A stretch of 63,377 bases of DNA from an uncultured Thermoanaerobaculum sp. (lineage in GTDB: Bacteria; Acidobacteriota; Thermoanaerobaculia; Thermoanaerobaculales; Thermoanaerobaculaceae): NCBI GenBank assembly GCA_937934115.1, contig CALHAH010000003.1, positions 40,001 through 103,377 of the forward strand, written 5' to 3'. Made by a program: the position numbers and the translations under genes. The notes under the pieces are model-generated. The model ran no database searches. It saw only the letters and a program-made list of their open reading frames with translations, and was not told the DNA's origin. How positions within the stretch are numbered: the first letter of the stretch is position 1; the number at the start of each line of letters is the position of its first letter. This document shows, piece by piece, positions 1 through 63,377 of this stretch.

Positions 1-199
1 CCGAACCGGGGAGTTACAAAGTACCCACCTAGCAGAACGGTCTGGAACGGCCGGCCATAGAGGGTGACAGCCCCGTATGCGAAAGGTGCGGTGCCTCCCT
101 AATCGGGTACCCAAGTACCACGGGACACGTGGAACCCTGTGGGAATCCGGGAGGACCACCTCCTAAGGCTAAATACGTCTCAGCGACCGATAGCGAACC

Positions 200-246
<47 letters not shown>

Positions 247-482
247 GAGTACCTGAAACCGTTCACCTACAAGCAGTGGGAGGGCTATGCCTGGCAGCAA
301 TGCTGGGAATGCCTAACTGCGTGCCTTTTGCATAATGAGCCGGCTAGTTACTCTCGGCGGCGAGGTTAAGCTTTTTGCGAAGCCGTAGGGAAACCGAGTC
401 CGAATAGGGCGATGAGTCGTCGGGAGTAGACGCGAAGCGGGATGATCTACCCTTGGCCAGGATGAAGCGTGGGTAACACCAC

Positions 483-514
<32 letters not shown>

Positions 515-729
515 GCTTGGATGAGCTGAGGGTAGGGGTGAAAGGCCAATCAAATTCCGTGATAGCTCGTTCTCCCCGAAATAGCTTTAGGGCTAGCCTC
601 GCGTGGTCCGTGGCGGTGGTAGAGCACTGGATGGGTTAGGGACCTTAACCGGTTACCGACCCCAACCAAACTCCGAATGCCGCCAACGTCAAGCGCGGGA
701 GTCAGACGGCGGGGGATAAGCTTCGTCGT

Positions 730-766
<37 letters not shown>

Positions 767-805
767 CAAATGACAGCTAAGTGGGAAAGGATGTGGGGTT
801 GCTGG

Positions 806-868
<63 letters not shown>

Positions 869-1661
869 TAGCGACCCTGTGCCGAAAATGTAACGGGGCT
901 TAAGCTGTCTACCGAAGCTGCGGATCTGTGCGACCTGCGGGTCGTGCAGGTGGTAGGGGAGCGTTCCATGCGCGGTGAAGTCAGACCGTGAGGACTGGTG
1001 GAGTGCATGGAAGTGACTCTGCCGGCACAAGTAGCGATAAAGCAGACGAGAACTCTGCTCGCCGGAAGCCTAAGGTTTCCTGAGCAAGGTCAATCCGCTC
1101 AGGGTGAGTCGGTCCCTAAGGCGAGGCCGAACGGCGTAGTCGATGGGAAACGGGTTAATATTCCCGTACCACTCTGTCCTCGTTATCACGATGGGGTGAC
1201 GCAGAAGGATAGGCGGGACTGCGATTGGAAGTGCAGTTGAAAGCGTGTAGGCGGGGGTGGTAGGCAAATCCGCCGCTCCGTTAACGCCGAGGCGCAATGA
1301 CGAGTAGGCGTAAGCCGAAAGCCGCTGATTCCACGCTGCCGAGAAAAACCTCTAAGGAGAGGGCAGGGTGACCGTACCGCAAACGGACACACGTAGGCAG
1401 GGTGAGTAACCCAAGGCGCTTGAGTGATCCCCCGTGAAGGAACTCGGCAAAATGGCCCCGTAACTTCGGGAGAAGGGGCGCCTCCTGCCGTGTAGATCCT
1501 TGCGGTCGAAGCGGTGGGGGGTCGCAGTGAAAGGGCCCAGGCGACTGTTTACTAAAAACACAGCACTCTGCAAACGTCACAAGCGGACGTATAGGGTGTG
1601 AAGCCTGCCCGGTGCCGGAAGGTTAAGGGGAGGGGTTAGCCGCAAGGCGAAGCTCTGAACT

Positions 1662-1705
<44 letters not shown>

Positions 1706-2331
1706 TAGTCTCGCTAGCCTTAGTAAAATCGAACTATATGCGGGAAACTCCTCAAAAACCTGGCGGTACTCGTCGGTGTCACGCACTGGCAGTAAAAATC
1801 CGCGGGTCAAGGGGACAATCCGCAGGGAAGACCTGGCGCGAGCCAGGGACCCTCAGAGACTTTACGTTCGAGGTCAGCTATGAACCTTGACGCTCAGTGG
1901 GTAGTGGGTTTTGTGGACGGCGAAGGCTTATTCCATGTGGGAGTGTTCAGACATCCGGAAATGGCTGTGGGTTTTCAGATTCTAGCGGAATTCACCGTGG
2001 TGCAGCATGAGCGAAATGTGGCTGTGCTTTATGCGTTGAAGAAGTTTTTTGGGTGTGGCGTTGTAAGACGCAATCACGGTGATCGGATGGCATATCGCGT
2101 TCGGAACCAAGAACATTTGCGCGAAAAGATTATCCCGTTCTTCGAAAAGCATCCCCTCAAGACCAAGAAGAGGCAGGATTTCATGATTTTTCGGCGGGTG
2201 CTTTTAATGATGTCTCGTGGTGAGCACTTGACACCCGAAGGCCTCGAGAAGATTCGGCGCATGGTGCAACGTTCCAGTGGTGGCTGACCAAGATAAAGTC
2301 CGGCCCTTCTGGAAACAGAAGGGGTGAACCG
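1706..2331 (+). mobile_element. group I self-splicing intron in 23S rRNA at position L1931
   Basis: The exon sequence CCTAAGGT (ending 1705) continues as AGCGAAATTCC only at 2332, so 626 bases are inserted after E. coli U1931. Group I hallmarks are visible. The exon end CTAAGGT (1699-1705) pairs with an internal guide GCCTTAG (1717-1723), giving the required U-G wobble at the 5' splice site, and the intron ends in G2331. The P element lies around 1737-1751, Q (AATCCGCAGGG) at 1817-1827, R (CTCAGAGACTTTA) at 1852-1864 and S (AAGATAAAGTCC) at 2290-2301. P4 can form between TGCGG 1739-1743 and CCGCA 1820-1824. A P9-like hairpin, CCCTTCT/AGAAGGG, lies near 2304-2322. The endonuclease frame sits between R and S, in the P8 loop. 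Introns at this same site are known in Thermotoga 23S genes. Confidence 0.95.
1880..2287 (+). CDS. intron-encoded LAGLIDADG homing endonuclease
   Basis: A 135-residue protein with a single LAGLIDADG-type motif near the N-terminus (WVVGFVDGEGLFHV, about residues 8-21) and the downstream beta-strand and helix pattern of single-motif enzymes. Single-motif members act as homodimers, cleaving an intronless 23S allele so that repair copies the intron in. The conserved acidic residue of the motif (D in VDGEG) is present and the frame is intact, so activity is plausible. The ATG follows the intron R element by about 15 bases. The frame ends two bases before the S element, so it occupies the P8 loop without disturbing the catalytic core. 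Cleavage activity is inferred; the family assignment is firm. Confidence 0.92.
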   Translation: MNLDAQWVVGFVDGEGLFHVGVFRHPEMAVGFQILAEFTVVQHERNVAVLYALKKFFGCGVVRRNHGDRMAYRVRNQEHLREKIIPFFEKHPLKTKKRQDFMIFRRVLLMMSRGEHLTPEGLEKIRRMVQRSSGG

Positions 2332-2375
<44 letters not shown>

Positions 2376-2818
2376 AAACGATCTGGGCGCTGTCTCCGCG
2401 GGGGGCTCAGCGAATCTGAAGTACCGGTGAAGATGCCGGTTACCCGCACCAAGACGGAAAGACCCTGTGCACCTTTACTACAACTTGTCACTGGACCTTG
2501 GTGTGGTATGTGCAGGATAGGTGGGAGGCTGTGAAGCCGGGGCGTCAGCTTCGGTGGAGCCGTCGGTGAGATACCACCCTTACTGCACTGGGGTTCTAAC
2601 CCAGGGCCGTAATCCGGTCCGGGGACAATGGCAGGTGGGTAGTTTGACTGGGGCGGTCGCCTCACAAAGGGTAACTGAGGCGCCCAAAGGTCCGCTCAGG
2701 CTGATTGGAAACCAGCCGGAGAGTGCAAAGGCATAAGCGGGCTTGACTGCGAGACCCACAAGTCGAGCAGGGACGAAAGTCGGGCTTAGTGATCCGGCGG
2801 TCCCGTGTGGAAGGGCCG

Positions 2819-2870
<52 letters not shown>

Positions 2871-2887
2871 AGTTCACATCGACGGCG

Positions 2888-2974
<87 letters not shown>

Positions 2975-3034
2975 TGAGCTGGGTTTAGAACGTCGCGAGA
3001 CAGTTCGGTCCCTATCTGGTGCGGGCGGAGGACA

Positions 3035-3067
<33 letters not shown>

Positions 3068-3135
3068 AGGACGGACGGACCTCCAGTGTACCGGTTGTCG
3101 CGCCAGCGGCAGCGCCGGGTAGCTGTGTCCGGAAA

Positions 3136-3172
<37 letters not shown>

Positions 3173-3360
3173 CCAAGATCAGGTGTCCCGGGCGTCATGC
3201 CCCTAAAGGCCCCTGGTAGATGACCAGGTTGATAGGCGGGAGGTGTAAGCGCGGTAACGCGTTGAGCTGACCCGTACTAATCGGCCGTGCGGCTTGACCA
3301 TACTTCCTTCCCAAACGCTTGCTGTGCCAACCCAGTTGAGTTGTCCAAGGTGTTGAGGTT

Positions 3361-3480
<120 letters not shown>

Positions 3481-3485
3481 TTATG

Positions 3486-3515
3486 AAAGGCCTGCGTGTA
3501 AGCGCAGGCTTTTCG
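3486..3515 (+). terminator. intrinsic terminator of the rRNA operon
   Basis: GCCTGCG (3490-3496) and CGCAGGC (3503-3509) form a perfect 7-bp stem with a 6-base loop. It is flanked by AAAG and followed by TTTT, a few bases after the 5S end. Confidence 0.9.
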
Positions 3516-3540
3516 CTTTTTAGCGTGAAACATCATTTGC

Positions 3541-3918
3541 GCTTGGTTTGAGGCAGCGACCTACTGGGGTTGAGCACGCGCCAGCTTTGCTGGTGCGTGC
3601 GTAAGGTTCGGCGGGCAGAACGCGCGGGCGTGTGGCAGGGGCTGCGCGCGAGCCCCCCGCAAAACAAAATGTGGGACCCGCGCTCCGCGCGGGTTTTGCA
3701 GGAAAGTGTCCAGAGCACGCGAGCGAGGACCGGCTTTGCCGGGCCCGGCGGTGGAGGTGCGGGGGGCGGGATGCCGCGCCAAGGGTTGGTGAAGGGCACG
3801 CGTGTTCGGCGGGGGAGACACGCCGGGCCTAGGTTTCGTGGCAGGCGCCAAGTCCTAAGGGCTCCATAAAGGGGGCGGGTACGAGAACCATTGGCGGGGT
3901 TTGGCGTAAAAAAGAGTT
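3541..3918. other. hairpin-rich non-coding spacer after the rRNA operon
   Basis: No convincing gene is present. The stretch holds a 14-base inverted copy of the 5S 3' end (3552-3565), a hairpin GGGGCT...AGCCCC (3638-3656), one dispersed palindromic repeat (3667-3697) and further GC palindromes such as CCGGCTTTGCCGGG near 3730. Open frames here have low-complexity Arg/Ala/Pro content and no family resemblance. A promoter for the gene at 3919 must lie near 3880-3915, but I cannot point to it confidently. Confidence 0.6.
3667..3697 (+). repeat. REP-like palindromic repeat, type B
   Basis: The head AAATGTGGGA is followed by the palindrome CCCGCGCTCCGCGCGGG and then TTTT. Its reverse complement recurs almost exactly at about 44630-44660 and, with one change, at the end of the window (about 63354-63377). 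Confidence 0.8.
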
Positions 3919-4392
3919 ATGTTTGGAACCCTGTTGTTGGCCTTGCTTGCCACTGACTTGGTGGTGGAAGTGTCCCCGACCCAGCTTGAAGAAGAAATCC
4001 GTCGCAGCAAAACGCCGGTGGTAGTCAACGTCTGGGCTACGTGGTGTCGGCCCTGTGTGGAGGAGTTTCCTGAGGTTCTGGAGTTTGCTCGCAAACATCA
4101 GAGTGAGGCCAAGGTGATGTTGGTTTCTGCTGACTTTCCCAGCCGTAAGAAGCTTGTGGAGAAATTCCTAAAGGAGCAAGGCGTGGCTTTTCGAACCTAC
4201 CTCAAGCAAGGCAGCGATGAGGCTTTCGTGGCGACGCTGTCGCCCCAGTGGAGCGGTGCGCTTCCCGCCACCTTTGTTTTTGCTCCAGGGGGTAAGCTTG
4301 TGGTGTGGTTTGAGCGTAAGGTAACCAGAGCGGAGCTAGAAGACGCTTTAAAAAGGTCGAAGGACGAGACCGAGAAAGGGGGGAAAAGATGA
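3919..4392 (+). CDS. TlpA-like periplasmic thioredoxin
   Basis: A 157-residue thioredoxin-fold protein with the redox motif WCRPC (W at about 42) after the strand VVVNVWATW. The TlpA-like insertion and a cis-Pro-type segment (ALPATFVF) follow. A hydrophobic N-terminus of only about 12 residues suggests a short signal or anchor. Members of this family exchange disulfides in the periplasm, often in cytochrome maturation or envelope repair; the partner here is unknown. Its last four bases (ATGA) overlap the start of the next thioredoxin-like gene, so the two are probably co-translated. Confidence 0.85.
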   Translation: MFGTLLLALLATDLVVEVSPTQLEEEIRRSKTPVVVNVWATWCRPCVEEFPEVLEFARKHQSEAKVMLVSADFPSRKKLVEKFLKEQGVAFRTYLKQGSDEAFVATLSPQWSGALPATFVFAPGGKLVVWFERKVTRAELEDALKRSKDETEKGGKR

Positions 4393-4994
4393 AGGCAAGG
4401 GCTTTTTCGGTACTTTTGGTTTTGGGTTTGTGGAGCACGGCCTGGGCCCTAAAACCTGGGGAAAGCCTCCCCGAAACCGCAGCTACCATCAAGATGAGAG
4501 GCGTGGATGGCAAAGAGGTCACCCTCAAGGATCTCATGGGCGCCAAAGGGCTTTTGGTGATTTTTTCCTGCAACCACTGCCCATGGGTTAAGGCGTGGCA
4601 AGCCCGGATGGTGGCTTTAGGGAATGAGTACAGTCAAAAAGGTGTGGGTGTGGTGGCGGTGAACTCCAACGATACGGAAGCCTATCCCGATGACGATATG
4701 GACCATATGGTGGCGCAGGCCAAAGAGCACGGCTACCGCTTTCCTTACGTGATGGATGCCACTTCGGAGGTGGCTCGCGCTTTTGGAGCCACTCGCACTC
4801 CGGAGGCTTTCCTCTTCGATGCCCAAGGTAAGCTGGTTTACCATGGGGCCATTGACGACAACGCCGAAAAGCCCCAAGAGGTCAAGAAAACGTACTTGGC
4901 GGATGCCCTTGCGGCGCTGGTAACAGGAAAGCCAGTACCAGTGGCCGAAACCAAGGCTTTGGGGTGTTCGATCAAATTCCGCCAAGCCAAGTGA
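4389..4994 (+). CDS. secreted thioredoxin/redoxin-family protein
   Basis: A 201-residue protein with a clear signal peptide (AFSVLLVLGLWSTAWA, cleavage near 20). The peroxiredoxin/redoxin-like fold has an unusual redox site CNHCPW near residue 61, the pattern of the conserved secreted thioredoxin-family proteins with a C-x-x-C-P-W centre. A cis-Pro region (TRTPEAFLFD) follows. It overlaps the upstream TlpA-like gene by four bases and the downstream decarboxylase by four bases (GTGA). The substrate is not deducible. A role in periplasmic disulfide chemistry is inferred from its paired neighbour. Confidence 0.85.
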   Translation: MKARAFSVLLVLGLWSTAWALKPGESLPETAATIKMRGVDGKEVTLKDLMGAKGLLVIFSCNHCPWVKAWQARMVALGNEYSQKGVGVVAVNSNDTEAYPDDDMDHMVAQAKEHGYRFPYVMDATSEVARAFGATRTPEAFLFDAQGKLVYHGAIDDNAEKPQEVKKTYLADALAALVTGKPVPVAETKALGCSIKFRQAK

Positions 4995-6415
4995 AAACCG
5001 AAGCCCTCTCTTGGGATCACCTTTTGGCGCTGGCAGCCCAGTGGGTGCTGGGGTACCGTTCACGAATTGGGGACCTTCCGGTTTTGGCGCGGGTGCAACC
5101 TGGCTGGCTCACGGCCCAACTGCCTGCTTCACCCCCAGAGGATGGGGAGCCGCCGGAGGCTTGGTTTTCGGATCTCGACAACATCATTCTTCCGGCAGTG
5201 ACTCACTGGAACCACCCGGGGTTTTTGGGTTACTTTGGAATTACAGGTTCCCCGCCGGGGGTGGTTGCCGACTTGGTTTCTTCAACGCTCAACGTCAACG
5301 GGATGCTGTGGAAGACCTGCCCTGCCCTCACTGAGCTGGAGCAGGTGGTGCTTTCCTGGTACGCCCAGGCCCTAGGGCTACCCACTTCCTGGTTTGGCGT
5401 GATCACCGACACGGCTTCCACCTCCACGTTGCTGGCTTTAGGAGCCGCTCGCCAGCGTGCCTTTCCCGGCAGCCGGGAGCGGGGTCTTACGGGAGGGCCC
5501 AAACTTCGCCTTTACTGCTCCCAGGAGGCCCACTCCTCGGTGGACAAGGCGGCCATGGTGTTGGGCATCGGACGGGAAAACGTGGTGCGGGTGCCAGCGG
5601 ATGCGCAGTTTCGCATGCGGCCAGATCTCTTGGCGGACGCCATCCAGCAAGATCGAAACGCGGGGTACCTTCCCTTTGCAGTGGTGGCCACCGTGGGTAC
5701 TACCTCCTCCACATCGGTGGATCCGGTTGCCGAGATGGCCGAAGTTTGCCGCGAACATGGCCTTTGGTTGCATGTGGACGCTGCCTACGCTGGCAGTGCG
5801 GCTGTGGCACCGGAGTTCCGCTGGGCTCTTTCCGGTTGTGAGCTAGCTGATTCCTTCGTAGCCAACCCCCACAAGTGGTTTTTTACACCCATTGACTGTT
5901 CCTGCTTGTTCACGGCCCACCCCGAAACTTTTCGGCAGGCTTACTCTCTGGTACCCGCCTACCTCACCACCGACGCCGCCGGTGTGGTAGACCTCATGGA
6001 CTACAGCTTCCAATTGGGCCGCCGTTTTCGGGCCTTGAAGTTGTGGTTCGTATTTAGGGCGTACGGTACCAAGGGCTTAGCGGAGGCTATCCGTACGCAC
6101 GTAGCTTTGGCTCACGAATTTGCCGGTTGGGTGGAGGCCAGCCAGGACTTTGAGCTGTTAGCGCCGGTGCCCTTTTCGGTGGTGAACTTCCGCTGGCACC
6201 CCCGGGGCTTGGATGATGAGGCTCGCTTGGCGAAGCTTAATGGCCACCTCTTGCAAAAGGTGAACGGTTCCGGCAAGGTCTTTCTCTCGCACACGACGCT
6301 TTACGGGCGCTTTGCCTTGCATTTGGCGGTGGGGAACCTGGAGACCAACCGCGATTGGTTGGAAAACGCGTGGCTGGAGATTACCAGGGCAGCGCAAACA
6401 CTGGGCTCCTGCTAA
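4991..6415 (+). CDS. PLP-dependent amino-acid decarboxylase (aromatic-L-amino-acid type)
   Basis: A 474-residue group II pyridoxal-phosphate decarboxylase. The PLP-binding lysine lies in NPHKWFFTPIDCS, the cofactor-contacting Asp in HVDAAYAGSA, and LGRRFRALKLWFVFRAYG is a strong match to aromatic amino-acid decarboxylases. It would convert an aromatic amino acid to its amine plus CO2; substrate preference (Tyr, Trp, Phe or DOPA) cannot be read. I prefer the GTG at 4991 (GTGA overlap with the upstream stop) over an in-frame ATG at 4964 that would overlap by 31 bases. Co-transcription with a pair of periplasmic thioredoxins has no obvious logic. With the tryptophanase at 59135 it suggests amino-acid use. 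Confidence 0.88.
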   Translation: MKTEALSWDHLLALAAQWVLGYRSRIGDLPVLARVQPGWLTAQLPASPPEDGEPPEAWFSDLDNIILPAVTHWNHPGFLGYFGITGSPPGVVADLVSSTLNVNGMLWKTCPALTELEQVVLSWYAQALGLPTSWFGVITDTASTSTLLALGAARQRAFPGSRERGLTGGPKLRLYCSQEAHSSVDKAAMVLGIGRENVVRVPADAQFRMRPDLLADAIQQDRNAGYLPFAVVATVGTTSSTSVDPVAEMAEVCREHGLWLHVDAAYAGSAAVAPEFRWALSGCELADSFVANPHKWFFTPIDCSCLFTAHPETFRQAYSLVPAYLTTDAAGVVDLMDYSFQLGRRFRALKLWFVFRAYGTKGLAEAIRTHVALAHEFAGWVEASQDFELLAPVPFSVVNFRWHPRGLDDEARLAKLNGHLLQKVNGSGKVFLSHTTLYGRFALHLAVGNLETNRDWLENAWLEITRAAQTLGSC

Positions 6416-6417
6416 GC

Positions 6418-6423
6418 TACAAT
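6418..6423 (+). promoter_or_regulatory. -10 element TACAAT
   Basis: GCTACAAT lies directly after the decarboxylase stop. It would start a short leader containing the Shine-Dalgarno GGGGAGGG (6443-6450). No clear -35 element is seen. Confidence 0.5.
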
Positions 6424-6454
6424 AGGTTTGCCCTTGGGGGGCGGGGAGGGAAAA

Positions 6455-6976
6455 GTGGCACAAAATCTGCAGCCAGAGCCGGAGGATCCAAAACTCTCAG
6501 ACATTTTTGGACCTGATCATGTGTTGGACGGGCTTGCGGGCGAAAGCAAAGAGGAAGTTATCGCTGAAATTGTGAGGTTTGTGGCGGAGAAAGGGATGGT
6601 GACCGATGCCCGCTGGCTAGAAACGGCTTTAACGGAGCGGGAACGGATGGTGCCTACCGCCATGCCCAACGGCGTCGCTTTTTTGCATGCCCGGCATCGA
6701 GCGGCGGACAAGTTTCCTCGCCAGTTTTTGGCCCTGGCCCGCTCGCGGCAAGGTGTGTCCTTCGGTTCCCCGGATGACAAACCGACGCACCTCTTTTTCC
6801 TTTTAGCTTTCCGCAAGGACCAAGCACACCTCCGTTGGCTTGCCCGGCTTTCCTGGATCTGCCGACGTCGCACCACGGTTTCTGGCCTGCTGCAGGCGGA
6901 GTCTCCGCAGGAGATGAGCCGTCTGCTCACCTTGGCAGTGGAAGAGTTGCCCGGCAATTTGAAGATCCGCGGCTAG
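6455..6976 (+). CDS. PTS EIIA (fructose/nitrogen-type) domain protein
   Basis: A 173-residue protein with the PTS EIIA type-2 fold. The phospho-accepting His is in the region GVAFLHARH, and the flanking pattern (LTERERMVPTAMPNGVAFLH) resembles PtsN/FruA IIA domains. It may take phosphate from HPr or NPr to regulate metabolism rather than transport, since no EIIB or EIIC gene is near. The GTG at 6455 has a strong Shine-Dalgarno eight bases upstream and is preferred to an in-frame TTG at 6428, which lies at the predicted transcription start. The malic enzyme gene converges on it, leaving 15 bases between the ends. Confidence 0.8.
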   Translation: MAQNLQPEPEDPKLSDIFGPDHVLDGLAGESKEEVIAEIVRFVAEKGMVTDARWLETALTERERMVPTAMPNGVAFLHARHRAADKFPRQFLALARSRQGVSFGSPDDKPTHLFFLLAFRKDQAHLRWLARLSWICRRRTTVSGLLQAESPQEMSRLLTLAVEELPGNLKIRG

Positions 6977-6991
6977 CGTACCCGGTTTTAG

Positions 6992-8713
6992 TTACGACAA
7001 CCGCCCGGGGCGGTAGGGAACGAAGCGGGGTTCCCACTGGGCCTGGGACACCACGTGCTCGATTTCTCCGTCCTCCAGTTGGCGCCCAAGACCCTGGTCA
7101 CGGGCTTTTTTAGCCACCGCTACCGCCACCCTCCACGCCACCTGGCGGACCGATGCCAGCGGCGGCAACAACAAACCTCGTTCTTGCTCGTGGGCAAAGA
7201 CCATGGCCGAAAGGGCTTCGCTGGCGGCCAAAAACATCTCTTCGGTAACCTTTGGCGCTTTCGCCACCAGGGTTCCCAAACCCACCCCAGGGAACACGTA
7301 AAGGTTGTTGCATTGCGAGGTTTCCACCGTGTGATCGTCCAGGGATACCGGTGGAAAAGGACTCCCTGTGGCCACCAGGGCTTTCCCGCCGGTAGCCGCC
7401 AGGGCTTCTTCCGGTGTGCATTCCGACTTGCTGGTGGGGTTGGAAAGGGCAAGGATGACGGGTCTGGCTTCCTCTTTGGCTACCTGCTGGAGAAGCTTGT
7501 GGCTGAAAAGCCCCGGTTGCGCGGTGACACCCACGAGGATTGTGGGCTTCGCTTGCAGCACCACATCCTCTAAGGTGACCTTTTGCGGGTCCTTGAGCTT
7601 CCAGCCGGCAATTTCGTCTCGATGGCGGGCAAAGGGGCGTTGCCAGGGCTCCACGGTGGGATCGTCCTCCAAAAGCAGGCCCTGGACGTCCACCGGCCAA
7701 ATGACCCGCCGCGCCTCTTCGAAAGACAGGCCTTGGTGGCGCAAGTAGGTGGTGATGGCTTGGGCGGTGCCAACGCCGGCTTGGCCAAAACCCACAATGA
7801 GCACCCGCTCTGCTGCCAGGGGTTTGCCCTTAATGCGACTGGCGGTGAGCAGCGCAGCAAGGGCAGTGGCGCCGGTACCTTGAATGTCATCGTTAAAGGA
7901 GGGTATGCGCTCGCGGTAGCGCTCCAGAAGCCGAAATGCCTTGTGTTTCGCGAAGTCTTCCCACTGGATGAGGGCGTTGGGGAAGTTGCGCTTCACACCC
8001 AGGACGAACCTCTCCACAAACCGGTCGTAGTCCTCACCTTCCAAGCGACGCCGACGGAAGCCCAAGTAGAGAGGATCGGCCAGCAACCGATCGTTGTTGG
8101 TACCCACATCCAAGCACACGGGTAAACAGCAGGCAGGGTGCAGCCCACCGGCGGCCACGTAAAGGCTCACCTTGCCCACGGGGATGCCCATGCCGTCGGC
8201 ACCCAGGTCCCCCAAACCCAAGATGCGCTCGCCGTCGGTAACCACGATGAGCTGCACCTCCGGCAGCGGTACGTTGGCAAAGATCGTGTCAATGGCGGCG
8301 ATGTTGTCAGGGTGGATGTACACGCCTCGCGCCCGCCGCATGATGCGTGAAAGCAAGAGGCACGCTTGTCCCACGGTGGGGGTGTAGACGATGGGGAGCA
8401 TCTCAATGAGGTTTTCGGTGAGGAGCTTGTAGAACAAGGTTTCATTGCGGTTGAGCAAGCCCAAAAGGAAAAGGTAACGTTCCAGATCATCAGGTTTGCG
8501 GCGGTAGCTATCCAAGGAGCGCGCCACTTCCTCTTCCAGGGAAGAAACCCCGTGCGGCAAGAGGCCGGTCAGGCCTAAGGAGGCGCGCTCTTCAATGGAA
8601 AAGTGAGAACCTTTGTTGAGCAGGGGGTCCGTCAAGAGTTGTTGGCCACGTAGGTACACCTCGTAATACTGTTCACCGGTGAGGGGGTCTACCTTGAAAG
8701 AAAACGTCTTCAT
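6992..8713 (-). CDS. maeA: malic enzyme, NAD-type large form
   Basis: A 573-residue protein of the SfcA/MaeA-like family, close to the usual 560-570. It oxidatively decarboxylates malate to pyruvate with NAD(P)+. Visible landmarks are the substrate and metal region (LPIVYTPTVGQAC, residues about 105-118; FNDDIQGTGA, about 268-277), the Rossmann motif VLIVGFGQAGVG near 305, and ALSNPTSKSECTPEEA near 420. The start is supported by GGAGG upstream and a CATAAT -10 candidate at 8731-8736. NAD versus NADP preference is not certain from sequence alone. It is monocistronic and faces the alkyltransferase-like gene. Confidence 0.93.
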   Translation of the reverse strand: MKTFSFKVDPLTGEQYYEVYLRGQQLLTDPLLNKGSHFSIEERASLGLTGLLPHGVSSLEEEVARSLDSYRRKPDDLERYLFLLGLLNRNETLFYKLLTENLIEMLPIVYTPTVGQACLLLSRIMRRARGVYIHPDNIAAIDTIFANVPLPEVQLIVVTDGERILGLGDLGADGMGIPVGKVSLYVAAGGLHPACCLPVCLDVGTNNDRLLADPLYLGFRRRRLEGEDYDRFVERFVLGVKRNFPNALIQWEDFAKHKAFRLLERYRERIPSFNDDIQGTGATALAALLTASRIKGKPLAAERVLIVGFGQAGVGTAQAITTYLRHQGLSFEEARRVIWPVDVQGLLLEDDPTVEPWQRPFARHRDEIAGWKLKDPQKVTLEDVVLQAKPTILVGVTAQPGLFSHKLLQQVAKEEARPVILALSNPTSKSECTPEEALAATGGKALVATGSPFPPVSLDDHTVETSQCNNLYVFPGVGLGTLVAKAPKVTEEMFLAASEALSAMVFAHEQERGLLLPPLASVRQVAWRVAVAVAKKARDQGLGRQLEDGEIEHVVSQAQWEPRFVPYRPGRLS

Positions 8714-8730
8714 GCTCAGCCTCCGCCGCC

Positions 8731-8736
8731 ATTATG
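8731..8736 (-). promoter_or_regulatory. -10 element CATAAT for malic enzyme gene
   Basis: It is read on the minus strand about 17 bases before the ATG at 8713, with GGAGG between. It is divergent from the -10 of the next gene. Confidence 0.45.
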
Positions 8737-8760
8737 CCGTAAGTCCCGAGCCGTTCGGGC

Positions 8761-8766
8761 TAGACT
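8761..8766 (+). promoter_or_regulatory. -10 element TAGACT, predicted leaderless start
   Basis: GCTAGACT lies exactly six bases before the GTG at 8773, and no Shine-Dalgarno fits. Transcription would begin at or next to the start codon. Confidence 0.5.
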
Positions 8767-8772
8767 AAGGGC

Positions 8773-9162
8773 GTGGCGCGAGCACGAAAACGCCTCCACG
8801 GCGACATGGCCAGCGCTTCGGCTTTCCAGCTGGTTTACCGCGTGGTACGCCAGATCCCGGCAGGAAGGGTCATGACCTATGGGCAAATTTCTGCACGTTT
8901 GGGACATGTTCTCTCGCCGGCGGCGGTGGGGTGGGCCCTGCACGTGTGTCCCCCGGATGTGCCGTGGCACCGGGTGGTCAATGCCCAAGGGCGTTGTTCC
9001 ACCGAGAAGCTCCCCGATTTCCCCCCTGGCTGGCAGCAGAAGCTCTTGGAAGCCGAGGGGGTGGTTTTCGATCCCCAGGGGCGCTTGGATTTGGCTTACT
9101 ATGCCTGGGACGAAGGTAGGGGGTCCTTTTTCGATGAAGGAGAAGAACAGGAAAGACCCTGA
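8773..9162 (+). CDS. alkyltransferase-like protein (ATL)
   Basis: A 129-residue homologue of the DNA-binding domain of O6-alkylguanine-DNA alkyltransferase. The reactive Cys of the PCHRV motif is Trp here (VPWHRVVNAQG), the defining change of ATL proteins. ATLs bind O6-alkylguanine without repairing it and hand the lesion to nucleotide excision repair. The helix-turn-helix segment (GRVMTYGQISARLG) with the Arg finger region is present. The GTG at 8773 is preferred because a -10 hexamer sits six bases upstream; the ATG at 8806 is the alternative. Its end overlaps the recombinase start by 29 bases. Confidence 0.9.
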   Translation: MARARKRLHGDMASASAFQLVYRVVRQIPAGRVMTYGQISARLGHVLSPAAVGWALHVCPPDVPWHRVVNAQGRCSTEKLPDFPPGWQQKLLEAEGVVFDPQGRLDLAYYAWDEGRGSFFDEGEEQERP

Positions 9163-10051
9163 AAACGTAAACCGTTACGTGCACGGTTATCTGGCGGAAC
9201 TGACGGTGGGTAGGGCCCTTGCACCTTTGACCGTGGCTGCGTACCGCAGCGACCTGGTACGTTTTTGCCAGTGGCTGCAGGACCGCGGGCTGGAACCTGT
9301 GTCCTGCGAACGTGCGGAAGTCCGCCTTTACCTTTCGCAGCTTCGCAGCGCTGGGCTTTCGGCGCGCTCCGCAGCCCGAGCCCTTTCCAGCTTGCGTGGC
9401 TTTTTCCGATACCTAATGGAACAGGGAGCGATGCAGCACGACCCCACCCTCGAGCTGGAAAACCCCAAGCTCATGCGGGCGCTGCCACGGTACCTCACCC
9501 CTGAAGAGGTGGAGATGCTGTTGGCTGCTCCCGATCCCCAAACCCCCCAGGGTGTCCGGGACAAGGCCATGCTGGAGTTGCTTTACGCCACGGGGCTGCG
9601 GGTTTCTGAGCTGGTAGGCTTGAAGGTGTCACAGGTTCGCTTGGACCCGGGGTTTGTGCGGGTAGTGGGGAAAGGCAACAAAGAAAGGGTCGTCCCCATG
9701 GGGAGCGAGGCCCGCCTGTGGGTTGGGCGGTACCTCACCTCGGCCCGGGGTAGGCTGGTGCGGCAAGGATCTCCCGAGGCTCTTTTCCTCACCGTGCGCG
9801 GGGAAGCCATGACCCGACAGCGATTTTGGCAAATCATCAAGGCGTACGGGAAAAAAGTGGGCATCACGTCGCAGCTCTCGCCGCACGTGCTGCGCCACTC
9901 TTTTGCCACGCACCTTTTGGCTAACGGGGCTGATTTACGGGCGTTGCAGGTGATGCTGGGCCACGCCGACATTTCCACCACCGAGATTTACACCCATGTC
10001 ACCCGAGAAAGGCTGCGGCAGCTGTACGATCGTGCACACCCTCGGGCATAG
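9134..10051 (+). CDS. xerD: tyrosine recombinase, XerD/XerC type
   Basis: A 305-residue site-specific recombinase of standard length. The N-terminal SAM-like core-binding domain covers about residues 12-97. The catalytic domain has all six key residues: R156 (TGLRVSEL), K180 (GKGNKER), H251 and R254 (LSPHVLRHSFATH), H277 (LGHADIS) and nucleophile Y286 (TTEIYTHV). It would resolve chromosome dimers at dif with a partner recombinase. The pattern resembles XerD more than XerC, but I cannot exclude XerC. The ATG at 9134 follows AGGTAGGGGG with suitable spacing; longer in-frame extensions run through the upstream gene. There are no phage genes nearby, so this is not a prophage integrase. Confidence 0.9.
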   Translation: MKEKNRKDPENVNRYVHGYLAELTVGRALAPLTVAAYRSDLVRFCQWLQDRGLEPVSCERAEVRLYLSQLRSAGLSARSAARALSSLRGFFRYLMEQGAMQHDPTLELENPKLMRALPRYLTPEEVEMLLAAPDPQTPQGVRDKAMLELLYATGLRVSELVGLKVSQVRLDPGFVRVVGKGNKERVVPMGSEARLWVGRYLTSARGRLVRQGSPEALFLTVRGEAMTRQRFWQIIKAYGKKVGITSQLSPHVLRHSFATHLLANGADLRALQVMLGHADISTTEIYTHVTRERLRQLYDRAHPRA

Positions 10052-10052
10052 C

Positions 10053-10748
10053 GTGCGTTTTTTGCTTCTTTGGGCGACCCTGGTTGTGGCTTTTGCTGCC
10101 CCCAGTTTTGCCTCGTACCTCGTGGTTTTGACCGATGGTGGCTTTTTCCAGGTGGCCAGTGCGGCACTGGTAGGAACCGATCGCTTGCGACTGCAGCTTA
10201 CCGATGGGGCGTGGGTGGAGTTGCCGCTTGCGCGGGTGGAAAGGGTGGTGGAGGTGGCGGACCCTGAGCCGCAAGGCAAAGGCGAGCAGGAGCCCGGGGA
10301 AAAACCTTCGGTGGCGTGCACCCCGGCTTTTGCTTCCCAACCGTTGCCGGCAGAGCTCCCCTACGGCCGGGAGATTTTAGCAGCTGCTCAGCGCCACAAT
10401 CTGGATCCCAGGCTGTTGGCGGCGGTAGTGGCCGTGGAATCGGGTTTTAACCCTTTTGCCGTTTCCCCGGTGGGCGCTCGGGGCTTGATGCAACTCATGC
10501 CGGCAGTGTGGCTGGCCCACGGCCTCTTGGACCCCCATCAACCGGCTGCCAACCTGGAAGCCGGTGCTGCCCACTTGCGCAAGCTCTTGGACCGGTTTTC
10601 CCGATTGGACTGGGCTTTGGCTGCCTATAACGCGGGAGCGGCGGTGGTAGAGGCGTACGGAGGCGTTCCACCTTTTCCCGAGACCCGTACCTACGTGGCC
10701 CGGGTGTTAGCACGCTGGTGTCCTGGGGAGGGTAGGAACGGCTTGTGA
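10053..10748 (+). CDS. secreted lytic transglycosylase, SLT domain
   Basis: A 231-residue protein with a signal peptide (FLLLWATLVVAFAAPSFAS). A short N-terminal beta domain (about residues 20-70) is followed by an SLT/goose-lysozyme-like domain from about 105. The catalytic Glu is in VAVESGFNPFAVSPVGARG, followed by LMQLMP and ALAAYNAGAAVVEAYGGVPPF. It cleaves the glycan strands of peptidoglycan. The GTG at 10053 is one base after the recombinase stop, places the signal peptide at the N-terminus, and is preferred over upstream in-frame starts inside the recombinase gene. Confidence 0.87.
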   Translation: MRFLLLWATLVVAFAAPSFASYLVVLTDGGFFQVASAALVGTDRLRLQLTDGAWVELPLARVERVVEVADPEPQGKGEQEPGEKPSVACTPAFASQPLPAELPYGREILAAAQRHNLDPRLLAAVVAVESGFNPFAVSPVGARGLMQLMPAVWLAHGLLDPHQPAANLEAGAAHLRKLLDRFSRLDWALAAYNAGAAVVEAYGGVPPFPETRTYVARVLARWCPGEGRNGL

Positions 10749-10755
10749 ATGTGCG

Positions 10756-10761
10756 TATAAT
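10756..10761 (+). promoter_or_regulatory. -10 element TATAAT upstream of nuo genes
   Basis: A perfect TATAAT in a GC-rich setting, 62 bases before the nuoB ATG. It implies a leader of about 55 bases. No good -35 element is recognised. Confidence 0.5.
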
Positions 10762-10823
10762 GCTCTTGGCTCTGGGAAGCTCGTCGCCCAGGTCCGGGTT
10801 TTAGTTGCGGGAGGGCGCGGATC

Positions 10824-11333
10824 ATGAGGACACCGGATGGCAGCAGCGCGTTTTTAACCACCAAGCTGGAAAAGCTTTTGGATAAGGCCCGGGCCAACAG
10901 CCTTTGGCCTTACCCCTTTGGCACCGCTTGTTGCGGGATTGAGTTCATGTCGGTGATGATGGGGCACTACGACCTCTCGAGATTTGGCGCAGAAGTGGTG
11001 CGCTTTTCTCCCCGGCAGTCCGACCTCTTAATCGTAGCCGGTACCATCACCGACAAATTGGCGCCTGTTTTAGTTCGGATCTACGAGCAAATGGCGGAAC
11101 CCAAGTACGTGATTTCCATGGGTGCCTGTGCTTGCACCGGCGGTTTTTACCGAGCCTACCACGTGGTGCAAGGCATTGACGAGTTTATTCCGGTGGACGT
11201 ATACGTGCCCGGGTGCCCCCCCACGCCCGAGGCGTTGTTTGCCGGTGTTTTGAAGCTGCAGGAGATGATCGAAAGGGGGGAGACGCATTACCAGCGAATG
11301 GTAGCTGCCCAGCGGGCAGCAGCGGGGGCGTGA
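10824..11333 (+). CDS. nuoB: NADH-quinone oxidoreductase subunit B
   Basis: A 169-residue complex I subunit that holds terminal iron-sulfur cluster N2. The cluster ligands are visible: the tandem cysteines in [11 protein letters not shown], the Cys of MGACACTGG and the Cys of [11 protein letters not shown]. It passes electrons to quinone at the interface with the D subunit and sits on the cytoplasmic side of the membrane. It is the first gene of a three-gene set with nuoCD and nuoI. The next start is one base after its stop. Confidence 0.96.
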
Positions 11334-11334
11334 G

Positions 11335-13032
11335 ATGGCCACAAGAGAGGCAAGAAGCGCGGCTGTTCGCCAAGCCTTCCCGGACGAAAACCTGGTGCGG
11401 GAGCTTCCCGGTGGCGATCAGCAGACGTTCGTGGTGGACCGCAAGGTGCTTTGGGACTTTGCCAAGCACCTCAAGGAGCACCCCGACTTAAACTTTGACC
11501 TGCTTTTGGACATTTGTGGCGTGGACTGGTGGGGTAAGCGCGAGCCGCGCTTTGATGCGGTGTACCACCTGTACTCTCTGCGCCATGGGCATCGCCTTCG
11601 CATCAAGGTGCCTGTGGCCGAGGAGGATCCGGTTGTGCCCTCGGTTTACGGGCTGTGGAAAGCCGCCGATTGGTTCGAGCGGGAAGCCTACGACATGTTT
11701 GGCATCCGCTTTTCGGGCCACCCCAACTTGCGCCGGATCCTCACCCACGACTCGTTCCAGGGGCACCCCTTGCGCAAGGACTACGACCCTGGCCAGCGTT
11801 GGCTTTTAAGGGAGGAAGAGCAGTACGTTCCCCAATGGGCCAAGATCCCGCAAGAAGACGAGGACCACTTTGAAACGCAGGTTCTGAACCTGGGTCCCGC
11901 CCACCCTGCCACCCACGGCACCCTGCGCACCGTGGTGCGGCTGGACGGGGAAGTTATCACCGAGGCGGAAACCGAAATTGGTTACCTCCACCGCTGCTTT
12001 GAAAAAATGTCCGAGCGCCACACGTGGAACCAGGTGATACCCTACACCGATAGGCTCAATTACTGCTCTTCTATGATCAACGGTGTGGGGTATGCGCTCA
12101 CCGTGGAAAACATGTTGGGTATTGAAGCTCCCCCACGGGCGCAGGTGGTGCGGGTGATCCTTTCCGAGCTTTCGCGCATCATGGACCATATCGTGGACAT
12201 TGGCGCCAACCTCACGGATTTAGGCGCCATGACGCCGTTCTTGTACCTTTACCAAGCTCGGGAGGAGATTTACTCGTTACTTGAAGCCTGTTCTGGCGGA
12301 AGGCTCACCGTTTCCTACGTACGTATTGGCGGTTTGGCCGAAGATGTACCTCCGGACTTTGCCGATGCGGTGCGTTACCTCCTCAGGCGGATTCCACCGC
12401 TTGTTGATGACATGGAAAGGCTCATCACCGAAAACCGCATCTTCCGTGAGCGTACCGAAGGTATCGGCAAGATTTCCGCGGAGGAAGCCATAAACTGGGG
12501 CTGGACAGGCCCTTGCCTTCGCGCCTGCGGTGTGGCTTACGACGTGCGCAAGGCTCACCCGTACCTCGGTTACGATGGTTACGATTTTAAGGTTCCCATC
12601 GCCCACACCGGCGACACCTACGCCCGATACTTGGTGCGGGTGGAGGAGATGCGGCAGAGCCTGCGCATTGTGGAGCAAGCCTTGGCCAATTTGCCGGACG
12701 GTCCGATTATCGTGGAAAACCACCACGTGGCCTTGCCACCCAAAGCTCGCGTTTATACGGAAATGGAGTCCCTCATTTACCACTTCAAGCTCATTATGGA
12801 AGGCATGAAGGTGCCGGCGGGTGAGTACTACGGGTACGTGGAGGGGGCCAACGGCGAGCTAGGCTTTTACGCCATTTCCGATGGGGGTGGAAAGCCTTAC
12901 CGGTTAAAGGTGCGCCCGCCCTGCTTTGCCATTTTCCAAGCCTACCCCCACATGCTGAAGGGGCACCTGGTGGCGGATAGCGTGGCTATCTTGGGAAGCC
13001 TGAACATCATTGCCGGGGAGCTGGACCGATGA
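11335..13032 (+). CDS. nuoCD: fused NADH-quinone oxidoreductase subunits C and D
   Basis: A 565-residue natural fusion. Residues about 1-165 are the 30-kDa C subunit (motif REAYDMFGIRFSGHPNLRRI), then a short linker and the 49-kDa D subunit from about 180 (LNLGPAHPATHGTLR, HRCFEKM, the quinone-site region and RPPCFAIFQAY near the end). Such fusions are known in several phyla. It assembles with NuoB and NuoI in the peripheral arm of complex I. It overlaps nuoI by four bases (ATGA). Membrane subunits and the NADH-dehydrogenase module are not adjacent. Confidence 0.95.
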   Translation: MATREARSAAVRQAFPDENLVRELPGGDQQTFVVDRKVLWDFAKHLKEHPDLNFDLLLDICGVDWWGKREPRFDAVYHLYSLRHGHRLRIKVPVAEEDPVVPSVYGLWKAADWFEREAYDMFGIRFSGHPNLRRILTHDSFQGHPLRKDYDPGQRWLLREEEQYVPQWAKIPQEDEDHFETQVLNLGPAHPATHGTLRTVVRLDGEVITEAETEIGYLHRCFEKMSERHTWNQVIPYTDRLNYCSSMINGVGYALTVENMLGIEAPPRAQVVRVILSELSRIMDHIVDIGANLTDLGAMTPFLYLYQAREEIYSLLEACSGGRLTVSYVRIGGLAEDVPPDFADAVRYLLRRIPPLVDDMERLITENRIFRERTEGIGKISAEEAINWGWTGPCLRACGVAYDVRKAHPYLGYDGYDFKVPIAHTGDTYARYLVRVEEMRQSLRIVEQALANLPDGPIIVENHHVALPPKARVYTEMESLIYHFKLIMEGMKVPAGEYYGYVEGANGELGFYAISDGGGKPYRLKVRPPCFAIFQAYPHMLKGHLVADSVAILGSLNIIAGELDR

Positions 13033-13607
13033 AAGACGACGTGATCGTTTGCAATCCCCGTCCGTTGCGCTTTTGGCAACGTTTTTACCTCGTGGAGGTG
13101 CTGAAGGGGCTCGGGGTCACCCTGCGCCATTTCTTGGGAAACCTCTTTTCCCGCAAGTACACGGTCACCGTGGAATGGCCGGAGGTGAAGCGCGAGTACT
13201 CCGAGCGCCTGCGCGGACGGCACGTGATTCTTACCCGAGAAGACGGCTCTCCTCGCTGCGTTGCCTGCTACATGTGCGAAACCGCGTGTCCCGCCGATTG
13301 CATTCATATTGAGGCCGACGAGGACCCCAACGCCCCCGTAGAGTGGGAAAAGCAGCCCAAGGTGTTCACCATTGATCTTTTGCGGTGCGTTTTCTGCGGC
13401 TTTTGCGTAGATGCGTGCCCCAAAGAGGCCATTATCATGACCCGCACCCACGAAATGGCCTTCCGCACGCGGGAAGAGGCGGTGATTGGTTTGGACCAGC
13501 TCCTCTACCGAGGGCCTCTCTCGGAGCTCGATATGGGCTACCGTCCCTACTACGGCGAGCCGAAGACCCGCATCAAGCTGCCTATCCCCACCAGGCCAGA
13601 GCCGTAA
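13029..13607 (+). CDS. nuoI: NADH-quinone oxidoreductase subunit I (2x[4Fe-4S])
   Basis: A 192-residue complex I subunit carrying clusters N6a and N6b. Two complete C-x2-C-x2-C-x3-C-P motifs are present: CVACYMCETACP (near 78-89) and CVFCGFCVDACP (near 119-130). An N-terminal amphipathic segment (FWQRFYLVEVLKGLGVTLRH) would anchor it at the membrane. It relays electrons from the NADH side to NuoB. It is last of the B-CD-I set; the cold-shock gene then converges on it. Confidence 0.93.
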   Translation: MKDDVIVCNPRPLRFWQRFYLVEVLKGLGVTLRHFLGNLFSRKYTVTVEWPEVKREYSERLRGRHVILTREDGSPRCVACYMCETACPADCIHIEADEDPNAPVEWEKQPKVFTIDLLRCVFCGFCVDACPKEAIIMTRTHEMAFRTREEAVIGLDQLLYRGPLSELDMGYRPYYGEPKTRIKLPIPTRPEP

Positions 13608-13684
13608 GCTGGAAGAGCTTCTGTTACCCGACGGACAGGAACCCGACGCCAAAGCCTTGCGGAGGACAAACCTTGACTTGCGCG

Positions 13685-13709
13685 AAAAAAAGCGGCGCCG
13701 AAGCGCCGC
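13685..13709 (-). terminator. intrinsic terminator of the cold-shock gene
   Basis: GCGGCGC and GCGCCGC form a 7-bp stem with a 4-base loop (13692-13709). On the minus strand it is followed by seven T residues. It lies about 24 bases beyond the cold-shock stop codon. Confidence 0.9.
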
Positions 13710-13732
13710 AGCAAAAGGCTTTCTTGTGCCGC

Positions 13733-13933
13733 TTAGATTTGCCGCACGTTCTTGGCCTGGAGCCCCTTGGGACCACGCTCGACGTCAAACTGCACGCGGG
13801 CGCCTTCCTTGAGGGTCCGGAAGCCCTCACCCACGATGGCGGAGTAGTGGACAAAAACGTCCTCGCCGCTCTCCTGGGTGATGAAGCCAAAGCCCTTTGT
13901 TTCGTTAAACCACTTCACTGTACCTGTTGCCAT
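13733..13933 (-). CDS. cold-shock domain protein (CspA family)
   Basis: A 66-residue single cold-shock-domain protein, the standard size. RNP1 (KGFGFITQ) and RNP2 (VFVHYSAI) bind single-stranded RNA or DNA, so it acts as an RNA chaperone. GAGGAG lies just ahead of the ATG. The upstream leader contains a GGTCCC/GGGACC hairpin (13951-13969) that might modulate translation. It has its own strong terminator. Confidence 0.95.
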
Positions 13934-14002
13934 GCTGCACTCCTCGTTTCGGTCCCGCTTTTGGGGACCCTGGTCCTTGCTGGGGGCGTCCCAGCGGCCA
14001 AC

Positions 14003-14036
14003 AGAAAAAGCCGCGAACTCGCCTCATTTCGCGGCT
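14003..14036 (-). terminator. hairpin with T-run upstream of the cold-shock gene
   Basis: On the minus strand, AGCCGCGAA pairs with TTCGCGGCT (14009-14036), followed by TTTTCTG. It would end transcription coming from the DUF2520 gene side, or the 3' end of a small RNA encoded at about 14040-14120. Confidence 0.6.
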
Positions 14037-14382
14037 GGTCTTGCTCTCGATTTTGGAGAAATCCCGATACACCGTACAACTCACCCGTGAGAATGGTCTC
14101 AAAGCTCTACCCATAAGTCAACCCCCCGCATCGTCTCATCAAAAAGCTGCCCGAAAGGGGTTGGACCGCCGCTCCGCCTGTGGGGTCGGCTAGGTAAATG
14201 CGGGGCGCGGTGGGGCAATGTGGGGCCGCTTCGCGGCGGCTAACCGCTCCGCGGCGGCTGACTGCTCCGTGGCGGCTAACACACCCGCGCGCAGCGCGGG
14301 TTTCACCGTTTGTCCTTGCAAGCTGTAACGGGGCTTTTCACGTTTTTTGTTTACGACCTGCCACGGATTCAAGCTTTTGCCC
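14037..14382. other. non-coding spacer between cold-shock and DUF2520 genes
   Basis: No gene is supported. It contains the tandem repeat cluster listed separately, a structured-looking stretch at about 14041-14121 on the minus strand ending in the hairpin at 14009-14036, and unremarkable sequence at 14303-14382. Confidence 0.5.
14162..14302 (+). repeat. palindromic repeat cluster with three tandem 18-bp units
   Basis: AATGTGGGGCCGC begins a run of three 18-base units at 14226-14243, 14244-14261 and 14262-14279. The consensus is CCGCTCCGCGGCGGCTAA, differing at only a few positions. A related CCCGCGCGCAGCGCGGG palindrome follows at about 14283-14300. A degenerate unit (CCGCCGCTCCGCCTGTGGGG) precedes it. 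The heads match the REP-like family found elsewhere in the window. Confidence 0.8.
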
Positions 14383-15219
14383 TTAAAGGTCCTCGGTTTC
14401 CGGGTTTTGCTGCGGAAAAACCTCGCCGCGAAGACGCGCAGAAACAAACGCCGTAAGGGCCTGATAGACGGCCTTTACCTCCGGCTGCAAAACGTTCTCA
14501 TGAGCGTGGATGGTGCCGTAGTCGTTGCGCACCAGCGGCCCCGTGAGCAGATTCCAACCGTGCCCGCCGGTGGCCTGTTCTACCACCGTGGCAGCCAGCT
14601 TTCGCAGGGCCAAGGAAATGTGCTCGGCAGGAAACCCCGCCCGTCGCAGCTCTTCTTGGGCGGCTTGCAGGAGCGCGTGAACTAAAGGCGCGGCCAGGGT
14701 CGCGGCTGCGTGGTAGAGGGGCCAAGAGAGGGTCGGGGCGTGAACCGGTACCATGCCAGTGGCCTCAGCGAGCTCGTGTCCGGCAGCCACAGCTGTGGGG
14801 TGGCCGGCAAGGGTAACCACCGCGCCGCGAAAGTCCACAACCGGCTCTATAGGGTGTGGAAAAGGGAGAAGGGGGTGGAACACACCGGTGGCAAACCCGG
14901 CGCCGGCGAGGGAATCGAGAACAGAGGGACCGAAGGCTCCGGAACAATGAAGAATGATTGCCCCCGACGGCAAGCGGGGGGCTAAAGCCATGCCCACTTC
15001 GGCTATTTGGGCGTCGCGAACCGCGAGAATCACCCGTGTGGCCGGGGGTAACGGGCGGTGGCTCTCAAGGAGCAGCCTTTGCGGGAGGACTTGGGCAGCG
15101 TTGGTACGGCTTTCCAAAGAATGGCACACTACGCCAAAAAAAGACACGTGGTGCTGGTAGAGCACCCTGGCCAGCTGTAAACCCAGGCGACCTGCTCCCA
15201 CAATGAGCCAAGGTTCCAT
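14383..15219 (-). CDS. Rossmann-like DUF2520 domain protein
   Basis: A 278-residue protein beginning WLIVGAGRLGLQLARVL, a GxGxxG dinucleotide-binding motif. It continues with a second domain typical of DUF2520 proteins (GVFHPLLPFP...; YHAAATLAAPLVHALLQ). The architecture resembles F420/NADP-dependent and 6-phosphogluconate-type dehydrogenases, but the substrate is unknown. In other bacteria such genes often sit near pantothenate genes; here it is divergent from hrcA. The ATG at 15219 puts the nucleotide-binding motif at the N-terminus. A longer in-frame start (15336) would run across the hrcA promoter region and is rejected. Confidence 0.8.
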   Translation of the reverse strand: MEPWLIVGAGRLGLQLARVLYQHHVSFFGVVCHSLESRTNAAQVLPQRLLLESHRPLPPATRVILAVRDAQIAEVGMALAPRLPSGAIILHCSGAFGPSVLDSLAGAGFATGVFHPLLPFPHPIEPVVDFRGAVVTLAGHPTAVAAGHELAEATGMVPVHAPTLSWPLYHAAATLAAPLVHALLQAAQEELRRAGFPAEHISLALRKLAATVVEQATGGHGWNLLTGPLVRNDYGTIHAHENVLQPEVKAVYQALTAFVSARLRGEVFPQQNPETEDL

Positions 15220-15237
15220 AGCTTGTTCATGATAAGG

Positions 15238-15243
15238 TAAACT
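15238..15243 (+). promoter_or_regulatory. -10 element TAAACT upstream of hrcA
   Basis: It lies 21 bases before the ATG, with AGGAG sequences between. I looked for a CIRCE operator (TTAGCACTC with its inverted partner) around it and did not find one. Confidence 0.4.
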
Positions 15244-15264
15244 GAAGGAGCGGCAGGAGCGGCT

Positions 15265-16323
15265 ATGGGGGACCGTGGGGAGCTTTCCGCTAGGGAGCGC
15301 GTAATCGTATGCGAGGTAGTGTCGCTTTACCTCCAAAGCGGGGAGCCTGTAGCCTCGGGTGTCCTTGCCCAGGTTTCCAGCACCGGCCTGTCGTCGGCGT
15401 CACTTCGCAACATCATGGCGGTGTTGGAGGAAAAAGGGCTCCTCGTACAGCCTCACCCCTCGGCAGGTCGCATACCCACCGACCAGGCCCTCAAGGTTTA
15501 CGTGGAAACGTTAGCGCAAGAGGCGGCATTGCCGGAGGGAGAAGCGCAAGTCCTGGCGGCTCGCCTTCCTCGGGAGGGTTCCTTGGACGAGCTCCTGCAG
15601 CACGTGAGTGGGGTTTTAGCCGAAACCACCGCGGAGGTGGGCTTGGCTGCCGCGCCGGCACCGCGGGAAGCTGCTCTCGAGGCCATCCATTTCGTTAAGG
15701 TGTCCAGAGAGCGCGTGATGGCCGTAGTGGTCACTCAGGGTGGGCTGGTAGACTCCAGACTTCTGCCCACGGATCGGGAGTTTTCGTCTGAAGACCTGGA
15801 GCGTATCTCCAACTACTGCACCCATGAGTTTCGCGGCTTGAAGCTTTCAGAGGTGCAGAGCAAGCTGCACGGGGTGGTGGCAGAGGAGAAAGCGCGGGGG
15901 GATGCGTTGTTGGCGGGGGTTTTGGTGTTGACGCAAAAAGCCCTGGAGGGTGAGCTAAAAACTGGCGGTGAGCTCTTTACACACGGGACCGAGCACCTGT
16001 TGGCAAAGGCTGGCCCCAAGGAGCTGGTGGCGGTACGCGACTTCTTCCGCGCCTTGGCGGATAAAACATCGCTGCTTCAGCTTTTGGACGCCTACTTAGA
16101 AGCGCCAGGTCCGCGGGTGATCTTTGGGCCGGAGCTTCACTTTGATGCCGAGGGCAAGCTGTCGCTTATCGTCACCTCGTTTCACTTGGAAAGCGGGGAG
16201 GAGGGGTTGGTGGGCGTGGTGGGTTTCAAGCGCATGGACTATCCGCGAATCGTGCCAATTGTGGACTTTGTGGGTCGGTTCATCACGGCCATGGGCATGA
16301 GGAGGCTTTACCAGTATGAATGA
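15265..16323 (+). CDS. hrcA: heat-inducible transcription repressor HrcA
   Basis: A 352-residue protein of normal length. The N-terminal winged helix contains SSASLRNIMAVLEEKGLL and HPSAGRIPTDQAL, both diagnostic of HrcA. The GAF-like and inserted dimerisation domains follow (GGLVDSRLLPTDREFSSEDLERISNY). HrcA normally binds CIRCE to repress heat-shock genes, with GroEL as corepressor. It heads the operon hrcA-grpE-dnaK-dnaJ-prmA-rsmE and overlaps grpE by eight bases. No CIRCE element is seen at its own promoter, so regulation may act at other loci or by another operator. Confidence 0.94.
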   Translation: MGDRGELSARERVIVCEVVSLYLQSGEPVASGVLAQVSSTGLSSASLRNIMAVLEEKGLLVQPHPSAGRIPTDQALKVYVETLAQEAALPEGEAQVLAARLPREGSLDELLQHVSGVLAETTAEVGLAAAPAPREAALEAIHFVKVSRERVMAVVVTQGGLVDSRLLPTDREFSSEDLERISNYCTHEFRGLKLSEVQSKLHGVVAEEKARGDALLAGVLVLTQKALEGELKTGGELFTHGTEHLLAKAGPKELVAVRDFFRALADKTSLLQLLDAYLEAPGPRVIFGPELHFDAEGKLSLIVTSFHLESGEEGLVGVVGFKRMDYPRIVPIVDFVGRFITAMGMRRLYQYE

Positions 16324-16969
16324 GCATGAGGAAAAGGGGCTGCAAGAGTTGCAGCAAAGCGAGGATGCGTCCCCAACTGCAGAGGGGTCACCGGCAGCAG
16401 GAGCTCCCGAGGGTGTGGAGGAGGGTGTGGACCAAGCCTTGCAGGAGGAGCTTTCGCGGTTGCAGGAAGAGCTTAACCGCTTTCGCGAGCTTTACCTGCG
16501 CAAGCTTGCCGATTTTGAGAACTTTCGCAAACGAAAGGAAAAGGAAGTGGAGGACTTTCGCTTGGCTGCCCACGCTGACCTCATGCGCGATGTGCTTCCG
16601 GTACTGGACAACCTGGAGAGGGCTTTGGCGGTTCCCGAAGGCGATGGTTCCGGCATCCGCGCCGGGGTGGAACTGGTGCTGCGTCAGCTCAAGGATGTCC
16701 TTCGCCGCTACGGCTTGGTGGAGCTCAACCCTCAAGCCGAGGCTTTTGACCCACGGTACCACGAAGCCATTGCTCGCCAGGAGCGGGAGGACGTGCAGAC
16801 AGACCAAGTGCTGGAGGTGCTGCAAAAAGGCTATACCTTGCGGGGGAAGCTCCTGCGCCCAGCGCTGGTGGTGGTGGGCGTTCCCAAGAAGCGCGGGGGG
16901 CCTGATGAAGGCGATACGTCCAGTGCGGAGGAAAGCGGTGGGAGCCGAGGTGACCCATGGGTGCGGTGA
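16316..16969 (+). CDS. grpE: nucleotide exchange factor GrpE
   Basis: A 217-residue cochaperone that releases ADP from DnaK. It has an acidic, low-complexity N-terminus (about residues 1-40), then a long coiled coil (LQEELSRLQEELNRFRELYL, LADFENFRKRKEKE), the four-helix core (LPVLDNLERAL) and the C-terminal beta-wing (GYTLRGKLLRPALVVVG). It overlaps hrcA by eight bases and dnaK by thirteen, indicating coupled translation. Confidence 0.95.
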   Translation: MNEHEEKGLQELQQSEDASPTAEGSPAAGAPEGVEEGVDQALQEELSRLQEELNRFRELYLRKLADFENFRKRKEKEVEDFRLAAHADLMRDVLPVLDNLERALAVPEGDGSGIRAGVELVLRQLKDVLRRYGLVELNPQAEAFDPRYHEAIARQEREDVQTDQVLEVLQKGYTLRGKLLRPALVVVGVPKKRGGPDEGDTSSAEESGGSRGDPWVR

Positions 16970-18810
16970 TTGGCATTGATCTGGGAACAACCAACTCCTG
17001 CGCTGCGGTGGTGGAAGGTGCCCGGCCGGTGGTGATTCCTAACCGCGAAGGAGCGCGTACCACCCCATCGGTGGTGGCTTTGGCGGCTGACGGCGAGCTG
17101 TTGGTGGGCCAAATTGCGCGCAGACAAGCGGTAACCAACGCCAAAAACACAGTCTACGCCGTAAAACGCCTCATGGGCCGGAAGTTCAACTCGCCGGAGG
17201 TGCACCGGGCTCGGGAGTTGGTGCCTTACGCCATCGTGGAGGCTCCCAACGGCGACGCCTACGTCAGCATCGGAGGAAGAACCTTTTCTCCCCAGGAGAT
17301 TTCTTCGTTCATATTGCGGGAAATCAAGGAGTTTTCCGAGCAGGCACTGGAAACCCAAATTACCGAAGCGATTATCACGGTTCCTGCCTATTTTGACGAC
17401 GCCCAGCGCCAAGCTACCAAGGATGCCGGTACCTTAGCGGGTCTTAATGTGCTGCGCATCATCAACGAGCCGACGGCGGCAGCGCTCGCTTACGGGTTTG
17501 GGCGAGGCGGAGGGACCGAGCTGGTGGCCGTTTACGACTTGGGCGGCGGCACGTTCGACATTTCGATTTTGGAAATCGGTGAGGGCCTGTACGAGGTCAA
17601 ATCCACGTCCGGGGACACTTTTTTGGGGGGCGAGGACTTCGACGCCAGGATCATCGAGCTCCTCCTCGACCACTTCAAAAAGGAAACCGGTGTGGACCTG
17701 TCCTCAGATCCCATGGCCATGCAGCGGCTCAAGGAGGCGGCGGAACAGGCCAAGTGCCAGCTCTCGTCCGCAGAAGTGGCCACCATTTCCCTGCCGTTTA
17801 TTGCCCAAGCGGGTTCTAAATCTTTGCATCTGAATTACGCCTTAACCCGCGAGCAGTTGGAGGACCTGGTACGCGATTTGGTGCTGAAAACCCTGGAACC
17901 TTGCCGCAACGCTCTGGAAGCGGCCAGGGTGGGTCCAGAGCAGATCAACCAAGTCATCTTGGTGGGTGGGCAAACCCGCATGCCGCTGGTGACCCGAACG
18001 GTGGCGGAGTTTTTCCGTCGGGAACCTTGCCGGGACATCAACCCCGATGAAGTGGTAGCGGTGGGAGCGGCCATTCAGGCGGGGATTATTCAAGGTGAGG
18101 TCAAGGACCTGGTGCTTTTGGATGTAACGCCGCTTTCCTTGGGGATCGAAACCCGCGGCGGTCTTTTCACCAAGCTGATCGAGCGCAACTCCACCATCCC
18201 TACCCGTGCCACCCAAATCTTTACCACCGTAACTGACAACCAAAGGGCGGTGGAAATTCATGTGCTTCAGGGGGAGCGGGAGTTGGCAGCGGAAAACCGC
18301 TCCTTGGGTAAGTTCGAGTTGGTGGGCATCCCCCCTGCCCCGCGCGGGGTGCCGCAAATCGAGGTCACCTTTGCCATAGATTCCAACGGTATCGTGCAGG
18401 TTACAGCGCGGGATGTGGCCTCGGGCAAAGAACAGTCCATCCGCGTGAACCCCGCCGGGGGGTTAAGCCGCGAGGAAATTGACCGTATGATTGCTGAGGC
18501 CGACCGTTTCCGGCGTGAGGACCAGGAGCGCAAGGAAGTGCGCCTCCTGCGCAACCGCTTGGAAGGCTTGGTGTACAACAGCGAGAAGGTTTTCAAGCAG
18601 TTTGGCGAGGCCCTAGAGCCAGAAAAACGTAAGGAGGCCCATGACGTCTTGCAACGAGCCAAAAGGGTTTTAGCCTCCGAAGATAAAGCGGCCATTAATG
18701 AGGCTATCGCTGCCGTGCAAGAGGTTTCCCGGTGGTTCACGCACCTGATGATGGCGGATCCCACCAGGTTGCTTACCGGACTTGCGGGTTCTCCATCGGA
18801 GGAAAGCTGA
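16957..18810 (+). CDS. dnaK: chaperone DnaK (Hsp70)
   Basis: A 617-residue Hsp70. The ATPase signatures are intact: [33 protein letters not shown] and [13 protein letters not shown]. The substrate-binding domain begins near [14 protein letters not shown], and a helical lid follows (about 500-600). The C-terminus is about 20 residues shorter than E. coli DnaK and lacks the glycine-rich linker and acidic tail. It works with the adjacent GrpE and DnaJ in folding client proteins. The ATG at 16957 is inside the grpE 3' end. Confidence 0.97.
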
Positions 18811-18813
18811 TCC

Positions 18814-19923
18814 ATGGTAGCCAAGCGAGACTACTACGAGGTTTTGGGGGTAAGCCGGAACGCCACGCAAGAGGAGATCAAAAAAGCGTACCGTCGCCTG
18901 GCGCTGCAGTATCACACAGACAAGAACCCCGGAAACAAAGAGGCCGAGGAAAAGTTTAAAGAGGCGGCAGAGGCCTACGCGGTGCTTTCCGACCCGGAAA
19001 AGCGGGCACACTACGATCGCTTCGGTCACGCTGGGTTGGGGGAGCAGGCGTTTACCGGCTTTTCCCCGGATATTTTTGCGGATTTTGCCGACATCTTGGG
19101 GAGCTTTTTTGGGTTTGAAGGAATTTTTGGGCGCCGTGCCCCCGCTGGTCCCCAAAGGGGGGCAGACCTGCGAACCGTGGTGCGGATTTCCTTCGAGGAA
19201 ATGGCTACCGGTGTGGAGAAAGTGCTGCACGTACCGCGCGAGGAAAACTGCCCCACCTGCGGAGGGTCAGGCGCGGCGCCGGGGAGCCGGCCGGTCACGT
19301 GCAGCGTCTGCGGTGGGCGGGGGCAAGTGCGCTTGACCCAGGGCTTCTTCTCATTAGTCAGGACGTGTCCCCAATGTGACGGGAGCGGGCGCGTGATTAC
19401 CTCTCCTTGCCCCGAGTGCCGCGGCAGCGGGCGTGTGGAACGGCGGCAGGAAGTGCGGTTTTCCATTCCTGCTGGTGTGGAGAGCGGCACCCGCCTGCGG
19501 TTGGTGGGACAAGGGGAGGAGGGGGTAAGGGGAGGGCCTCCGGGGGACCTTTACGTACAGATTCAGGTGGAACCCCACGAGGTGTTCGTACGGCAAGGTG
19601 CGGACATCCACGTGGAGGTGGAGGTCTCTGCCTTCCTGGCTGCTCTGGGCGGGGAAATTGAGGTACCAACGCTTTCTGGGCTGCAAACGGTGCGCCTTCC
19701 TGAGGGGTCACAACCGGGTGACACCGTGATTTTGCGGGGCCAGGGGTTGCCCAGGGTTGGGCGGGGAGGGCGCGGTGATCTGGTGGTGCACCTCAAGGTG
19801 GTGGTGCCGAAGAAGCTTTCCGCCAAGCAGCGGGATTTACTGCGGCAGCTTTTATTTGAAGATCAGGGGAGGGAAACGTCCGTGTTCCGCAAGGTACGCG
19901 ATTTTTTGGAGGGTAACGGGTGA
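18814..19923 (+). CDS. dnaJ: chaperone DnaJ (Hsp40) with an altered HPD motif
   Basis: A 369-residue type I J-protein. The J domain (residues 1-70) reads YHTDKNPG where almost all DnaJ proteins have YHPDKNPG, so the signature HPD tripeptide is H34-T35-D36 (codons at 18913-18921). After it come a Gly/Phe-rich linker ([22 protein letters not shown]), four complete zinc-finger repeats ([32 protein letters not shown]) and the C-terminal substrate-binding domains. HPD residues are needed to stimulate DnaK ATPase in studied proteins, so the change is notable. It sits directly after dnaK in the operon. Confidence 0.95.
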
Positions 19924-20768
19924 AGGAGGAGTTCCTCACCCTTACCTTCTTGCTGCCCCGGCACAAGGAGGAGGGGCTCCCGGAGGTCCTCAACCCCTGG
20001 CCAATTCTCGGGTGTGAGGTGAGGGACGCCAGCTCCGAGGTGGAGGTCACGGTTTTCCTGCGGGGTGCCGCACGGGACCTGTTGCCCAAGATGAAGGGTT
20101 CCCTGGAAAGCTTTGGTGCTCGCGACCTCACCGAGGGTTCGCAACCGGAGGTGGACTGGATTGGGGAATACCGGCACCAAGCCCGGCCCTTTCGAGTTGG
20201 TAACCGCTTTTGGATTGACCCTCACCCCAGCTCCCCCACCTCACCACCCGGCGGATGCATCCATTTGCTCATTGAACCCCGCCAGGCCTTTGGCACCGGC
20301 AGCCACGAGTCCACCCAGCTTATGCTGCTGCTCCTGGAAGATCGGCCTCCTGTAGGGGCACGGGTTTTGGATGTGGGCACTGGCTCCGGGGTGCTGGCGT
20401 TGGCGGCTAAGGCCCTGGGGGCGCGTTGGGTTTTGGGTTTTGACGTGGACGCCGACGCGGTTTTTGTGGCGTGCGAAACCATCCGTCTTCATCCCCAGTG
20501 GCACGTGCGGCTTTACGCCGGACCGAGCCGGGCTTTGGCCGCAAAACCAGCCTTCGACTTGATCATGGCCAACATGCTGGTGGAGCAGTTCGTGCCGCTT
20601 TTGCCCCGTCTGCGTCGGCTTTTACGGGAGGGTGGAGAGCTTTTCCTTTCAGGTTTGCTGGTGGGCCAAAAAGAGGTGGTGGCGGCGGAATTGGCAGCCA
20701 GCGGTTTCGAAGTGAAAGCTGACAAAGAGCTGGGGGAGTGGGCGGCGGTAGTGGCTTGGCCGCGGTGA
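19920..20768 (+). CDS. prmA: ribosomal protein L11 methyltransferase-like (PrmA)
   Basis: A 282-residue SAM-dependent methyltransferase. The catalytic domain carries the PrmA hallmarks [16 protein letters not shown] motif [16 protein letters not shown] and the post-I acidic GFDVDADAV. The NPPF-like motif is replaced by [14 protein letters not shown], as in PrmA (IxANI/M). The N-terminal domain is divergent, as is usual. It modifies ribosomal protein L11 on Lys and the N-terminus. The GTG start overlaps the dnaJ stop (GTGA). prmA-rsmE after dnaJ is a common bacterial arrangement. Confidence 0.9.
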
Positions 20769-21484
20769 CACGGCTGGTTTTCCCCGGGGCCACCCTTAGG
20801 GTGGGAAAGATCCTTGTTCCCAAGAACGTAGCACACCACGCCCGGGTCACGCGCGTGGCCCCGGGAGAGCCGGTGGAGCTTTTGGATCTTGCGGGTACGA
20901 TCGCCGTTGCCACCCTTGCCAGCTGGAACCCGGACGGCTCCTTTTGGGTGGAGGTGCACCAGCTTGAAAACGGACGTGGGGAACCACCGGAGCCTCTCAC
21001 CCTGGCTTTGGCGGTACTGCATACCCAAGCTTTTGACTGGGCCGTGGAGAAGGCTACCGAGCTGGGTGTCACGGCGGTAGTGCCGGTGCTCTCGGCCAGG
21101 GTTCAAGGTGGCCACCACGAAAAAAGGGTCGCTCGTTGGCAAAGGGTGGCGTGGGCCGCGGTGGCCCAGTGCGGGCGCTCATTGCCCCCTCAGGTGTGGG
21201 CACCGCAACCCCTAGATCGCCTTTTGGCGGAGGCTCGCGGATTGAAGGTGGTGGCGGATTTTTGGGGGGGGCCGCTACCTCCTTTAGGCGCGAGAGACCC
21301 GGAAGGAGTTACGGTGCTGGTGGGTCCGGAAGGGGGGTTCACGGAAGAGGAGCGCAACGCCATAAAGGAAGCAGGTTTTTTTTGCATTTCCTTAGGTCCC
21401 AGGACCTTGCGTTCGGAAACCGCTGCCGTGGCTAGCTTGGTGCTTATGCAATCAGCCCTGGGCTGGTGGACAAAAGGGCTTTAA
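20765..21484 (+). CDS. rsmE: 16S rRNA m3U1498 methyltransferase RsmE
   Basis: A 239-residue SPOUT-class methyltransferase. An N-terminal PUA-like domain precedes the knotted catalytic domain, with the diagnostic VGPEGGFTEEE and SLGPRTLRSETAAV near the C-terminus. It methylates N3 of U1498 in 16S rRNA. The GTG at 20765 overlaps the prmA stop (GTGA), the third such junction in the operon, and is preferred to an in-frame ATG at 20738. RNase P RNA follows within about 25 bases. Confidence 0.92.
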   Translation: MTRLVFPGATLRVGKILVPKNVAHHARVTRVAPGEPVELLDLAGTIAVATLASWNPDGSFWVEVHQLENGRGEPPEPLTLALAVLHTQAFDWAVEKATELGVTAVVPVLSARVQGGHHEKRVARWQRVAWAAVAQCGRSLPPQVWAPQPLDRLLAEARGLKVVADFWGGPLPPLGARDPEGVTVLVGPEGGFTEEERNAIKEAGFFCISLGPRTLRSETAAVASLVLMQSALGWWTKGL

Positions 21485-21507
21485 GGCGTTACGTTAGGAG
21501 GCGGTGT

Positions 21508-22027
21508 TGGGGAGGGTAGGCGCCCGCCCAGCACCAACTTGACGATGTTTCGCCCGGGCGGCCGATGCAGAGGGGGGGATCGCGAGCAGTTTTGTCCTGA
21601 GGCAAGCATGGTCAAGTTGGTGCTGGGAGGAAAGTCCGAACTCCAGGTGGGAGCACGCTGGGTAACGCCCAGCCGCGGTAACGCGAGGGAAAGTGCCACA
21701 GAAAACATACCGCCCCGCATCGCTTCCCCAAGGGAGGGTGACCTCGCCGATGGTAGCCGAGGAGGCTTTTGCTGGCGTCGTCGCCCGTTTTGGGGGGTGG
21801 TGCGGGGTAAGGGTGAAAAGGTGGGGTAAGAGCCCACCGCTCGGCCGGTGACGGCCGGGGCACGGCAAACCCCGTGCGGAGCAAGGCCAAATAGGGGGAC
21901 CAACGGGCCCCACCCCCGGTGGCGTCAGATGCGCCGGGTCCCCGGGTAGGCCGCTTGAGCTGGCAGGTAACGGCCAGCCCAGAGGAATGGGTGCCCACGA
22001 CAGAATTCGGCTTATAGCCCTCCCCGG
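21508..22027 (+). ncRNA. rnpB: RNase P RNA, type A
   Basis: The catalytic RNA that matures tRNA 5' ends. Conserved blocks are present: GGAGGAAAGTCC (21626-21637, P4 5' strand), AAAGTGCCACAGAAAACATACCG (about 21690-21712), GGTAAGGGTGAAAAGGTGGGGTAAGAGCCCACCG (about 21805-21840) and ACAGAATTCGGCTTAT (22000-22015). P1 can form between GGGGAGGG (21509-21516) and CCCTCCCC (22018-22025), which sets the ends. A T-run at 22035-22040 may terminate it. At about 520 bases it is longer than the usual 350-420: an extended helix CCAGCACCAACTTGAC/GTCAAGTTGGTGCTGG (21528-21543 with 21611-21626) encloses 67 extra bases before P4, and the P12 region also looks long. Confidence 0.95.
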
Positions 22028-22065
22028 CGCCGTCTTTTTTGTACCGCCTGGGTTAGCGGTCACGG

Positions 22066-22071
22066 TACAAT
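22066..22071 (+). promoter_or_regulatory. -10 element TACAAT, predicted leaderless start
   Basis: It lies six bases before the GTG of the LD-carboxypeptidase gene and has no Shine-Dalgarno after it. It is downstream of the rnpB T-run. Confidence 0.55.
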
Positions 22072-22077
22072 GCCAAC

Positions 22078-22992
22078 GTGCACCTGAGCAAGCCGCTGGC
22101 CCCGCCCCTTGTACCTGGCGATTGCATTGGGGTTTGGGCCCCCGCCAGTGCCCCCCGTTGGGAGGAGGTAGAGCGCGGCGTCGAGGTTTTGCACCGCGCG
22201 GGTTTTGCGGTGAAGCTTTCCTTTAACGTGAGAACCAAAACCGGTTACCTGGCAGGCACCGACGATGCAAGGCTTTCCGCTCTTTTGCAACTGCTCGACG
22301 CCGGCTGTCGGGCCCTGTGGGCGGTGCGGGGTGGCTATGGGGTCATGCGTCTTTTACCTTCCATACCGTGGGAGGTGCTGGCCCGTTGGCAGGGGTTTGT
22401 CATTGGGTATTCTGACCTCACGGCTTTCCATGCTGCCGCAATGGAAAGGCTTTTCTACGCCACCGTTCATGGCCCCATGATCACGTCGTTGGGGCGCTGT
22501 GCGGAGGCCACCGCGAGGGTCCTGGACCTGCTGCAAGGAAACCGCCCTCCTGTTCTGTTTCGCTTTAGCCAACGTAAGGTCCTGCGCCCTGGTTTGGCCA
22601 CCGGCTTTCTCATGGGAGGCAACCTTTCGCTTTTGGCTTCCTTGGTGGGTACTCCCTTCGAGCCCCCCTGGGAAGGGGCGGTGGTGGCCTTGGAGGACGT
22701 GGGGGAGCCGGGGTACCGGCTAGACCGCATGCTCACCCACCTTGCCTTGGCCGGAAGGTGGCGTCAGGTGGCAGCGGTGGTGGTGGGGAAAATGGCGCGG
22801 TGTGGCAGGGGGGAGGCAGGTTTTCGTGAAGTCTGGCAGCGGCGCTTGCTGGAGGTGGTTCCCGAGGGCTGCCCCGTGGTTGTGGACGTACCGTTTGGCC
22901 ACGTGCGGCGGAACCTGGCCTTCCCGGTGGGGGTGGGCGTTGTTTTGGACACCGAAAAAGGTGTGTTGACTATGGAGGGGGCTTGTGCTTAA
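22078..22992 (+). CDS. ldcA: LD-carboxypeptidase (peptidase S66 family)
   Basis: A 304-residue cytoplasmic murein-recycling enzyme that removes the terminal D-Ala from tetrapeptides. The catalytic Ser is in FVIGYSDLTAFHAA, the Glu in ALEDVGEPGYRLDRML and the His in VPFGHVRRNLAFPVG. WAVRGGYGVMRLLP is also family-typical. The start is GTG with a -10 hexamer six bases upstream. The end overlaps the CNB-FHA gene by eight bases, which in turn overlaps recG. Confidence 0.9.
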   Translation: MHLSKPLAPPLVPGDCIGVWAPASAPRWEEVERGVEVLHRAGFAVKLSFNVRTKTGYLAGTDDARLSALLQLLDAGCRALWAVRGGYGVMRLLPSIPWEVLARWQGFVIGYSDLTAFHAAAMERLFYATVHGPMITSLGRCAEATARVLDLLQGNRPPVLFRFSQRKVLRPGLATGFLMGGNLSLLASLVGTPFEPPWEGAVVALEDVGEPGYRLDRMLTHLALAGRWRQVAAVVVGKMARCGRGEAGFREVWQRRLLEVVPEGCPVVVDVPFGHVRRNLAFPVGVGVVLDTEKGVLTMEGACA

Positions 22993-23776
22993 GGTCAAAC
23001 CTACGCAGCTTTCCGATGCCTTGAAGGCAAAGCTGGAGCGTTTTCCCGCGGGGGCAAAGATCTTTCAGGAAGGCGACCCAGGCTACGAGATGTTCGTCAT
23101 CTTTTCGGGTACCGTGCGCATTTCCCGCATCGTGGGCGGCGTGGAAGAAGAGCTTGCCATGCTGAGGAAAGGTGACTTTTTTGGCGAAATGGCCGTCCTT
23201 GAGGACTACCCCCAGCGCTCGGCTACCGCCGAAGCCGTTACCGAGGTGGAAGTTTTGCGCCTGGGGAAAGCGGAGCTTTTGGAGTTTCTCAAAAACCCCA
23301 AGGCAGCCTTAGGGCTTTTGGAGCGGCTTTCCGCCCGCTTGCGGGAGACAACCGAGCGTCTCGCCAAGCACACACGCAAGCCGGCAAGCTCGTTCTTGCC
23401 GCCCTTGCCCTCCAGCCAGGGGATTGAAGCCTGGGCGGTGCTCGTGCACGAGCCCTCAGGCCGCTTTTTCCCTCTACGGCCGGTGGGGGAAACCACCATT
23501 GGGCGGCACGATTCCGTCACTGGAATCACGCCGGATGTGGACCTCTCCAGCCTTGATCCCGAGGTTTCGGTGTCCCGCCGTCACGCGGTTATGAGGGCTG
23601 AAAACGATGGGCTTTACCTCGTTGAAATTAACGAGCACACCAACGGGACGTTCCTCAATACGCTGCGGCTTCAAACGCACAAACCGTACAAGGTGATGGA
23701 GGCGGATTGGGTGCAGCTGGGGAACGTGCTGCTGCAGGTGCGCATCTTGACCAACCCGCGCCCGCCGGTGGCATGA
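22985..23776 (+). CDS. cyclic-nucleotide-binding domain plus FHA domain protein
   Basis: A 263-residue two-domain regulator. Residues about 10-125 form a Crp-like cNMP-binding fold (GAKIFQEGDPGYEMFVIFSG, then GDFFGEMAVLEDYPQRSATAEA, the phosphate-binding cassette). After a Pro/Ser linker, residues about 160-255 form an FHA phosphothreonine-binding domain (IGRHDSV, VSRRHAVM, NGTFLN). There is no DNA-binding helix-turn-helix, so it is not a CRP-type transcription factor. It could couple a nucleotide signal to binding of a phosphorylated partner. It overlaps ldcA (8 bp) and recG (ATGA). The function is unknown. Confidence 0.85.
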   Translation: MLKVKPTQLSDALKAKLERFPAGAKIFQEGDPGYEMFVIFSGTVRISRIVGGVEEELAMLRKGDFFGEMAVLEDYPQRSATAEAVTEVEVLRLGKAELLEFLKNPKAALGLLERLSARLRETTERLAKHTRKPASSFLPPLPSSQGIEAWAVLVHEPSGRFFPLRPVGETTIGRHDSVTGITPDVDLSSLDPEVSVSRRHAVMRAENDGLYLVEINEHTNGTFLNTLRLQTHKPYKVMEADWVQLGNVLLQVRILTNPRPPVA

Positions 23777-25863
23777 GTCTCACCCTTGCCAGCGAGCTTA
23801 CAAGCCTGCCAGGGATTGGACCCTCCCGCGCCCGGCAACTGCGCCAATATGGGCTTGTAACCGTGGCCGATGTGCTTTGGTATCTCCCGTACCGCTACGA
23901 GGACCGCTCTAACCCCACACCCATAGGTGCTCTCACGGTTCCTGATGTGGCGGTAACGGTGGTGGGGGAGGTCACCGATGTGCGCGAGAGGCGGGCCCGC
24001 ACCCGCAACCTGCATTTGGTGGAGGCTTTGGTTCAGGACAATACCGGCGCCGTTTTGGTGGTGTGGTTTAACCAGCCGTACGTGGCCAGAAGTCTCAAAC
24101 CCGGAATGCGCGTTTGGCTTTATGGAACGGTGCGCTTGGCCAAAAGCGGCTGGGGTCTGCAGCTTGCGTCGCCGGAATGGGAGGTGGAGGAGGACAAAGA
24201 GCCCCTCCACCTGGGAAGGGTGGTGCCCGTATACCGTCGGCTAGGTCCGTTGGGGGGTAGGTTCCTCCGCAGCACGGTGGCCAAGGTTCTGCAGCAGGTC
24301 AAAATCGGGTCGGTGGTTTTGGACGCCTTCCTCCCGGACGGCTACCCCCCCTTAGCTCAGGCCTTGGCCCAGGTTCATTTCCCTGGGCTCCCGGGGGGGG
24401 CGGAAGATGCTGCCCGTTTGTGGCAAGAGCTTTCGCGGCGCACCTCGCCGTTTCATCGTCGCTTGGCTTTGGAGGAGTTCGCCGGTTTGGCTTTGGTGCT
24501 GGAAAAGAGCCGCGCCGCTCGTGAAAGCATCCCAGCCCCGGTGTGCCAGGTGAGTGACCGGGAGCGGGCGTGGGCGCGCGCCATGTTGCCGTTTCCATTG
24601 ACCACTGCGCAAAAGCGAGCGGTGGCGGAAATCGTGGCAGACCTGCAAAAGCCCACGCCCATGGCCCGGCTACTGCAGGGGGATGTGGGGTCTGGGAAAA
24701 CCGTGGTGGCGGCCTTGGCCAGCCTGGTGGTGTTGGCCTCGGGCTACCAGGTGGCGTTTTTGGCCCCCACGGAGGTGTTGGCCCAGCAACACTTTGCCAC
24801 GCTGTCTCGGCTTTTTTCGCCCACTCCTTTTCCTGTGCTGGTGCTCACCGGTTCCCTGCCACCATCCCAAAAGCAGGAGGTGCGGGACGTGTTAGCCCAG
24901 GGGCAGCCGGCGCTGGTGGTGGGTACGCACGCCTTGCTGGAGGAGGCGGTGGCTTTTCCGCGGATGGGTTTGGCAGTGGTAGACGAGCAGCACCGCTTTG
25001 GCACAAGCCAGCGCCAGAAACTCGTGGCCAAGGGGGCGTCTCCACACCTTTTGGTGATGACGGCCACCCCTATTCCTCGCTCTTTGGCCTTGAGCCTTTA
25101 CGGAGACTTGGACGTTTCGGTGTTGGATGAGCTCCCCCCTGGACGCCAACCAGTACGCACGGTCCTTCGGGAACGACAGGCACTGCCGCGGCTTTTGGAG
25201 TTCATCCGCAAAGAAGTAGCCGAGGGAGGGCGGGTGTACTGGGTGTTTCCTGTAATCGAGGAGTCCGAAACCCTTTCTCTTAAAGCTTTAAAGGCCCACG
25301 AACGGGCCCTTACGCGGCAGCTTGCGGGAGTTGCCTGCGGTACCGTGCACGGCCGTATGAGCGCCGACGAGCGCGACCGGGTAATGCGGGCTTTTGCCGG
25401 CGGCCAGGTGGCGGTGCTTTTTGCCACCACCGTCATTGAAGTGGGCGTCGATGTGCCGCAAGCTAGCCTCATGGTCATCGAAAACCCCGAGCGCTTCGGC
25501 CTGGCGCAGCTCCATCAGCTGCGCGGTCGGGTGGGGCGGGGGAGGCGGCGCTCTTTTTGCGTTTTGCTTTTGGGTGAAAACGTAAGCCCTGAGGCGCGCA
25601 AGCGTTTGGAGTTTTTTGCCGCCACTGCCGATGGTTTTGCCGTGGCCGAGGAAGATTTCCGCTTGCGCGGACCTGGGGAATTCACGGGGCTGCGGCAGTG
25701 GGGGCGGCCCGAGTTCCGAGCGGCCAGCTTGTTTTCCCACCAAGAAGAGCTGGAGCTGGCCAGACGTATCGTGCGCCAGCTTATAGCGGCGGGCCGGCAG
25801 CCGGAACTGGAACACGGGCTTTTGCTGCCGCCTTCCCTAGGCCAGGGCATCCCACCGGCGTAA
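23773..25863 (+). CDS. recG: ATP-dependent DNA helicase RecG
   Basis: A 696-residue helicase that reverses stalled forks and migrates Holliday junctions. It has an N-terminal wedge/OB domain (LPGIGPSRARQLRQYG; VLWYLPYRYEDR), Walker A LLQGDVGSGKTVVA, DEQH box VVDEQHRFGTSQR, motif III VMTATPIPRSLA, and helicase C domain motifs (TVIEVGVDVPQA; QLRGRVGRG). The C-terminal RecG wedge-lock region FRLRGPGEFTGLRQWG is present. The ATG at 23773 overlaps the upstream stop; the longer in-frame start at 23707 is inside the FHA domain gene. Confidence 0.96.
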   Translation: MSLTLASELTSLPGIGPSRARQLRQYGLVTVADVLWYLPYRYEDRSNPTPIGALTVPDVAVTVVGEVTDVRERRARTRNLHLVEALVQDNTGAVLVVWFNQPYVARSLKPGMRVWLYGTVRLAKSGWGLQLASPEWEVEEDKEPLHLGRVVPVYRRLGPLGGRFLRSTVAKVLQQVKIGSVVLDAFLPDGYPPLAQALAQVHFPGLPGGAEDAARLWQELSRRTSPFHRRLALEEFAGLALVLEKSRAARESIPAPVCQVSDRERAWARAMLPFPLTTAQKRAVAEIVADLQKPTPMARLLQGDVGSGKTVVAALASLVVLASGYQVAFLAPTEVLAQQHFATLSRLFSPTPFPVLVLTGSLPPSQKQEVRDVLAQGQPALVVGTHALLEEAVAFPRMGLAVVDEQHRFGTSQRQKLVAKGASPHLLVMTATPIPRSLALSLYGDLDVSVLDELPPGRQPVRTVLRERQALPRLLEFIRKEVAEGGRVYWVFPVIEESETLSLKALKAHERALTRQLAGVACGTVHGRMSADERDRVMRAFAGGQVAVLFATTVIEVGVDVPQASLMVIENPERFGLAQLHQLRGRVGRGRRRSFCVLLLGENVSPEARKRLEFFAATADGFAVAEEDFRLRGPGEFTGLRQWGRPEFRAASLFSHQEELELARRIVRQLIAAGRQPELEHGLLLPPSLGQGIPPA

Positions 25864-25870
25864 GGTTCGC

Positions 25871-25876
25871 TACAAT
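25871..25876 (+). promoter_or_regulatory. -10 element TACAAT, predicted leaderless start
   Basis: GCTACAAT lies eight bases after the recG stop and six bases before the GTG at 25883. There is no Shine-Dalgarno. Confidence 0.55.
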
Positions 25877-25882
25877 CAGCGC

Positions 25883-27346
25883 GTGGCGAACACGGAACAC
25901 GTGAGGCTTTTGCTTTCCGATTCCTGGGACGAATTTCGCAAGCAAAACCCGCGCCTCGTCCCCGACCTTACCGGCGCCGATCTGCGAGGGCAGGACCTGA
26001 GCGGGCGGGATCTTTCCCGAGCTGTCTTGCGCAACGCGGACCTCCGGGGTGCCAACCTCCGTGGGGCTAATCTCAGTCTCGCGGTGGTGGACGGCGCCAT
26101 GCTGGAAGGTGCCAATTTGGAAGAGGTGGACTTTACCGGTGTGCGCTTGGACCTGGTAGCCTTGCGCCAATGTAGCTTGCGCCGTGCCGCCTTCCAGCAA
26201 GCGAGCTTTCGCGGCACTGACTTTTCTGATGCGGACCTTTCGCAAGCTGATCTTTCCCAGGCCAACTTGGAAGGGGCGTTGCTGCGTGGAGCCAAGCTGG
26301 TAAAGGCTGACCTCACCAGCGCCAGCTTGCGCGGGGCTACTTTTGCAGGCGCAGATCTCAGTGGCGCGTGTCTGGACAAGGCTTGGGCTGAGGGCGTCGA
26401 TTTTTCCGGTCTCTCCTTTGCCGGTGCCCGTTTTGCGTCTTTTTACGGGGTGCGCACCAACTTCAACCGTGCCAACTTGGAAGGCGCAGTGTTTCGGGAA
26501 GCCACGCTGCGGGAGGCTAGTTTTTTGGGTGCAAGACTCACCGGGGCCACTCTGGACAGGTGCGACGCCAACAAGAGCTCGTGGGTTGGGGCCGACTTGG
26601 CAGCTGCCACGATCATGGCCTGCGATATGCAGGCCTGCGACTTGCGGCGGGCTAACCTCAAAGACACCGTGTTTACGGCGGTGCAGTTGGCCGCATCTAA
26701 CTTGGCGGGGCAGGATCTGCGCTTCCCCAAGCTCGAAGGCGTGGTTTTGGTGCGGGCCGTACTTACCGGTGCGGTTCTGCGCGGTCTTTCCCTTCCCAAG
26801 GTGCGCCTGGAGCAAGCGCGGCTGGAAGGTGCCGACCTTCGGGAAACGGACCTGGAAGCGGCGGTGCTGGACGAGGCGGTTCTTTCCGGTGCTACCCTGC
26901 GGGGAGCCAAGCTGCGGCAGGCGCGGCTTTCCCGAGTACGAGCGGACGATGCCGACCTTTCCGGTTGCGACTTGGTTTTGGCTGATCTCGCGGGTGCCGA
27001 TCTTTTGCGGGCGGATTTGCGGTTTTCGCGCTTGGTGGGTGCCGACTGCCGCCATACCCACATGCAGTGGGCTGACCTCCGCCACGCGGATTTCTCCAAG
27101 GCGGTTATGACCGGCGCCAACCTTTGGGGGTGCCGAGTGCGGGGCACAAAGTTGCCAGCCTCGGCCTTTTACTGGCGGTTTTTTTTGTTCTTGGCCGGGC
27201 TTTTGGTGGCAGCGCGCAGGAAGCGCCAGGAATCCCTGCAGCGCGAGCATCAACGTCGGATCCGAGAAACCGTCAAGTTAGTGCGGGAAATGGAGGAAAA
27301 AGACCCCATTCTCAGACGGGCAGGTACACGCCGGGAACAGCGCTAG
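25883..27346 (+). CDS. long pentapeptide-repeat protein with C-terminal membrane segment
   Basis: A 487-residue protein, about 400 residues of which are A(D/N)LXX-type pentapeptide repeats (for example GADLRGQDLSGRDLSRAVL, GANLRGANLS). These should form a right-handed quadrilateral beta-helix. Near the C-terminus there is one hydrophobic segment (FFLFLAGLLVAA, about 430-441), then a charged helix (KRQESLQREHQRRIRETVKL). It may therefore be tethered to the membrane by its end. Some pentapeptide proteins mimic DNA and protect gyrase, but those are about 200 residues; no such role is shown here. The start is GTG and likely leaderless. Confidence 0.88.
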   Translation: MANTEHVRLLLSDSWDEFRKQNPRLVPDLTGADLRGQDLSGRDLSRAVLRNADLRGANLRGANLSLAVVDGAMLEGANLEEVDFTGVRLDLVALRQCSLRRAAFQQASFRGTDFSDADLSQADLSQANLEGALLRGAKLVKADLTSASLRGATFAGADLSGACLDKAWAEGVDFSGLSFAGARFASFYGVRTNFNRANLEGAVFREATLREASFLGARLTGATLDRCDANKSSWVGADLAAATIMACDMQACDLRRANLKDTVFTAVQLAASNLAGQDLRFPKLEGVVLVRAVLTGAVLRGLSLPKVRLEQARLEGADLRETDLEAAVLDEAVLSGATLRGAKLRQARLSRVRADDADLSGCDLVLADLAGADLLRADLRFSRLVGADCRHTHMQWADLRHADFSKAVMTGANLWGCRVRGTKLPASAFYWRFFLFLAGLLVAARRKRQESLQREHQRRIRETVKLVREMEEKDPILRRAGTRREQR

Positions 27347-27355
27347 CTGACGGCT

Positions 27356-27907
27356 TCACGCAATGCGGATGGGCTCCACCTCCACGAAATCGAGGGTGGC
27401 AAGCTCACGGCGGAAAGGCAAAATAGCGTCCACGGGGCCGGCAAAGGTGCAAACAGCACGGTACTCAAAGTGGTGTACGGGCGCATAAAGTTCGGTCCCC
27501 CTAGCGGAATTGTCCTGGGCTTGCTGCTCTTCCTTCTGGAGCACTTTGATACCTGGGGGAAGCTGCACAAAAAAACGCCGCTTCATTTCTTCTGCCATTT
27601 CCTGCGAAAAAACCCGGGCGCGTGCCTCGAAGCGTAGCTCGACAACGGCGCGCCGCTCCTTTAACTCAAGCCGCAGCTCACGGTGGGCTTGGGCGATGGC
27701 TTCTGCCAGTCGGTCGGCCAGAGGCGCCTGGACGAGAAGCCTCTGGTGCGGTCCAAGCTTCAGAAAGCTTGCCAGCGATTCGCGCTCCAAATCCAGCTCG
27801 GCTTCGCAAAAGACCCCTTGCGGAACGCCCGCACCCCAAACAAAGCCGTGGACGAAACCCCGCACTATTTCTTTGGTACCTTTCACCACAAAAAGTTCCC
27901 AGCTCAT
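27356..27907 (-). CDS. hypothetical protein downstream of the antiporter gene
   Basis: A 183-residue protein I do not recognise. It has no signal peptide or membrane segment. It is rich in charged residues, with a helical middle (LADRLAEAIAQAHRELRLELKERRAVVELRFEA written here in part: ELRLELKERRAVVELRF). The start at 27907 is seven bases after the antiporter stop, so it is very likely co-transcribed with it. A soluble partner or regulator of the antiporter is possible but unsupported. An in-frame start at 27946 would overlap the antiporter end. Confidence 0.65.
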   Translation of the reverse strand: MSWELFVVKGTKEIVRGFVHGFVWGAGVPQGVFCEAELDLERESLASFLKLGPHQRLLVQAPLADRLAEAIAQAHRELRLELKERRAVVELRFEARARVFSQEMAEEMKRRFFVQLPPGIKVLQKEEQQAQDNSARGTELYAPVHHFEYRAVCTFAGPVDAILPFRRELATLDFVEVEPIRIA

Positions 27908-27914
27908 AAGCACC

Positions 27915-29342
27915 TCACGCAAAAAACACAAAGGTTGCCACCACAAAGGTGGGGATCAAAATCGGCAACGTGTACTTGAAAATGTAGCCAAAAAACGAGG
28001 GCATGGGCACCCCCTGCTCTTCGGCAATGGACTTCACCATGAAGTTGGGAGCGTTGCCAATGTACGTGTTGGCCCCCATGAACACCGCGCCGGTGGCGAT
28101 GGCCTGGAGGTAGGCGTGGTTTTCGGAGATGAGCTGGAGGATAGCTTGGCGTTCCGGAACACCCGGGTAAAGCCGACCCAAAGCCGTGGAAAGAAAGGTC
28201 AAATAGGTGGGAGCGTTATCCAAGAAGGAAGAAAGCAGCCCCGTCGCCCAGAAAAAGTGGGCGGGGGTCTGCACGGCCTTAATGATAAAAGCCAGCGCTC
28301 CCTGTTCCCCAGCGCGGAGCATGGCCAAAGGTGGAATGATCGTGGCAAAGATGCCGGCAAAGAGAATTGCCACCTCGCGGATGGGTTCCCAAGAAAACTC
28401 ATTTTCCTGACGCACACGTTGCGGGGTGGTCAACCAGGAACCGGCAAACATCACGAGCAGAAAGGCGTCGCGCAGCAAGTTCTGCAGGTGCTGGTGTACG
28501 CCGAGGATGTTGACCTCGCCGAGGTGGAGGACACCGGAAGCAATGACCGCCGCCAAAACTCCAGCCAGGAAGAAGAAGTTGTGCCATCCTTCGATGCGCA
28601 GCTTTTCTTCCCCCATATGCTTTTCCCGCACCTGCGGTGTTTCCCGCGACCAAAGGAAGCGATCAAGGGCAATGTACGTGCCCAGGACGATAGCGGCCAT
28701 CAGGAGCATCTCCTTCCAAAGCGTGAGCGTCCAAAAGAACGGTACACCGTGGAGGAAGCCTAAGAACAAGGGCGGGTCACCAAGAGGCGTGAGGCAACCA
28801 CCAATGTTGGCCACAAGAAAGATGAAAAAAACCACCGTATGCGCGCGGTAGCGGCGGTGCTTGTTGGCGCGCAAAAGCGGGCGGATAAGCAGCATGGCCG
28901 CCCCAGTGGTGCCGATCCACGAGGCGAGCACCGTGCCAACGAGCATGATGGCGGCGTTGACGGCGGGGGAACCCCGCAAGGAGCCTCGCACGTAAATGCC
29001 CCCGCCAATGGTAAAGAGCGTGCCGATGAGGATGATGAAGGGGATGTAGTCCACGATGGCCATGTGCAGGACTTCGTGAACGGCCGGGGAACCGTAGGTG
29101 CTCACGAACGGCACCAGGAGGATAAGAGCCCAAAAAGCTGCCACCTTCGGGTAGTGGCGGTGCCAAAAGTGCGGTGCCAAAAGCGGAAAAAGGGCAATGG
29201 AGAGGAGAATCCCCGCAAAGGGTAAGCCGCTCCACGCCGGCAGGGCGGTACCCAAATCGGCAGCACCTTCGCCTGCCCACGTCACATCCGGTAACAAGAA
29301 GAAAAGACCCACGCCAACAACAAAAGTGGCAACTCGGCCCAT
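27915..29342 (-). CDS. Na+/H+ antiporter-type membrane transporter (NhaD/ArsB superfamily)
   Basis: A 475-residue integral membrane protein with about 11-12 hydrophobic segments. The N-terminal segment (FVVGVGLFFLLPDVTWA) may be a cleaved signal. Ion-transporter superfamily motifs are visible: IGTTGAAMLLIRPLLRAN, NIGGCLTPLGDPPLFLGFL, and in the second half SSFLDNAPTYLTF and GAVFMGANTYIGNAPNFM. These match bacterial sodium:proton antiporters of the NhaD-like group. The exact ion is an inference. GGGAGGG precedes the ATG. It is followed by the unknown gene at 27356. Confidence 0.85.
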   Translation of the reverse strand: MGRVATFVVGVGLFFLLPDVTWAGEGAADLGTALPAWSGLPFAGILLSIALFPLLAPHFWHRHYPKVAAFWALILLVPFVSTYGSPAVHEVLHMAIVDYIPFIILIGTLFTIGGGIYVRGSLRGSPAVNAAIMLVGTVLASWIGTTGAAMLLIRPLLRANKHRRYRAHTVVFFIFLVANIGGCLTPLGDPPLFLGFLHGVPFFWTLTLWKEMLLMAAIVLGTYIALDRFLWSRETPQVREKHMGEEKLRIEGWHNFFFLAGVLAAVIASGVLHLGEVNILGVHQHLQNLLRDAFLLVMFAGSWLTTPQRVRQENEFSWEPIREVAILFAGIFATIIPPLAMLRAGEQGALAFIIKAVQTPAHFFWATGLLSSFLDNAPTYLTFLSTALGRLYPGVPERQAILQLISENHAYLQAIATGAVFMGANTYIGNAPNFMVKSIAEEQGVPMPSFFGYIFKYTLPILIPTFVVATFVFFA

Positions 29343-29423
29343 GGCTCCCTCCCCCGCCCCGAGGCGGAGCTTTTTAGCTTATCATCTACGCCGTCCGGTT
29401 TGGCGGGAGCCACCCCCACACCA

Positions 29424-29750
29424 CTAGGGGTGAGGTGTTATGGCAATGATGGTGATGACATCCGCACCGGGCCCGTACTCGAAAAACACGCGGTAAGCCG
29501 CGGGCGTTTTGTGCTGGGCGTACGCTTCAAAGACCTCGTTTCCCCGCAAGCGCGAAAGCTCGCGGTGTTTCTGGGTCTCAAAACGCGGATACCTGGGGTT
29601 GGCATCCGAAAGGCCGAAAGTTTCAAGCATTGCTTTAAATGTTCTCTGCGGGCCGTGCTTGCGAAGGTCGTGGAGGTTGTCTTGTGCTTCCGGCGTAAAA
29701 AGTAGGCGGTAGGGGGGCGCCACCGAGGGGACCTTTAGTTTTTTTCTCAA
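29424..29750 (-). CDS. RelE/HigB-like toxin of a type II toxin-antitoxin pair
   Basis: About 108 residues, basic, with a RelE/ParE-like layout: RLLFTPEAQDNLHDLRKHG at the N-terminus, a central Arg/His-rich strand region (HRELSRLRGNEVFEAYAQ), then AAYRVFFEYGPG and the end VITIIAITPHP. RelE-type toxins cleave mRNA on the ribosome. I place the start at a TTG that overlaps the antitoxin stop (TTGA); a GTG ten codons further in is also possible. A longer frame upstream lies inside the antitoxin gene. The order is antitoxin then toxin on the minus strand. Confidence 0.7.
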   Translation of the reverse strand: MRKKLKVPSVAPPYRLLFTPEAQDNLHDLRKHGPQRTFKAMLETFGLSDANPRYPRFETQKHRELSRLRGNEVFEAYAQHKTPAAYRVFFEYGPGADVITIIAITPHP

Positions 29751-30082
29751 AGTTTTTGCGCGTGGGAAGCAAAAGACCTCAAGGCCGCAAGCTCTTTGCG
29801 CTTTGCTTGCTCCATGCCCCGCCACACGCTAGCCCGAGCTTCAGGGTTGCGCCAGAGCCACGCTTCCCGAGCCGGCACCGCCACCAAAGGGGTAAGGAGG
29901 ATTTGTAAATCCGCGCTCAGCGTGACCTCAAACGAAAGGTTGCGGATGTCTTCCCCTAAGGCTTTTGCAACTTCGTCGGCGAGCTTTGCGAGGCACACGC
30001 GGCGCCGGCTATCGACGACAACCGGGGATGCCCTGTGGGTGGTGGACCTTTTTGGTGCAGTTCCCTTCATTGCTGCCTCCAC
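29747..30082 (-). CDS. antitoxin of a type II toxin-antitoxin pair
   Basis: A 111-residue protein. The N-terminal part (SPVVVDSRRRVCLAKLADEV) resembles an AbrB/MazE-like DNA-binding strand. The C-terminal part (NPEARASVWRGMEQAKRKEL followed by SFASHAQ) resembles the toxin-wrapping tail of several antitoxins. It would neutralise the adjacent toxin and repress the pair. The ATG could be 30082 or the internal one at 30070. The pair lies between the antiporter and NAD(P)HX-repair genes with its own orientation, so it may be a mobile insertion. Confidence 0.68.
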   Translation of the reverse strand: MEAAMKGTAPKRSTTHRASPVVVDSRRRVCLAKLADEVAKALGEDIRNLSFEVTLSADLQILLTPLVAVPAREAWLWRNPEARASVWRGMEQAKRKELAALRSFASHAQKL

Positions 30083-30213
30083 GTTTAAAAACGTTCGAGC
30101 GTACCCACAAAGTGTCAGTACCTAAAATGGGAGATTCTCAGCTGTTTTGGCATCCCACGGGCGCGCGGTTGCTTCCCGCTTCCCTTTGGCGCAGGATAAA
30201 AGGGGAGGGGAAC

Positions 30214-31752
30214 ATGATCCCGGTAGTGGATACCCTGGGGATGCGAGCCGCGGACCGCCATACCATGCAAGAACTAGGTCTGCCTGGCTTAATGCTTATG
30301 GAGCGAGCTGCCGCTGCCGTGACTGCCACCGTGGAGGAGCGCGTAGAAAAGGAGGAGTTGGTGGCGGTTCTCTGCGGGCGCGGAAACAACGGCGGGGATG
30401 GTCTCGCCATGGCCCGGCAGCGACACGCCAGCGGGGGTTTGGTGGAAGTGGTGCTGGTGGCGGATCCCGGCGAACTTTCGGAGGACGCTGCCGTGCAGTG
30501 GGAGCTGGTGGGTCGTTTTGGCGTGCCCCGTCGCGTGCTTACCGAGGAAAGCTTGCCGGCGTTGGAGGAGCTTTTGCAAAAGGCGGCGGTGGTGGTGGAT
30601 GCGCTCTACGGTACGGGCTTGGACCGGGCGCTTGCAGGCCTTCCTGCCCAGGTGGTGGAATTGGTTAATACCGTGGGCGGCGATGTGGTGGCGGTGGATA
30701 TCCCCTCGGGTCTTTCGGGTAACAGCGGAGTACTCCTGGGGCCGGCCGTAGAGGCCGACGTTACGGTGACCTTTGGCGCCCTCAAGTGGGTCCACGTACT
30801 TGCCCCCGCTTCCCTGTGTTGCGGCGAGGTGGTGGTAGCCGACATTGGCATTCCGCAAACCGCCGTGGAAAAGGTGGCCAGCGGTTTTGTCTTGGAAGCC
30901 CAAGACGTGGCGCACTGGCTTCCCCACCGTCCGCCAGATGCCCATAAGGGCCATTTTGGGCATTTGCTGGTGGTGGCCGGACGACGGGGGAGGGCGGGGG
31001 CCGCGGCTTTAGCGGCCAGAGCCGGGGTGCGGGCAGGGGCGGGCTTGGTGACCGTGGCCACGGCCCTGGACGCGGTGAGTCCCATTCAAGCCCGGGTGCC
31101 CGAAGCCATGGTGGACCCCTTACCCACAGGGGATGACGGCAGCGCCCGGGGCGACGGCATTGAAGAGAGCCTTGCCAAAGTCACAGCGGTGGCGGTGGGG
31201 CCGGGGCTGGGGTTGGGTGAGGGGCCTCGCCGCTTGCTTTATCGGATCCTGGAGGTATGGTCGGGGCCGCTGGTTTTGGATGCGGATGCTTTGACGCTGT
31301 TGGCCGGCCAGCTGGAACGCCTTAAGGGGAGATCGGCTCCCACGGTACTGACCCCCCACCCCGGGGAGCTGGCACGGCTTTTGGGGATCAGCTCCGCAAA
31401 AGTTCAGGAGGACCGCCCCGCTTGGGCACGGCGGGCTGCCGAGCTTTCCGGGTGCACGGTGGTGCTGAAGGGCTTTCACACCTTGGTAGCCGAGGCCGAG
31501 GGTCCCCTTTGGATTAACCCCACTGGCTCTCCGGGACTGGCCAGCGGTGGTGCTGGGGACGTGCTTACCGGGTGCATTGCGGCGTTCCTGGCGCAAGGCC
31601 TCCCCGCCAGGCAGGCTGCGGCGACGGGCGTGTACCTCCATGGGCGAGCTGCCCAGTTGGCAGGCAAACGTTTCCCCGGGGCGGTGCCGGCCTGGACGGT
31701 GGCCGGTCTTTTGCCCAAAGCTGAGGCCGAGCTAAGGGAGCGTGCTTGGTGA
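30214..31752 (+). CDS. nnr: bifunctional NAD(P)H-hydrate epimerase and dehydratase
   Basis: A 512-residue fusion. Residues about 1-215 are the YjeF-N epimerase domain (MLMERAAAAV, CGRGNNGGDGLAMARQ, VVVDALYGTGLDR, VDIPSGLSGNSG). Residues about 230-510 are the ribokinase-like ADP-dependent dehydratase (HKGHFGHLLVVAGRRGRAGA, LTPHPGELARLLG, NPTGSPGLASGGAGDVLTG). Together they repair hydrated NADH and NADPH, a damage product favoured by heat. AGGGGAGGGG is just upstream of the ATG; a much longer in-frame extension to 29965 is antisense to the antitoxin gene and is rejected. tsaE overlaps its stop. Confidence 0.93.
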   Translation: MIPVVDTLGMRAADRHTMQELGLPGLMLMERAAAAVTATVEERVEKEELVAVLCGRGNNGGDGLAMARQRHASGGLVEVVLVADPGELSEDAAVQWELVGRFGVPRRVLTEESLPALEELLQKAAVVVDALYGTGLDRALAGLPAQVVELVNTVGGDVVAVDIPSGLSGNSGVLLGPAVEADVTVTFGALKWVHVLAPASLCCGEVVVADIGIPQTAVEKVASGFVLEAQDVAHWLPHRPPDAHKGHFGHLLVVAGRRGRAGAAALAARAGVRAGAGLVTVATALDAVSPIQARVPEAMVDPLPTGDDGSARGDGIEESLAKVTAVAVGPGLGLGEGPRRLLYRILEVWSGPLVLDADALTLLAGQLERLKGRSAPTVLTPHPGELARLLGISSAKVQEDRPAWARRAAELSGCTVVLKGFHTLVAEAEGPLWINPTGSPGLASGGAGDVLTGCIAAFLAQGLPARQAAATGVYLHGRAAQLAGKRFPGAVPAWTVAGLLPKAEAELRERAW

Positions 31753-32222
31753 TGGCAAGCGGTGGGTTTTTCCTGGCGAATGCCGAGGCCACCGAGCAGG
31801 CGGGGGAACGTCTTGCCCAAAAGCTTCGTCCCGGCGACCTCCTGTTCCTGGAAGGACCCTTGGGTGCCGGGAAGACAACTCTCGTTCGGGGGTTGGTTCG
31901 TGGTTTGGGTGGGGACCCCGGGGAGGTTTGTTCTCCCACGTTTATCCTGAGGGAAACCTACGAGGTGGAGGGGCCCCAGGGCATTCGCCGGCTGCACCAT
32001 CTGGACCTTTACCGGCTTCGCGGCAGAAAACAAAGCCCTTGGCAAGAGCTGGGCTTGGATGAGCTTCTGGATGACCCCGTGGCCGTGACTGCCGTGGAGT
32101 GGCCTGAGGACTTACCCCCCTCGGGGTTGGCCCCGAGGGTGCTCCAGCTGCGCTTGCGCTGGGAGGGAGAGGGGCGAGCCTTGGAAGCCTGTTGGGAGGG
32201 GGAAACGACGTCGGCGCTTTAG
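31752..32222 (+). CDS. tsaE: tRNA t6A biosynthesis ATPase TsaE
   Basis: A 156-residue P-loop ATPase needed for N6-threonylcarbamoyladenosine at tRNA position 37, working with TsaB, TsaC and TsaD. Walker A is LEGPLGAGKTTLVRGL. The family motifs SPTFILRETY, LHHLDLYRLRG and AVEWPEDLP follow. The start is read as ATG in the overlap TGATG with nnr; GTG or TTG codons just before it are alternatives. nnr-tsaE adjacency is conserved in many bacteria. Its stop overlaps the stop of the convergent PilT gene. Confidence 0.92.
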   Translation: MASGGFFLANAEATEQAGERLAQKLRPGDLLFLEGPLGAGKTTLVRGLVRGLGGDPGEVCSPTFILRETYEVEGPQGIRRLHHLDLYRLRGRKQSPWQELGLDELLDDPVAVTAVEWPEDLPPSGLAPRVLQLRLRWEGEGRALEACWEGETTSAL

Positions 32223-33685
32223 CGCTTGAAAAAGCCAGTAGTGGGTTTTTCCGGGGTGGTTCGGCCTCCCAGCGCTGCAATTTGTTGGTTAAGCTCCTTA
32301 ATGCGTTCCTGCAGTCGGTTGATGGTTTCCTTGTTTTCAGCTTCGATGCGAGCTTTTTCCGCACGCATGGCTTCCAGTTGGTTGCGGAGCTCGGCGGCTA
32401 ATGTGCTGTTGGAGCTCATCTCTTGGCGAAGGCTCGCCACCTGGGCCTGCAGGTCGGCGATGAGCTCGTCCTTTTCCTGCATTCGCTGCCGCCACCTCTC
32501 CTCCTGCTCCTCGTAGAGCCTCTTGATTTCCATGAGCTCCATGATTTCGGCAAAATCTGCGGGCGACGGCGCCATACCTTCCTCCCGGTACTTCTCTTCA
32601 ATATTGGGAAACATCTTGCGCAGCTTGAGGGAGAGGTCTTCGGGATCCAGAGACTTCTCCATGGCCACGCGGTAATCAATAACGTTGTTAACCAAAAGTG
32701 CCAAAAGGCTTTGGTTCATGGACTGCATGCGGTAGTAAGCCACCGAGGTTTCAATTTCTTCGTGGATTTCCTTAATTTCCCCCGCTTCGATGTGCTTGGC
32801 CACCTTGGGGGAGTTGATGAGCACTTCCACCGCTGGCACCAAGCCTTGCCCGTCCTTCCGCGGCACCAACTGCATGGACATGACGGCTCGTAACACCTGC
32901 GCCAGTTGCGAACGTATTTGCTCCTGCTGCTCTGGGGGGAAGGCGTCAATGATGCGGTCCACGGTTTGGCTGGCGGAGTTGGTGTGCAAAGTGGAAAACA
33001 CCAAATGTCCGGTTTCGGCGGCGGTTATGACCGTGGCAATGGTTTCCAAATCCCGCATTTCCCCCACCATGATCACGTCGGGGTCCTGGCGCATGGCGTT
33101 GCGCAGGGCCTCGCGAAACGATGGGGTGTCGGTGCCCACCTCCCTTTGAGACACGGTGGCCAGGTGGTCCGAAAACAAGAACTCAATGGGGTCCTCAATG
33201 GTAACCACGTGACAGGGGCGGGTCTTGATGATGTCCTGAATAATGGCGGCAAGGGTGGTGGACTTGCCGGAACCTGTGGGGCCGGTAATGAGCACCAGGC
33301 CGGCGGGGTACTGGGCGAAGCTAGCCACCACTTTGGGCAAGTTCAATTCATCGTAGTTTTTGATTTCAAAAGGGATGCGGCGAAAAACCGCAGCAATGGA
33401 GCCGCGCTGCTGGAAAATGTTGCAGCGGAAGCGTGCGACCCCTGGCACCCCGTAGCCAATGTCCACGGATTGCCGTTCGTCGAACTTTTGCTTTTGCACT
33501 GGGGTCAAAAGCGGCAGCACCATGCTTTCCACTTCTGCCGGCTTGAGCGGGGGTGACTTGATGGGCATGAGCTTACCGTCAATGCGAACCATGGGCGGGC
33601 GCATGGGCTTAAGGTGCAAGTCAGAGGCGCCCTTTTTGGTCATGAAACGCAACAGGTCATCGAGAGACAAGGCAGCGGCTTCCAT
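32219..33685 (-). CDS. PilT-like pilus-retraction ATPase with coiled-coil tail
   Basis: A 488-residue secretion-type ATPase. Residues about 1-355 match PilT/PilU: SDLHLKPMRPPMVRIDG, Walker A ITGPTGSGKSTTLAA, Asp box TIEDPIEFLF, Walker B QDPDVIMVGEMRD, His box ETGHLVFSTLHTNSA. Beyond the normal end, residues about 375-475 form a charged heptad-rich coiled coil (YEEQEERWRQRMQEKDEL; LRNQLEAMRAEKARIEAE) and a short tail TTGFFKR. It powers type IV pilus retraction; no other pilus genes are near. The start at 33685 has a TACAGT hexamer seven bases upstream; a 69-residue longer frame has no domain similarity. Confidence 0.9.
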   Translation of the reverse strand: MEAAALSLDDLLRFMTKKGASDLHLKPMRPPMVRIDGKLMPIKSPPLKPAEVESMVLPLLTPVQKQKFDERQSVDIGYGVPGVARFRCNIFQQRGSIAAVFRRIPFEIKNYDELNLPKVVASFAQYPAGLVLITGPTGSGKSTTLAAIIQDIIKTRPCHVVTIEDPIEFLFSDHLATVSQREVGTDTPSFREALRNAMRQDPDVIMVGEMRDLETIATVITAAETGHLVFSTLHTNSASQTVDRIIDAFPPEQQEQIRSQLAQVLRAVMSMQLVPRKDGQGLVPAVEVLINSPKVAKHIEAGEIKEIHEEIETSVAYYRMQSMNQSLLALLVNNVIDYRVAMEKSLDPEDLSLKLRKMFPNIEEKYREEGMAPSPADFAEIMELMEIKRLYEEQEERWRQRMQEKDELIADLQAQVASLRQEMSSNSTLAAELRNQLEAMRAEKARIEAENKETINRLQERIKELNQQIAALGGRTTPEKPTTGFFKR

Positions 33686-33692
33686 CCACTTT

Positions 33693-33698
33693 ACTGTA
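33693..33698 (-). promoter_or_regulatory. -10 element TACAGT, predicted leaderless start
   Basis: On the minus strand GATACAGT is followed by seven bases and the ATG of the PilT-like gene. No Shine-Dalgarno is seen. Confidence 0.45.
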
Positions 33699-33752
33699 TC
33701 ACAGCCTGGACGCCCGTGGCATGCACGGCCACCAAGGCGTGGGGACCTGGGA

Positions 33753-33758
33753 TAGAAT
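33753..33758 (+). promoter_or_regulatory. -10 element TAGAAT for phosphoglycerate mutase gene
   Basis: GATAGAAT lies about 30 bases before the ATG at 33788. ACGGAGGGTT (SD) lies between, so this is a normal short leader. Confidence 0.45.
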
Positions 33759-33787
33759 CGGGCCGCGGAAGGTAACGGAGGGTTGGC

Positions 33788-34993
33788 ATGGACCCCATGC
33801 TGGTGGTGGAACGGCAAGCGCAGCAAACGGACTCGAAAATCTTGCTTTTGGTGATGGACGGCTTGGGCGATACCCCCAACGCCCAGGGGCAAACGCCTCT
33901 TTCTGCGGCGGCCAAGCCCAACTTGGACCGGTTAGCGCGGGAGGGGAGTTGTGGCCGCTTTGATCCGGTAGGGCCGGGAATTACACCGGGTTCCGGGCCC
34001 GGGCATTTGGCGCTTTTTGGTTACGACCCAACGGAGTACGAGATCGGACGCGGGGTGTTATCAGCGGTGGGTATTGACTTTCCCCTGCAACCTGGGGACG
34101 TGGCTGCCCGCTTTAACTTTTGTACCTTGGATGCCCAGGGAAACATCGTGGACCGCCGCGCCGGACGTATCCCCACGGAAGAAAACCGCCGCCTCGTGGC
34201 CAAACTTAGGCAAATCAAGGTAGAGGGGGTTCAGCTCTTCGTAGAAACCGAATCCGAGCACCGAGGGGTGCTGGTCCTCCGTGGCGAGGGCCTTTCCCCC
34301 ATGCTCGCCGACACCGATCCGCAAAAAACCGGCGTGCCGCCCCTCCCAGTGCGAGCACTGGTGCCCGAGGCCGAGGCCACCGCTGCTTTGGTGGCCCAGT
34401 TTGTGGTGCAGGCGCTGCAGCTTTTAACCGGGGAACCGCAAGCCTCGGGCTTGCTCCTGCGCGGCTTTGACTCGTTGCCGCAAATTCCGCCGTTGTCGCA
34501 GCGCTTTCGACTCCGCCCCCTGTGTGTAGCCACGTACCCCATGTACCGTGGCCTAGCTCGTCTGGTGGGGATGCACGTGGTGGAACCACCGGCCGATCTG
34601 GCGGACATCCCACGAGTGCTGGCCAAGCACTTGGCGGGTCACGACTTCGTTTTCGTGCACGTGAAGTACACGGATAAGGCGGGCGAAGATGGGGACTTCC
34701 AACGCAAACGCCAGGTGGTGGAAGAGGTGGATCGCCTGCTGCCCGAGCTTTTGGCTTGCGGCTTCGAGGTGGTGGTGGTGACTGCTGACCACGCCACGCC
34801 GGTAGCCTTGGCCAGCCATTCCTGGCACCCGGTTCCGGCCTTGCTTTGGGCTCCTGGTCGGGCTTTTGTGGACGATGTTCAGGAGTTCACGGAAAAGGCT
34901 TGTATGGGTGGGGCCTTGGGGCGCTTACCCTTACGTTTCCTCTTGGCGGAGGCCCTGGCCTGTGCCGGCAAGCTCGCCAAGTTTGGAGCGTGA
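33788..34993 (+). CDS. apgM: cofactor-independent phosphoglycerate mutase, archaeal-type
   Basis: A 401-residue alkaline-phosphatase-superfamily enzyme of the ApgM family, which interconverts 3- and 2-phosphoglycerate using metal ions. Landmarks are the metal-binding Asp in LLLVMDGLGD, the phosphorylated Ser segment GSGPGHLALFGYDP, GRGVLSAVGIDF, and the C-terminal metal site VVVVTADHATPVALASHSWHPVP. Residues VHVKYTDKAGEDGDF are also typical. A GGAGGGTT Shine-Dalgarno precedes the ATG. It is divergent from the PilT-like gene. Confidence 0.94.
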   Translation: MDPMLVVERQAQQTDSKILLLVMDGLGDTPNAQGQTPLSAAAKPNLDRLAREGSCGRFDPVGPGITPGSGPGHLALFGYDPTEYEIGRGVLSAVGIDFPLQPGDVAARFNFCTLDAQGNIVDRRAGRIPTEENRRLVAKLRQIKVEGVQLFVETESEHRGVLVLRGEGLSPMLADTDPQKTGVPPLPVRALVPEAEATAALVAQFVVQALQLLTGEPQASGLLLRGFDSLPQIPPLSQRFRLRPLCVATYPMYRGLARLVGMHVVEPPADLADIPRVLAKHLAGHDFVFVHVKYTDKAGEDGDFQRKRQVVEEVDRLLPELLACGFEVVVVTADHATPVALASHSWHPVPALLWAPGRAFVDDVQEFTEKACMGGALGRLPLRFLLAEALACAGKLAKFGA

Positions 34994-35284
34994 AATGGGA
35001 AAGCCAGAAAGGCCCCAAGATTGGTTGCAGGCTCGCGGCTTGTTGCCGGCGGACGCGGTTTCGCGGTGAGCGGGAGCTGCGGGAGGGGCCGGAGGACGCC
35101 GTGACCGAGGCTTGCTTTTGAAATCCTTTACAGTGCGTGCCAGGCACGACAGCGATGTGTCCTGCGGATGGTACCCTATGGCGGCCATGGGGAACTTTGA
35201 GGACTTTCTTCACGTACAAACAAAGGCAGCAGGGCGGACCTGGAGAGAAAAGTCCGTTACGGTCGGCCCGGAAAGGAGTCAGCA
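34994..35284. other. spacer after apgM with a possible 24-codon remnant and a palindrome
   Basis: A 24-codon open frame (34995-35069, beginning MGKPERPQDW, with GGAG seven bases upstream) is followed in another frame by REGPEDAVTEACF and a stop at about 35121. This could be a short gene broken by one frameshift, or chance. CGTGCC-A-GGCACG at 35136-35148 is a perfect 13-base palindrome of operator type. No other gene is supported. The Shine-Dalgarno GGAAAGGAG at 35271-35279 serves the next gene. Confidence 0.4.
35136..35148. promoter_or_regulatory. operator-like palindrome upstream of the M16 peptidase gene
   Basis: CGTGCC and GGCACG flank a single A. It lies about 140 bases before the peptidase start, next to TTTACA (35127-35132), which could be a -35 element although I see no matching -10. 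Confidence 0.3.
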
Positions 35285-38008
35285 ATGGGTTGGCGTTTCT
35301 TGCCTGGAGGGCTTTTGATGATGAGCACGGCAGTGTTTGCGCAAGGGGTGCCCGAAATACCTTTCGAGAAACACGTGCTTGCCAATGGGCTTACCGTGAT
35401 CATCCACGAAGACCACAAAGCGCCCATCGTGGCCGTGAACGTGTGGTACCACGTGGGTTCCAAGAACGAAAAACCGGGAAAGACCGGTTTTGCGCACCTT
35501 TTCGAGCACCTGATGTTCAACGGTTCCGAGCACTTCAACGACGACTACTTCAAGGCCTTGGAAAAAGTTGGTGCCACCGACCTCAACGGCACCACCAACG
35601 TGGACCGTACCAACTACTTTCAGAATGTGCCGTCTTCGGCTTTGGACTACGTGCTGTTCCTGGAGTCGGATCGCATGGGGCACCTCTTGGGGGCCATCGA
35701 CCAGGCCAAGCTGGACGAGCAGCGGGGGGTGGTGCAAAACGAAAAGAGGCAAGGGGAAAACCAACCCTACGGCTTGGTACGTCAGCTCCTGGCTGAGTAC
35801 ACCTACCCGGCCGGTCACCCTTACTCCTGGACCACCATTGGTTCCATGGAAGACCTCAACGCCGCTTCCTTGGAGGACGTCCACAACTGGTTTAAGACCT
35901 ACTACGGTCCCAACAACGCGGTGCTGGTAATAGCCGGGGATGTGAACCCTGGGGAAGTCAAGGCCAAGGTGGAAAAGTACTTTGGCCACATTCCCCCTGG
36001 CCCACCCCTTGCCAAGCAAACCGCGTGGATTGCCAAGATGAGCGGTGAGCGCCGGGCCTGGGCTCAGGACCGGGTGCCGCAAGCGCGGCTGTACATGGTT
36101 TGGAATGTGCCACCCCTCACCGATCCTGAGGCGGACCTCTTAGACCTGGTAGCTTCGGTGCTTTCCAACGGCAAGACCTCGCGCCTTTACAAGCGACTCG
36201 TTTACGACGAGCAAATCGCCACCGATGTCAACGCCTACGTTTGGGGCAAAGAGTTGGGTAGCCAGTTCATGATTGTCGCCACCGCCAAGCCCGGGGGCGA
36301 CTTGGCCACGGTGGAACGTCACATCCGTGAGGAGCTTGCCAAGGTCCTGGAAAAGGGTCCTACCCCCGATGAGGTGGAGCGGGCCAAGCTCACCTGGCGG
36401 GCGGACTTTTTGCGCGGCATTGAGCGCATCGGTGGTTTTGGTGGCAAATCAGACGTTTTGGCCACCGGTGAGGTTTTCTACTCCGACCCTGCTGCGTACA
36501 AAAAGCAGTGGGCCACGGTGGAGCAGGCGACGCCTGCTTCGCTAAAGAAGGTTGCGCAAAAGTGGCTTGCCGATGGTCTCTTTGTTCTTGAGGTTCACCC
36601 CTTCCCCAAACTGGAGGCCAAAGGTCCGGGTGTGGATCGTTCCGCTTTGCCGGCGGTGGGGGAGCTCCCCGAGCCTTCCTTCCCTGCCTTGCAAACCGCC
36701 ACGTTGGCCAACGGCTTGAAGGTGGTTTTGGCGCAACGGCACGCGGTGCCTCTTGTGGAAATGGAGCTGGTTTTGAACGCGGGGTTTGCTTCCGACACCC
36801 CAGAAACCTTGGGGCGGGCAAGCCTGGCCATGGCCATGTTGGATGAGGGCACCAAGACGCGAACGGCCTTGCAAATTTCCGATGAATTGCAGAAGTTAGG
36901 GGCGGAGCTGGCCACCGGCTCCACGCTGGATAGCTCGTTTGTGAGCATGTCGGCGCTGGTGGAGAAGCTTCCCGAATCTTTGGCTTTGTTTGCGGACGTC
37001 ATCCTCAACCCCACGTTTCCCGAGCAGGATTTCCAACGGCTCAAGAAGCAGCAGTTGGCGGCCATTGCAAGGGAAAAAGTGACACCCATGGCCATGGGTT
37101 TGCGCGTACTGCCGGCCCTCTTGTACGGTGAGGGCCACCCCTACGCGGTGCCGTTTACAGGCACCGGCACGGAGGCCACGGTGGCGAAGCTCACGCGTGA
37201 AGACCTGGTGCGCTTCCACGACGCCTATTTCAAGCCCAACAACGCCACCTTGCTGGTGGTGGGTGACGTAAGCCTTGAGCAGCTCAAAGCTCACTTGGAA
37301 AAGCTTTTCGGTAGCTGGAAGTCAGGTCACGTCCCCGAGAAGACGCTCCGCGCCAGCGACGGTCCGCGAACCCGTGAGGTTTACATTATGGATCGCCCGG
37401 GGTCCCAACAATCGGTGATTCTGGCTGGTCTTTTGGCTCCCCCCAAGAACGATCCCCGGGAAGAAGCGCTCAAGGTTGTGCATGAGGTTTTGGGTGGGTC
37501 TTTTACCTCGCGGCTCAACATGAACCTTCGCGAGGACAAGCATTGGTCGTACGGGGCGCGGGTGGTGTTCCCGGATGCGCGTGGTCAGCGGCCTTTCTTT
37601 GCTGTGGCACCGGTGCAAGGGGACAAAACCAAGGAAGCGCTGGCAGAAACCGCCAAAGAGTTTGAGCAAATCGTGGGGAGTAAGCCTGTGACTGCGGATG
37701 AGCTGACCAAGGCCAAGGGCAACCTCACGTTGACTTTGCCTGGAAGGTGGGAGACCAACGAGGCGGTGTTGCGCTCGCTTTTTGAGGTGGTGCAGTTCGG
37801 TTTGCCCCTGGATTATTACCAGACCTATGCCCAGCGCATCCGGGCAGTGGAGCTTCCCATGGCTCAGCGGGTGGCGACGGAGGTGATTCAGCCCGCGCGC
37901 ATCGTGTACGTGGTGGTGGGGGATCGCAGCAAAGTCGAAGCCGGTGTTCGCGAACTGAACTTGGGCCCGGTCACGTTCCTCGACCCCGACGGTAACCTGG
38001 TTAAGTAA
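35285..38008 (+). CDS. secreted M16-family zinc peptidase, two-domain
   Basis: A 907-residue protein with a signal peptide (FLPGGLLMMSTAVFAQ). It carries two M16 repeats: an active N-terminal half with the inverted zinc motif HLFEH (H71, E74, H75) and a downstream Glu in the ALDEQ/VVQNEKRQ region, and a C-terminal half beginning near 470 (LANGLKVVLAQRH) that lacks the motif. This is the layout of insulinase/pitrilysin-like and processing-peptidase-like enzymes that degrade peptides inside a clamshell. The location is the periplasm or outside. It would fit a peptide-consuming lifestyle. A strong terminator follows 23 bases after the stop. Confidence 0.92.
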   Translation: MGWRFLPGGLLMMSTAVFAQGVPEIPFEKHVLANGLTVIIHEDHKAPIVAVNVWYHVGSKNEKPGKTGFAHLFEHLMFNGSEHFNDDYFKALEKVGATDLNGTTNVDRTNYFQNVPSSALDYVLFLESDRMGHLLGAIDQAKLDEQRGVVQNEKRQGENQPYGLVRQLLAEYTYPAGHPYSWTTIGSMEDLNAASLEDVHNWFKTYYGPNNAVLVIAGDVNPGEVKAKVEKYFGHIPPGPPLAKQTAWIAKMSGERRAWAQDRVPQARLYMVWNVPPLTDPEADLLDLVASVLSNGKTSRLYKRLVYDEQIATDVNAYVWGKELGSQFMIVATAKPGGDLATVERHIREELAKVLEKGPTPDEVERAKLTWRADFLRGIERIGGFGGKSDVLATGEVFYSDPAAYKKQWATVEQATPASLKKVAQKWLADGLFVLEVHPFPKLEAKGPGVDRSALPAVGELPEPSFPALQTATLANGLKVVLAQRHAVPLVEMELVLNAGFASDTPETLGRASLAMAMLDEGTKTRTALQISDELQKLGAELATGSTLDSSFVSMSALVEKLPESLALFADVILNPTFPEQDFQRLKKQQLAAIAREKVTPMAMGLRVLPALLYGEGHPYAVPFTGTGTEATVAKLTREDLVRFHDAYFKPNNATLLVVGDVSLEQLKAHLEKLFGSWKSGHVPEKTLRASDGPRTREVYIMDRPGSQQSVILAGLLAPPKNDPREEALKVVHEVLGGSFTSRLNMNLREDKHWSYGARVVFPDARGQRPFFAVAPVQGDKTKEALAETAKEFEQIVGSKPVTADELTKAKGNLTLTLPGRWETNEAVLRSLFEVVQFGLPLDYYQTYAQRIRAVELPMAQRVATEVIQPARIVYVVVGDRSKVEAGVRELNLGPVTFLDPDGNLVK

Positions 38009-38030
38009 GCTAAAACGTGACGTTCCTTTG

Positions 38031-38056
38031 GGGGTAGCTTTCAGCTACCCCTTTTT
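38031..38056 (+). terminator. intrinsic terminator after the M16 peptidase gene
   Basis: GGGGTAGCT and AGCTACCCC form a perfect 9-bp stem with a TTC loop, followed by five T residues. Confidence 0.95.
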
Positions 38057-38176
38057 CTTTTCGGAAGCGAGAATGTTGCTTGCGGCGCAAGCATTCAGAA
38101 GGGAGTTTCTTTCTTAAGGCACGGGCGGGAATAGAGGGGAGCTTGGCCTGGTTGCCCCTTGGGGAGGTATGTGGCT

Positions 38177-38707
38177 GTGAAATGGGAATTCTGTGCTCTT
38201 GTGTTTTCGCTGCTTTTTGCTTCTTCACTTAAAGCCCAGGGGATGTTGCCGGAGGGTAGCCAGTTTCCCGCGTGGGAATTGGTGGACCACCAAGGGCAAA
38301 AGGTGAGCTCTACCGATTTGGCAGGAAAAACGTATTTGCTGTGGTTTTACCCGAAGGCCTCCACACCGGGTTGTACCCGGGAAGGTTGCGAATTGCGAGA
38401 CCGGTTTGCGGAGTTTCGCAAGCTAGGGGTAGAAGTGCTTGGTGTTTCTTTTGATAGCCCAGAAAGCAACGCGCGTTTTGCTGCAAAGGAGCGTTTCCCT
38501 TTCCGTTTGCTTTCGGATGAACAGCGTCGGCTGGCGGTGGCTGTGGGCGCCGCCGACTCTCCCCGGGCATTTTTTGCCCGGCGAATCTCGTACTTGGTGG
38601 GCCCCGACGGACGGGTTCTCAAGGCCTATGGAAACGTAAATCCTGCCACGCACGCGCACGAGGTTCTTATCGACCTGGAGCGCTTGGCAGCAAAGTCCGA
38701 CCTTTAG
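38177..38707 (+). CDS. periplasmic peroxiredoxin (BCP-type)
   Basis: A 176-residue thiol peroxidase with a signal peptide (FCALVFSLLFASSLKAQG). The BCP/PrxQ signature is FYPKASTPGCTREGCELRD: the peroxidatic Cys is in TPGCT and a resolving Cys lies five residues on, as in BCP. It reduces hydroperoxides outside the cytoplasm, perhaps recharged by the periplasmic thioredoxins. GGGGAGG at 38161-38167 favours the GTG at 38177; a GTG at 38171 and TTG at 38159 are alternatives. Its stop overlaps the convergent UspA stop. Confidence 0.88.
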   Translation: MKWEFCALVFSLLFASSLKAQGMLPEGSQFPAWELVDHQGQKVSSTDLAGKTYLLWFYPKASTPGCTREGCELRDRFAEFRKLGVEVLGVSFDSPESNARFAAKERFPFRLLSDEQRRLAVAVGAADSPRAFFARRISYLVGPDGRVLKAYGNVNPATHAHEVLIDLERLAAKSDL

Positions 38708-39549
38708 GCACGAGTGGCACAGAGCACTGGCACCGGCGACCTTCGCGTGACGTACTCGGTGGTGGATCCTAACACGGTTTCAATGACGCGGCTGTGGCCA
38801 TGGGCCCCCATGAACAGGAAGTCATGCTCCGCTGGGTCCAACAGGGAAAGCAACACTTGCTCGATGGCTTCGCCTTGCTCCCAAGAAAAGGTGGCCTGTA
38901 CCGCAAAGGGCTCAAGGAAAATAGAGGCTCGCTCCAAAAGCGCGGAAGCTGCCGCTTCGTCGTTGCCCAACGTGACCACCTTCAGCGGGACAGCAAGCGT
39001 TTGGCAGATTTCCCCCGCCACGTGGAGGGCGCGAAAGGCTTTGGCGCTCCCGTCAAAAGCTACCAGGGGCTTTTGGGGGAGCCCGGCGTGTTCTGGCACG
39101 ATGAGCACAGGGACGGGGCACCGCCGCAGGAGCCGGGCGGTGTTGGGCCCGAGAAACTGCGGGTGCTGTGGTGCGCCCACGCCCTTTTGCCCAAGTACCA
39201 GCATATCCGCGGTTGCCGCTTCCTCACACAGCTTTTCCACCACGCCGCCGTGGAGCAACACAAAGCGGTGTTTGATCCCCGCCTGCTCGGCGAGGCTGGT
39301 GAAACGATCCTTGAGCAAGCCAGCAAGCTCCTGCAAGGATTGCTCCACCTGCGCTTGCAAGCGGAGAAAAGGTTCAAAGCCCATGGCGCCGGAAATGTCG
39401 CTAACGAAGGCACCTTGGAGAAAGGCGGCGTCAAGCACGTGCACACCCCGGACGCTTGCCCCCAGCTTAGCTGCTAACTGGATAGCCAGACCCTCTGCCG
39501 CGGCTCCGCAGGTGGAGCCGTCCAGGCCAATAACCACGTGTTTCATCAT
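38704..39549 (-). CDS. tandem-domain universal stress protein
   Basis: A 281-residue protein with two UspA folds. The first begins KHVVIGLDGS and ends with GQKGVGAPQHPQFLGPNT; the second begins KPLVAFDGSAKAF and ends GAHGHSRVIETVLGSTTEY. The second copy fits the ATP-binding pattern G-x2-G-x9-G-(S/T) exactly, the first nearly so. Such proteins act in stress survival; the specific role is unknown. GGGAGGTG lies five bases before the ATG at 39549. Confidence 0.9.
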   Translation of the reverse strand: MMKHVVIGLDGSTCGAAAEGLAIQLAAKLGASVRGVHVLDAAFLQGAFVSDISGAMGFEPFLRLQAQVEQSLQELAGLLKDRFTSLAEQAGIKHRFVLLHGGVVEKLCEEAATADMLVLGQKGVGAPQHPQFLGPNTARLLRRCPVPVLIVPEHAGLPQKPLVAFDGSAKAFRALHVAGEICQTLAVPLKVVTLGNDEAAASALLERASIFLEPFAVQATFSWEQGEAIEQVLLSLLDPAEHDFLFMGAHGHSRVIETVLGSTTEYVTRRSPVPVLCATRA

Positions 39550-39648
39550 AGGCACCTCCCGGGCTTAAGCCCTCAGTGGTTGCCGTGTCAAAGGGCTGTG
39601 CCGCTCACCTCTAATGTGCACCCCCACCGGCGCCGTGGCAAGCTGCGG

Positions 39649-39654
39649 TAGAAT
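39649..39654 (+). promoter_or_regulatory. -10 element TAGAAT for the 2-oxo-acid dehydrogenase gene
   Basis: It lies 32 bases before the ATG at 39687, with the Shine-Dalgarno GGGGAGGGGGG between. A -35 element is not clear. Confidence 0.45.
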
Positions 39655-39686
39655 GCGTCTCGGATGCAGTTTCGCGGGGAGGGGGG

Positions 39687-41795
39687 ATGGCAGAGCAGGT
39701 TTCCACCTTGGCCAGTTTGCTCACCAAAGAGGAGGTGCTTTACGCCTACCGCGTGATGCTCACGTCGCGGCGGGTGGATGACAAGGAAATTCAGCTGAAG
39801 CAGCAAAACCTCGTGTTCTTCCAGATTTCCGGAGCGGGCCATGAGGCGGTGCAGGTGGCAGCAGGCATGCACCTTTCGCCCAAAAAGGACTGGTTTTTCC
39901 CTTACTACCGTGACCGGGCTTTGATGTTGGCGCTGGGCATGACCCCCTACGAAATGTTCCTCGGGTCCGTGGGGGCCGCCGCAGGCCCCGATTCTAAGGG
40001 CCGGCAGATGCCTTCCCATTGGGGGATGCGGGCCCTGCACGTGGCCTCTTCTTCTTCTCCCACCGGCACCCAGTGCCTGCAAGCTGTGGGCTTTGCGGAA
40101 GCCGGCCGCCACTTTTTGGCCATGGAGCAAGGCATCCGCTGTGCGGAAGTGGCGGAAGACGAAGTGGTGTACGTTTCCCTGGGTGACGGCACTACCTCGG
40201 AAGGGGAGTTTTGGGAATCGTTGAACACCGCCTGTAACAAGAAGCTGCCCCTTCTCTACCTCATTCAGGACAACGGCTACGCCATTTCCGTGACCGTGGA
40301 TGTACAAACCGCCGGTGGTTCCATTTCCAAATTGGTGCAGAGCTTCCCGAATTTAGGGGTGTACGAGGTGGATGGCTGCGATTTTCTCGCCTCCTACGCC
40401 ACCATGGCTGAGGCTGTAGCCCGGGTTCGTTCCGGCGAAGGACCGGTACTGGTGCACGCCCACGTGGTGCGGCCCTACTCCCATTCCCTTTCCGACGATG
40501 AGCGCCTCTACCGGCCGGAGCGGGAACGGGAGCAGGAAGCGCAGAGGGATCCCCTCCGCCGTACAGCTCAGCTTTTGCAAGAAACCTACGGTGTGAGTCG
40601 TGAGGAGCTGGCCCGGCTTGAGGAGGAGGTAAACTGCGAGGTGAATGCAGCGGCGGAGAAAGCTTTGGCGGAAAAACAGCCTGCCAAAGACTCTTGGCCG
40701 CTTTGGATTTACTCGCCCGAGGTTGACCCGACACGCGAAGCGTTCGCCACCGAACCCACGTTTGTAGATGACGCCCCTAAGACCATGGTGGACCTCCTCA
40801 ACGCCTGCCTGCGAGACGAAATGGCACGCAACGAACGCATCGTGGTTTTTGGCGAGGACGTAGCCGACGCGTCTCATGAAGAGGTTTTGGCGGAGGTTAA
40901 GGGCAAGGGCGGCGTCTTTAAGGTGACCTACGGCCTGCAGCGGCTTTACGGCTCCCGGCGGGTGTTTAACACCCCGTTGGCGGAAGCCAATATCGTGGGC
41001 AGGGCCATAGGCATGGCGCTGCGCGGCTTGAAGCCAGTGGCGGAAATCCAGTTTTTTGACTACATTTGGCCAGCGTACATGCAGCTGCGCAACGAGTTGG
41101 CCACCATGCGCTGGCGCTCGGGGGGCCAGTGGTGGGCACCGGTGGTGATTCGGGTGCCAATCGGTGGGTACCTGAAAGGTGGGGGCCCGTACCACTCCCA
41201 ATCGGGGGAGGTGTTGTTTACCCACATCCCCGGTTTGCGAGTGGTTATGCCTTCCAACGCCTTAGATGCCAACGGTCTTTTGCGTACCGCCTTGCGCTGC
41301 GACGACCCGGTCATTTTCTTAGAACACAAACACCTTTACCGCCAAACCCACAACAAGGCGCCGTACCCCGGCCCCGATTTCATGATCCCTTTTGGCAAAG
41401 CCGCTTTGGTGCGGGAAGGTGAAGACCTCACCATCGTGACCTACGGCGCCACGGTGGTGCGCAGTCTGTCGGCGGCAAAGCTTTTGGCGGAGGAAGGGAT
41501 CGAGGCGGAAATCCTCGATTTACGCTCCCTAGCGCCTTACGATTGGGACGCCATTGCCGCTTCGGTGAAGCGCACCAACCGTGCGCTGGTGGTTCACGAG
41601 GACTGCCTCTCCTTCGGTTACGGGGCAGAAATTGCCGCCCGCATCGCCGATGAGCTTTTTGCGTATCTGGACGCACCGGTGCGCCGTGTGGCGGCCAGGG
41701 ACAGCTTTGTGCCTTACGCTCCCGAGCTGGAGGACGTGGTACTCCCGCAGGTGGAGGACATCTACCGTGCGGCTTGGGGCCTGGCTGCCTACTAA
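39687..41795 (+). CDS. branched-chain 2-oxo-acid dehydrogenase E1, fused alpha and beta
   Basis: A 702-residue thiamine-diphosphate enzyme joining E1 alpha and beta. The alpha part (about 1-345) has the ThDP motif [20 protein letters not shown] and the segment [17 protein letters not shown] charged linker precedes the beta part from about 365 ([45 protein letters not shown], ending [17 protein letters not shown]). It decarboxylates branched-chain 2-oxo acids and passes the acyl group to E2 lipoate. No E2 or E3 gene is adjacent. An acetoin- or pyruvate-type substrate cannot be excluded. Fused E1 enzymes occur in several phyla. Confidence 0.88.
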
Positions 41796-41840
41796 GCTGG
41801 CAACCTCACAAGTCCGGCCACTGACCGGCGAGTTCTTGGA

Positions 41841-43631
41841 TCAATCCACCGTCAGGGTCTTGGAAAGGTTGCGTGGGTAGTCGGGGTCGAAGCCCAAGCT
41901 CACCGCCAGGTGATACGCAAACAGCTGGAATGGCACTGCCCCTACCACCGCGTACTCCACCTCCGAACTCACGGGCAAGGGAATGAAGAGGCTAGCCTCA
42001 GCACGGAGATTTTCGTGTTCCGGAGCGATAACGATGGCGTACCCCCCACGACAGGTAACCTCGGTCACGTGGTTGGTGAGCATTTGGCAGCCGGCGGGAG
42101 AGGTGGTAAACAGCACAGGCGTGCCCTGCTCCACCATGGCCAGGGGGCCGTGCTTGAACTCGGAGGAAAACATGCCTTCGCAAGGAATCCCGGTAACCTC
42201 TTTTACCTTCAAAGCCCCCTCCAGGGCTACCCCGTGGCCCAGGCCGTAGCCCAAGATAAACAGTTTCTGACTTTTAATGAGCTGCTTCGCCAAAGCGCGC
42301 GCGGTTCCATCCATTTCGCGCACTGCTTTATCGAGCCAAAGGGAGGCGGCGGCCAGGGGCCCCAGGTCCCGGCCGCCACTGCGGGCAGCCAAGGCCATGA
42401 GGGCAATCACCTGGTTGGTGTACGTTTTGGTGGCGGGCACGGAAATTTCCCACCCACAGGCCAGTGGCAGGTAGCGTTCCACCTTCCTGGTGAGCGTGGA
42501 ACCCAGGACGTTCACCAGCCCCAAGGGCTTTACCCCTTTGGCCGTGGCGTAATTAAGCGCGTTGATCACGTCTTTGGTTTCCCCGGATTGGGAAACGTAA
42601 ACTGCCACGTCGTCAGCCCCCAAGGCAGGACCAAACTGCTCCACAAACTGTTGGGGCAAGGCTGGGATGGCCAAAATCCCAGCGAGACTGGAGAAGAAGT
42701 GCGAGCCTATGAGGCACGCATGGTAGGAGGACCCTGAGCCAACCAGAAAAACCCGACGGGCCTTAACGAGCTCGTGGGCAAGGTGCGGCAGGTGCTCCGA
42801 GTGCTGCAAAAGATGGTAAAGCTCCCGCGCTGCCGCCGCTTGCTCGTGTATTTCCTTGAGCATGAAGTGGGGAAACCCGCCCTTTTCAGGAACCCCCATT
42901 TCTTCACCCACTTCCTTGGGTTCGCGAACAACGGGAGCTCCGTCCTCCACCCGGTAAAGCTCCACCGCGTGAGGGCGAAGCACGACCATCTCGCCGTCCT
43001 CCATAGGGAGGACTCGGCGGGTGAGCGGCAAAACGGAGGGCAGGTCTGAAGAGCAACAGGTAAAGTCGGGCCCAATCCCCACCACCAGCCCCGATCCCTT
43101 CTTAACGGCCACAAGGATGTTTTCTCTGTTGTTCCCCACCACAAATGCGAAATCACCGGCAAGGTCCCGGTATGCGGCCCGCACCGCTTCTGGCAAGCTC
43201 AAACCGCGATTGACGTAGCGCTCCACAGCGTGCACGCAGGATTCCCCGTCGTTGGTGCCGCGCACCGTCATGCCTTCAGCCAGGAACTGTCGGCGCAGCT
43301 CCGCGTTGTTCACCACGTTGCCGTTGTGCGCGCCCACGAGATCCCCATCGGAGTCCAAATGGGGCTGGGCGTTCTCGTAGGAAGGGGCACCAAAGGTGGC
43401 CCAGCGCAACTGGCAAAGGCCACGGGATCCGGTAAGTTCGTAAAACTTCAGCTTCTCTGCCACTTCTTCGACCTTTCCCGGCGCTTTCCGCAGATCAATG
43501 CGACCTTGGGAGTCAATAGCTGCCGCACCCACGGAGTCGTACCCGCGGTAGGAAAGCCTTTTGGCAGCCCCCGTAAGAATGTCGCCCAGGGGTCGGTCGT
43601 TCGCAAACACAATGCCAAAAATCCCGCACAT
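41841..43631 (-). CDS. glmS: glutamine-fructose-6-phosphate aminotransferase GlmS
   Basis: A 596-residue enzyme that makes glucosamine-6-phosphate, the first step to UDP-GlcNAc. The N-terminal Ntn-amidotransferase domain starts MCGIFGIV, with nucleophile Cys next to Met, so the start is 43631 rather than an in-frame codon two positions earlier. Two SIS sugar-isomerase domains follow (VFLVGSGSSYHACLIG, SQSGETKDVINAL). The C-terminus ends PRNLSKTLTVD, the standard GlmS tail. GGAGGTGGGG lies before the ATG. There is no glmS ribozyme: the leader is only about 10 bases after the TACAAT. Confidence 0.96.
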   Translation of the reverse strand: MCGIFGIVFANDRPLGDILTGAAKRLSYRGYDSVGAAAIDSQGRIDLRKAPGKVEEVAEKLKFYELTGSRGLCQLRWATFGAPSYENAQPHLDSDGDLVGAHNGNVVNNAELRRQFLAEGMTVRGTNDGESCVHAVERYVNRGLSLPEAVRAAYRDLAGDFAFVVGNNRENILVAVKKGSGLVVGIGPDFTCCSSDLPSVLPLTRRVLPMEDGEMVVLRPHAVELYRVEDGAPVVREPKEVGEEMGVPEKGGFPHFMLKEIHEQAAAARELYHLLQHSEHLPHLAHELVKARRVFLVGSGSSYHACLIGSHFFSSLAGILAIPALPQQFVEQFGPALGADDVAVYVSQSGETKDVINALNYATAKGVKPLGLVNVLGSTLTRKVERYLPLACGWEISVPATKTYTNQVIALMALAARSGGRDLGPLAAASLWLDKAVREMDGTARALAKQLIKSQKLFILGYGLGHGVALEGALKVKEVTGIPCEGMFSSEFKHGPLAMVEQGTPVLFTTSPAGCQMLTNHVTEVTCRGGYAIVIAPEHENLRAEASLFIPLPVSSEVEYAVVGAVPFQLFAYHLAVSLGFDPDYPRNLSKTLTVD

Positions 43632-43647
43632 CCCCACCTCCTAGGGC

Positions 43648-43653
43648 ATTGTA
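43648..43653 (-). promoter_or_regulatory. -10 element TACAAT for glmS
   Basis: It is read on the minus strand 16 bases before the glmS ATG, with a Shine-Dalgarno between. It is back to back with the promoter of the MBL gene. Confidence 0.5.
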
Positions 43654-43676
43654 CCGGAAAGGCACAAGCTTGCGGC

Positions 43677-43682
43677 TAGAAT
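43677..43682 (+). promoter_or_regulatory. -10 element TAGAAT, predicted leaderless start
   Basis: GCTAGAAT is followed by six bases and the ATG at 43689. The spacer GGGGGC could pass for a Shine-Dalgarno but is too close to the start codon. Confidence 0.55.
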
Positions 43683-43688
43683 GGGGGC

Positions 43689-44501
43689 ATGGAAGCTCTG
43701 CGTTTTGCCGAGGTTTGTCCCAACCACGTACCCCCAGAACTGCGCCTCGTCCTTCCCTTTGGCACGTTGGTGGGGACTTCCATCGCTTCCCGCGCCACGG
43801 CCTTGGCGGTGCCAGAGCTGGGCATTGCGGTGGATGTGGGGCGGCTTTCGCCCGTGATCATGCAACAGTCCACGGTTTTTCTCACGCACGCCCATTTGGA
43901 CCACAGCTCAGCTCTTGCTGCCTACCTTAACACCCGTGCCCGTTTCTTTCGCGAGGAAAAAACAACCGTTTGGGTTCCCGAGCCCTTACGCCAAGCCTTT
44001 CTCCAGGCTTTTGCCGTTCTCCCAGGTATGGAGTCGGTGCGAAAGCGTATGGAGCTTGCCGACGTCCTGCTTCCGGCGGAGGAAGGCGCGGAAGTCGTTT
44101 TTCCCTGGGGTCACGCCCGTGCCTTCGCCACCGACCACGGCGTGCCCTCCTTAGGCTGGGCCTTGTACAGACAAGGCAGCACGCGACCGATTCTGGTGTT
44201 TGCCGGCGATGGCGATCCGTGGTACTTCGCCAGCCGCGCGCAGCTTTTGGATGCCCAGGTGGCGGTGGTGGAGTGCTCCCTCCTGGCCGAAAACCGGCGA
44301 GTTGCCGCCCGCATGGCTCGCCACGCGCATATACGCGATTGGATCGACCTCGCGTCGCGGCTTACCTGCGACGTCTTGGTTTTAGCGCACCTCCCCGAGG
44401 ACGGCGTCGGCGACCTTGCGCTTCTTTCTCCTTTACAAAAAGCTTTCTCTGGCCAGGTGGTGCTCTTTGCCGCGCCTCCGCACCCCCGTTTGGCTGCCTA
44501 G
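43689..44501 (+). CDS. MBL-fold metallo-hydrolase (RNase Z-like)
   Basis: A 270-residue metallo-beta-lactamase-fold protein. The metal motif FLTHAHLDHSSAL (HxHxDH) lies near residue 63, a His in TDHGVPSLGWALYR follows, and further metal ligands lie in FAGDGDPWYF and LAHLPEDG. The pattern resembles RNase Z-like and phosphodiesterase-like members, which cut nucleic acids or cyclic nucleotides. The substrate cannot be assigned. It stands alone, divergent from glmS, and is followed by a palindromic repeat pair. Confidence 0.78.
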   Translation: MEALRFAEVCPNHVPPELRLVLPFGTLVGTSIASRATALAVPELGIAVDVGRLSPVIMQQSTVFLTHAHLDHSSALAAYLNTRARFFREEKTTVWVPEPLRQAFLQAFAVLPGMESVRKRMELADVLLPAEEGAEVVFPWGHARAFATDHGVPSLGWALYRQGSTRPILVFAGDGDPWYFASRAQLLDAQVAVVECSLLAENRRVAARMARHAHIRDWIDLASRLTCDVLVLAHLPEDGVGDLALLSPLQKAFSGQVVLFAAPPHPRLAA

Positions 44502-44584
44502 CCTTGCCGCCCCGTCCCGGCCCCGTTCTTCCTCCGCTCCTGCCTTTGAGGCCTGCGCGAGAGATAGGAGGCCGCCGGGTATTG

Positions 44585-44683
44585 AAATGTGGGGCCGGCG
44601 CTCCGCGGCGGCTATTTTCGCTTTGCTTCGAAACCCGCGCGGAGCGCGGGTCCCACATTTCGCCTGCGCGGAGCGCGGGTCCT
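44585..44683. repeat. REP-like inverted repeat doublet plus a half unit
   Basis: A forward type A unit (AAATGTGGGGCC with CCGCTCC-like palindrome CGGCGCTCCGCGGCGGCTA, 44585-44614) faces a reversed type B unit (AAACCCGCGCGGAGCGCGGG then TCCCACATTT, 44631-44660) across a 16-base spacer. The whole can fold as one long hairpin with ATGTGGG/CCCACAT ends. A further partial unit, TGCGCGGAGCGCGGGTCC, follows at 44665-44682. The rest of the 275-base spacer (44502-44776) has no gene. Confidence 0.85.
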
Positions 44684-44776
44684 AAAGGCGCTTTTTCTTT
44701 TTTGCCGGTTGGGCGCAGGGATGGAGATGGTCGCCCGTGGCCTTGAGGAGAGGGCTGGGCTAGGGCATACTGGCAC

Positions 44777-45196
44777 GTGATGCGACCGTATCGGGTTTTG
44801 CTGGCCAAGGTGGGTTTGGACGGGCACGATCGCGGTGTTAAGGTGATTGCCCGGGCCCTGCGGGATGCGGGTTTTGAGGTAATTTACACGGGATTGCGCC
44901 AAACTCCAGCCATGGTGGCGGACGCGGCGGTACAGGAAGATGTGGATGCCGTGGGTCTTTCGTCGCTTTCCGGGGCGCACATGACGCTTTTCCCAGCAGT
45001 GGTGGCGGAGCTTAAGAAGCGCGACGCCGGCGATATCCTGGTTTTTGGTGGGGGCATCATCCCGCAGGAGGACATCCCTGCCCTTTTGCAAGCCGGGGTG
45101 GATCGTCTCTTTTTGCCCGGGGCCACCACCGCCGAGATCGTGGCCTACCTAAAGGAAAAGTTGGCGGCGCGAGCAAAAGAAGGAAAAGCTTTCTAG
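44777..45196 (+). CDS. cobalamin-binding subunit of methylmalonyl-CoA mutase type
   Basis: A 139-residue stand-alone B12-binding domain. It contains the base-off cobalamin motif [18 protein letters not shown] (DxHxxG, with the cobalt-ligand His), LSSLSGAH and [11 protein letters not shown], as in the small subunit or C-terminal domain of acyl-CoA mutases. With a catalytic subunit encoded elsewhere it would isomerise methylmalonyl-CoA and succinyl-CoA, fitting breakdown of Val, Ile and odd-chain acids. The start is GTG 44777 or ATG 44780; CATACT at 44766-44771 may be a -10. It shares a CTAG stop overlap with the next, convergent gene. Confidence 0.87.
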
Positions 45197-46521
45197 CTTG
45201 TCCGCACCCTCTTTAAAAGCAACGCCGCCACCCGGTTGGCCTCGCGCACCGCGTAGTTTTGCCCGCGGTCCTCGGGGTAAATGTGAGCCATGGAGCAGTG
45301 GTAAAGCCCGGGAATGGGGGTTTCCACCGGGGGGAGCTTTTTTTCGTAATGACAGGTCACCAGCGGTTGTGCGTCAGAAGCTTTGAAGAGGTGCCATTCT
45401 TGAATCCAGCTTTGGGAAAAGTCGCGGTTGAGGCGGGAAAGGTAGGGAACGAAGCTTTCGTAAACCTCCTGAGGGCGCGCGTGCCAAAGGGGGTGGTTGG
45501 CGAACAGGTACTTAGAGAGGTACACCACGTGACGCCCTCCGTACCGCTGGGCGTCCACCAAGTTTGTGTGCTCAATGACCCCGCCAAAGGGGAAAGCAGG
45601 ATCGGCCACGTTGGTCCAGTAAAAGGGCAAAAGCTGGCGCTTGAGCTCCAAGACCAGGCACAAAGCGGCAGTGGCTTCCAGCGCCTCCAGTCTTTTTCGG
45701 TACCAGTTTGGAAAATAACCGCCATCGGTACGCACCAGCTCCCGAGGGGAGGCGGTGAAAAGCACGTAGGAAAAAACTTCTGTGGCTTTTCGGGTGCGCA
45801 GTTGCACGCCTTTTTCCCCAGGCGCAAGCGCCAAGACCGGCTCTGCGTAACGGAAAACCACGCCTTGCGCCCGCAGCTTTTCCTCCAGCACCCGCACCAG
45901 GCGACCGAAGGAACCGTCCATGTAACCAAGGGCTTCCCTGAGGCCACCCGCGGAGCGGGACTGACCGCGCAGCTGCACCTTTTTCCAAAGCCAAGCCATG
46001 GAAACCTCGGTTTTGCGCTGGGCGAACTTTTGCTCCAAAAGCGGGCCCCACACCACATCCAACACTCTTTGTCCGGCAAAGCGACGGATCCACTGCCACG
46101 CTGTTATGCCTGTAAAACGCTGGGGGCTGGTAACCCGCCCCAAGTACAACACCGAAAGGGCAAAGCGCAGTTTGTCCAGGAAGGAAAAGGGCTTAAATGT
46201 CAAAAGCGAGGCTGGCGTACCAAAGGGGTAAACTTTGTTCGCCGTGTAAATGCCCATGCTGGAGAAAAGCCAGCGAATGCTGGCGCCGAGCCCGAGCTCC
46301 TCAGCCAAGGCCACGTAGTCCCGATCCGTGGTAAAGAGGTGATGGTAAAAGCACTCCAGCTCCTCACCGCCTACCCGAAAGGTGGCCACCAAGCCGCCGG
46401 CTTGGGGGTAACGTTCAAAAATGGTTACCGGCACGCCTTCCCGTACCAAACGCCAGGCAGCCACCAAGCCGGTGAGCCCTGCGCCCACGATGGCCACGGT
46501 TGGGGAAGCTTTTGCTCCCAT
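45193..46521 (-). CDS. FAD-dependent amine oxidase/protoporphyrinogen oxidase-like oxidoreductase
   Basis: A 442-residue flavoprotein. The N-terminal dinucleotide motif [21 protein letters not shown] and the [14 protein letters not shown] segment mark the amine-oxidase/desaturase-like FAD family. The C-terminal FAD motif is [26 protein letters not shown]. Similar proteins are often annotated protoporphyrinogen oxidase or UDP-galactopyranose-mutase-like; the substrate here is unknown. The ATG has TAAGCT six bases upstream and no Shine-Dalgarno. Confidence 0.8.
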
Positions 46522-46527
46522 GGTGGT

Positions 46528-46533
46528 AGCTTA
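46528..46533 (-). promoter_or_regulatory. -10 element TAAGCT, predicted leaderless start
   Basis: On the minus strand TAAGCT is followed by ACCACC and the ATG at 46521. Confidence 0.4.
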
Positions 46534-46580
46534 CACGCGAAGCTAGGGCAGGAGGCGATACACTGAAACGGGAGGGCAGC

Positions 46581-47072
46581 ATGAAGCGTTTTGTGGGGAG
46601 CTTGTGGCTCTTTGCCGGCGTTTTGGGAGCTGGGGAGAGGGAGGCAGTGCTAGGACTTTGGCACACCCCTCCCGATGCAAAAAACGGGGCGGCCATTGTG
46701 GAAATACGGCAAAAAGGGGAAGGCCTTTCGGGGCGCATTGTGTGGTTGGAAAAGCCTTTGTATCCCCCGGACCATCCTGCCGCGGGGAAGCCAAAGGTGG
46801 ATTTGGAAAACCCTAATCCCAGGCTGCGGACGAGACCGATCTTGGGTCTGGAAATCCTCACTGGCTTTCGCTGGGATGGAAAAAAGTGGGTGGACGGCGA
46901 GGTGTACGACCCGGTGAGCGGCAACACCTACCGCGCCACCGTAACCCCGGAAAGCCACGATCGCCTGCGGCTGCGGGGTTACGTGGGGATGCCGCTTTTT
47001 GGGCGCACTGAGGTTTGGACGCGGGTGGAGCGCTTGCCGGAATCGCAAAGTGCTCTGCTTCCTTCCCCGTAG
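46581..47072 (+). CDS. DUF2147 domain protein, exported
   Basis: A 163-residue protein with a signal peptide (RFVGSLWLFAGVLGAG). The DUF2147 pattern starts VLGLWHTPPDAKNGAAIVEI, continues through GLEILTGFRWDGKKWVDGEVYDPVSGNTY and ends LRLRGYVGMPLFGRTEVWTR. Members are small secreted beta-barrel-like proteins of unknown function. GGGAGGGCAGC precedes the ATG. The convergent helicase gene ends 13 bases away. Confidence 0.88.
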   Translation: MKRFVGSLWLFAGVLGAGEREAVLGLWHTPPDAKNGAAIVEIRQKGEGLSGRIVWLEKPLYPPDHPAAGKPKVDLENPNPRLRTRPILGLEILTGFRWDGKKWVDGEVYDPVSGNTYRATVTPESHDRLRLRGYVGMPLFGRTEVWTRVERLPESQSALLPSP

Positions 47073-47085
47073 CGAAGCGCCAAAC

Positions 47086-49137
47086 TTAATTCGGTTTTTC
47101 CGGTTTTAAAAACGCCGGCAGCTGGTAATTGCCCCCGGCTTCCAGCGCACAGCTTGCTTGGGGTGCTTCCACCAGAAGACGCTGGCACACCTCCGGGGGC
47201 AGCTCTTGCAAGAACCGGGAGGGCTCGGTGATGACGTCCACGCGGTAGCGGTCGCGGGCCACCAGCGGGTAGCAAAGGTACAGCTCGTCCTTAGCACGGG
47301 TGCAGGCAACGTAAAACAGCCGGCGTTCTTCTTCCACATCTTCGGCACGGGCGGTGGGGAAGCGGCCTTCTGCCAGCCACAGCACAAACACCACCCGCCA
47401 CTCCAACCCTTTGGCCTGGTGCACGGTGGAAAGGGTCACGCGCTCGCGCTCGCCTTCGCCAGCTGCCACGTCTTCCCCGGAAAGCTCGTTCATAAGGGTA
47501 ACCTCGTCGAGGAAGCTTGCCAGCTTGTCGTAGCCATCGGCAAAAATTGCCAGCTGTTCCAGATCATCCAAGCGCGAGGCGGCGTTGTCCAGCTGTGAGC
47601 GCACGTACTCCCGGTAGCCGGAAGCCAGCACCTCGCGGATCATCTCGCCGGGACGGGTGGTAAGGCGCTGCAAGTGTGAGATCAGCGTTTGCAGTTGGCT
47701 CAAGGCGTGGGCGGCAGCCTTGGGCAAGCCCAGGCCCTCCGGGTCCAGTTTCAGGAAAGCAGCCAAAGGCTCGGCGGCCAAACGAAAGCCATCCCAAACC
47801 CGAGCCACCAAGCGCTGGCCCAGGCGTGGGCGCAGTTTGGCCATGCGGAAAAAGGCCACCTCGTCCCTGGGGTTAGCCACAAAGCGCAGGTGCGCCAGGA
47901 CGTCTTTCACGTGCCGTTGCTCAAAAAACCGCAGCCCCGAGCGTACCTCGTAGGGAATGCTGCGCCGCGTAAGCTCCACTTCCAGCTCCAAGGAGTGGGA
48001 GTGGTTACGGTACAAAACCCCAATCTCCCTCAGGGGCACCCCCTCGTCCAGGAGTTCCAGGATACGCTGGGCCACGAAGCTAGCCTGCACTTCGGGTGTG
48101 GGAGCCGCCACCAACGCTGGTTTTTCCCCTCCCTCCCGCACCGGCCGTAAGTGCTTGGGGAACTGCTTTTGATTATGGGCAATGGAAGCGTTGGCCAACT
48201 CCAGGATGGGGGGGAGGGAGCGGTAGTTGATGGTGAGGTGAAAAACCGTGCAGTCAGGGTAGCGCTGGGGAAAGGAGAGGATGTTGGCGTACGCGGCACC
48301 ACGGAAGGCGTAAATGGATTGCGCGTCGTCCCCCACCACCATGAGGTTGCGCTCACCTCCCAGCATGAGATCCACGATTTCCGCTTGCAGCTTGTTAGTG
48401 TCCTGGTACTCGTCCACCAAAATGTGCCGAAAACGCGTCGCTAAAGCCTGGCGCACCTCCGGTTGCTGGCGCAGGAGCAACAACCAGTTAAGCAGCAAGT
48501 CGTCGTAGTCCATGAGGTAGGCTTGCCTCTTGCGCTCCAGGTAGCGGCGAAAGACCGCGTGCATAAGATGCAAATGGGTGAGGAACTGCGGGTACTTGGA
48601 GGCAACCACTTCCTCCAAGCTCTGGCCGGTATTGACGATGAAGGAGTAAATCTCCAAAAGCACCGCGGCTCCAGGCAGCCGCTTTTCGGGAGCGTGTGGC
48701 AACACGTCCGTAGCGGCTTGGGCCATAAGCTCTTGCGCGTCCTCCCTATCGAGAATGCCGTAGTTGCTGGGGTAACCCAGCTTTTCGCCGTAACGGCGCA
48801 GGATGCGGTTGCCCACGGAGTGAAACGTGCCACCGGAGATGTGCGAGGCGTCTCGACCTAAAAGCGTTTCCACGCGCGCCAGCATCTCCCGGGCAGCGCG
48901 GTTGGTGAAGGTCAACATCAAAATGGCGGAGGGCTCCACCCCATCCTCTAAGAGCCGGGCCACCCGGTACACCACGGTTCTGGTTTTGCCGGTGCCGGCC
49001 CCGGCCAGCACCAGCATGGGCCCCCCCGGGTGCATGACCACGGCCAGCTGCTCGGGGTTGAGGGCGGAGGGGTAATCCACCCGGCGAGGGCTGGCCGTGG
49101 GTGGGACCAGCTTCACGGGTTTGGGTTTCTCGCTCAC
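47086..49137 (-). CDS. UvrD/PcrA-type superfamily 1 DNA helicase
   Basis: A 683-residue helicase. It has Q-motif LNPEQLAVVMHPGGP, Walker A VLAGAGTGKTRT, Walker B LVDEYQDTNKLQ, then VGDDAQSIYAFRGA, TINYRSLPPIL, STVHQAKGLEWRVVFVLW and the C-terminal EERRLFYVACTRAKDEL. It unwinds DNA 3' to 5' in repair or replication. UvrD, Rep and PcrA cannot be told apart here. I place the start at a GTG (49137), with TATCCT six bases upstream; a 30-residue longer frame from 49227 is possible. The C-terminus lacks the long UvrD tail. Confidence 0.92.
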   Translation of the reverse strand: MSEKPKPVKLVPPTASPRRVDYPSALNPEQLAVVMHPGGPMLVLAGAGTGKTRTVVYRVARLLEDGVEPSAILMLTFTNRAAREMLARVETLLGRDASHISGGTFHSVGNRILRRYGEKLGYPSNYGILDREDAQELMAQAATDVLPHAPEKRLPGAAVLLEIYSFIVNTGQSLEEVVASKYPQFLTHLHLMHAVFRRYLERKRQAYLMDYDDLLLNWLLLLRQQPEVRQALATRFRHILVDEYQDTNKLQAEIVDLMLGGERNLMVVGDDAQSIYAFRGAAYANILSFPQRYPDCTVFHLTINYRSLPPILELANASIAHNQKQFPKHLRPVREGGEKPALVAAPTPEVQASFVAQRILELLDEGVPLREIGVLYRNHSHSLELEVELTRRSIPYEVRSGLRFFEQRHVKDVLAHLRFVANPRDEVAFFRMAKLRPRLGQRLVARVWDGFRLAAEPLAAFLKLDPEGLGLPKAAAHALSQLQTLISHLQRLTTRPGEMIREVLASGYREYVRSQLDNAASRLDDLEQLAIFADGYDKLASFLDEVTLMNELSGEDVAAGEGERERVTLSTVHQAKGLEWRVVFVLWLAEGRFPTARAEDVEEERRLFYVACTRAKDELYLCYPLVARDRYRVDVITEPSRFLQELPPEVCQRLLVEAPQASCALEAGGNYQLPAFLKPEKPN

Positions 49138-49143
49138 AGGTGC

Positions 49144-49149
49144 AGGATA
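49144..49149 (-). promoter_or_regulatory. -10 element TATCCT, predicted leaderless start
   Basis: On the minus strand GCTATCCT is followed by six bases and the GTG at 49137. It supports the shorter helicase start. Confidence 0.4.
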
Positions 49150-49233
49150 GCGAACTTTTGCGTTTGCGGGGCTACGCCTTGCGGGAATAACCGGCAGCGT
49201 CCCCGCCTTTATTAACAAGGAGACCATGACCCC

Positions 49234-49566
49234 ATGGAGGACCTAACGAAAAAACGTTGTGTGCCCTGCGAGGGGGGTACGCCGCCTTTGCTTCCTGAGG
49301 AAAGCCAGCGGCTGTTGGCCCGGGTCCCCGGCTGGGAAATTAAGGAGGGGAAGTTGGAGCGTCGCTTTTCCTTCCGTAACCACTACCAGGCCATGGCCTT
49401 TGTGAACGCGGTGGCATGGATTTCCCATCAGGAAGACCACCACCCGCTTTTAGAGGTAACGTACAACGCCGTTCGCGTGGTGTACTGGACCCACGCCATC
49501 GCTGGGCTTTCGGAAAACGATTTCATTTGCGCTGCTAAGGTCAGTGCGCTTTTGGCATTGCCGTAA
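49234..49566 (+). CDS. phhB: pterin-4a-carbinolamine dehydratase
   Basis: A 110-residue enzyme of the PCD/DCoH family, with the active-site block ISHQEDHHPLLEVTYN and the strand VVYWTHAIAGLSENDF. It dehydrates 4a-hydroxytetrahydropterin, regenerating the pterin cofactor of aromatic amino-acid hydroxylases, or serves molybdopterin metabolism. No phenylalanine hydroxylase gene is in the window. AAGGAGA lies about ten bases upstream of the ATG. Confidence 0.92.
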   Translation: MEDLTKKRCVPCEGGTPPLLPEESQRLLARVPGWEIKEGKLERRFSFRNHYQAMAFVNAVAWISHQEDHHPLLEVTYNAVRVVYWTHAIAGLSENDFICAAKVSALLALP

Positions 49567-49671
49567 TTAACGGCGGTGCATGGCGCGGTGCCCGGGTGAG
49601 GGGATTGGCATGCGCGGAATTTGCGCCCAGTGGCTACGAGGGGGTAGCATCTGGCCGGAGGCAGAAAGCGG

Positions 49672-50541
49672 ATGCCCATTGAAGAACACAAGATTGCCCT
49701 TTTCATTGACTTTGAGAACATTGCCTTGGGCTTGCGGGAATCCGGTTACAAGCAGTTTGACATTCACTTGGTCTTGGCGCGGCTTTTGGAAAAAGGGAAA
49801 GTGGTGGTGCGCCGAGCCTACGCCGATTGGGAGCGTTACGGGCAGTACAAGCGGGCCTTTCACGAAGCAGCCATCGAGCTCATTGACGTGCCTTTGAAAG
49901 CTTATTCCGGGAAGAACTCCGCCGACATCCGCATGGTGGTGGATGCCCTGGACCTGTGCTACGCCAAGGAGTTCGTTACCACTTTTGCCCTTTGCTCGGG
50001 AGATTCCGACTTTTCACCGCTGGTGTCCAAGCTGCGGGAAAACGATAAATACGTGATAGGCATTGGCGTGAAGAACTCCACCTCCGAGCTTTTGATTTCC
50101 AACTGCGACGAGTTCATCTTTTACGAAGACCTCATCCGTTCGCTGGCAGAGGCTTCGCCCTCGTTGGCTGGCCTTCCAGAGAAAAAGCAGGAGTGCTTTG
50201 CCCTACTGGTGGATGCCATCAAGGCCCTTATGCGCGACGGTAAAGAGGTACTTTGGGGCTCCATGATCAAACAAACCATGCAAAGGAAAAAGCCGGAGTT
50301 CAACGAGGAGTACTACGGCTACCCCACGTTCACGGCTCTCCTTAAGGACGCCGAAACCCACCACATCGTCAAGCTGCGCAAAGACGAGCGCTCGGGTACC
50401 TACGTGGTTACCGGCTTTGATTCAGGCTCCTCCACGGAAACGGTGGTGCCGGAGGAACCCGCAAAACCCGCAAGCAAGCGTCGCCGCCGGCGGCGGAAAA
50501 CCGCTGCTGCGGAAGGGGAGTCATCTTCCCCCGCCAGCTAG
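49672..50541 (+). CDS. NYN-domain ribonuclease-like protein with OST-HTH domain
   Basis: A 289-residue protein. Residues about 5-150 form a PIN-like NYN domain with the acidic residues typical of the fold (ALFIDFENIALGL, NSADIRMVVDALDL, TFALCSGDSDFSPLV). Residues about 165-245 look like a LOTUS/OST-HTH RNA-binding domain (LVDAIKALMRDGKEVLWGSMIKQTM...). The tail is a basic run KRRRRRRK. NYN proteins are predicted RNases; many pair NYN with OST-HTH. The target is unknown. Its stop overlaps the convergent transporter stop within CTAG. Confidence 0.87.
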   Translation: MPIEEHKIALFIDFENIALGLRESGYKQFDIHLVLARLLEKGKVVVRRAYADWERYGQYKRAFHEAAIELIDVPLKAYSGKNSADIRMVVDALDLCYAKEFVTTFALCSGDSDFSPLVSKLRENDKYVIGIGVKNSTSELLISNCDEFIFYEDLIRSLAEASPSLAGLPEKKQECFALLVDAIKALMRDGKEVLWGSMIKQTMQRKKPEFNEEYYGYPTFTALLKDAETHHIVKLRKDERSGTYVVTGFDSGSSTETVVPEEPAKPASKRRRRRRKTAAAEGESSSPAS

Positions 50542-51935
50542 GGCCTGTGGTTTTGAGGCCAGCGCCTGGCCTTAAGCCATAACCACCTCAAGAGCAAGGC
50601 CAAGGCACCCGCGGCCAGTGCCGGTGGAATGTAGCCGATACCCAGCTCTGCCAGCCCCGCATCGGTGGCAAACCGCCAAATACCGCACCTTTCCAGTGAA
50701 AAGCTCCCCAGCACGGCAAAAAACCCCGCCCAGGCTGCAAACTTGGCTGCCTGCCGCAGGCGGGGTTGGAAAAGACCCAACGTTGGCCAAAAAAGCGCCG
50801 CAGATAGCAACCCGGCCGAGAGGTAAAAAAGTTCCGCAAGCGAACGGGAAAGCCAAGCCACCACCAAAGCTGCCCCCACGGCCAAAGCGGAAGCCCAGCG
50901 GGCCCAGAGCACGCTGCCGGCATGGGGGCTGCGCCGGGGCCAGTCGCGGGCCCAAGTCACCGCCACCACGTTGGCGGTGGTGGAAACGGTGGACAAGGCC
51001 ACCGCAGCAAAGCCTCCCAACACCAGGAGGTGCAGGTTTGGCGCCAGCAGGTGGTGCAAAAGCTTGGGGAAAACCAACTCCTGGCTTGCTACCGAAAAGT
51101 TCCTCCGGGCGGCAGCTGCCAGTACCGCTGGCACACCTACCACCAGCACCAGGGAAACTGCAGCCGTAAAAGCCATGGCAAGGCGAGCGTGGGCATCGGA
51201 TTTGGCCGCGGTGAAGCGCAGCCAAATATCGGCCTCCGAAAGCCACCCCGTCACGTATACCAGCAAGGTGACCACGACCAACCACAAAGACGGCGCTCCG
51301 GCCCGTGCCAGCGGGGACAGCCCGTCTTTTTCCCAACCCTTTACAGCCAAGAAGCCGAGAAAGAGCGCAATGAGCAGGAACTGGGCCACATCGGTGAGGA
51401 CCACCGCGCGAAAACCACCAGCCCAGGAGTACGCGGCCACCAACAGCGCTAAGCCAGCCATGACCAGGGGTGCGGGGGCTTGCAGCCTGGGGGCCAACAG
51501 TTGCCCAGCTGCCGCAATTTCCGCTCCGCACCACGCTAAAAACACCACGCTCAAAACCAAGGCCGTGAGCAGCTGCAGGTCCCGCCCGTACACTCGACCG
51601 AAGAGCTCCCCTTGAGAAAAAGCCCCAAACGCGCGCAAACGGGGCACCAAAAGGTAAAAGAGGCCCAGGGTTACAAGCCAAGGGATGGCCAAAAGCCACA
51701 ACCCGCCCCAGCCGTAGCGGTACAGCAGCTCCACCCCGTACACCAATGACCAGGAAACCGAGAGCATGGAAGCGGAAAGGCTCATGCCCAAGCTCCACCC
51801 CGAAAGGGAGCGGTGAGCTGTCCAAAAGCCCTCGCTATCTTGTCCTTGCTTGCGCTCCACCACGCCGGCCCAAAAGCCTAAGGCCAACATGCCCAACCCC
51901 AAAAGCGCTGCCCCCACCCATGCCAAAAGATCCAT
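50538..51935 (-). CDS. sodium:solute symporter family transporter
   Basis: A 465-residue integral membrane protein with about 12-13 hydrophobic helices, of the SSS family. The first helices read AWVGAALLGLGMLALGFWAG. Family-typical stretches are SLSGWSLGMSLSASMLS, SWAGGFRAVVLTDVAQFLLI and the later helix VLGGFAAVALSTVSTTANVVA, which holds Na2-site-like Ser/Thr residues. The substrate (amino acid, sugar or carboxylate) cannot be told. The ATG at 51935 has TAAAAT six bases upstream; the in-frame GTG two codons earlier falls in that spacer. Confidence 0.87.
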   Translation of the reverse strand: MDLLAWVGAALLGLGMLALGFWAGVVERKQGQDSEGFWTAHRSLSGWSLGMSLSASMLSVSWSLVYGVELLYRYGWGGLWLLAIPWLVTLGLFYLLVPRLRAFGAFSQGELFGRVYGRDLQLLTALVLSVVFLAWCGAEIAAAGQLLAPRLQAPAPLVMAGLALLVAAYSWAGGFRAVVLTDVAQFLLIALFLGFLAVKGWEKDGLSPLARAGAPSLWLVVVTLLVYVTGWLSEADIWLRFTAAKSDAHARLAMAFTAAVSLVLVVGVPAVLAAAARRNFSVASQELVFPKLLHHLLAPNLHLLVLGGFAAVALSTVSTTANVVAVTWARDWPRRSPHAGSVLWARWASALAVGAALVVAWLSRSLAELFYLSAGLLSAALFWPTLGLFQPRLRQAAKFAAWAGFFAVLGSFSLERCGIWRFATDAGLAELGIGYIPPALAAGALALLLRWLWLKARRWPQNHRP

Positions 51936-51941
51936 GGTCAC

Positions 51942-51947
51942 ATTTTA
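51942..51947 (-). promoter_or_regulatory. -10 element TAAAAT, predicted leaderless start
   Basis: On the minus strand TTTAAAAT is followed by GTGACC and the ATG at 51935, with no Shine-Dalgarno. Confidence 0.5.
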
Positions 51948-51963
51948 AACACAGGTTTTGGCT

Positions 51964-52899
51964 TTACGCTTTTTTCCTTTGCGCGAACCACTGGGCGGTA
52001 AGGGCTACCCCTTCCTCCAGCGAAACCGTGGGGTAGACTCCCAGTTCCCGGCGCAAAAGCTCAGAGGAAATTACGGAGCGGCGTTGTTCTCCCGGTTTTT
52101 CCGGTCCATGCACCGGCGGTTGGTGGACGCCCACGGCTTGCGCCAAAAGCCAGTAGAGCTCCACCACGTTGGTTTCCCGGCCGGTACCCACGTTGTACAC
52201 GAAAAAGCCCTTTTTGCCTATGCTGGCGAGGTTGGCGGCGACCACATCACCCACGTACACGTAATCGCGGGTTTGCAGGCCGTCACCGTTAATCACACAA
52301 GGCTCGCCGGCTAGCAGGCGGTTTAAAAAAATGGCCACCACCCCGGCTTCCCCGTGGGGGTTTTGCCGCGGGCCGTAGACGTTAGCGTAACGCAGGCAGG
52401 TGGCGGAAATCCCGTACTCGTTCCAGTAAAAGTAAAGGTAGCGCTCCACCGCCAGTTTGGAAACGCCGTAGGGGGAAACCGGGCGCGCCGGGTGCTCCTC
52501 AGTGGCGGGGAACACTTCCTGTTCCCCGTACATGGCGCCCCCCGTGGAAGCAAAGACGACTTGCTTCAAGCCCGAGCGCCGGCCCGATTCCAAAAGGTTT
52601 AAAGTGCCGAGGATGTTCACGTCGGCGTCAAAAAGGGGATCGGCCACACTCTTGCGCACGTCCATTTGCGCGGCATGGTGCATTAAAAGCTCCACTTTTT
52701 CGTCCGCCAGGAGCTGAGCTGCCTTTTGGGAGCGAATGTCCAGCTGAAAAAAACGGGCGCCGTGGGGGATGTTCTCCTTGCGCCCGGTGGACAGGTCATC
52801 CACAATAAGCACGTCGAAGCCGCGGGCAAGCAACGCCTCGGCCACGTGAGAACCAATGAAACCGGCGCCACCTGTGACACACGCTTTGGAAAGCTCCAC
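51964..52899 (-). CDS. NAD-dependent sugar epimerase/dehydratase (UDP-glucose 4-epimerase-like)
   Basis: A 311-residue extended short-chain dehydrogenase. It has the NAD motif ACVTGGAGFIGSHVAEAL, Asp of VLIVDDLSTGRKENIP, and the catalytic Tyr-x3-Lys in SPYGVSKLAVERYL with the preceding Ser/Thr in STGGAMYG. This is the GalE/WbpP-like class that epimerises nucleotide sugars for polysaccharide synthesis. The GTG start is supported by AAAGGAGGT six bases upstream. It is divergent from the glycosylase gene. Confidence 0.9.
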   Translation of the reverse strand: MELSKACVTGGAGFIGSHVAEALLARGFDVLIVDDLSTGRKENIPHGARFFQLDIRSQKAAQLLADEKVELLMHHAAQMDVRKSVADPLFDADVNILGTLNLLESGRRSGLKQVVFASTGGAMYGEQEVFPATEEHPARPVSPYGVSKLAVERYLYFYWNEYGISATCLRYANVYGPRQNPHGEAGVVAIFLNRLLAGEPCVINGDGLQTRDYVYVGDVVAANLASIGKKGFFVYNVGTGRETNVVELYWLLAQAVGVHQPPVHGPEKPGEQRRSVISSELLRRELGVYPTVSLEEGVALTAQWFAQRKKA

Positions 52900-52933
52900 T
52901 CTTGACCTCCTTTGGGAAAGGCTCCGTCACGCC

Positions 52934-53569
52934 GTGCTGCCGCGGGCATTCTACCAGCGAGAGACGAAAACCGTGGCGCGCGAGCTTTTAGGCAAGCTTT
53001 TCGTGCGAAAGCTGCCCGAAGGTCTGGTGGTGGTGCGCCTCATGGAGGTGGAGGCCTACTTAGGGATACACGACCCTGCCGCGCACACCGCCGGCGGGCG
53101 TCGTACCCCGAGAAACGAGGTGATGTGGGGGGAGGCCGGGCACCTGTACGTGTACTTCACGTACGGCATGCACTACTGTGCCAACGTGGTAACGCAAAAG
53201 CCCGGGGATCCCCAAGCCGTGCTTTTGCGCGGAGGCGTGGTGGTGCTGGGTGAGGAGGTGGTCCGCCTCCGTCGCGGGGGTCGCAGCGACTGCAACGGCC
53301 CCGCCAAGCTTTGTCAAGCTCTGGGGCTGGGGAGAGAGCAAAACGGCTATGATCTCACCACGGGCGGAGCCATTTTCTTAGCGGATGACGGCTTTAAGGT
53401 CGAGGACGACGTGATTATGCGGGTACCGAGGGTAGGCGTAGCGTACGCAGGGGAAGCGGCGTTGTGGCCCCTGCGTTGGGTGGTGCGCGGATTTCCGGCG
53501 GTGGGCATTAGGACCGTCGCCGGTGGCGCAGGGCCTCGGTCACGGCGGGAAGAACCGAAACCACGATGA
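52934..53569 (+). CDS. 3-methyladenine DNA glycosylase (AAG/Mpg family)
   Basis: A 211-residue monofunctional glycosylase. The opening LPRAFYQRETKTVARELLGK is the standard N-terminus, which supports the GTG at 52934; a longer frame from 52856 would read through the divergent gene's start. The catalytic Glu is in RLMEVEAYLG; DPAAHTAGGRRTPRNEVMWG and HLYVYFTYGMHYCANVV are family blocks. It removes alkylated purines, complementing the ATL protein. Its 3' end overlaps the convergent DedA gene by 62 bases. Confidence 0.92.
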   Translation: MLPRAFYQRETKTVARELLGKLFVRKLPEGLVVVRLMEVEAYLGIHDPAAHTAGGRRTPRNEVMWGEAGHLYVYFTYGMHYCANVVTQKPGDPQAVLLRGGVVVLGEEVVRLRRGGRSDCNGPAKLCQALGLGREQNGYDLTTGGAIFLADDGFKVEDDVIMRVPRVGVAYAGEAALWPLRWVVRGFPAVGIRTVAGGAGPRSRREEPKPR

Positions 53570-54146
53570 TGCCTATGATGACCAGGGTGAAGTGGCGTCG
53601 CACCACGGGGATGTTGCCGAAAAAGTAGCCGGCAAGGGTCACCGAAAACACCCAGAAAAGACCGCCTACCACGTTGTAAAGCAAGAACTTGCCATAATTC
53701 ATCGCACCTACACCGGCGACAAAAGGCGCGAACGTGCGCACGATGGGCACAAAGCGCGCCAGGATAATGGTCTTGGCGCCGTAGCGCTCGAAAAACTCGT
53801 GAGTACGATCCAGGTGCTTGCGGTTCAGCCAGCGCACGTCGTCGCGGTGGAAAACTCGGGGACCCACGAAATGACCAATCCAGTAGTTGACCGTATCCCC
53901 GAGGATGGCCGCCACGGAAAGCACAACCATGGAGGTGATGAGGTCAAGGCTTCCGCGGGCAGCAAAGGTCCCCACCGCAAAGAGCAGGGAATCCCCGGGC
54001 AGAAAAGGCGTCACCACAAAGCCGGTTTCGCAAAAAACGATGAGGAAAAGGATGCCATGCACCCACCTGCCGTGGGTTTGGATGAGGGTGTCCAAATGCA
54101 CATCCAAGTGCAGAAGGAAGTCCAAAAAACGAAAGAGGTAGCTCAT
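53508..54146 (-). CDS. DedA/SNARE-associated family membrane protein
   Basis: A 212-residue membrane protein of the DedA family with 4-6 hydrophobic segments. Conserved signatures are ETGFVVTPFLPGDSLLFAVG, GDTVNYWIGHFVG, and the functionally important basic/acidic block FFERYGAKTIILARFVPIVRTFAPFVAGVG. DedA proteins act in lipid transport or membrane homeostasis, including flipping of undecaprenyl or phosphatidyl lipids. GAGGTGGG precedes the ATG. The 3' end lies antisense within the glycosylase gene. Confidence 0.92.
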   Translation of the reverse strand: MSYLFRFLDFLLHLDVHLDTLIQTHGRWVHGILFLIVFCETGFVVTPFLPGDSLLFAVGTFAARGSLDLITSMVVLSVAAILGDTVNYWIGHFVGPRVFHRDDVRWLNRKHLDRTHEFFERYGAKTIILARFVPIVRTFAPFVAGVGAMNYGKFLLYNVVGGLFWVFSVTLAGYFFGNIPVVRRHFTLVIIGIIVVSVLPAVTEALRHRRRS

Positions 54147-54200
54147 CGCTTACCCACCTCGAAGCTACCGCACCGTTGCCGAGCGAAGCCCACCCTAAAC

Positions 54201-54226
54201 CCGGGGTGCAGGAGACTGCACCCCGG
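54201..54226 (-). terminator. perfect 10-bp hairpin between EF-G-like and DedA genes
   Basis: CCGGGGTGCA and TGCACCCCGG form a 10-bp stem with a 6-base loop, downstream of the EF-G-like stop on the minus strand. No proper T-run follows, so it is a transcript-end structure or a weak terminator. Confidence 0.5.
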
Positions 54227-54255
54227 ACCCCACGTATCCATGCGGCACGGTGCCA

Positions 54256-56355
54256 CTATTCCTCTTCTTCCTCTTCCGCCGCCACCGCGCCGGCGGCAGC
54301 AATGATCTTTTCCTGCAGTTGTTTGGGTACCTCGTCGTAGTGGGAAAACTCCATGTGGAAGTCACCGCGTCCACCGGTGATGGAGCGCAAGGTTTGGGAG
54401 TAGGTGAGCATTTCCGCCAGCGGCACCTGGGCTTTAACCACAGTTTGACCATCCGCGGGTTCCATGCCTTGCACCCTCCCGCGACGGGAGTTGAGATCAC
54501 CCATGACGTCGCCCAAAAACTCATCCGGTGTCGTGATTTCCACCTGCATTACCGGTTCTAAGAGCGTGGGTCCAGCCAGTTTCACCGCTTCCCGGAAGGC
54601 TTTTCGTCCGCAAATCTGGAAGGCCATGTCCGAGGAATCCACGGGGTGCTCTTTGCCGTCCAGCAAAACCACGCGGAAGTCCACCACCGGGTAGCCGGCC
54701 AAAGGACCGGCTTGTGCGGCGTGCTGGATGCCCTTGTCCACCGAGGGGCGGTAGTTTTGAGAGATGGCCCCCCCAAAGATCTTATCCACGAACTCGTACC
54801 CTGCACCTCGAGGCAAGGGCTCCAGGCGAATCTTGGCTTCCGCAAACTGACCGTGTCCGCCGGTTTGTTTCTTGTGCCGGGTGGTGACCTCGGCCACTTT
54901 GGTGATGGTTTCCCGATAGGGGACCTTCGGCGGCTGCAGGGTGACCTCTACCTTGTAACGCTTGGAAAGACGCGCCACCGCAATTTCCACGTGCAGTTGC
55001 GCCGATCCCGAAAGCAGCAGTTCTTTGGTTTGGCCGTCTCGCGAAATGTGAAGGGATGGGTCTTCGTCTTGGATCTTGGCCAGTGCCCCGGCGATCTTGT
55101 CCTCGTCCCCTTTGGACTTGGGGGTAATAGCAAAGGAAATGGTGGGCTCAGGAATGCGCACCGGCGGCACCTTAAGCGCCGACTCTTTGGCTGCCAAGGT
55201 GTCGGCGGTCTTGGTTTCCTTGAGCTTGGCCACGGCGCCAATATCGCCGGCCACCAGTTTTTCCACGGTGATGAGCTCTTTCCCTTGAATCCAGTTGACC
55301 GAGCCAAAGCGCTCGGCCACATCCCGGGTTTTGTTTTGGTAGGTGCCGTCGGGGTTGAAGCTGCCAAGGTACACGCGCATCAGCGAAATGCGGCCGGCGT
55401 ACGGGTCGGAGATGGTTTTGAAAACGTACGCCAACGCTGGCTGGTCCGCGGAAGCTGGGAGTGATACCTCCTGCCCATCATCCCGGAGGAACGTGCTTTC
55501 CACTTCTGCGGGCGAGGGTACAAGGTCCACCAGCGCGTCCAAAAGCGGGGTGATAGCCTGTACCCTGCCGGCGCTGGTAAAAAACACCGGGAAGATCTTG
55601 CGCTGGCGGAAAGCTTTCTTGAGGCCAAAGGCCAGTTCTTCCGAGCTCAACGTACCATCGGCAAAGAACGTCTCCAAAAGCGCCTCGTCTTGTTCCGCCA
55701 CCATCTCCATAAGCGCCGAGCGGGCCGCGGCTGCAGCTTCCCCCACCGTAGCCGGTACGTCACCTACCGTCACCGTGCCGCTTTCATCCGGGGGGGAGGT
55801 GAGCGCTTTCATGGTCAACAGGTCCACCACCCCGGCAAAGCTCGTTTCTTCGCCGATAGGCACTTGTACGGGCACAACTTCCCGACCAAAGCGCTTTTGC
55901 AGCTGGCTAAGGGTGCGCTCGGCGGAAGCTCGCTCGCGGTCCATGAGGTTCACCACGAAAAGAACTGGCTTTCCGGACTCGGCGCAAACTTTCCACATCT
56001 TTTCCGTTTGCACCTCCACACCGGCCACCGCTGAGACGATAATGGCGGCAGCTTCACATACGTGCAACCCCTGGAGCGCCTCGGTGAGGAAGATCCCGTA
56101 CCCTGGGGTGTCCACCAGGTTGATCTTGTACCCCTTGTACCGGGCAAAGGCAGCAGCTGCCGCAATGGTGATCTTGCGTTCCACTGCCTCATCGTCAAAG
56201 TCAGTGATAGCTGTTCCCTTGTCCACCTTGCCCAGCTTGGGCGTTTCCTTGGCGCAAAACAGCATAGCCGAGACCAGCGAGGTCTTACCGGTGGAGGAGT
56301 GACCAACCACGGCCACGTTCCGGATTTTTTCACTGGTAAAAGGTTTTTCCGCCAT
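54256..56355 (-). CDS. elongation factor G-like GTPase (EF-G2-like)
   Basis: A 699-residue translational GTPase of the divergent EF-G-like branch. G1 is GHSSTGKTSL, G2/switch I region FDDEAVERKIT, G3 DTPGYG. G4, normally NKxD, reads VVNLMDRERAS, with Lys replaced by Leu; the Asp is kept. Domains II to V follow, including QTGGHGQFAEAKIRLEP (domain IV) and TTPDEFLGDVMGDLNSRRGRVQGM (domain V). The C-terminus ends in an acidic run AAEEEEEE. It may act in translocation, ribosome recycling or stress. It is not beside tuf or rps genes, so it is probably not the main EF-G. GGGAGGG precedes the ATG at 56355. Confidence 0.9.
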   Translation of the reverse strand: MAEKPFTSEKIRNVAVVGHSSTGKTSLVSAMLFCAKETPKLGKVDKGTAITDFDDEAVERKITIAAAAAFARYKGYKINLVDTPGYGIFLTEALQGLHVCEAAAIIVSAVAGVEVQTEKMWKVCAESGKPVLFVVNLMDRERASAERTLSQLQKRFGREVVPVQVPIGEETSFAGVVDLLTMKALTSPPDESGTVTVGDVPATVGEAAAAARSALMEMVAEQDEALLETFFADGTLSSEELAFGLKKAFRQRKIFPVFFTSAGRVQAITPLLDALVDLVPSPAEVESTFLRDDGQEVSLPASADQPALAYVFKTISDPYAGRISLMRVYLGSFNPDGTYQNKTRDVAERFGSVNWIQGKELITVEKLVAGDIGAVAKLKETKTADTLAAKESALKVPPVRIPEPTISFAITPKSKGDEDKIAGALAKIQDEDPSLHISRDGQTKELLLSGSAQLHVEIAVARLSKRYKVEVTLQPPKVPYRETITKVAEVTTRHKKQTGGHGQFAEAKIRLEPLPRGAGYEFVDKIFGGAISQNYRPSVDKGIQHAAQAGPLAGYPVVDFRVVLLDGKEHPVDSSDMAFQICGRKAFREAVKLAGPTLLEPVMQVEITTPDEFLGDVMGDLNSRRGRVQGMEPADGQTVVKAQVPLAEMLTYSQTLRSITGGRGDFHMEFSHYDEVPKQLQEKIIAAAGAVAAEEEEEE

Positions 56356-56398
56356 CAAACCCTCCCTATGCCAAGGGCATCACCCTTGGGAAACGGTT

Positions 56399-57298
56399 TT
56401 AAATGCGAAGTACCTCTCCGGTGAGCTTCGTGTACGCTTCCAAATACCGAGCTCGTGTCCCTTCCACCACGCTTTCCGGCAGTTCCGGGGCGGGTGGTTT
56501 CTTGTCCCAGCCGCAGCTTTCCAAAAAGTCGCGCACAAACTGCTTGTCGTAAGAGGGCGGGTTGCTCCCCGGCTGGTAATGTTCCACCGGCCAAAAGCGT
56601 GAGGAATCGGGGGTGAGCGCCTCGTCCGCCCACACCACCTGCCCTTGCGCATCTAAGCCAAACTCAAACTTGGTGTCGGCAAGGATGATACCCCGTTCCC
56701 GCGCGTACGCGGCCGCTTGCTGGTAAATGGCCAGGGAGAGATGGCGCAGCTTTTCGGCAAGCTCCCCACCCACCAACGCCACCATGCGGTCAAAGCTAAT
56801 GTTTTGGTCGTGGCCCGTTTCCTCTTTGGTGGCCGGTGTGAAAATGGGTGTGGGCAGCTCCTCCGCTTGCTGCAAGCCTGCAGGCAAGGGGATGCCGCAT
56901 ACCTTGCCGGTTTCCTTGTACTCCTTCCAGCCGCTGCCAACGAGAAAGCCCCGCACCACGCATTCCACTGGCACCATTGCAAGCTTGGTAACCAGCACCG
57001 CCCTTCCCGCAAGCGCTTCCTCCTGCGAAAAAGGGTGGCCCAACGCTTCCCGTGCCGTGGCTACCAGGTGGTTGGGGACCAGGTGGCTGAAGCGGGTAAA
57101 CCAAAAGTTAGAAAGCTGGGTGAGGATGATCCCCTTGCCGGGGATGCCGGGGCTTAATACCGCATCAAACGCGCTGATGCGGTCGGTGGCCACCAGCACT
57201 AGCTTGCCCGCAGCTGCCTGGTAAATGTCCCGTACCTTTCCTTGGCGAAGCAGGTACGGTTGCAGGGTGGTTGGGGCTCGGTACGGCTCACGCGCCAT
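56399..57298 (-). CDS. purC: SAICAR synthetase
   Basis: A 299-residue purine-biosynthesis enzyme that joins CAIR and aspartate. Family blocks are QGKVRDIYQAAAGKLVLVATDRISAFD, VECVVRGFLVGSGWKEY, LADTKFEFGLDAQGQVVWADEALTPDSSRFW (quoted in part: ADTKFEFGLD, DEALTPDSSRFW) and FVRDFLESCGWDK. Its length matches the long bacterial/yeast-type enzyme rather than the 240-residue form. It overlaps rpsT by 11 bases and is probably co-transcribed from it. Confidence 0.95.
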   Translation of the reverse strand: MAREPYRAPTTLQPYLLRQGKVRDIYQAAAGKLVLVATDRISAFDAVLSPGIPGKGIILTQLSNFWFTRFSHLVPNHLVATAREALGHPFSQEEALAGRAVLVTKLAMVPVECVVRGFLVGSGWKEYKETGKVCGIPLPAGLQQAEELPTPIFTPATKEETGHDQNISFDRMVALVGGELAEKLRHLSLAIYQQAAAYARERGIILADTKFEFGLDAQGQVVWADEALTPDSSRFWPVEHYQPGSNPPSYDKQFVRDFLESCGWDKKPPAPELPESVVEGTRARYLEAYTKLTGEVLRI

Positions 57299-57578
57299 GG
57301 GTAGCTGGGCTCTTTAGCAAAGCTTTCGCTTGCGAGGTGAGGCGCGACTTGAGCCGAGCGGCAGTGTTTTTATGGAACACCCCCTTGCGCACACCCACGT
57401 CAATTACGGAAACGGTTCGCGGCAAGAGCTCCTTGACCGTTTTTACCTCGCCACCACTGAGAGCCTGCCTGAGGGCCTTAACGGCGTTGCGAACCCTGGT
57501 ACGCACCGCGCGGTTGCGCAGCCGCCGCACTTCGTTTTGCCTTTTTCTCTTTAGGCCAGACTTGATCCTTTTAGCCAT
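57288..57578 (-). CDS. rpsT: 30S ribosomal protein S20
   Basis: A 96-residue, very basic protein. It starts AKRIKSGLKRKRQNEVRR and ends KNTAARLKSRLTSQAKALL, the classic S20 helical bundle that binds the 16S 5' domain. Length is normal for the family plus a few residues. A Shine-Dalgarno GAGGGAGCAG lies before the ATG. It is followed by purC in an 11-base overlap. Confidence 0.95.
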   Translation of the reverse strand: MAKRIKSGLKRKRQNEVRRLRNRAVRTRVRNAVKALRQALSGGEVKTVKELLPRTVSVIDVGVRKGVFHKNTAARLKSRLTSQAKALLKSPATHGA

Positions 57579-57590
57579 TTCTGCTCCCTC

Positions 57591-58367
57591 TCACTTGAGT
57601 TTCACGCCCAGCTTCGCCAACCGTTCTTTGGCCAGGCTTGCTTCTGGACTTGCCGGGTATTCGAAAACCACGTACTGCAGGTTAATTACTGCCTGCGACT
57701 TGTCATTCTTCTCCAGATAGGCAAAACCCTTCTTTAAAAGCGCTGCTGCTGCCTTATCCGAAGTTTTGTAGGTGTTCAAAAGCTGCGTAAAGGTGTCAAT
57801 GGCTTTGTCGTAATTTTTCTTTGAGTAGTGACACTCGCCAATCCAGTACAGGGCGTTGTCGGCCAGCTCGGTGTCAGGATACCGCCGCAGGTATTCGGAA
57901 AAACCTTGGATGGCTAGGTCGTAATTGCCGCGCATGTAGTCTTCGTAAGCGCTGTTGTAAAGCTGGGCTGGCTCCGAGGGTTGTGCCCCTAGGGTTGTCG
58001 GCACAGGCGGGGTCGTACCCACGGCTTGCAGTTTTTCTCGTGCTGCTGCCAGCTCCTGCGAAAGCTGGCCCAAGCGCTGGTTGGTGGACTCCAGGGCCGC
58101 TTGCAGCGTTTCCATTTGCTCCCGCAAGGCGCGGATTTCCTGTTGAATGTCGGCGTTGGACTTCAGAAGCTGCGAGGTCTGCTGACTTACCGTGCGAGAA
58201 AGCGCCGCCACGTCCTCTTTGCCACTGGTGGCACGGGCCAAATCGTCCACCCGCTTGCCCACATCGGTGATTTCCCGATGCAAGAGCTCGATATCGCCGG
58301 TGGACACGCAGCCGTAGGTCCAAAGGGAAGCCAGGGCTAAGAAAGAAAGCCTCAGTTTTACGGTCAT
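57591..58367 (-). CDS. cpoB: Tol-Pal system lipoprotein YbgF/CpoB-like
   Basis: A 258-residue protein. The N-terminus is a lipoprotein signal ending in a C (LALASLWTYGC). It is followed by a coiled coil (about 25-120, IQQEIRALREQMETLQAALES in part) and a TPR-type region (LYNSAYEDYMRGNYDLAIQGF, DNALYWIGECHYSKKNYDKAI, AALLKKGFAYLEK). CpoB coordinates cell-wall synthesis with outer-membrane constriction. The ATG at 58367 overlaps the pal stop (ATGA) and places the signal at the N-terminus; a 20-residue longer frame has no signal. Confidence 0.9.
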   Translation of the reverse strand: MTVKLRLSFLALASLWTYGCVSTGDIELLHREITDVGKRVDDLARATSGKEDVAALSRTVSQQTSQLLKSNADIQQEIRALREQMETLQAALESTNQRLGQLSQELAAAREKLQAVGTTPPVPTTLGAQPSEPAQLYNSAYEDYMRGNYDLAIQGFSEYLRRYPDTELADNALYWIGECHYSKKNYDKAIDTFTQLLNTYKTSDKAAAALLKKGFAYLEKNDKSQAVINLQYVVFEYPASPEASLAKERLAKLGVKLK

Positions 58368-58942
58368 TTTCCTATTACCACAAAATGGGCGCGCCGATTT
58401 TGCCACCAGCAGCTTTCGTTGTGGCATGTGGCAAAAGGCCGTTCCTCACCGTAAGAAATCGTGCTTATGCGCTCCGCGCTCACTCCCAGGGAAATGAGGT
58501 AATCCCTCACCGCGTTGGCCCGACGCCAGCCCAGTGCCAAGTTGTACTCGTTGGTGTTGCGCTCATCGCAGTGGCCTTCCACGAGGATTTTCAGGGTTGG
58601 GTGCTGCAAGAGGAAGCGGGCGTTTTGCGCTAGAATTTCACGGGCATCCGGGCGCAGGTCGTGCTTGTCGGTGTCAAAGAACACGTCCTTAAGGTAGCCT
58701 GCCTTGTTGATGGCCTCCACATCGTCGGGAAGCTGGGAAGCCTCTATTTCCGATTCCGGGCGGCTTGCCGGTTGCACCGCGGGTTCGGGCGTTACTTCCT
58801 GGCTTTCTGCCGGCTGTACCGCGGGAGCTGGCTCTTCAGCGGGACGGCTCACCTCCGGTGCCACCACCGGCTTAGGCCGACTGCAGCTAACCACCAAGGC
58901 GACAACCACAAACATCCCCAACATAAACATGGCTCGGCGCAT
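58364..58942 (-). CDS. pal: peptidoglycan-associated lipoprotein Pal
   Basis: A 192-residue lipoprotein. The signal peptide with lipobox (VVVALVVSC) is followed by a Pro/Glu-rich linker and an OmpA-like peptidoglycan-binding domain (FFDTDKHDLRPDAREIL, ILVEGHCDERNTNEYNLALG, RANAVRDYLISLGV). It links outer membrane and peptidoglycan. The pal-ybgF order is typical, but tolB/tolA/tolQ/tolR are not within the window. GGAGGTGG lies before the ATG. Confidence 0.95.
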   Translation of the reverse strand: MRRAMFMLGMFVVVALVVSCSRPKPVVAPEVSRPAEEPAPAVQPAESQEVTPEPAVQPASRPESEIEASQLPDDVEAINKAGYLKDVFFDTDKHDLRPDAREILAQNARFLLQHPTLKILVEGHCDERNTNEYNLALGWRRANAVRDYLISLGVSAERISTISYGEERPFATCHNESCWWQNRRAHFVVIGK

Positions 58943-59134
58943 GGGCCACCTCCAACCTGGGTTAGCTTACACGAACTTGCAGGGGGCGACAAGTCACGAA
59001 ATCGTGGAACCTTCTTCGGCTGGGGGCGGGGTTTGTTGTGGCTACCCACGAGGTGAGGTGCACGCGAGGGAAGGATCGCCAGGGGCGGCTGAAAACTTCT
59101 CGCCTGCGCTACCATGGCGTGGGAGACAGAGGCC

Positions 59135-60505
59135 ATGAAAACCATCATTGAGCCTTTCAGGATCAAGGTTGTGGAGCCCATCCGCATGACCACCCGGGAA
59201 GAGCGGGAAAAGAAAATTGCCGCAGCGGAGTACAACCCCTTTCGCCTTAAGGCCGAAGACGTGCTCATTGACTTGCTCACCGACTCCGGCACCGGTGCCA
59301 TGTCTACCCGTCAATGGGCCGGGGTCATGGAGGGGGACGAGTCCTACGCCGGGGCGCGGTCGTTTTTTCGCTTTGAAAGCGCGGTGAAGGGCGTGTTTGG
59401 CCATAAACACGTTATCCCCACCCACCAGGGCCGCGCCTCCGAGCGCTTGTTGTGCGCCGCGGTGGTGAAGCCCGGCGATGTGATTCCCGGCAACACCCAT
59501 TTTGATACCACCCGGGCCAACATGGAAGCTTCCCATGCGGAAGCGGTGGATTTGCCCATCGCCGAAGCTCGGGATCCGGAAAGCCTGCACCCGTTTAAGG
59601 GAAACATGGATTTGGAAAAGCTCAACGATTTACTGGCGAAAGAACACCAGCGCGTTCCCTTTGTGCTCATCACCGTCACCAACAACTCCGGAGGTGGTCA
59701 GCCGGTTTCCATGGCCAACATTCGTGAGGCCAAAAACATTTGCGATGCCTTTGGGGTTCCCCTTTTTCTTGACGCTGCCCGCTTTGCGGAAAACGCGTAT
59801 TTCATCAAGCTGCGGGAGCCGGGTTACCAGGACAAAACTCCTCGGGAAATTGCCAGGGAGATGTTTTCCTATACCGACGGGGCGCTCATGAGCATGAAGA
59901 AGGACGCCTTTGGCAACATTGGGGGCGTTATTTCCCTCAATTCCGACGCCTGGGCCGAGAAGATCCGCACGCTGCTCATCCTCACTGAGGGTTTTGTCAC
60001 CTATGGCGGCCTTGCCGGCCGCGATCTGGAAGCGCTCGCCATTGGCTTGGAAGAGGTTTTGGAAGAGGACTACCTGCGCTACCGGATTGCGTCCACGGCG
60101 TACGTGGGGCATCACCTTGACCAGCTGGGTGTGCCGGTCCTCAAGCCCTTCGGTGGCCATGCCATTTATTTGGACGGCCGTCGCTTTTGTGCACATTTGG
60201 CAGATGAGCAGCTTCCCGGTTGGTCTTTGTCGGTGGCTTTGTACCAACACGCTGGCATCCGCGCTTGTGAAATTGGCAACGTGATGTTTGGCAAGAAGCG
60301 GGCCAATGGGTCCTGGCAGTGGCCGGCTTTGGATTTGGTGCGTTTGGCCATTCCTCGCCGCGTGTACACCCAAAGCCACATGGATTACGTGGTGGAAGCC
60401 ATTGGCGAGCTCTTTGCGCAGCGGCGCGCCATTCCTGGTTTGGAGTTTGTCTTTCGCCCCGAGGTTTTGCCGCACTTTTCCGCGCGTTTTCGCCGGTGTC
60501 CGTAG
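59135..60505 (+). CDS. tnaA: tryptophanase
   Basis: A 456-residue beta-eliminating lyase that splits tryptophan into indole, pyruvate and ammonia. PLP contacts lie in HQGRASERLL, TNNSGGGQPVSMANI and LDAARFAENAYF; the Schiff-base Lys is in MSMKKDAFGNIGGVI. Tryptophanase and tyrosine phenol-lyase are close relatives, but tyrosine phenol-lyase needs an Arg where this protein has Ile (IRACEIGNVMFG), as in tryptophanase. The ATG at 59135 has AGAGG close by; an in-frame ATG at 59114 lies within a possible TACCAT -10 (59110-59115). The gene is alone, with no tnaC-like leader or permease beside it. Confidence 0.9.
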   Translation: MKTIIEPFRIKVVEPIRMTTREEREKKIAAAEYNPFRLKAEDVLIDLLTDSGTGAMSTRQWAGVMEGDESYAGARSFFRFESAVKGVFGHKHVIPTHQGRASERLLCAAVVKPGDVIPGNTHFDTTRANMEASHAEAVDLPIAEARDPESLHPFKGNMDLEKLNDLLAKEHQRVPFVLITVTNNSGGGQPVSMANIREAKNICDAFGVPLFLDAARFAENAYFIKLREPGYQDKTPREIAREMFSYTDGALMSMKKDAFGNIGGVISLNSDAWAEKIRTLLILTEGFVTYGGLAGRDLEALAIGLEEVLEEDYLRYRIASTAYVGHHLDQLGVPVLKPFGGHAIYLDGRRFCAHLADEQLPGWSLSVALYQHAGIRACEIGNVMFGKKRANGSWQWPALDLVRLAIPRRVYTQSHMDYVVEAIGELFAQRRAIPGLEFVFRPEVLPHFSARFRRCP

Positions 60506-60593
60506 CATTTTTGGCGCGTTCTCAGTACCATGACCGTATGAGCTTCAAAGATGCAAACAACGTCCTATCCACATCCCTGGGGGGGTTTTCCAC

Positions 60594-63185
60594 ATGAAGT
60601 GGGTTGCTCTCATAAGCATGGTCTTGCAGCTGGCCGCAGCAGTATGGGTCCTGAGGTTGCTGGGAAAAACCAAGGAAAAGAAAGTTTGGCTTTTGTTTTT
60701 CCTGGCGGCTTTGACCATGCTGGCGTGGCGGGTGGTCCGCTGGTGGGAGCTGCAAGCGGCAACGGCAGCAATTCCCGCTTCCCATGCGTGGCTGGATTCC
60801 CTCATGAGCCTCGGTGTTACGGTCTTCTTTTTCTTTGGGGTTTTGGGGGCTGAGGGCCTTGTGGCCCGGCTTTTTCGCGAGCACGAAGGACTGGCCCAAG
60901 CGCGGCACGTCACGGCCGTGGAAAGGGACAAGCTGCAGCAGCTTTTGGAGCGCTTGCCGGTGGGGGTGGTGGTGGAGCAAGAGCCAGGCATTGTGTACGC
61001 CAACAGTGCGTTTTTGCGCATGGTGGCGCTGGATGAGAAGAGCGTAAAGCAACGCCGGGTGGCGGACCTGGTGGCTGCCGAATATGGGGAGATGTTGGCA
61101 GACAAAGGCCGCCACGCGAGCAACGGTGCCCGGGTGATGGAGCTAGAAATCTGTCGTGGTGACGGTTCCCGTTTGTGGGTGGCGAGCCACTGTCACCAGG
61201 TGGTGTGGTGGGGAAAACTAGCAACGGTATGGGTATTTGCCGACATTTCCGAGCGCAAAGCAGGTGAGGCCCAGCGACAGGCCCTCTCGCAACTGTTCTC
61301 CCAGGGCCCGGTGGTGCTCATCCGCTGGCGCCCGGCACCGGAACGGAGCGTGGCCTTCGTTTCCGAAAACATCCGCGCCTGGGGTTTTGACCCGGAACAG
61401 CTCACGGCAGATCCCCGTAGTTTCTACGAAATCGTGCACCCCGAGGATCGCACCAAGGCCCAGGAGGAAGCGGGCCACTTTTTTCGGGCAGGTGCCGAGA
61501 GCTGGAGCCAGGAGTACCGCATTGTATGCCCCGACGGAAAAGTACGCTGGGTTTTGGATCGCACCGTGGTACTTCGCGACAGCCAGGGCCAGGTGGTGGG
61601 TTTTGATGGCTATTTGCTGGATATTTCCGAGCTGCGAGAGACTCGCAGCACGTTGGAGGCAGAGCGGGAGCGCTACGCCGCCGCTTTGGAAGCCACCGGC
61701 GAGGTGGTGTACGACTGGAACGTGACCACCGGCGAAATTGCCTGGAACCGCGCGCTGCTCAAGGCCTTTGGTTATACGCCGGAACAAATGTGCGGAATTG
61801 CAGCATGGAGCCAACGTATCCACGAGGAGGACCGCGAAGGGGTTATGCGCCTACTGGCTGCGTCTTTGACCAGCGGTGCACCCTTTGAAGCCGAGTACCG
61901 CTTTGCCCGCGCGGATGGCACCTACGCCTATGTGTTGGACCGGGGAGTGGTGGCAAAAGACCGTGAGGGGAGGCCTGTGCGCATGGTGGGGGCCATGGCT
62001 GACCTTACCCGCCTAAAAAAAATGGAAGAACAAGTGCGGCTCTCCCAACGGTTGGAGGCTTTGGGGCAACTGGCCGGCGGTGTGGCTCATGACTTCAACA
62101 ACTTGCTTACGGCCATGATGGGCACCTTGGACCTCATGGAAAAGAGATTGGTGGGCGATGACCCCATGGGGGAAAGCCTGAAAAGCTTGCGCCAAACTAC
62201 CCAGCGCGCTGCCGCTCTCACCCGGCAGCTTTTGGCCTTTGCCCGCCGGCAAATTATCGCGCCCCAAGCCCTCGATCTCAACGCGCAGGTGGAGGCCAGC
62301 TTGACCATGTTGCGGCGGCTGCTACCGGAAAACGTGCGCTTGGACTTCATCCCGGGACGTCAGTTGGGCACCATCATGGCTGATCCCGGGCAACTGGACC
62401 AAATTTTGGTGAACCTGCTGGTGAACGCGCGAGATGCCATGCCCCAAGGGGGAGTCATTACCATTGAAACCGAAAACGTGCTGGTCAATGGAGAGTACGT
62501 TAAGCAACACCCATGGGCGAGGGAAGGGCGTTACGTCTTGCTTTCTGTGACCGACACTGGTGTGGGCATGGATGAGGCCACTCGCCAGCGGGTTTTTGAG
62601 CCTTTTTTCACCACCAAAGAACCGGGGAAGGGAACCGGTTTGGGGTTGTCCACCGTTTACGGCATCGTCAAGCAACACGACGGCATGATTCACGTGTACT
62701 CGGAAGTGGGCAAGGGTACGACCTTCAAGATTTATTTCCCCATGGTGGAGCGGCGGGCGGTGGAGGTGGGGACGAAAGTGGAAGGGCCGGTGGTGGGAGG
62801 GAACGAGCGAATCCTGTTGGTAGAGGACGAAGAAACAGTGCGCCAGGTGTTAGCCGAGGCGTTGGCAGGTTTGGGCTACCAAGTCTTCACCGCATCCAAC
62901 GGCGAAGACGCGTTGCGTCTGTTGGAGGAGCAGCGGTTTGGGGTGGACCTGGTGATCTCGGACGTGGTGATGCCGCGCATGGGGGGCTGGGAGCTCTGCC
63001 AGCGGGTGCAAGAAACGGCGCCTCACGTGCGCTTTCTTTTTTCCACTGGCTATTCGGAAAACGCCGTGCATGTGGACTTCCGCAAGAAGGAAGGGGTTTT
63101 TCTCATTACCAAGCCGTACGGCTTGGATTCCCTCGCGCGCAAGGTGCGCGAGATTTTGGATCAAAGAGAAACCCAAAGCTTGTAA
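60594..63185 (+). CDS. PAS-domain hybrid sensor histidine kinase
   Basis: An 863-residue membrane sensor. Three hydrophobic segments occupy about residues 1-20, 29-46 and 64-86. Three PAS domains follow (about 105-215, 225-345, 350-475), the last two with PAC-like ends (DGYLLDISELRET, VGAMADLTRLKKM). HisKA has the phosphorylated His499 in GGVAHDFNNLLTAMMG, HATPase_c has NLLVNARDAM and TDTGVGMD plus GTGLGLSTVYGIV, and the C-terminal receiver has phospho-acceptor Asp790 in VDLVISDVVMPRMGG and Lys near KPYGLD. It lacks an output domain and an adjacent regulator gene. The signal is unknown. Confidence 0.92.
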   Translation: MKWVALISMVLQLAAAVWVLRLLGKTKEKKVWLLFFLAALTMLAWRVVRWWELQAATAAIPASHAWLDSLMSLGVTVFFFFGVLGAEGLVARLFREHEGLAQARHVTAVERDKLQQLLERLPVGVVVEQEPGIVYANSAFLRMVALDEKSVKQRRVADLVAAEYGEMLADKGRHASNGARVMELEICRGDGSRLWVASHCHQVVWWGKLATVWVFADISERKAGEAQRQALSQLFSQGPVVLIRWRPAPERSVAFVSENIRAWGFDPEQLTADPRSFYEIVHPEDRTKAQEEAGHFFRAGAESWSQEYRIVCPDGKVRWVLDRTVVLRDSQGQVVGFDGYLLDISELRETRSTLEAERERYAAALEATGEVVYDWNVTTGEIAWNRALLKAFGYTPEQMCGIAAWSQRIHEEDREGVMRLLAASLTSGAPFEAEYRFARADGTYAYVLDRGVVAKDREGRPVRMVGAMADLTRLKKMEEQVRLSQRLEALGQLAGGVAHDFNNLLTAMMGTLDLMEKRLVGDDPMGESLKSLRQTTQRAAALTRQLLAFARRQIIAPQALDLNAQVEASLTMLRRLLPENVRLDFIPGRQLGTIMADPGQLDQILVNLLVNARDAMPQGGVITIETENVLVNGEYVKQHPWAREGRYVLLSVTDTGVGMDEATRQRVFEPFFTTKEPGKGTGLGLSTVYGIVKQHDGMIHVYSEVGKGTTFKIYFPMVERRAVEVGTKVEGPVVGGNERILLVEDEETVRQVLAEALAGLGYQVFTASNGEDALRLLEEQRFGVDLVISDVVMPRMGGWELCQRVQETAPHVRFLFSTGYSENAVHVDFRKKEGVFLITKPYGLDSLARKVREILDQRETQSL

Positions 63186-63216
63186 AAGCGAGGTTTAGCT
63201 GTCTTTTGCCCGTATG

Positions 63217-63249
63217 CTTGCGCGTGCCCCGGCAAGTGCGGATTTTTTT
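63217..63249 (+). terminator. possible terminator after the sensor kinase gene
   Basis: CTTGC and GCAAG (63217-63221 with 63232-63236) may pair around a GC-rich loop, and seven T residues follow at 63243-63249. The stem is short and the T-run is displaced, so this is tentative. Confidence 0.35.
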
Positions 63250-63268
63250 GCACCATCGCCCCTGCGCC

Positions 63269-63377
63269 TGTGGGGCCGCCGCGAGGAAAGTGTGGGGCCG
63301 CCTGGAGAAATGTGGGGCCGCCGCTCCGCGGCGGCTATAAACGCTTTTCGTCACAACCCGCACGGAGCGCGGGTCCC
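63269..63377. repeat. REP-like repeat cluster at the window end
   Basis: Three heads of TGTGGGGCCGCC occur at 63269-63280, 63291-63302 and 63311-63322. The third continues into the full type A palindrome CCGCTCCGCGGCGGCTA. After a 15-base spacer a reversed type B unit (AACCCGCACGGAGCGCGGGTCCC) runs off the window end. The layout repeats that at 44585-44660. Confidence 0.85.

Follow-up and report, generated by a model that had tools for sequence, protein, structure and literature searches.

The window, by which we mean the whole 63,377-nucleotide stretch of DNA analysed here, begins within a 23S rRNA gene that is interrupted by 626 nucleotides. The locus raises the questions of what kind of element this insertion is, whether the protein gene inside it is a functional part of that element, and from where the element reached its present host.

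Insertion site and intron borders

The LSU rRNA match of the Rfam search began at window position 1, the 5' part of the 23S gene lying outside the window, where the upstream sequence reads N. In the covariance search of the window, the inserted region matched the group I intron model RF00028 with 59.5 bits (E 2.7e-13; gathering threshold 50), and P1, P3 to P9 and P10 were all readable. The first-pass annotation, which had named the insertion a group I intron and proposed the Rfam group I models as a check, was therefore correct in this respect. As the model includes exon sequence, its match already began at 1673, upstream of the border at 1706, and the exact borders were taken from the exons, with CCTAAGGT ending at 1705 and AGCGAAATTCC starting at 2332. 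In rrlB of E. coli K-12, CCTAAGGT ends at T1931, placing the intron after the equivalent of U1931 (site L1931), so that the site and borders had been annotated correctly to the base. The insertion had also been located in the heart of the peptidyl-transferase-proximal region; the site, which we take to be helix 71 of domain IV, lies near the peptidyl-transferase centre, not in it. The window genome gave a single 23S match and no empty L1931 site, indicating that the sole 23S gene seen is the interrupted one, beside which copies collapsed during assembly may exist. The features of the locus are listed in Table 1.

Table 1. Features of the interrupted 23S rRNA locus, in window positions
Feature	Position	Strand	Remarks and basis
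23S rRNA gene	1..3301	+	Exons 1-1705 and 2332-3301; RF02541, 2528.1 bits; blastn against relatives
Group I intron at L1931	1706..2331	+	626 nt, no P2 seen; RF00028, exon borders, K-12 numbering
P1 5' strand, 5' exon CUAAGGU	1699..1705	+	Pairs with 1717-1723; splice expected after U1705
Internal guide	1711..1723	+	1711-1715 for P10, 1717-1723 for P1; P10 read from sequence
Ribozyme core: P3, P4, P5, P6, P7 5' strand, P3 3' strand	1729..1871	+	RF00028 alignment, fold, pair counts
P3	1729-1734/1866-1871	+	Read from sequence, counted in alignment
P4	1739-1744/1819-1824	+	Read from sequence, counted in alignment
P5	1748-1752/1810-1814	+	Read from sequence, counted in alignment
P6	1825-1827/1850-1852	+	Read from sequence, counted in alignment
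P7	1858-1862/2296-2300	+	Read from sequence only
P8	1872-1878/2283-2289	+	Read from sequence only
LAGLIDADG homing endonuclease gene	1880..2287	+	135 aa, in P8 loop; PF00961, 5gkk, model, Foldseek
P8 3' strand, P7 3' strand (2296-2300), P9 (2304-2323), terminal G2331	2283..2331	+	RF00028 alignment, aligned relatives
P9	2304-2311/2316-2323	+	Read from sequence
5S rRNA (context)	3363..3479	+	RF00001, 111.9 bits

Structure of the ribozyme

The 5' exon strand of P1 pairs with GCCUUAG, U1705 and G1717 forming the U·G pair at the splice site, and positions 1711-1715 of the guide could form P10 with 2332-2336, the initial five bases of the 3' exon. The core includes extensions of P5 and P6a, and P2 was not seen among the helices read from the sequence. 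Folding of the 5' half (1694-1885) gave -73.2 kcal/mol, compared with a mean of -56.6 kcal/mol (sd 4.54) for 200 shuffled sequences; the value was 3.66 s.d. below the shuffle mean and was equalled by none of the 200. In an alignment of eight sequences, 92.6% of the cells in the named helices were paired, compared with at most 57.4% when the helices were slid along the alignment, a comparison that favours the real positions since the helices had been defined on the window sequence itself. P5 and the outer pairs of P1 were the weak spots, with 76.9% and 83.3% of cells paired, respectively. Covariation was found in P3, where both sides had changed at three of the six pairs. None of 500 letter shuffles exceeded the observed number of paired cells, the number of double-change cells or the covariation score; 69 of the shuffles had at least as many pairs with double changes (three), and 414 at least as many further pair types (six). 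When the introns at L1931 were compared by eye, two types of core were distinguished by an additional hairpin that follows P1 in one of them. The hairpin was present in L005, L013, L014, L044, L046, L047 and L048, and absent from the window intron.

The intron-encoded endonuclease

The open frame in the P8 loop starts with ATG preceded by GAGG, and its stop codon lies within the 3' strand of P8. It had been described as an intact LAGLIDADG gene, and the product indeed belonged to LAGLIDADG_1 (PF00961, 2.1e-23) with a single motif; a search of NCBIfam assigned no family to it. The closest solved structure by sequence was that of I-TnaI (PDB 5gkk, 1.1e-50). The AlphaFold model had a mean pLDDT of 93.5, with only about the last five residues poorly predicted, and 5gkk_A ranked first when this model was used in Foldseek (3.0e-18, TM 0.94, 59% identity in the alignment). 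The residues of G-F-x-D-G-E-G were unchanged across 13 aligned rows, and the window protein retained the motif residues. The GC content at third codon positions (GC3) was 0.57, compared with a mean of 0.707 (sd 0.020, range 0.651-0.757) for 28 host frames, which were non-overlapping ATG frames of at least 250 codons picked by length.

It might be argued that, in an intron that still splices, the endonuclease no longer cleaves and is in decay, or that it is retained solely as a splicing helper (maturase). The window protein departed from the consensus at five of the 37 columns that were unanimous among the other 14 rows, and these departures included a Met-Asn pair close to the C-terminus. The next highest score was that of L048 (4/36) and the remaining rows scored 0 or 1; as rows with near-identical kin can hardly score departures, the fair comparison is with about five rows. 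With so few comparable rows, the private changes may give a weak hint of relaxed constraint on the endonuclease, not a proof. A maturase-like activity has also been reported for the LAGLIDADG protein of a Thermotoga neapolitana 23S intron (PMC3984707). In contrast, the frame is open, the motif residues are retained and the fold is predicted with confidence, and the end branch of the window endonuclease in an 18-row tree of L1931 proteins (0.41) was similar to that of L045 (0.35). Loss of cleavage thus appears unlikely, and a homing endonuclease remains our preferred reading of the gene. The first-pass annotation had gone further and regarded the element as recently mobile. This is plausible for an open frame with its motif residues kept, but recent movement is something that we infer, and the five departures may speak of relaxed constraint.

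Phylogeny of the endonuclease, the core and the host

In a tree of 41 endonuclease rows, rows from the same site mostly clustered together with their hosts mixed, the groups being L1917 (100/100), L1931 (96/83), L2605 (94/83) and, weakly, L1952 (87/71). The tree was built without L053-L059, L061, L062, L067 and L070-L072, all of which have endonuclease matches; its row L014 'a' is the L1931 copy, and its two L020 labels are interchanged, which affects none of the conclusions. The window endonuclease fell in a 15-row L1931 clade that included I-TnaI (99/99), so that the endonuclease tree suggested in the first-pass annotation placed it among the L1931 enzymes. In the 18-row L1931 tree, it belonged to a clade of eight rows (99/99) together with L002, L045, L046 and L047 from Omnitrophota, and L003, L004 and L006. 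Raw identity alone does not single out this clade, as L044, outside it, was 62% identical to the window protein and L045 and L002, inside it, were 64% identical.

Alternative placements were compared by AU tests, for which the groups were picked after the first tree had been seen. Uniting the window with the L1931 rows of its own phylum, L013, L014 and L015, cost 21.8 log units and was rejected (p 0.008); L015 is interrupted by a stretch of N that truncates its endonuclease and conceals its 5' border. Pairing the window endonuclease with I-TnaI cost 24.8 log units and was likewise rejected (p 0.009); a direct link to Thermotoga is not supported. A tree of the ribozyme core, from which the ORF had been removed and for which the program warned of long branches, reproduced the split of eight rows against five, the five being grouped at 100/99. 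The window joined L045, L002, L003, L004 and L006 at 97/98, and its unity with L013 and L014 was again rejected. As the two trees share this split, the ribozyme core and the endonuclease seem to have moved jointly across phyla.

The tree of host 23S rRNA held 27 of the 28 rows submitted, the partial sequence of L049 having been removed; L047 and L060 were not among the 28. It grouped the window with its own family (100/99) and the Omnitrophota rows separately (98/99). The 23S gene of L006, titled Betaproteobacteria, grouped with Acidobacteria subgroup 2 (100/100), making its title or bin doubtful, and a transfer to Betaproteobacteria is therefore not claimed. With Acidobacteria subgroup 2 in the window's clade, part of the history may have taken place within the phylum. 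However, joining all seven rows concerned, namely the window, L013, L014, L015, L003, L004 and L006, in one clade cost 28.2 log units and was rejected (p 0.005).

Distribution among genomes

Among 39 genomes including the window's own, an endonuclease match was found in three, namely the own genome and two of another genus in the same family. A 23S match was obtained in 8 of the 17 genomes of the family sample. Besides the own genome, three family members were continuous across L1931 and two carriers of an L1917 insertion were uninterrupted at 1931; two family genomes read N beside the 23S end. None of the five family members with a readable site, which represent a single other genus, carries the L1931 intron. 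Within the genus of the window, none of the three genomes matched the empty-site pattern, but this is uninformative, as the end of the 23S gene of G001 adjoins N and G002 gave no 23S match. The L1917 insertions, in L008 and L009, are a different LAGLIDADG intron.

At the level of the phylum, the endonuclease was matched in 12 of 396 genomes, the own genome included. Five of the 396 carry an L1931 intron with an endonuclease: the own genome, G058, G257, G404 (whose 5' side reads N) and G369. These belong to five different families, a scatter that could be taken for old vertical descent within the phylum followed by many losses. Against such descent, both the endonuclease and the core trees reject unity of the window with the same-phylum rows, and the GC3 of the gene is low for this host; we consider it quite improbable. 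The intron was probably acquired sideways from other bacteria, and not straight from Thermotoga. Transfer between distant hosts, as the first-pass annotation had suggested, thus gained support from the trees, the AU tests, the low GC3 and the absence of the intron from the readable family members.

In the sample of the phylum of L002 (titled Omnitrophota), 40 of 237 genomes, including that of L002, matched the endonuclease alignment. Six of these matches were at 2.5e-57 or better, and the weakest, at about 1e-4, may not represent rRNA introns. The corresponding fraction was higher than the 12/396 of the window's phylum. Judged by such matches, rRNA introns abound in Omnitrophota, a phylum that does not belong to CPR. 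The 23S insertions among the loci fetched were located at L1917, L1931, L1952 and L2605. Two endonuclease-bearing 23S introns were seen in single genomes (L014/L025, L016/L024, L005 and L044), at the paired sites L1917 and L1931, L1931 and L2605, or L1931 and L1952. An apparent 1293-nt intron of L049 was spurious, the site of this locus still being L1931. A viral vehicle was also considered; a scan of viral contigs, sensitive to close kin only, gave 30 pattern matches (alignment A1), none of which was a relative by tblastn.

Discussion

The best explanation of the locus is a mobile, laterally acquired member of the L1931 lineage of group I introns that lacks P2 and carries the gene for a single-motif LAGLIDADG homing endonuclease in P8, a reading to which we assign a probability of roughly 0.92. 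It is supported by the RF00028 match, the site at T1931, P1 and P10, the covariation in P3, the endonuclease matches, the trees and GC3. By analogy with the family, the transcript would fold and guanosine would attack after U1705, after which the freed exon would attack after G2331 and the exons would be joined into an intact 23S rRNA. A homodimer of the endonuclease would cut the intron-less site, and repair would copy the intron in. As the trees suggest, the host probably obtained the intron laterally, from a set of related introns that is represented today in Omnitrophota and Acidobacteria subgroup 2.

Intervening sequences that RNase III excises without ligation, leaving the 23S rRNA fragmented, are known from bacterial 23S genes (PMC11270868). 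Such a spacer is very improbable here in view of the covariance match, the guides fitting both exons, the covarying P3 and the use of the same site by group I introns of other bacteria. Although the genome is a draft of 52 contigs, a 23S gene brought in from another organism by assembly or binning is hardly credible either, as the contig bearing the interrupted gene is 103,377 bases long and holds numerous protein genes, and the 23S exons match the 23S genes of family members at 90-96%.

The mobile intron thus preferred looks like an ordinary, well-known kind of element in a little-described host. The first-pass annotation had named Thermotoga and organelles as hosts of introns at this position. 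Both are published, but the list was incomplete: L1931 introns are also described for Simkania and Synechococcus (PMC1995217), and LAGLIDADG_1 inserts at 23S position 1931 for CPR bacteria (PMC11270868). The Thermotoga system shares with the window the site and a single-motif LAGLIDADG protein. The two introns were compared by published sizes, the Thermotoga intron being 698-700 nt with a protein of 162 aa (PMC1995217), both larger than in the window. The introns of Synechococcus and Simkania, as described in PMC1995217, likewise have a single-motif LAGLIDADG protein at this site, and that of Synechococcus is also described without P2. The CPR inserts at 1931, among which we count that of I-ShaI (23IS7), resemble the window intron in site and in their LAGLIDADG_1 protein; I-ShaI is reported to cleave its own site and to form homodimers (PMC11270868), and 23IS7 was equated with position 1931 from the order of the sites listed there. 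The CPR set differs in that inserts are given for 82% of its 23S genes in that source.

The introns of Omnitrophota L002 and L045 agree with the window in site, P2-less core and endonuclease clade; they differ in belonging to another phylum and in their GC contents of 0.44 and 0.42, compared with 0.52 for the window intron. Those of Acidobacteria subgroup 2 (L003 and L004, and also L006) share the site and the core type, with 61-64% endonuclease identity; in contrast to the window, the first ATG of their frames is found further upstream, within the ribozyme core, giving a protein of 151-160 aa. A literature search of limited depth found no report of an L1931 intron in Acidobacteria or Omnitrophota. 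With the present analysis, the known hosts of endonuclease-bearing L1931 introns would come to include Omnitrophota and five families, probably of Acidobacteriota, and so extend beyond thermophiles, organelles and CPR. The locus also exemplifies movement between phyla, the ribozyme core and the endonuclease seemingly having travelled together. For annotation, inserts of this kind may hide or split 23S genes. We mention as a speculation, one that we think doubtful, that probable Acidobacteriota and Omnitrophota form a little-described pool exchanging 23S introns at L1917, L1931, L1952 and L2605 that fed this host, in whose copy the endonuclease is now turning from cutting towards decay or assistance in splicing.

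Elsewhere in the window, a class A RNase P RNA was detected at 21571-22030 (250.4 bits), and a frame of 487 aa at 25883-27346 contained abundant pentapeptide-like repeats by eye.

Follow-up and report, generated by a model that had tools for sequence, protein, structure and literature searches.

GTGG-tagged REP doublets, most likely spread by a RAYT transposase, in a Thermoanaerobaculum genome

In Pseudomonas fluorescens SBW25, inverted REP doublets known as REPINs lie in extragenic space, and RAYT genes adjoin REPIN clusters (PMC3116915). The sections of PMC2817692, PMC3733652 and PMC6006769 that describe REPtrons define a REP by a GT[AG]G tag, of which GTGG is a described variant, placed 0-2 nt 5' of a hairpin whose stem is perfect and 7-20 nt long and whose loop measures 2-5 nt; a REPtron is a RAYT gene flanked by inverted REPs. 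Those sections make no mention of the lineage studied here; RAYTs of Acidobacteria flanked by TIRs are described in excerpts of PMC3733652. The palindromes reported below are a small family of this known repeat type and a clean example from a little-studied lineage. They resemble the SBW25 REPINs in a spacer whose length is fixed while its sequence varies, in their extragenic location and in their single long hairpin, but the doublet joins two unit types (A and B) linked by compensatory base pairs, whereas the two REPs of a typical REPIN are identical. The tag is GTGG, and there are about 100 units rather than hundreds, a copy number that is also low compared with classical REPs. Tag, stem and loop agree with those of GTAG/GTGG REPtrons, although a RAYT of the species itself was not found in its assembly. 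In E. coli the REP stem is bulged and the tag is GTAG, whereas the stems here are perfect and closer to the group 3 REPs of PMC8266576; the E. coli enzyme TnpA-REP (PDB 4er8; PMC8266576), whose substrate is tag plus hairpin, is homologous by sequence to the RAYT of a relative (G011). The alternating REP orientation and some higher-order clusters are shared with BIMEs, but most copies here are single doublets, accompanied by a distinct composite class of 165-167 nt.

The window is a stretch of 63,377 nt, positions 40001-103377 of contig C3, in an assembly of an uncultured Thermoanaerobaculum sp. (G000; 2.42 Mb, 52 contigs, 96.7% complete); its end is also the end of the contig. The assembly was pattern-searched as a whole, and the sequence itself was read in stretches surrounding the matches. 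Two assemblies of the same genus (G001 and G002) and three of the same family (G011, G013 and G004) were used for comparison. Allowing up to three mismatches, the A unit TGTGGGGCCGCCGCTCCGCGGCGGC has 30 sites in the 2.42 Mb and the B unit TGTGGGACCCGCGCTCCGCGCGGGT has 60, while the same patterns reversed have none in the whole genome. The units are thus dispersed in many copies, far above chance. At the REP places no Rfam family reaches its gathering threshold, and the A unit found no match in a reference collection of genome contigs.

A preliminary description of the window had noted palindromes headed by TGTGGG(G/A)CC in four intergenic places (3667, 14162, 44585 and 63269). All four places exist and the heads are real, but the head by itself is just mildly enriched in the window (9 observed, 2.55 expected), which is what an origin of these palindromes by chance in GC-rich DNA would have in its favor. 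That origin is refuted by the reversed control, and the fixed spacing and extragenic placement also speak against it, so that we give it practically no weight. Two extra matches to TGTGGGGCC, at 33275 (+) and 46044 (-), are inside long ORFs and outside any palindrome unit. The features of the window are collected in Table 1.

Table 1. REP units and doublets in the window (window coordinates)
Feature	Position	Strand	Remark
B-type REP unit	3670..3694	+	Perfect; starts degenerate copy of ~166-nt composite element
Degenerate A-like unit	14219..14240	+	Read from sequence
Degenerate B unit	14283..14307	-	4 mismatches
Whole doublet (REPIN), outer arms GAAATGTGGG / CCCACATTTC	44584..44661	.	One long hairpin
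A-type REP unit, GTGG head, 8-bp stem, TCC loop	44588..44612	+	One mismatch vs A consensus
Doublet spacer, 20 nt	44613..44632	.	Length conserved in genome, sequence variable
B-type REP unit, tail-to-tail with A unit	44633..44657	-	Perfect consensus
Degenerate B unit	44662..44686	-	4 mismatches
Two truncated A heads (63269, 63291) upstream of full A unit	63269..63303	+	
A-type REP unit	63311..63335	+	Perfect
B-type REP unit, incomplete	63356..63377	-	Ends at contig end

When a unit is numbered from TGTGGG, positions 7-14 pair with positions 18-25 around a TCC loop. GTGG occupies positions 2-5 and is followed by one G, the 8-bp stem and its 3-nt loop, in line with the REP definition above. The stem arms are GCCGCCGC/GCGGCGGC in A and ACCCGCGC/GCGCGGGT in B. 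The two types differ at six positions, which make up three base pairs (7-25, 10-22 and 11-21), each changed on both sides. Two stem types tied by compensatory changes within one doublet are a direct sign that the hairpin is preserved. The stretches read around matches contain 12 instances of a third stem type, GCCGGCGC, whose loop is TCCT in most cases. Among 87 distinct sequences seeded on the head TGTGGG[AG]C, 38 form good hairpins with their own downstream arms, compared with a mean of 12.6 and a maximum of 21 when the downstream parts were re-dealt in 500 shuffles, a test that counts related sequences more than once. Downstream arms therefore match their own upstream arms better than shuffled ones do; it is the hairpin, not the letters, that is conserved, and selection acts on the stems.

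The doublets follow a strict geometry. At 44585 and 63311 an A unit stands opposite a reversed B unit, as described before; the second B unit is incomplete because contig C3 ends there. The 78-nt doublet at 44584..44661 folds with z scores of -7.0 and -6.5, one per strand. The same arrangement recurs elsewhere in the genome, where the 20 A/B pairs facing each other have spacers of 20 nt (14 pairs), 19 nt (2), 21 nt (2), 9 nt (1) and 59 nt (1), so that 18 of the 20 fall within 19-21 nt, with varying spacer sequences. Eight further pairs involve the third stem type and also have a spacer of 20 or 21 nt. Two inverted REPs, a set spacer length and a long hairpin make these pairs REPINs. The pairs had been called head-to-head, which is wrong: the GTGG heads point outward, and in the terms of PMC3733652 we read the pairs as tail-to-tail. 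Excerpts of that source give variable spacers in tail-to-tail dimers as a rule of thumb.

The near-perfect 13-nt inverted arms that bound the doublet could also be taken as the terminal inverted repeats of a MITE, with TGTGGGRCC ends, derived from a classical DDE transposon. Yet no constant target duplication was seen by eye next to the doublets, each half is a stem-loop of its own, and lone units as well as tandem pairs of B units in the same direction occur in G000. The gene found between such repeats in relatives encodes a Y1 HUH RAYT, and a MITE origin is therefore very improbable.

A second, longer class consists of a B unit, a conserved hairpin-rich middle of about 120 nt and a reversed A-like head; of the 11 copies in which both ends could be recognized, 8 measure 165-167 nt. 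Its core has 26 matches in the stretches read, for example from C29:41424 onward and at 3670-3790 of the window. Of 26 A units in G000, 13 are preceded within 30 nt by truncated A heads, which are perhaps remnants of cleavage or replacement.

Mapping the clusters against genes placed 48 of 50 outside genes in G000, at a coding fraction of 0.86 (measured in the window); these figures are approximate, since genes were called with a home-made codon-usage caller, and the two remaining clusters touch weak ORF calls. In 21 clusters one side of the stretch holds no gene, mostly because a contig ends there. About 20 of the 50 clusters are at contig ends, suggesting that REPs break the G000 assembly. 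The gaps are tandem in 16 cases, divergent in 6 and convergent in 5. Palindromes retained mainly for a function in the cell, as terminators, stabilizers of mRNA 3' ends or gyrase/nucleoid sites, with their mobility lost, would account for the selection on stems. However, there is no bias to convergent gene ends, and no T run follows the A or B stems. We consider a predominantly cellular role improbable; it does not exclude past spread by a RAYT.

The relatives provide the enzyme. In G011, doublets of the genome's own TGTGGGGC palindromes enclose an ORF of 156 aa, which scores 91.4 bits against NF047646 and matches the solved TnpA-REP structure (PDB 4er8) with an E value of 2.9e-8. Used as a query, it is 54% identical to a 151-aa ORF in the sister genome G001 (C13:156-611), which has A/B doublets on either side. 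The G001 protein scores 79.7 bits against NF047646 (cut-off 80) and 21.2 bits against PF01797, below the cut-off of 23; a lack of RAYTs in the genus, as PF01797 alone would indicate, was rejected as wrong on this account. G001 thus contains what the REPtron definition describes, a Y1 HUH gene flanked by REPs of its own family and of the very palindromes seen in the window, and so does G011 with its own palindromes. The RAYT homologues in G013 and G004 likewise adjoin palindromes of their own, and all four proteins share the HUH motif and Y-I-x-x-N-P without variation. RAYT genes located between these very repeats speak against a mainly cellular role. A protein scan of the reference contig collection retrieved just distant RAYTs (20-38% identity), many of which carry GTAG palindromes of their own.

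No RAYT had been noticed in the window, and we find none of the G001 type in the whole G000 assembly, though the assembly is interrupted at the matching locus. A PF01797 search of G000 gave no match with a profile that is too strict here, and the G001 RAYT, searched against all six frames, gave a single weak match (E 0.048), to a distant Y1-like ORF on contig C30. This ORF (L169:1414-2040, minus strand) encodes a distant Y1 HUH protein of 208 aa with 59 bits against NF047646, below cut-off, and no A or B units were found in the surrounding sequence read. A hand-typed generic RAYT N-terminus retrieved the same ORF and was kept out of the evidence. The gene after the G001 RAYT has 78% DNA identity to the gene that opens contig C10 of G000, and a G000 cluster of one forward A and two reversed B units (C10:22-120) directly precedes that matching gene. 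Since the orthologous place of the RAYT is an assembly break in G000, absence or loss of the gene does not follow.

The combined A/B pattern matches 26 sites in G001; in its congener G002, pattern and RAYT searches of the assembly found neither such a site nor a RAYT. Three congeneric assemblies therefore represent three states: G001 has REPs and a RAYT, G000 has REPs but no RAYT that was detected, and G002 has neither. The gap corresponding to 44585 holds REPs in another arrangement in G001 and none in G002; the REP-free state was read directly from the sequence, as the G002 piece aligns poorly in a three-way alignment. Of 19 REP loci in G001, 14 have at least one flanking gene in common with a G000 REP cluster, and 5 share both flanks with one cluster, whereas about two would be expected by chance, a rough estimate that was not computed. 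Such retained addresses would fit a function in the cell, but arrangement and spacer at the common places differ between the species: 11 of 14 close A/B pairs in G001 have spacers of 13-14 nt, compared with 20 in G000. Common flanks with species-specific spacers suggest either that these gaps are hot spots or that old sites turn over in place, rewritten in each species. It is possible, but in our judgment rather unlikely, that addresses are kept between species while the RAYT inserts doublets anew into REPs already in place, or promotes gene conversion, so that spacer length and loop type at common sites become uniform within each species. Common addresses combined with species-specific spacers allow the way in which REPINs are homogenized to be tested. 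No excision or insertion events were seen; the sister species shows REPs in the same gaps, with no clean empty sites.

Repeats, fixed spacer length, extragenic placement, compensatory stems and the relatives' RAYTs with their cognate palindromes uphold the earlier suggestion of a REP/BIME system served by a RAYT. The GTGG-tagged REPs are paired as REPINs, and the doublet, about 70 nt long, is most likely a non-autonomous mobile element spread by a RAYT. By analogy to the characterized systems (PMC3116915, PMC8266576), each REP would fold into a hairpin where the DNA becomes single-stranded. The RAYT, a Y1 HUH enzyme, would read the GTGG guide beside the hairpin, cleave nearby through its tyrosine and move the doublet into another extragenic place. 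Cleavage, mobility and the action of this lineage's RAYT on the present copies are thus proposed on the model of those enzymes.

Two other observations concern the window. The genes flanking the REPs at 14162 (14126-14447) are on separate contigs in G001 (C20:101144 and C10:271), each beside REPs, which may reflect a rearrangement at the REP or a mere contig break. The 23S rRNA gene at 1-3301 holds a group I intron at 1673-2322, and within this intron lies an ORF for a LAGLIDADG_1 endonuclease (1880-2287).
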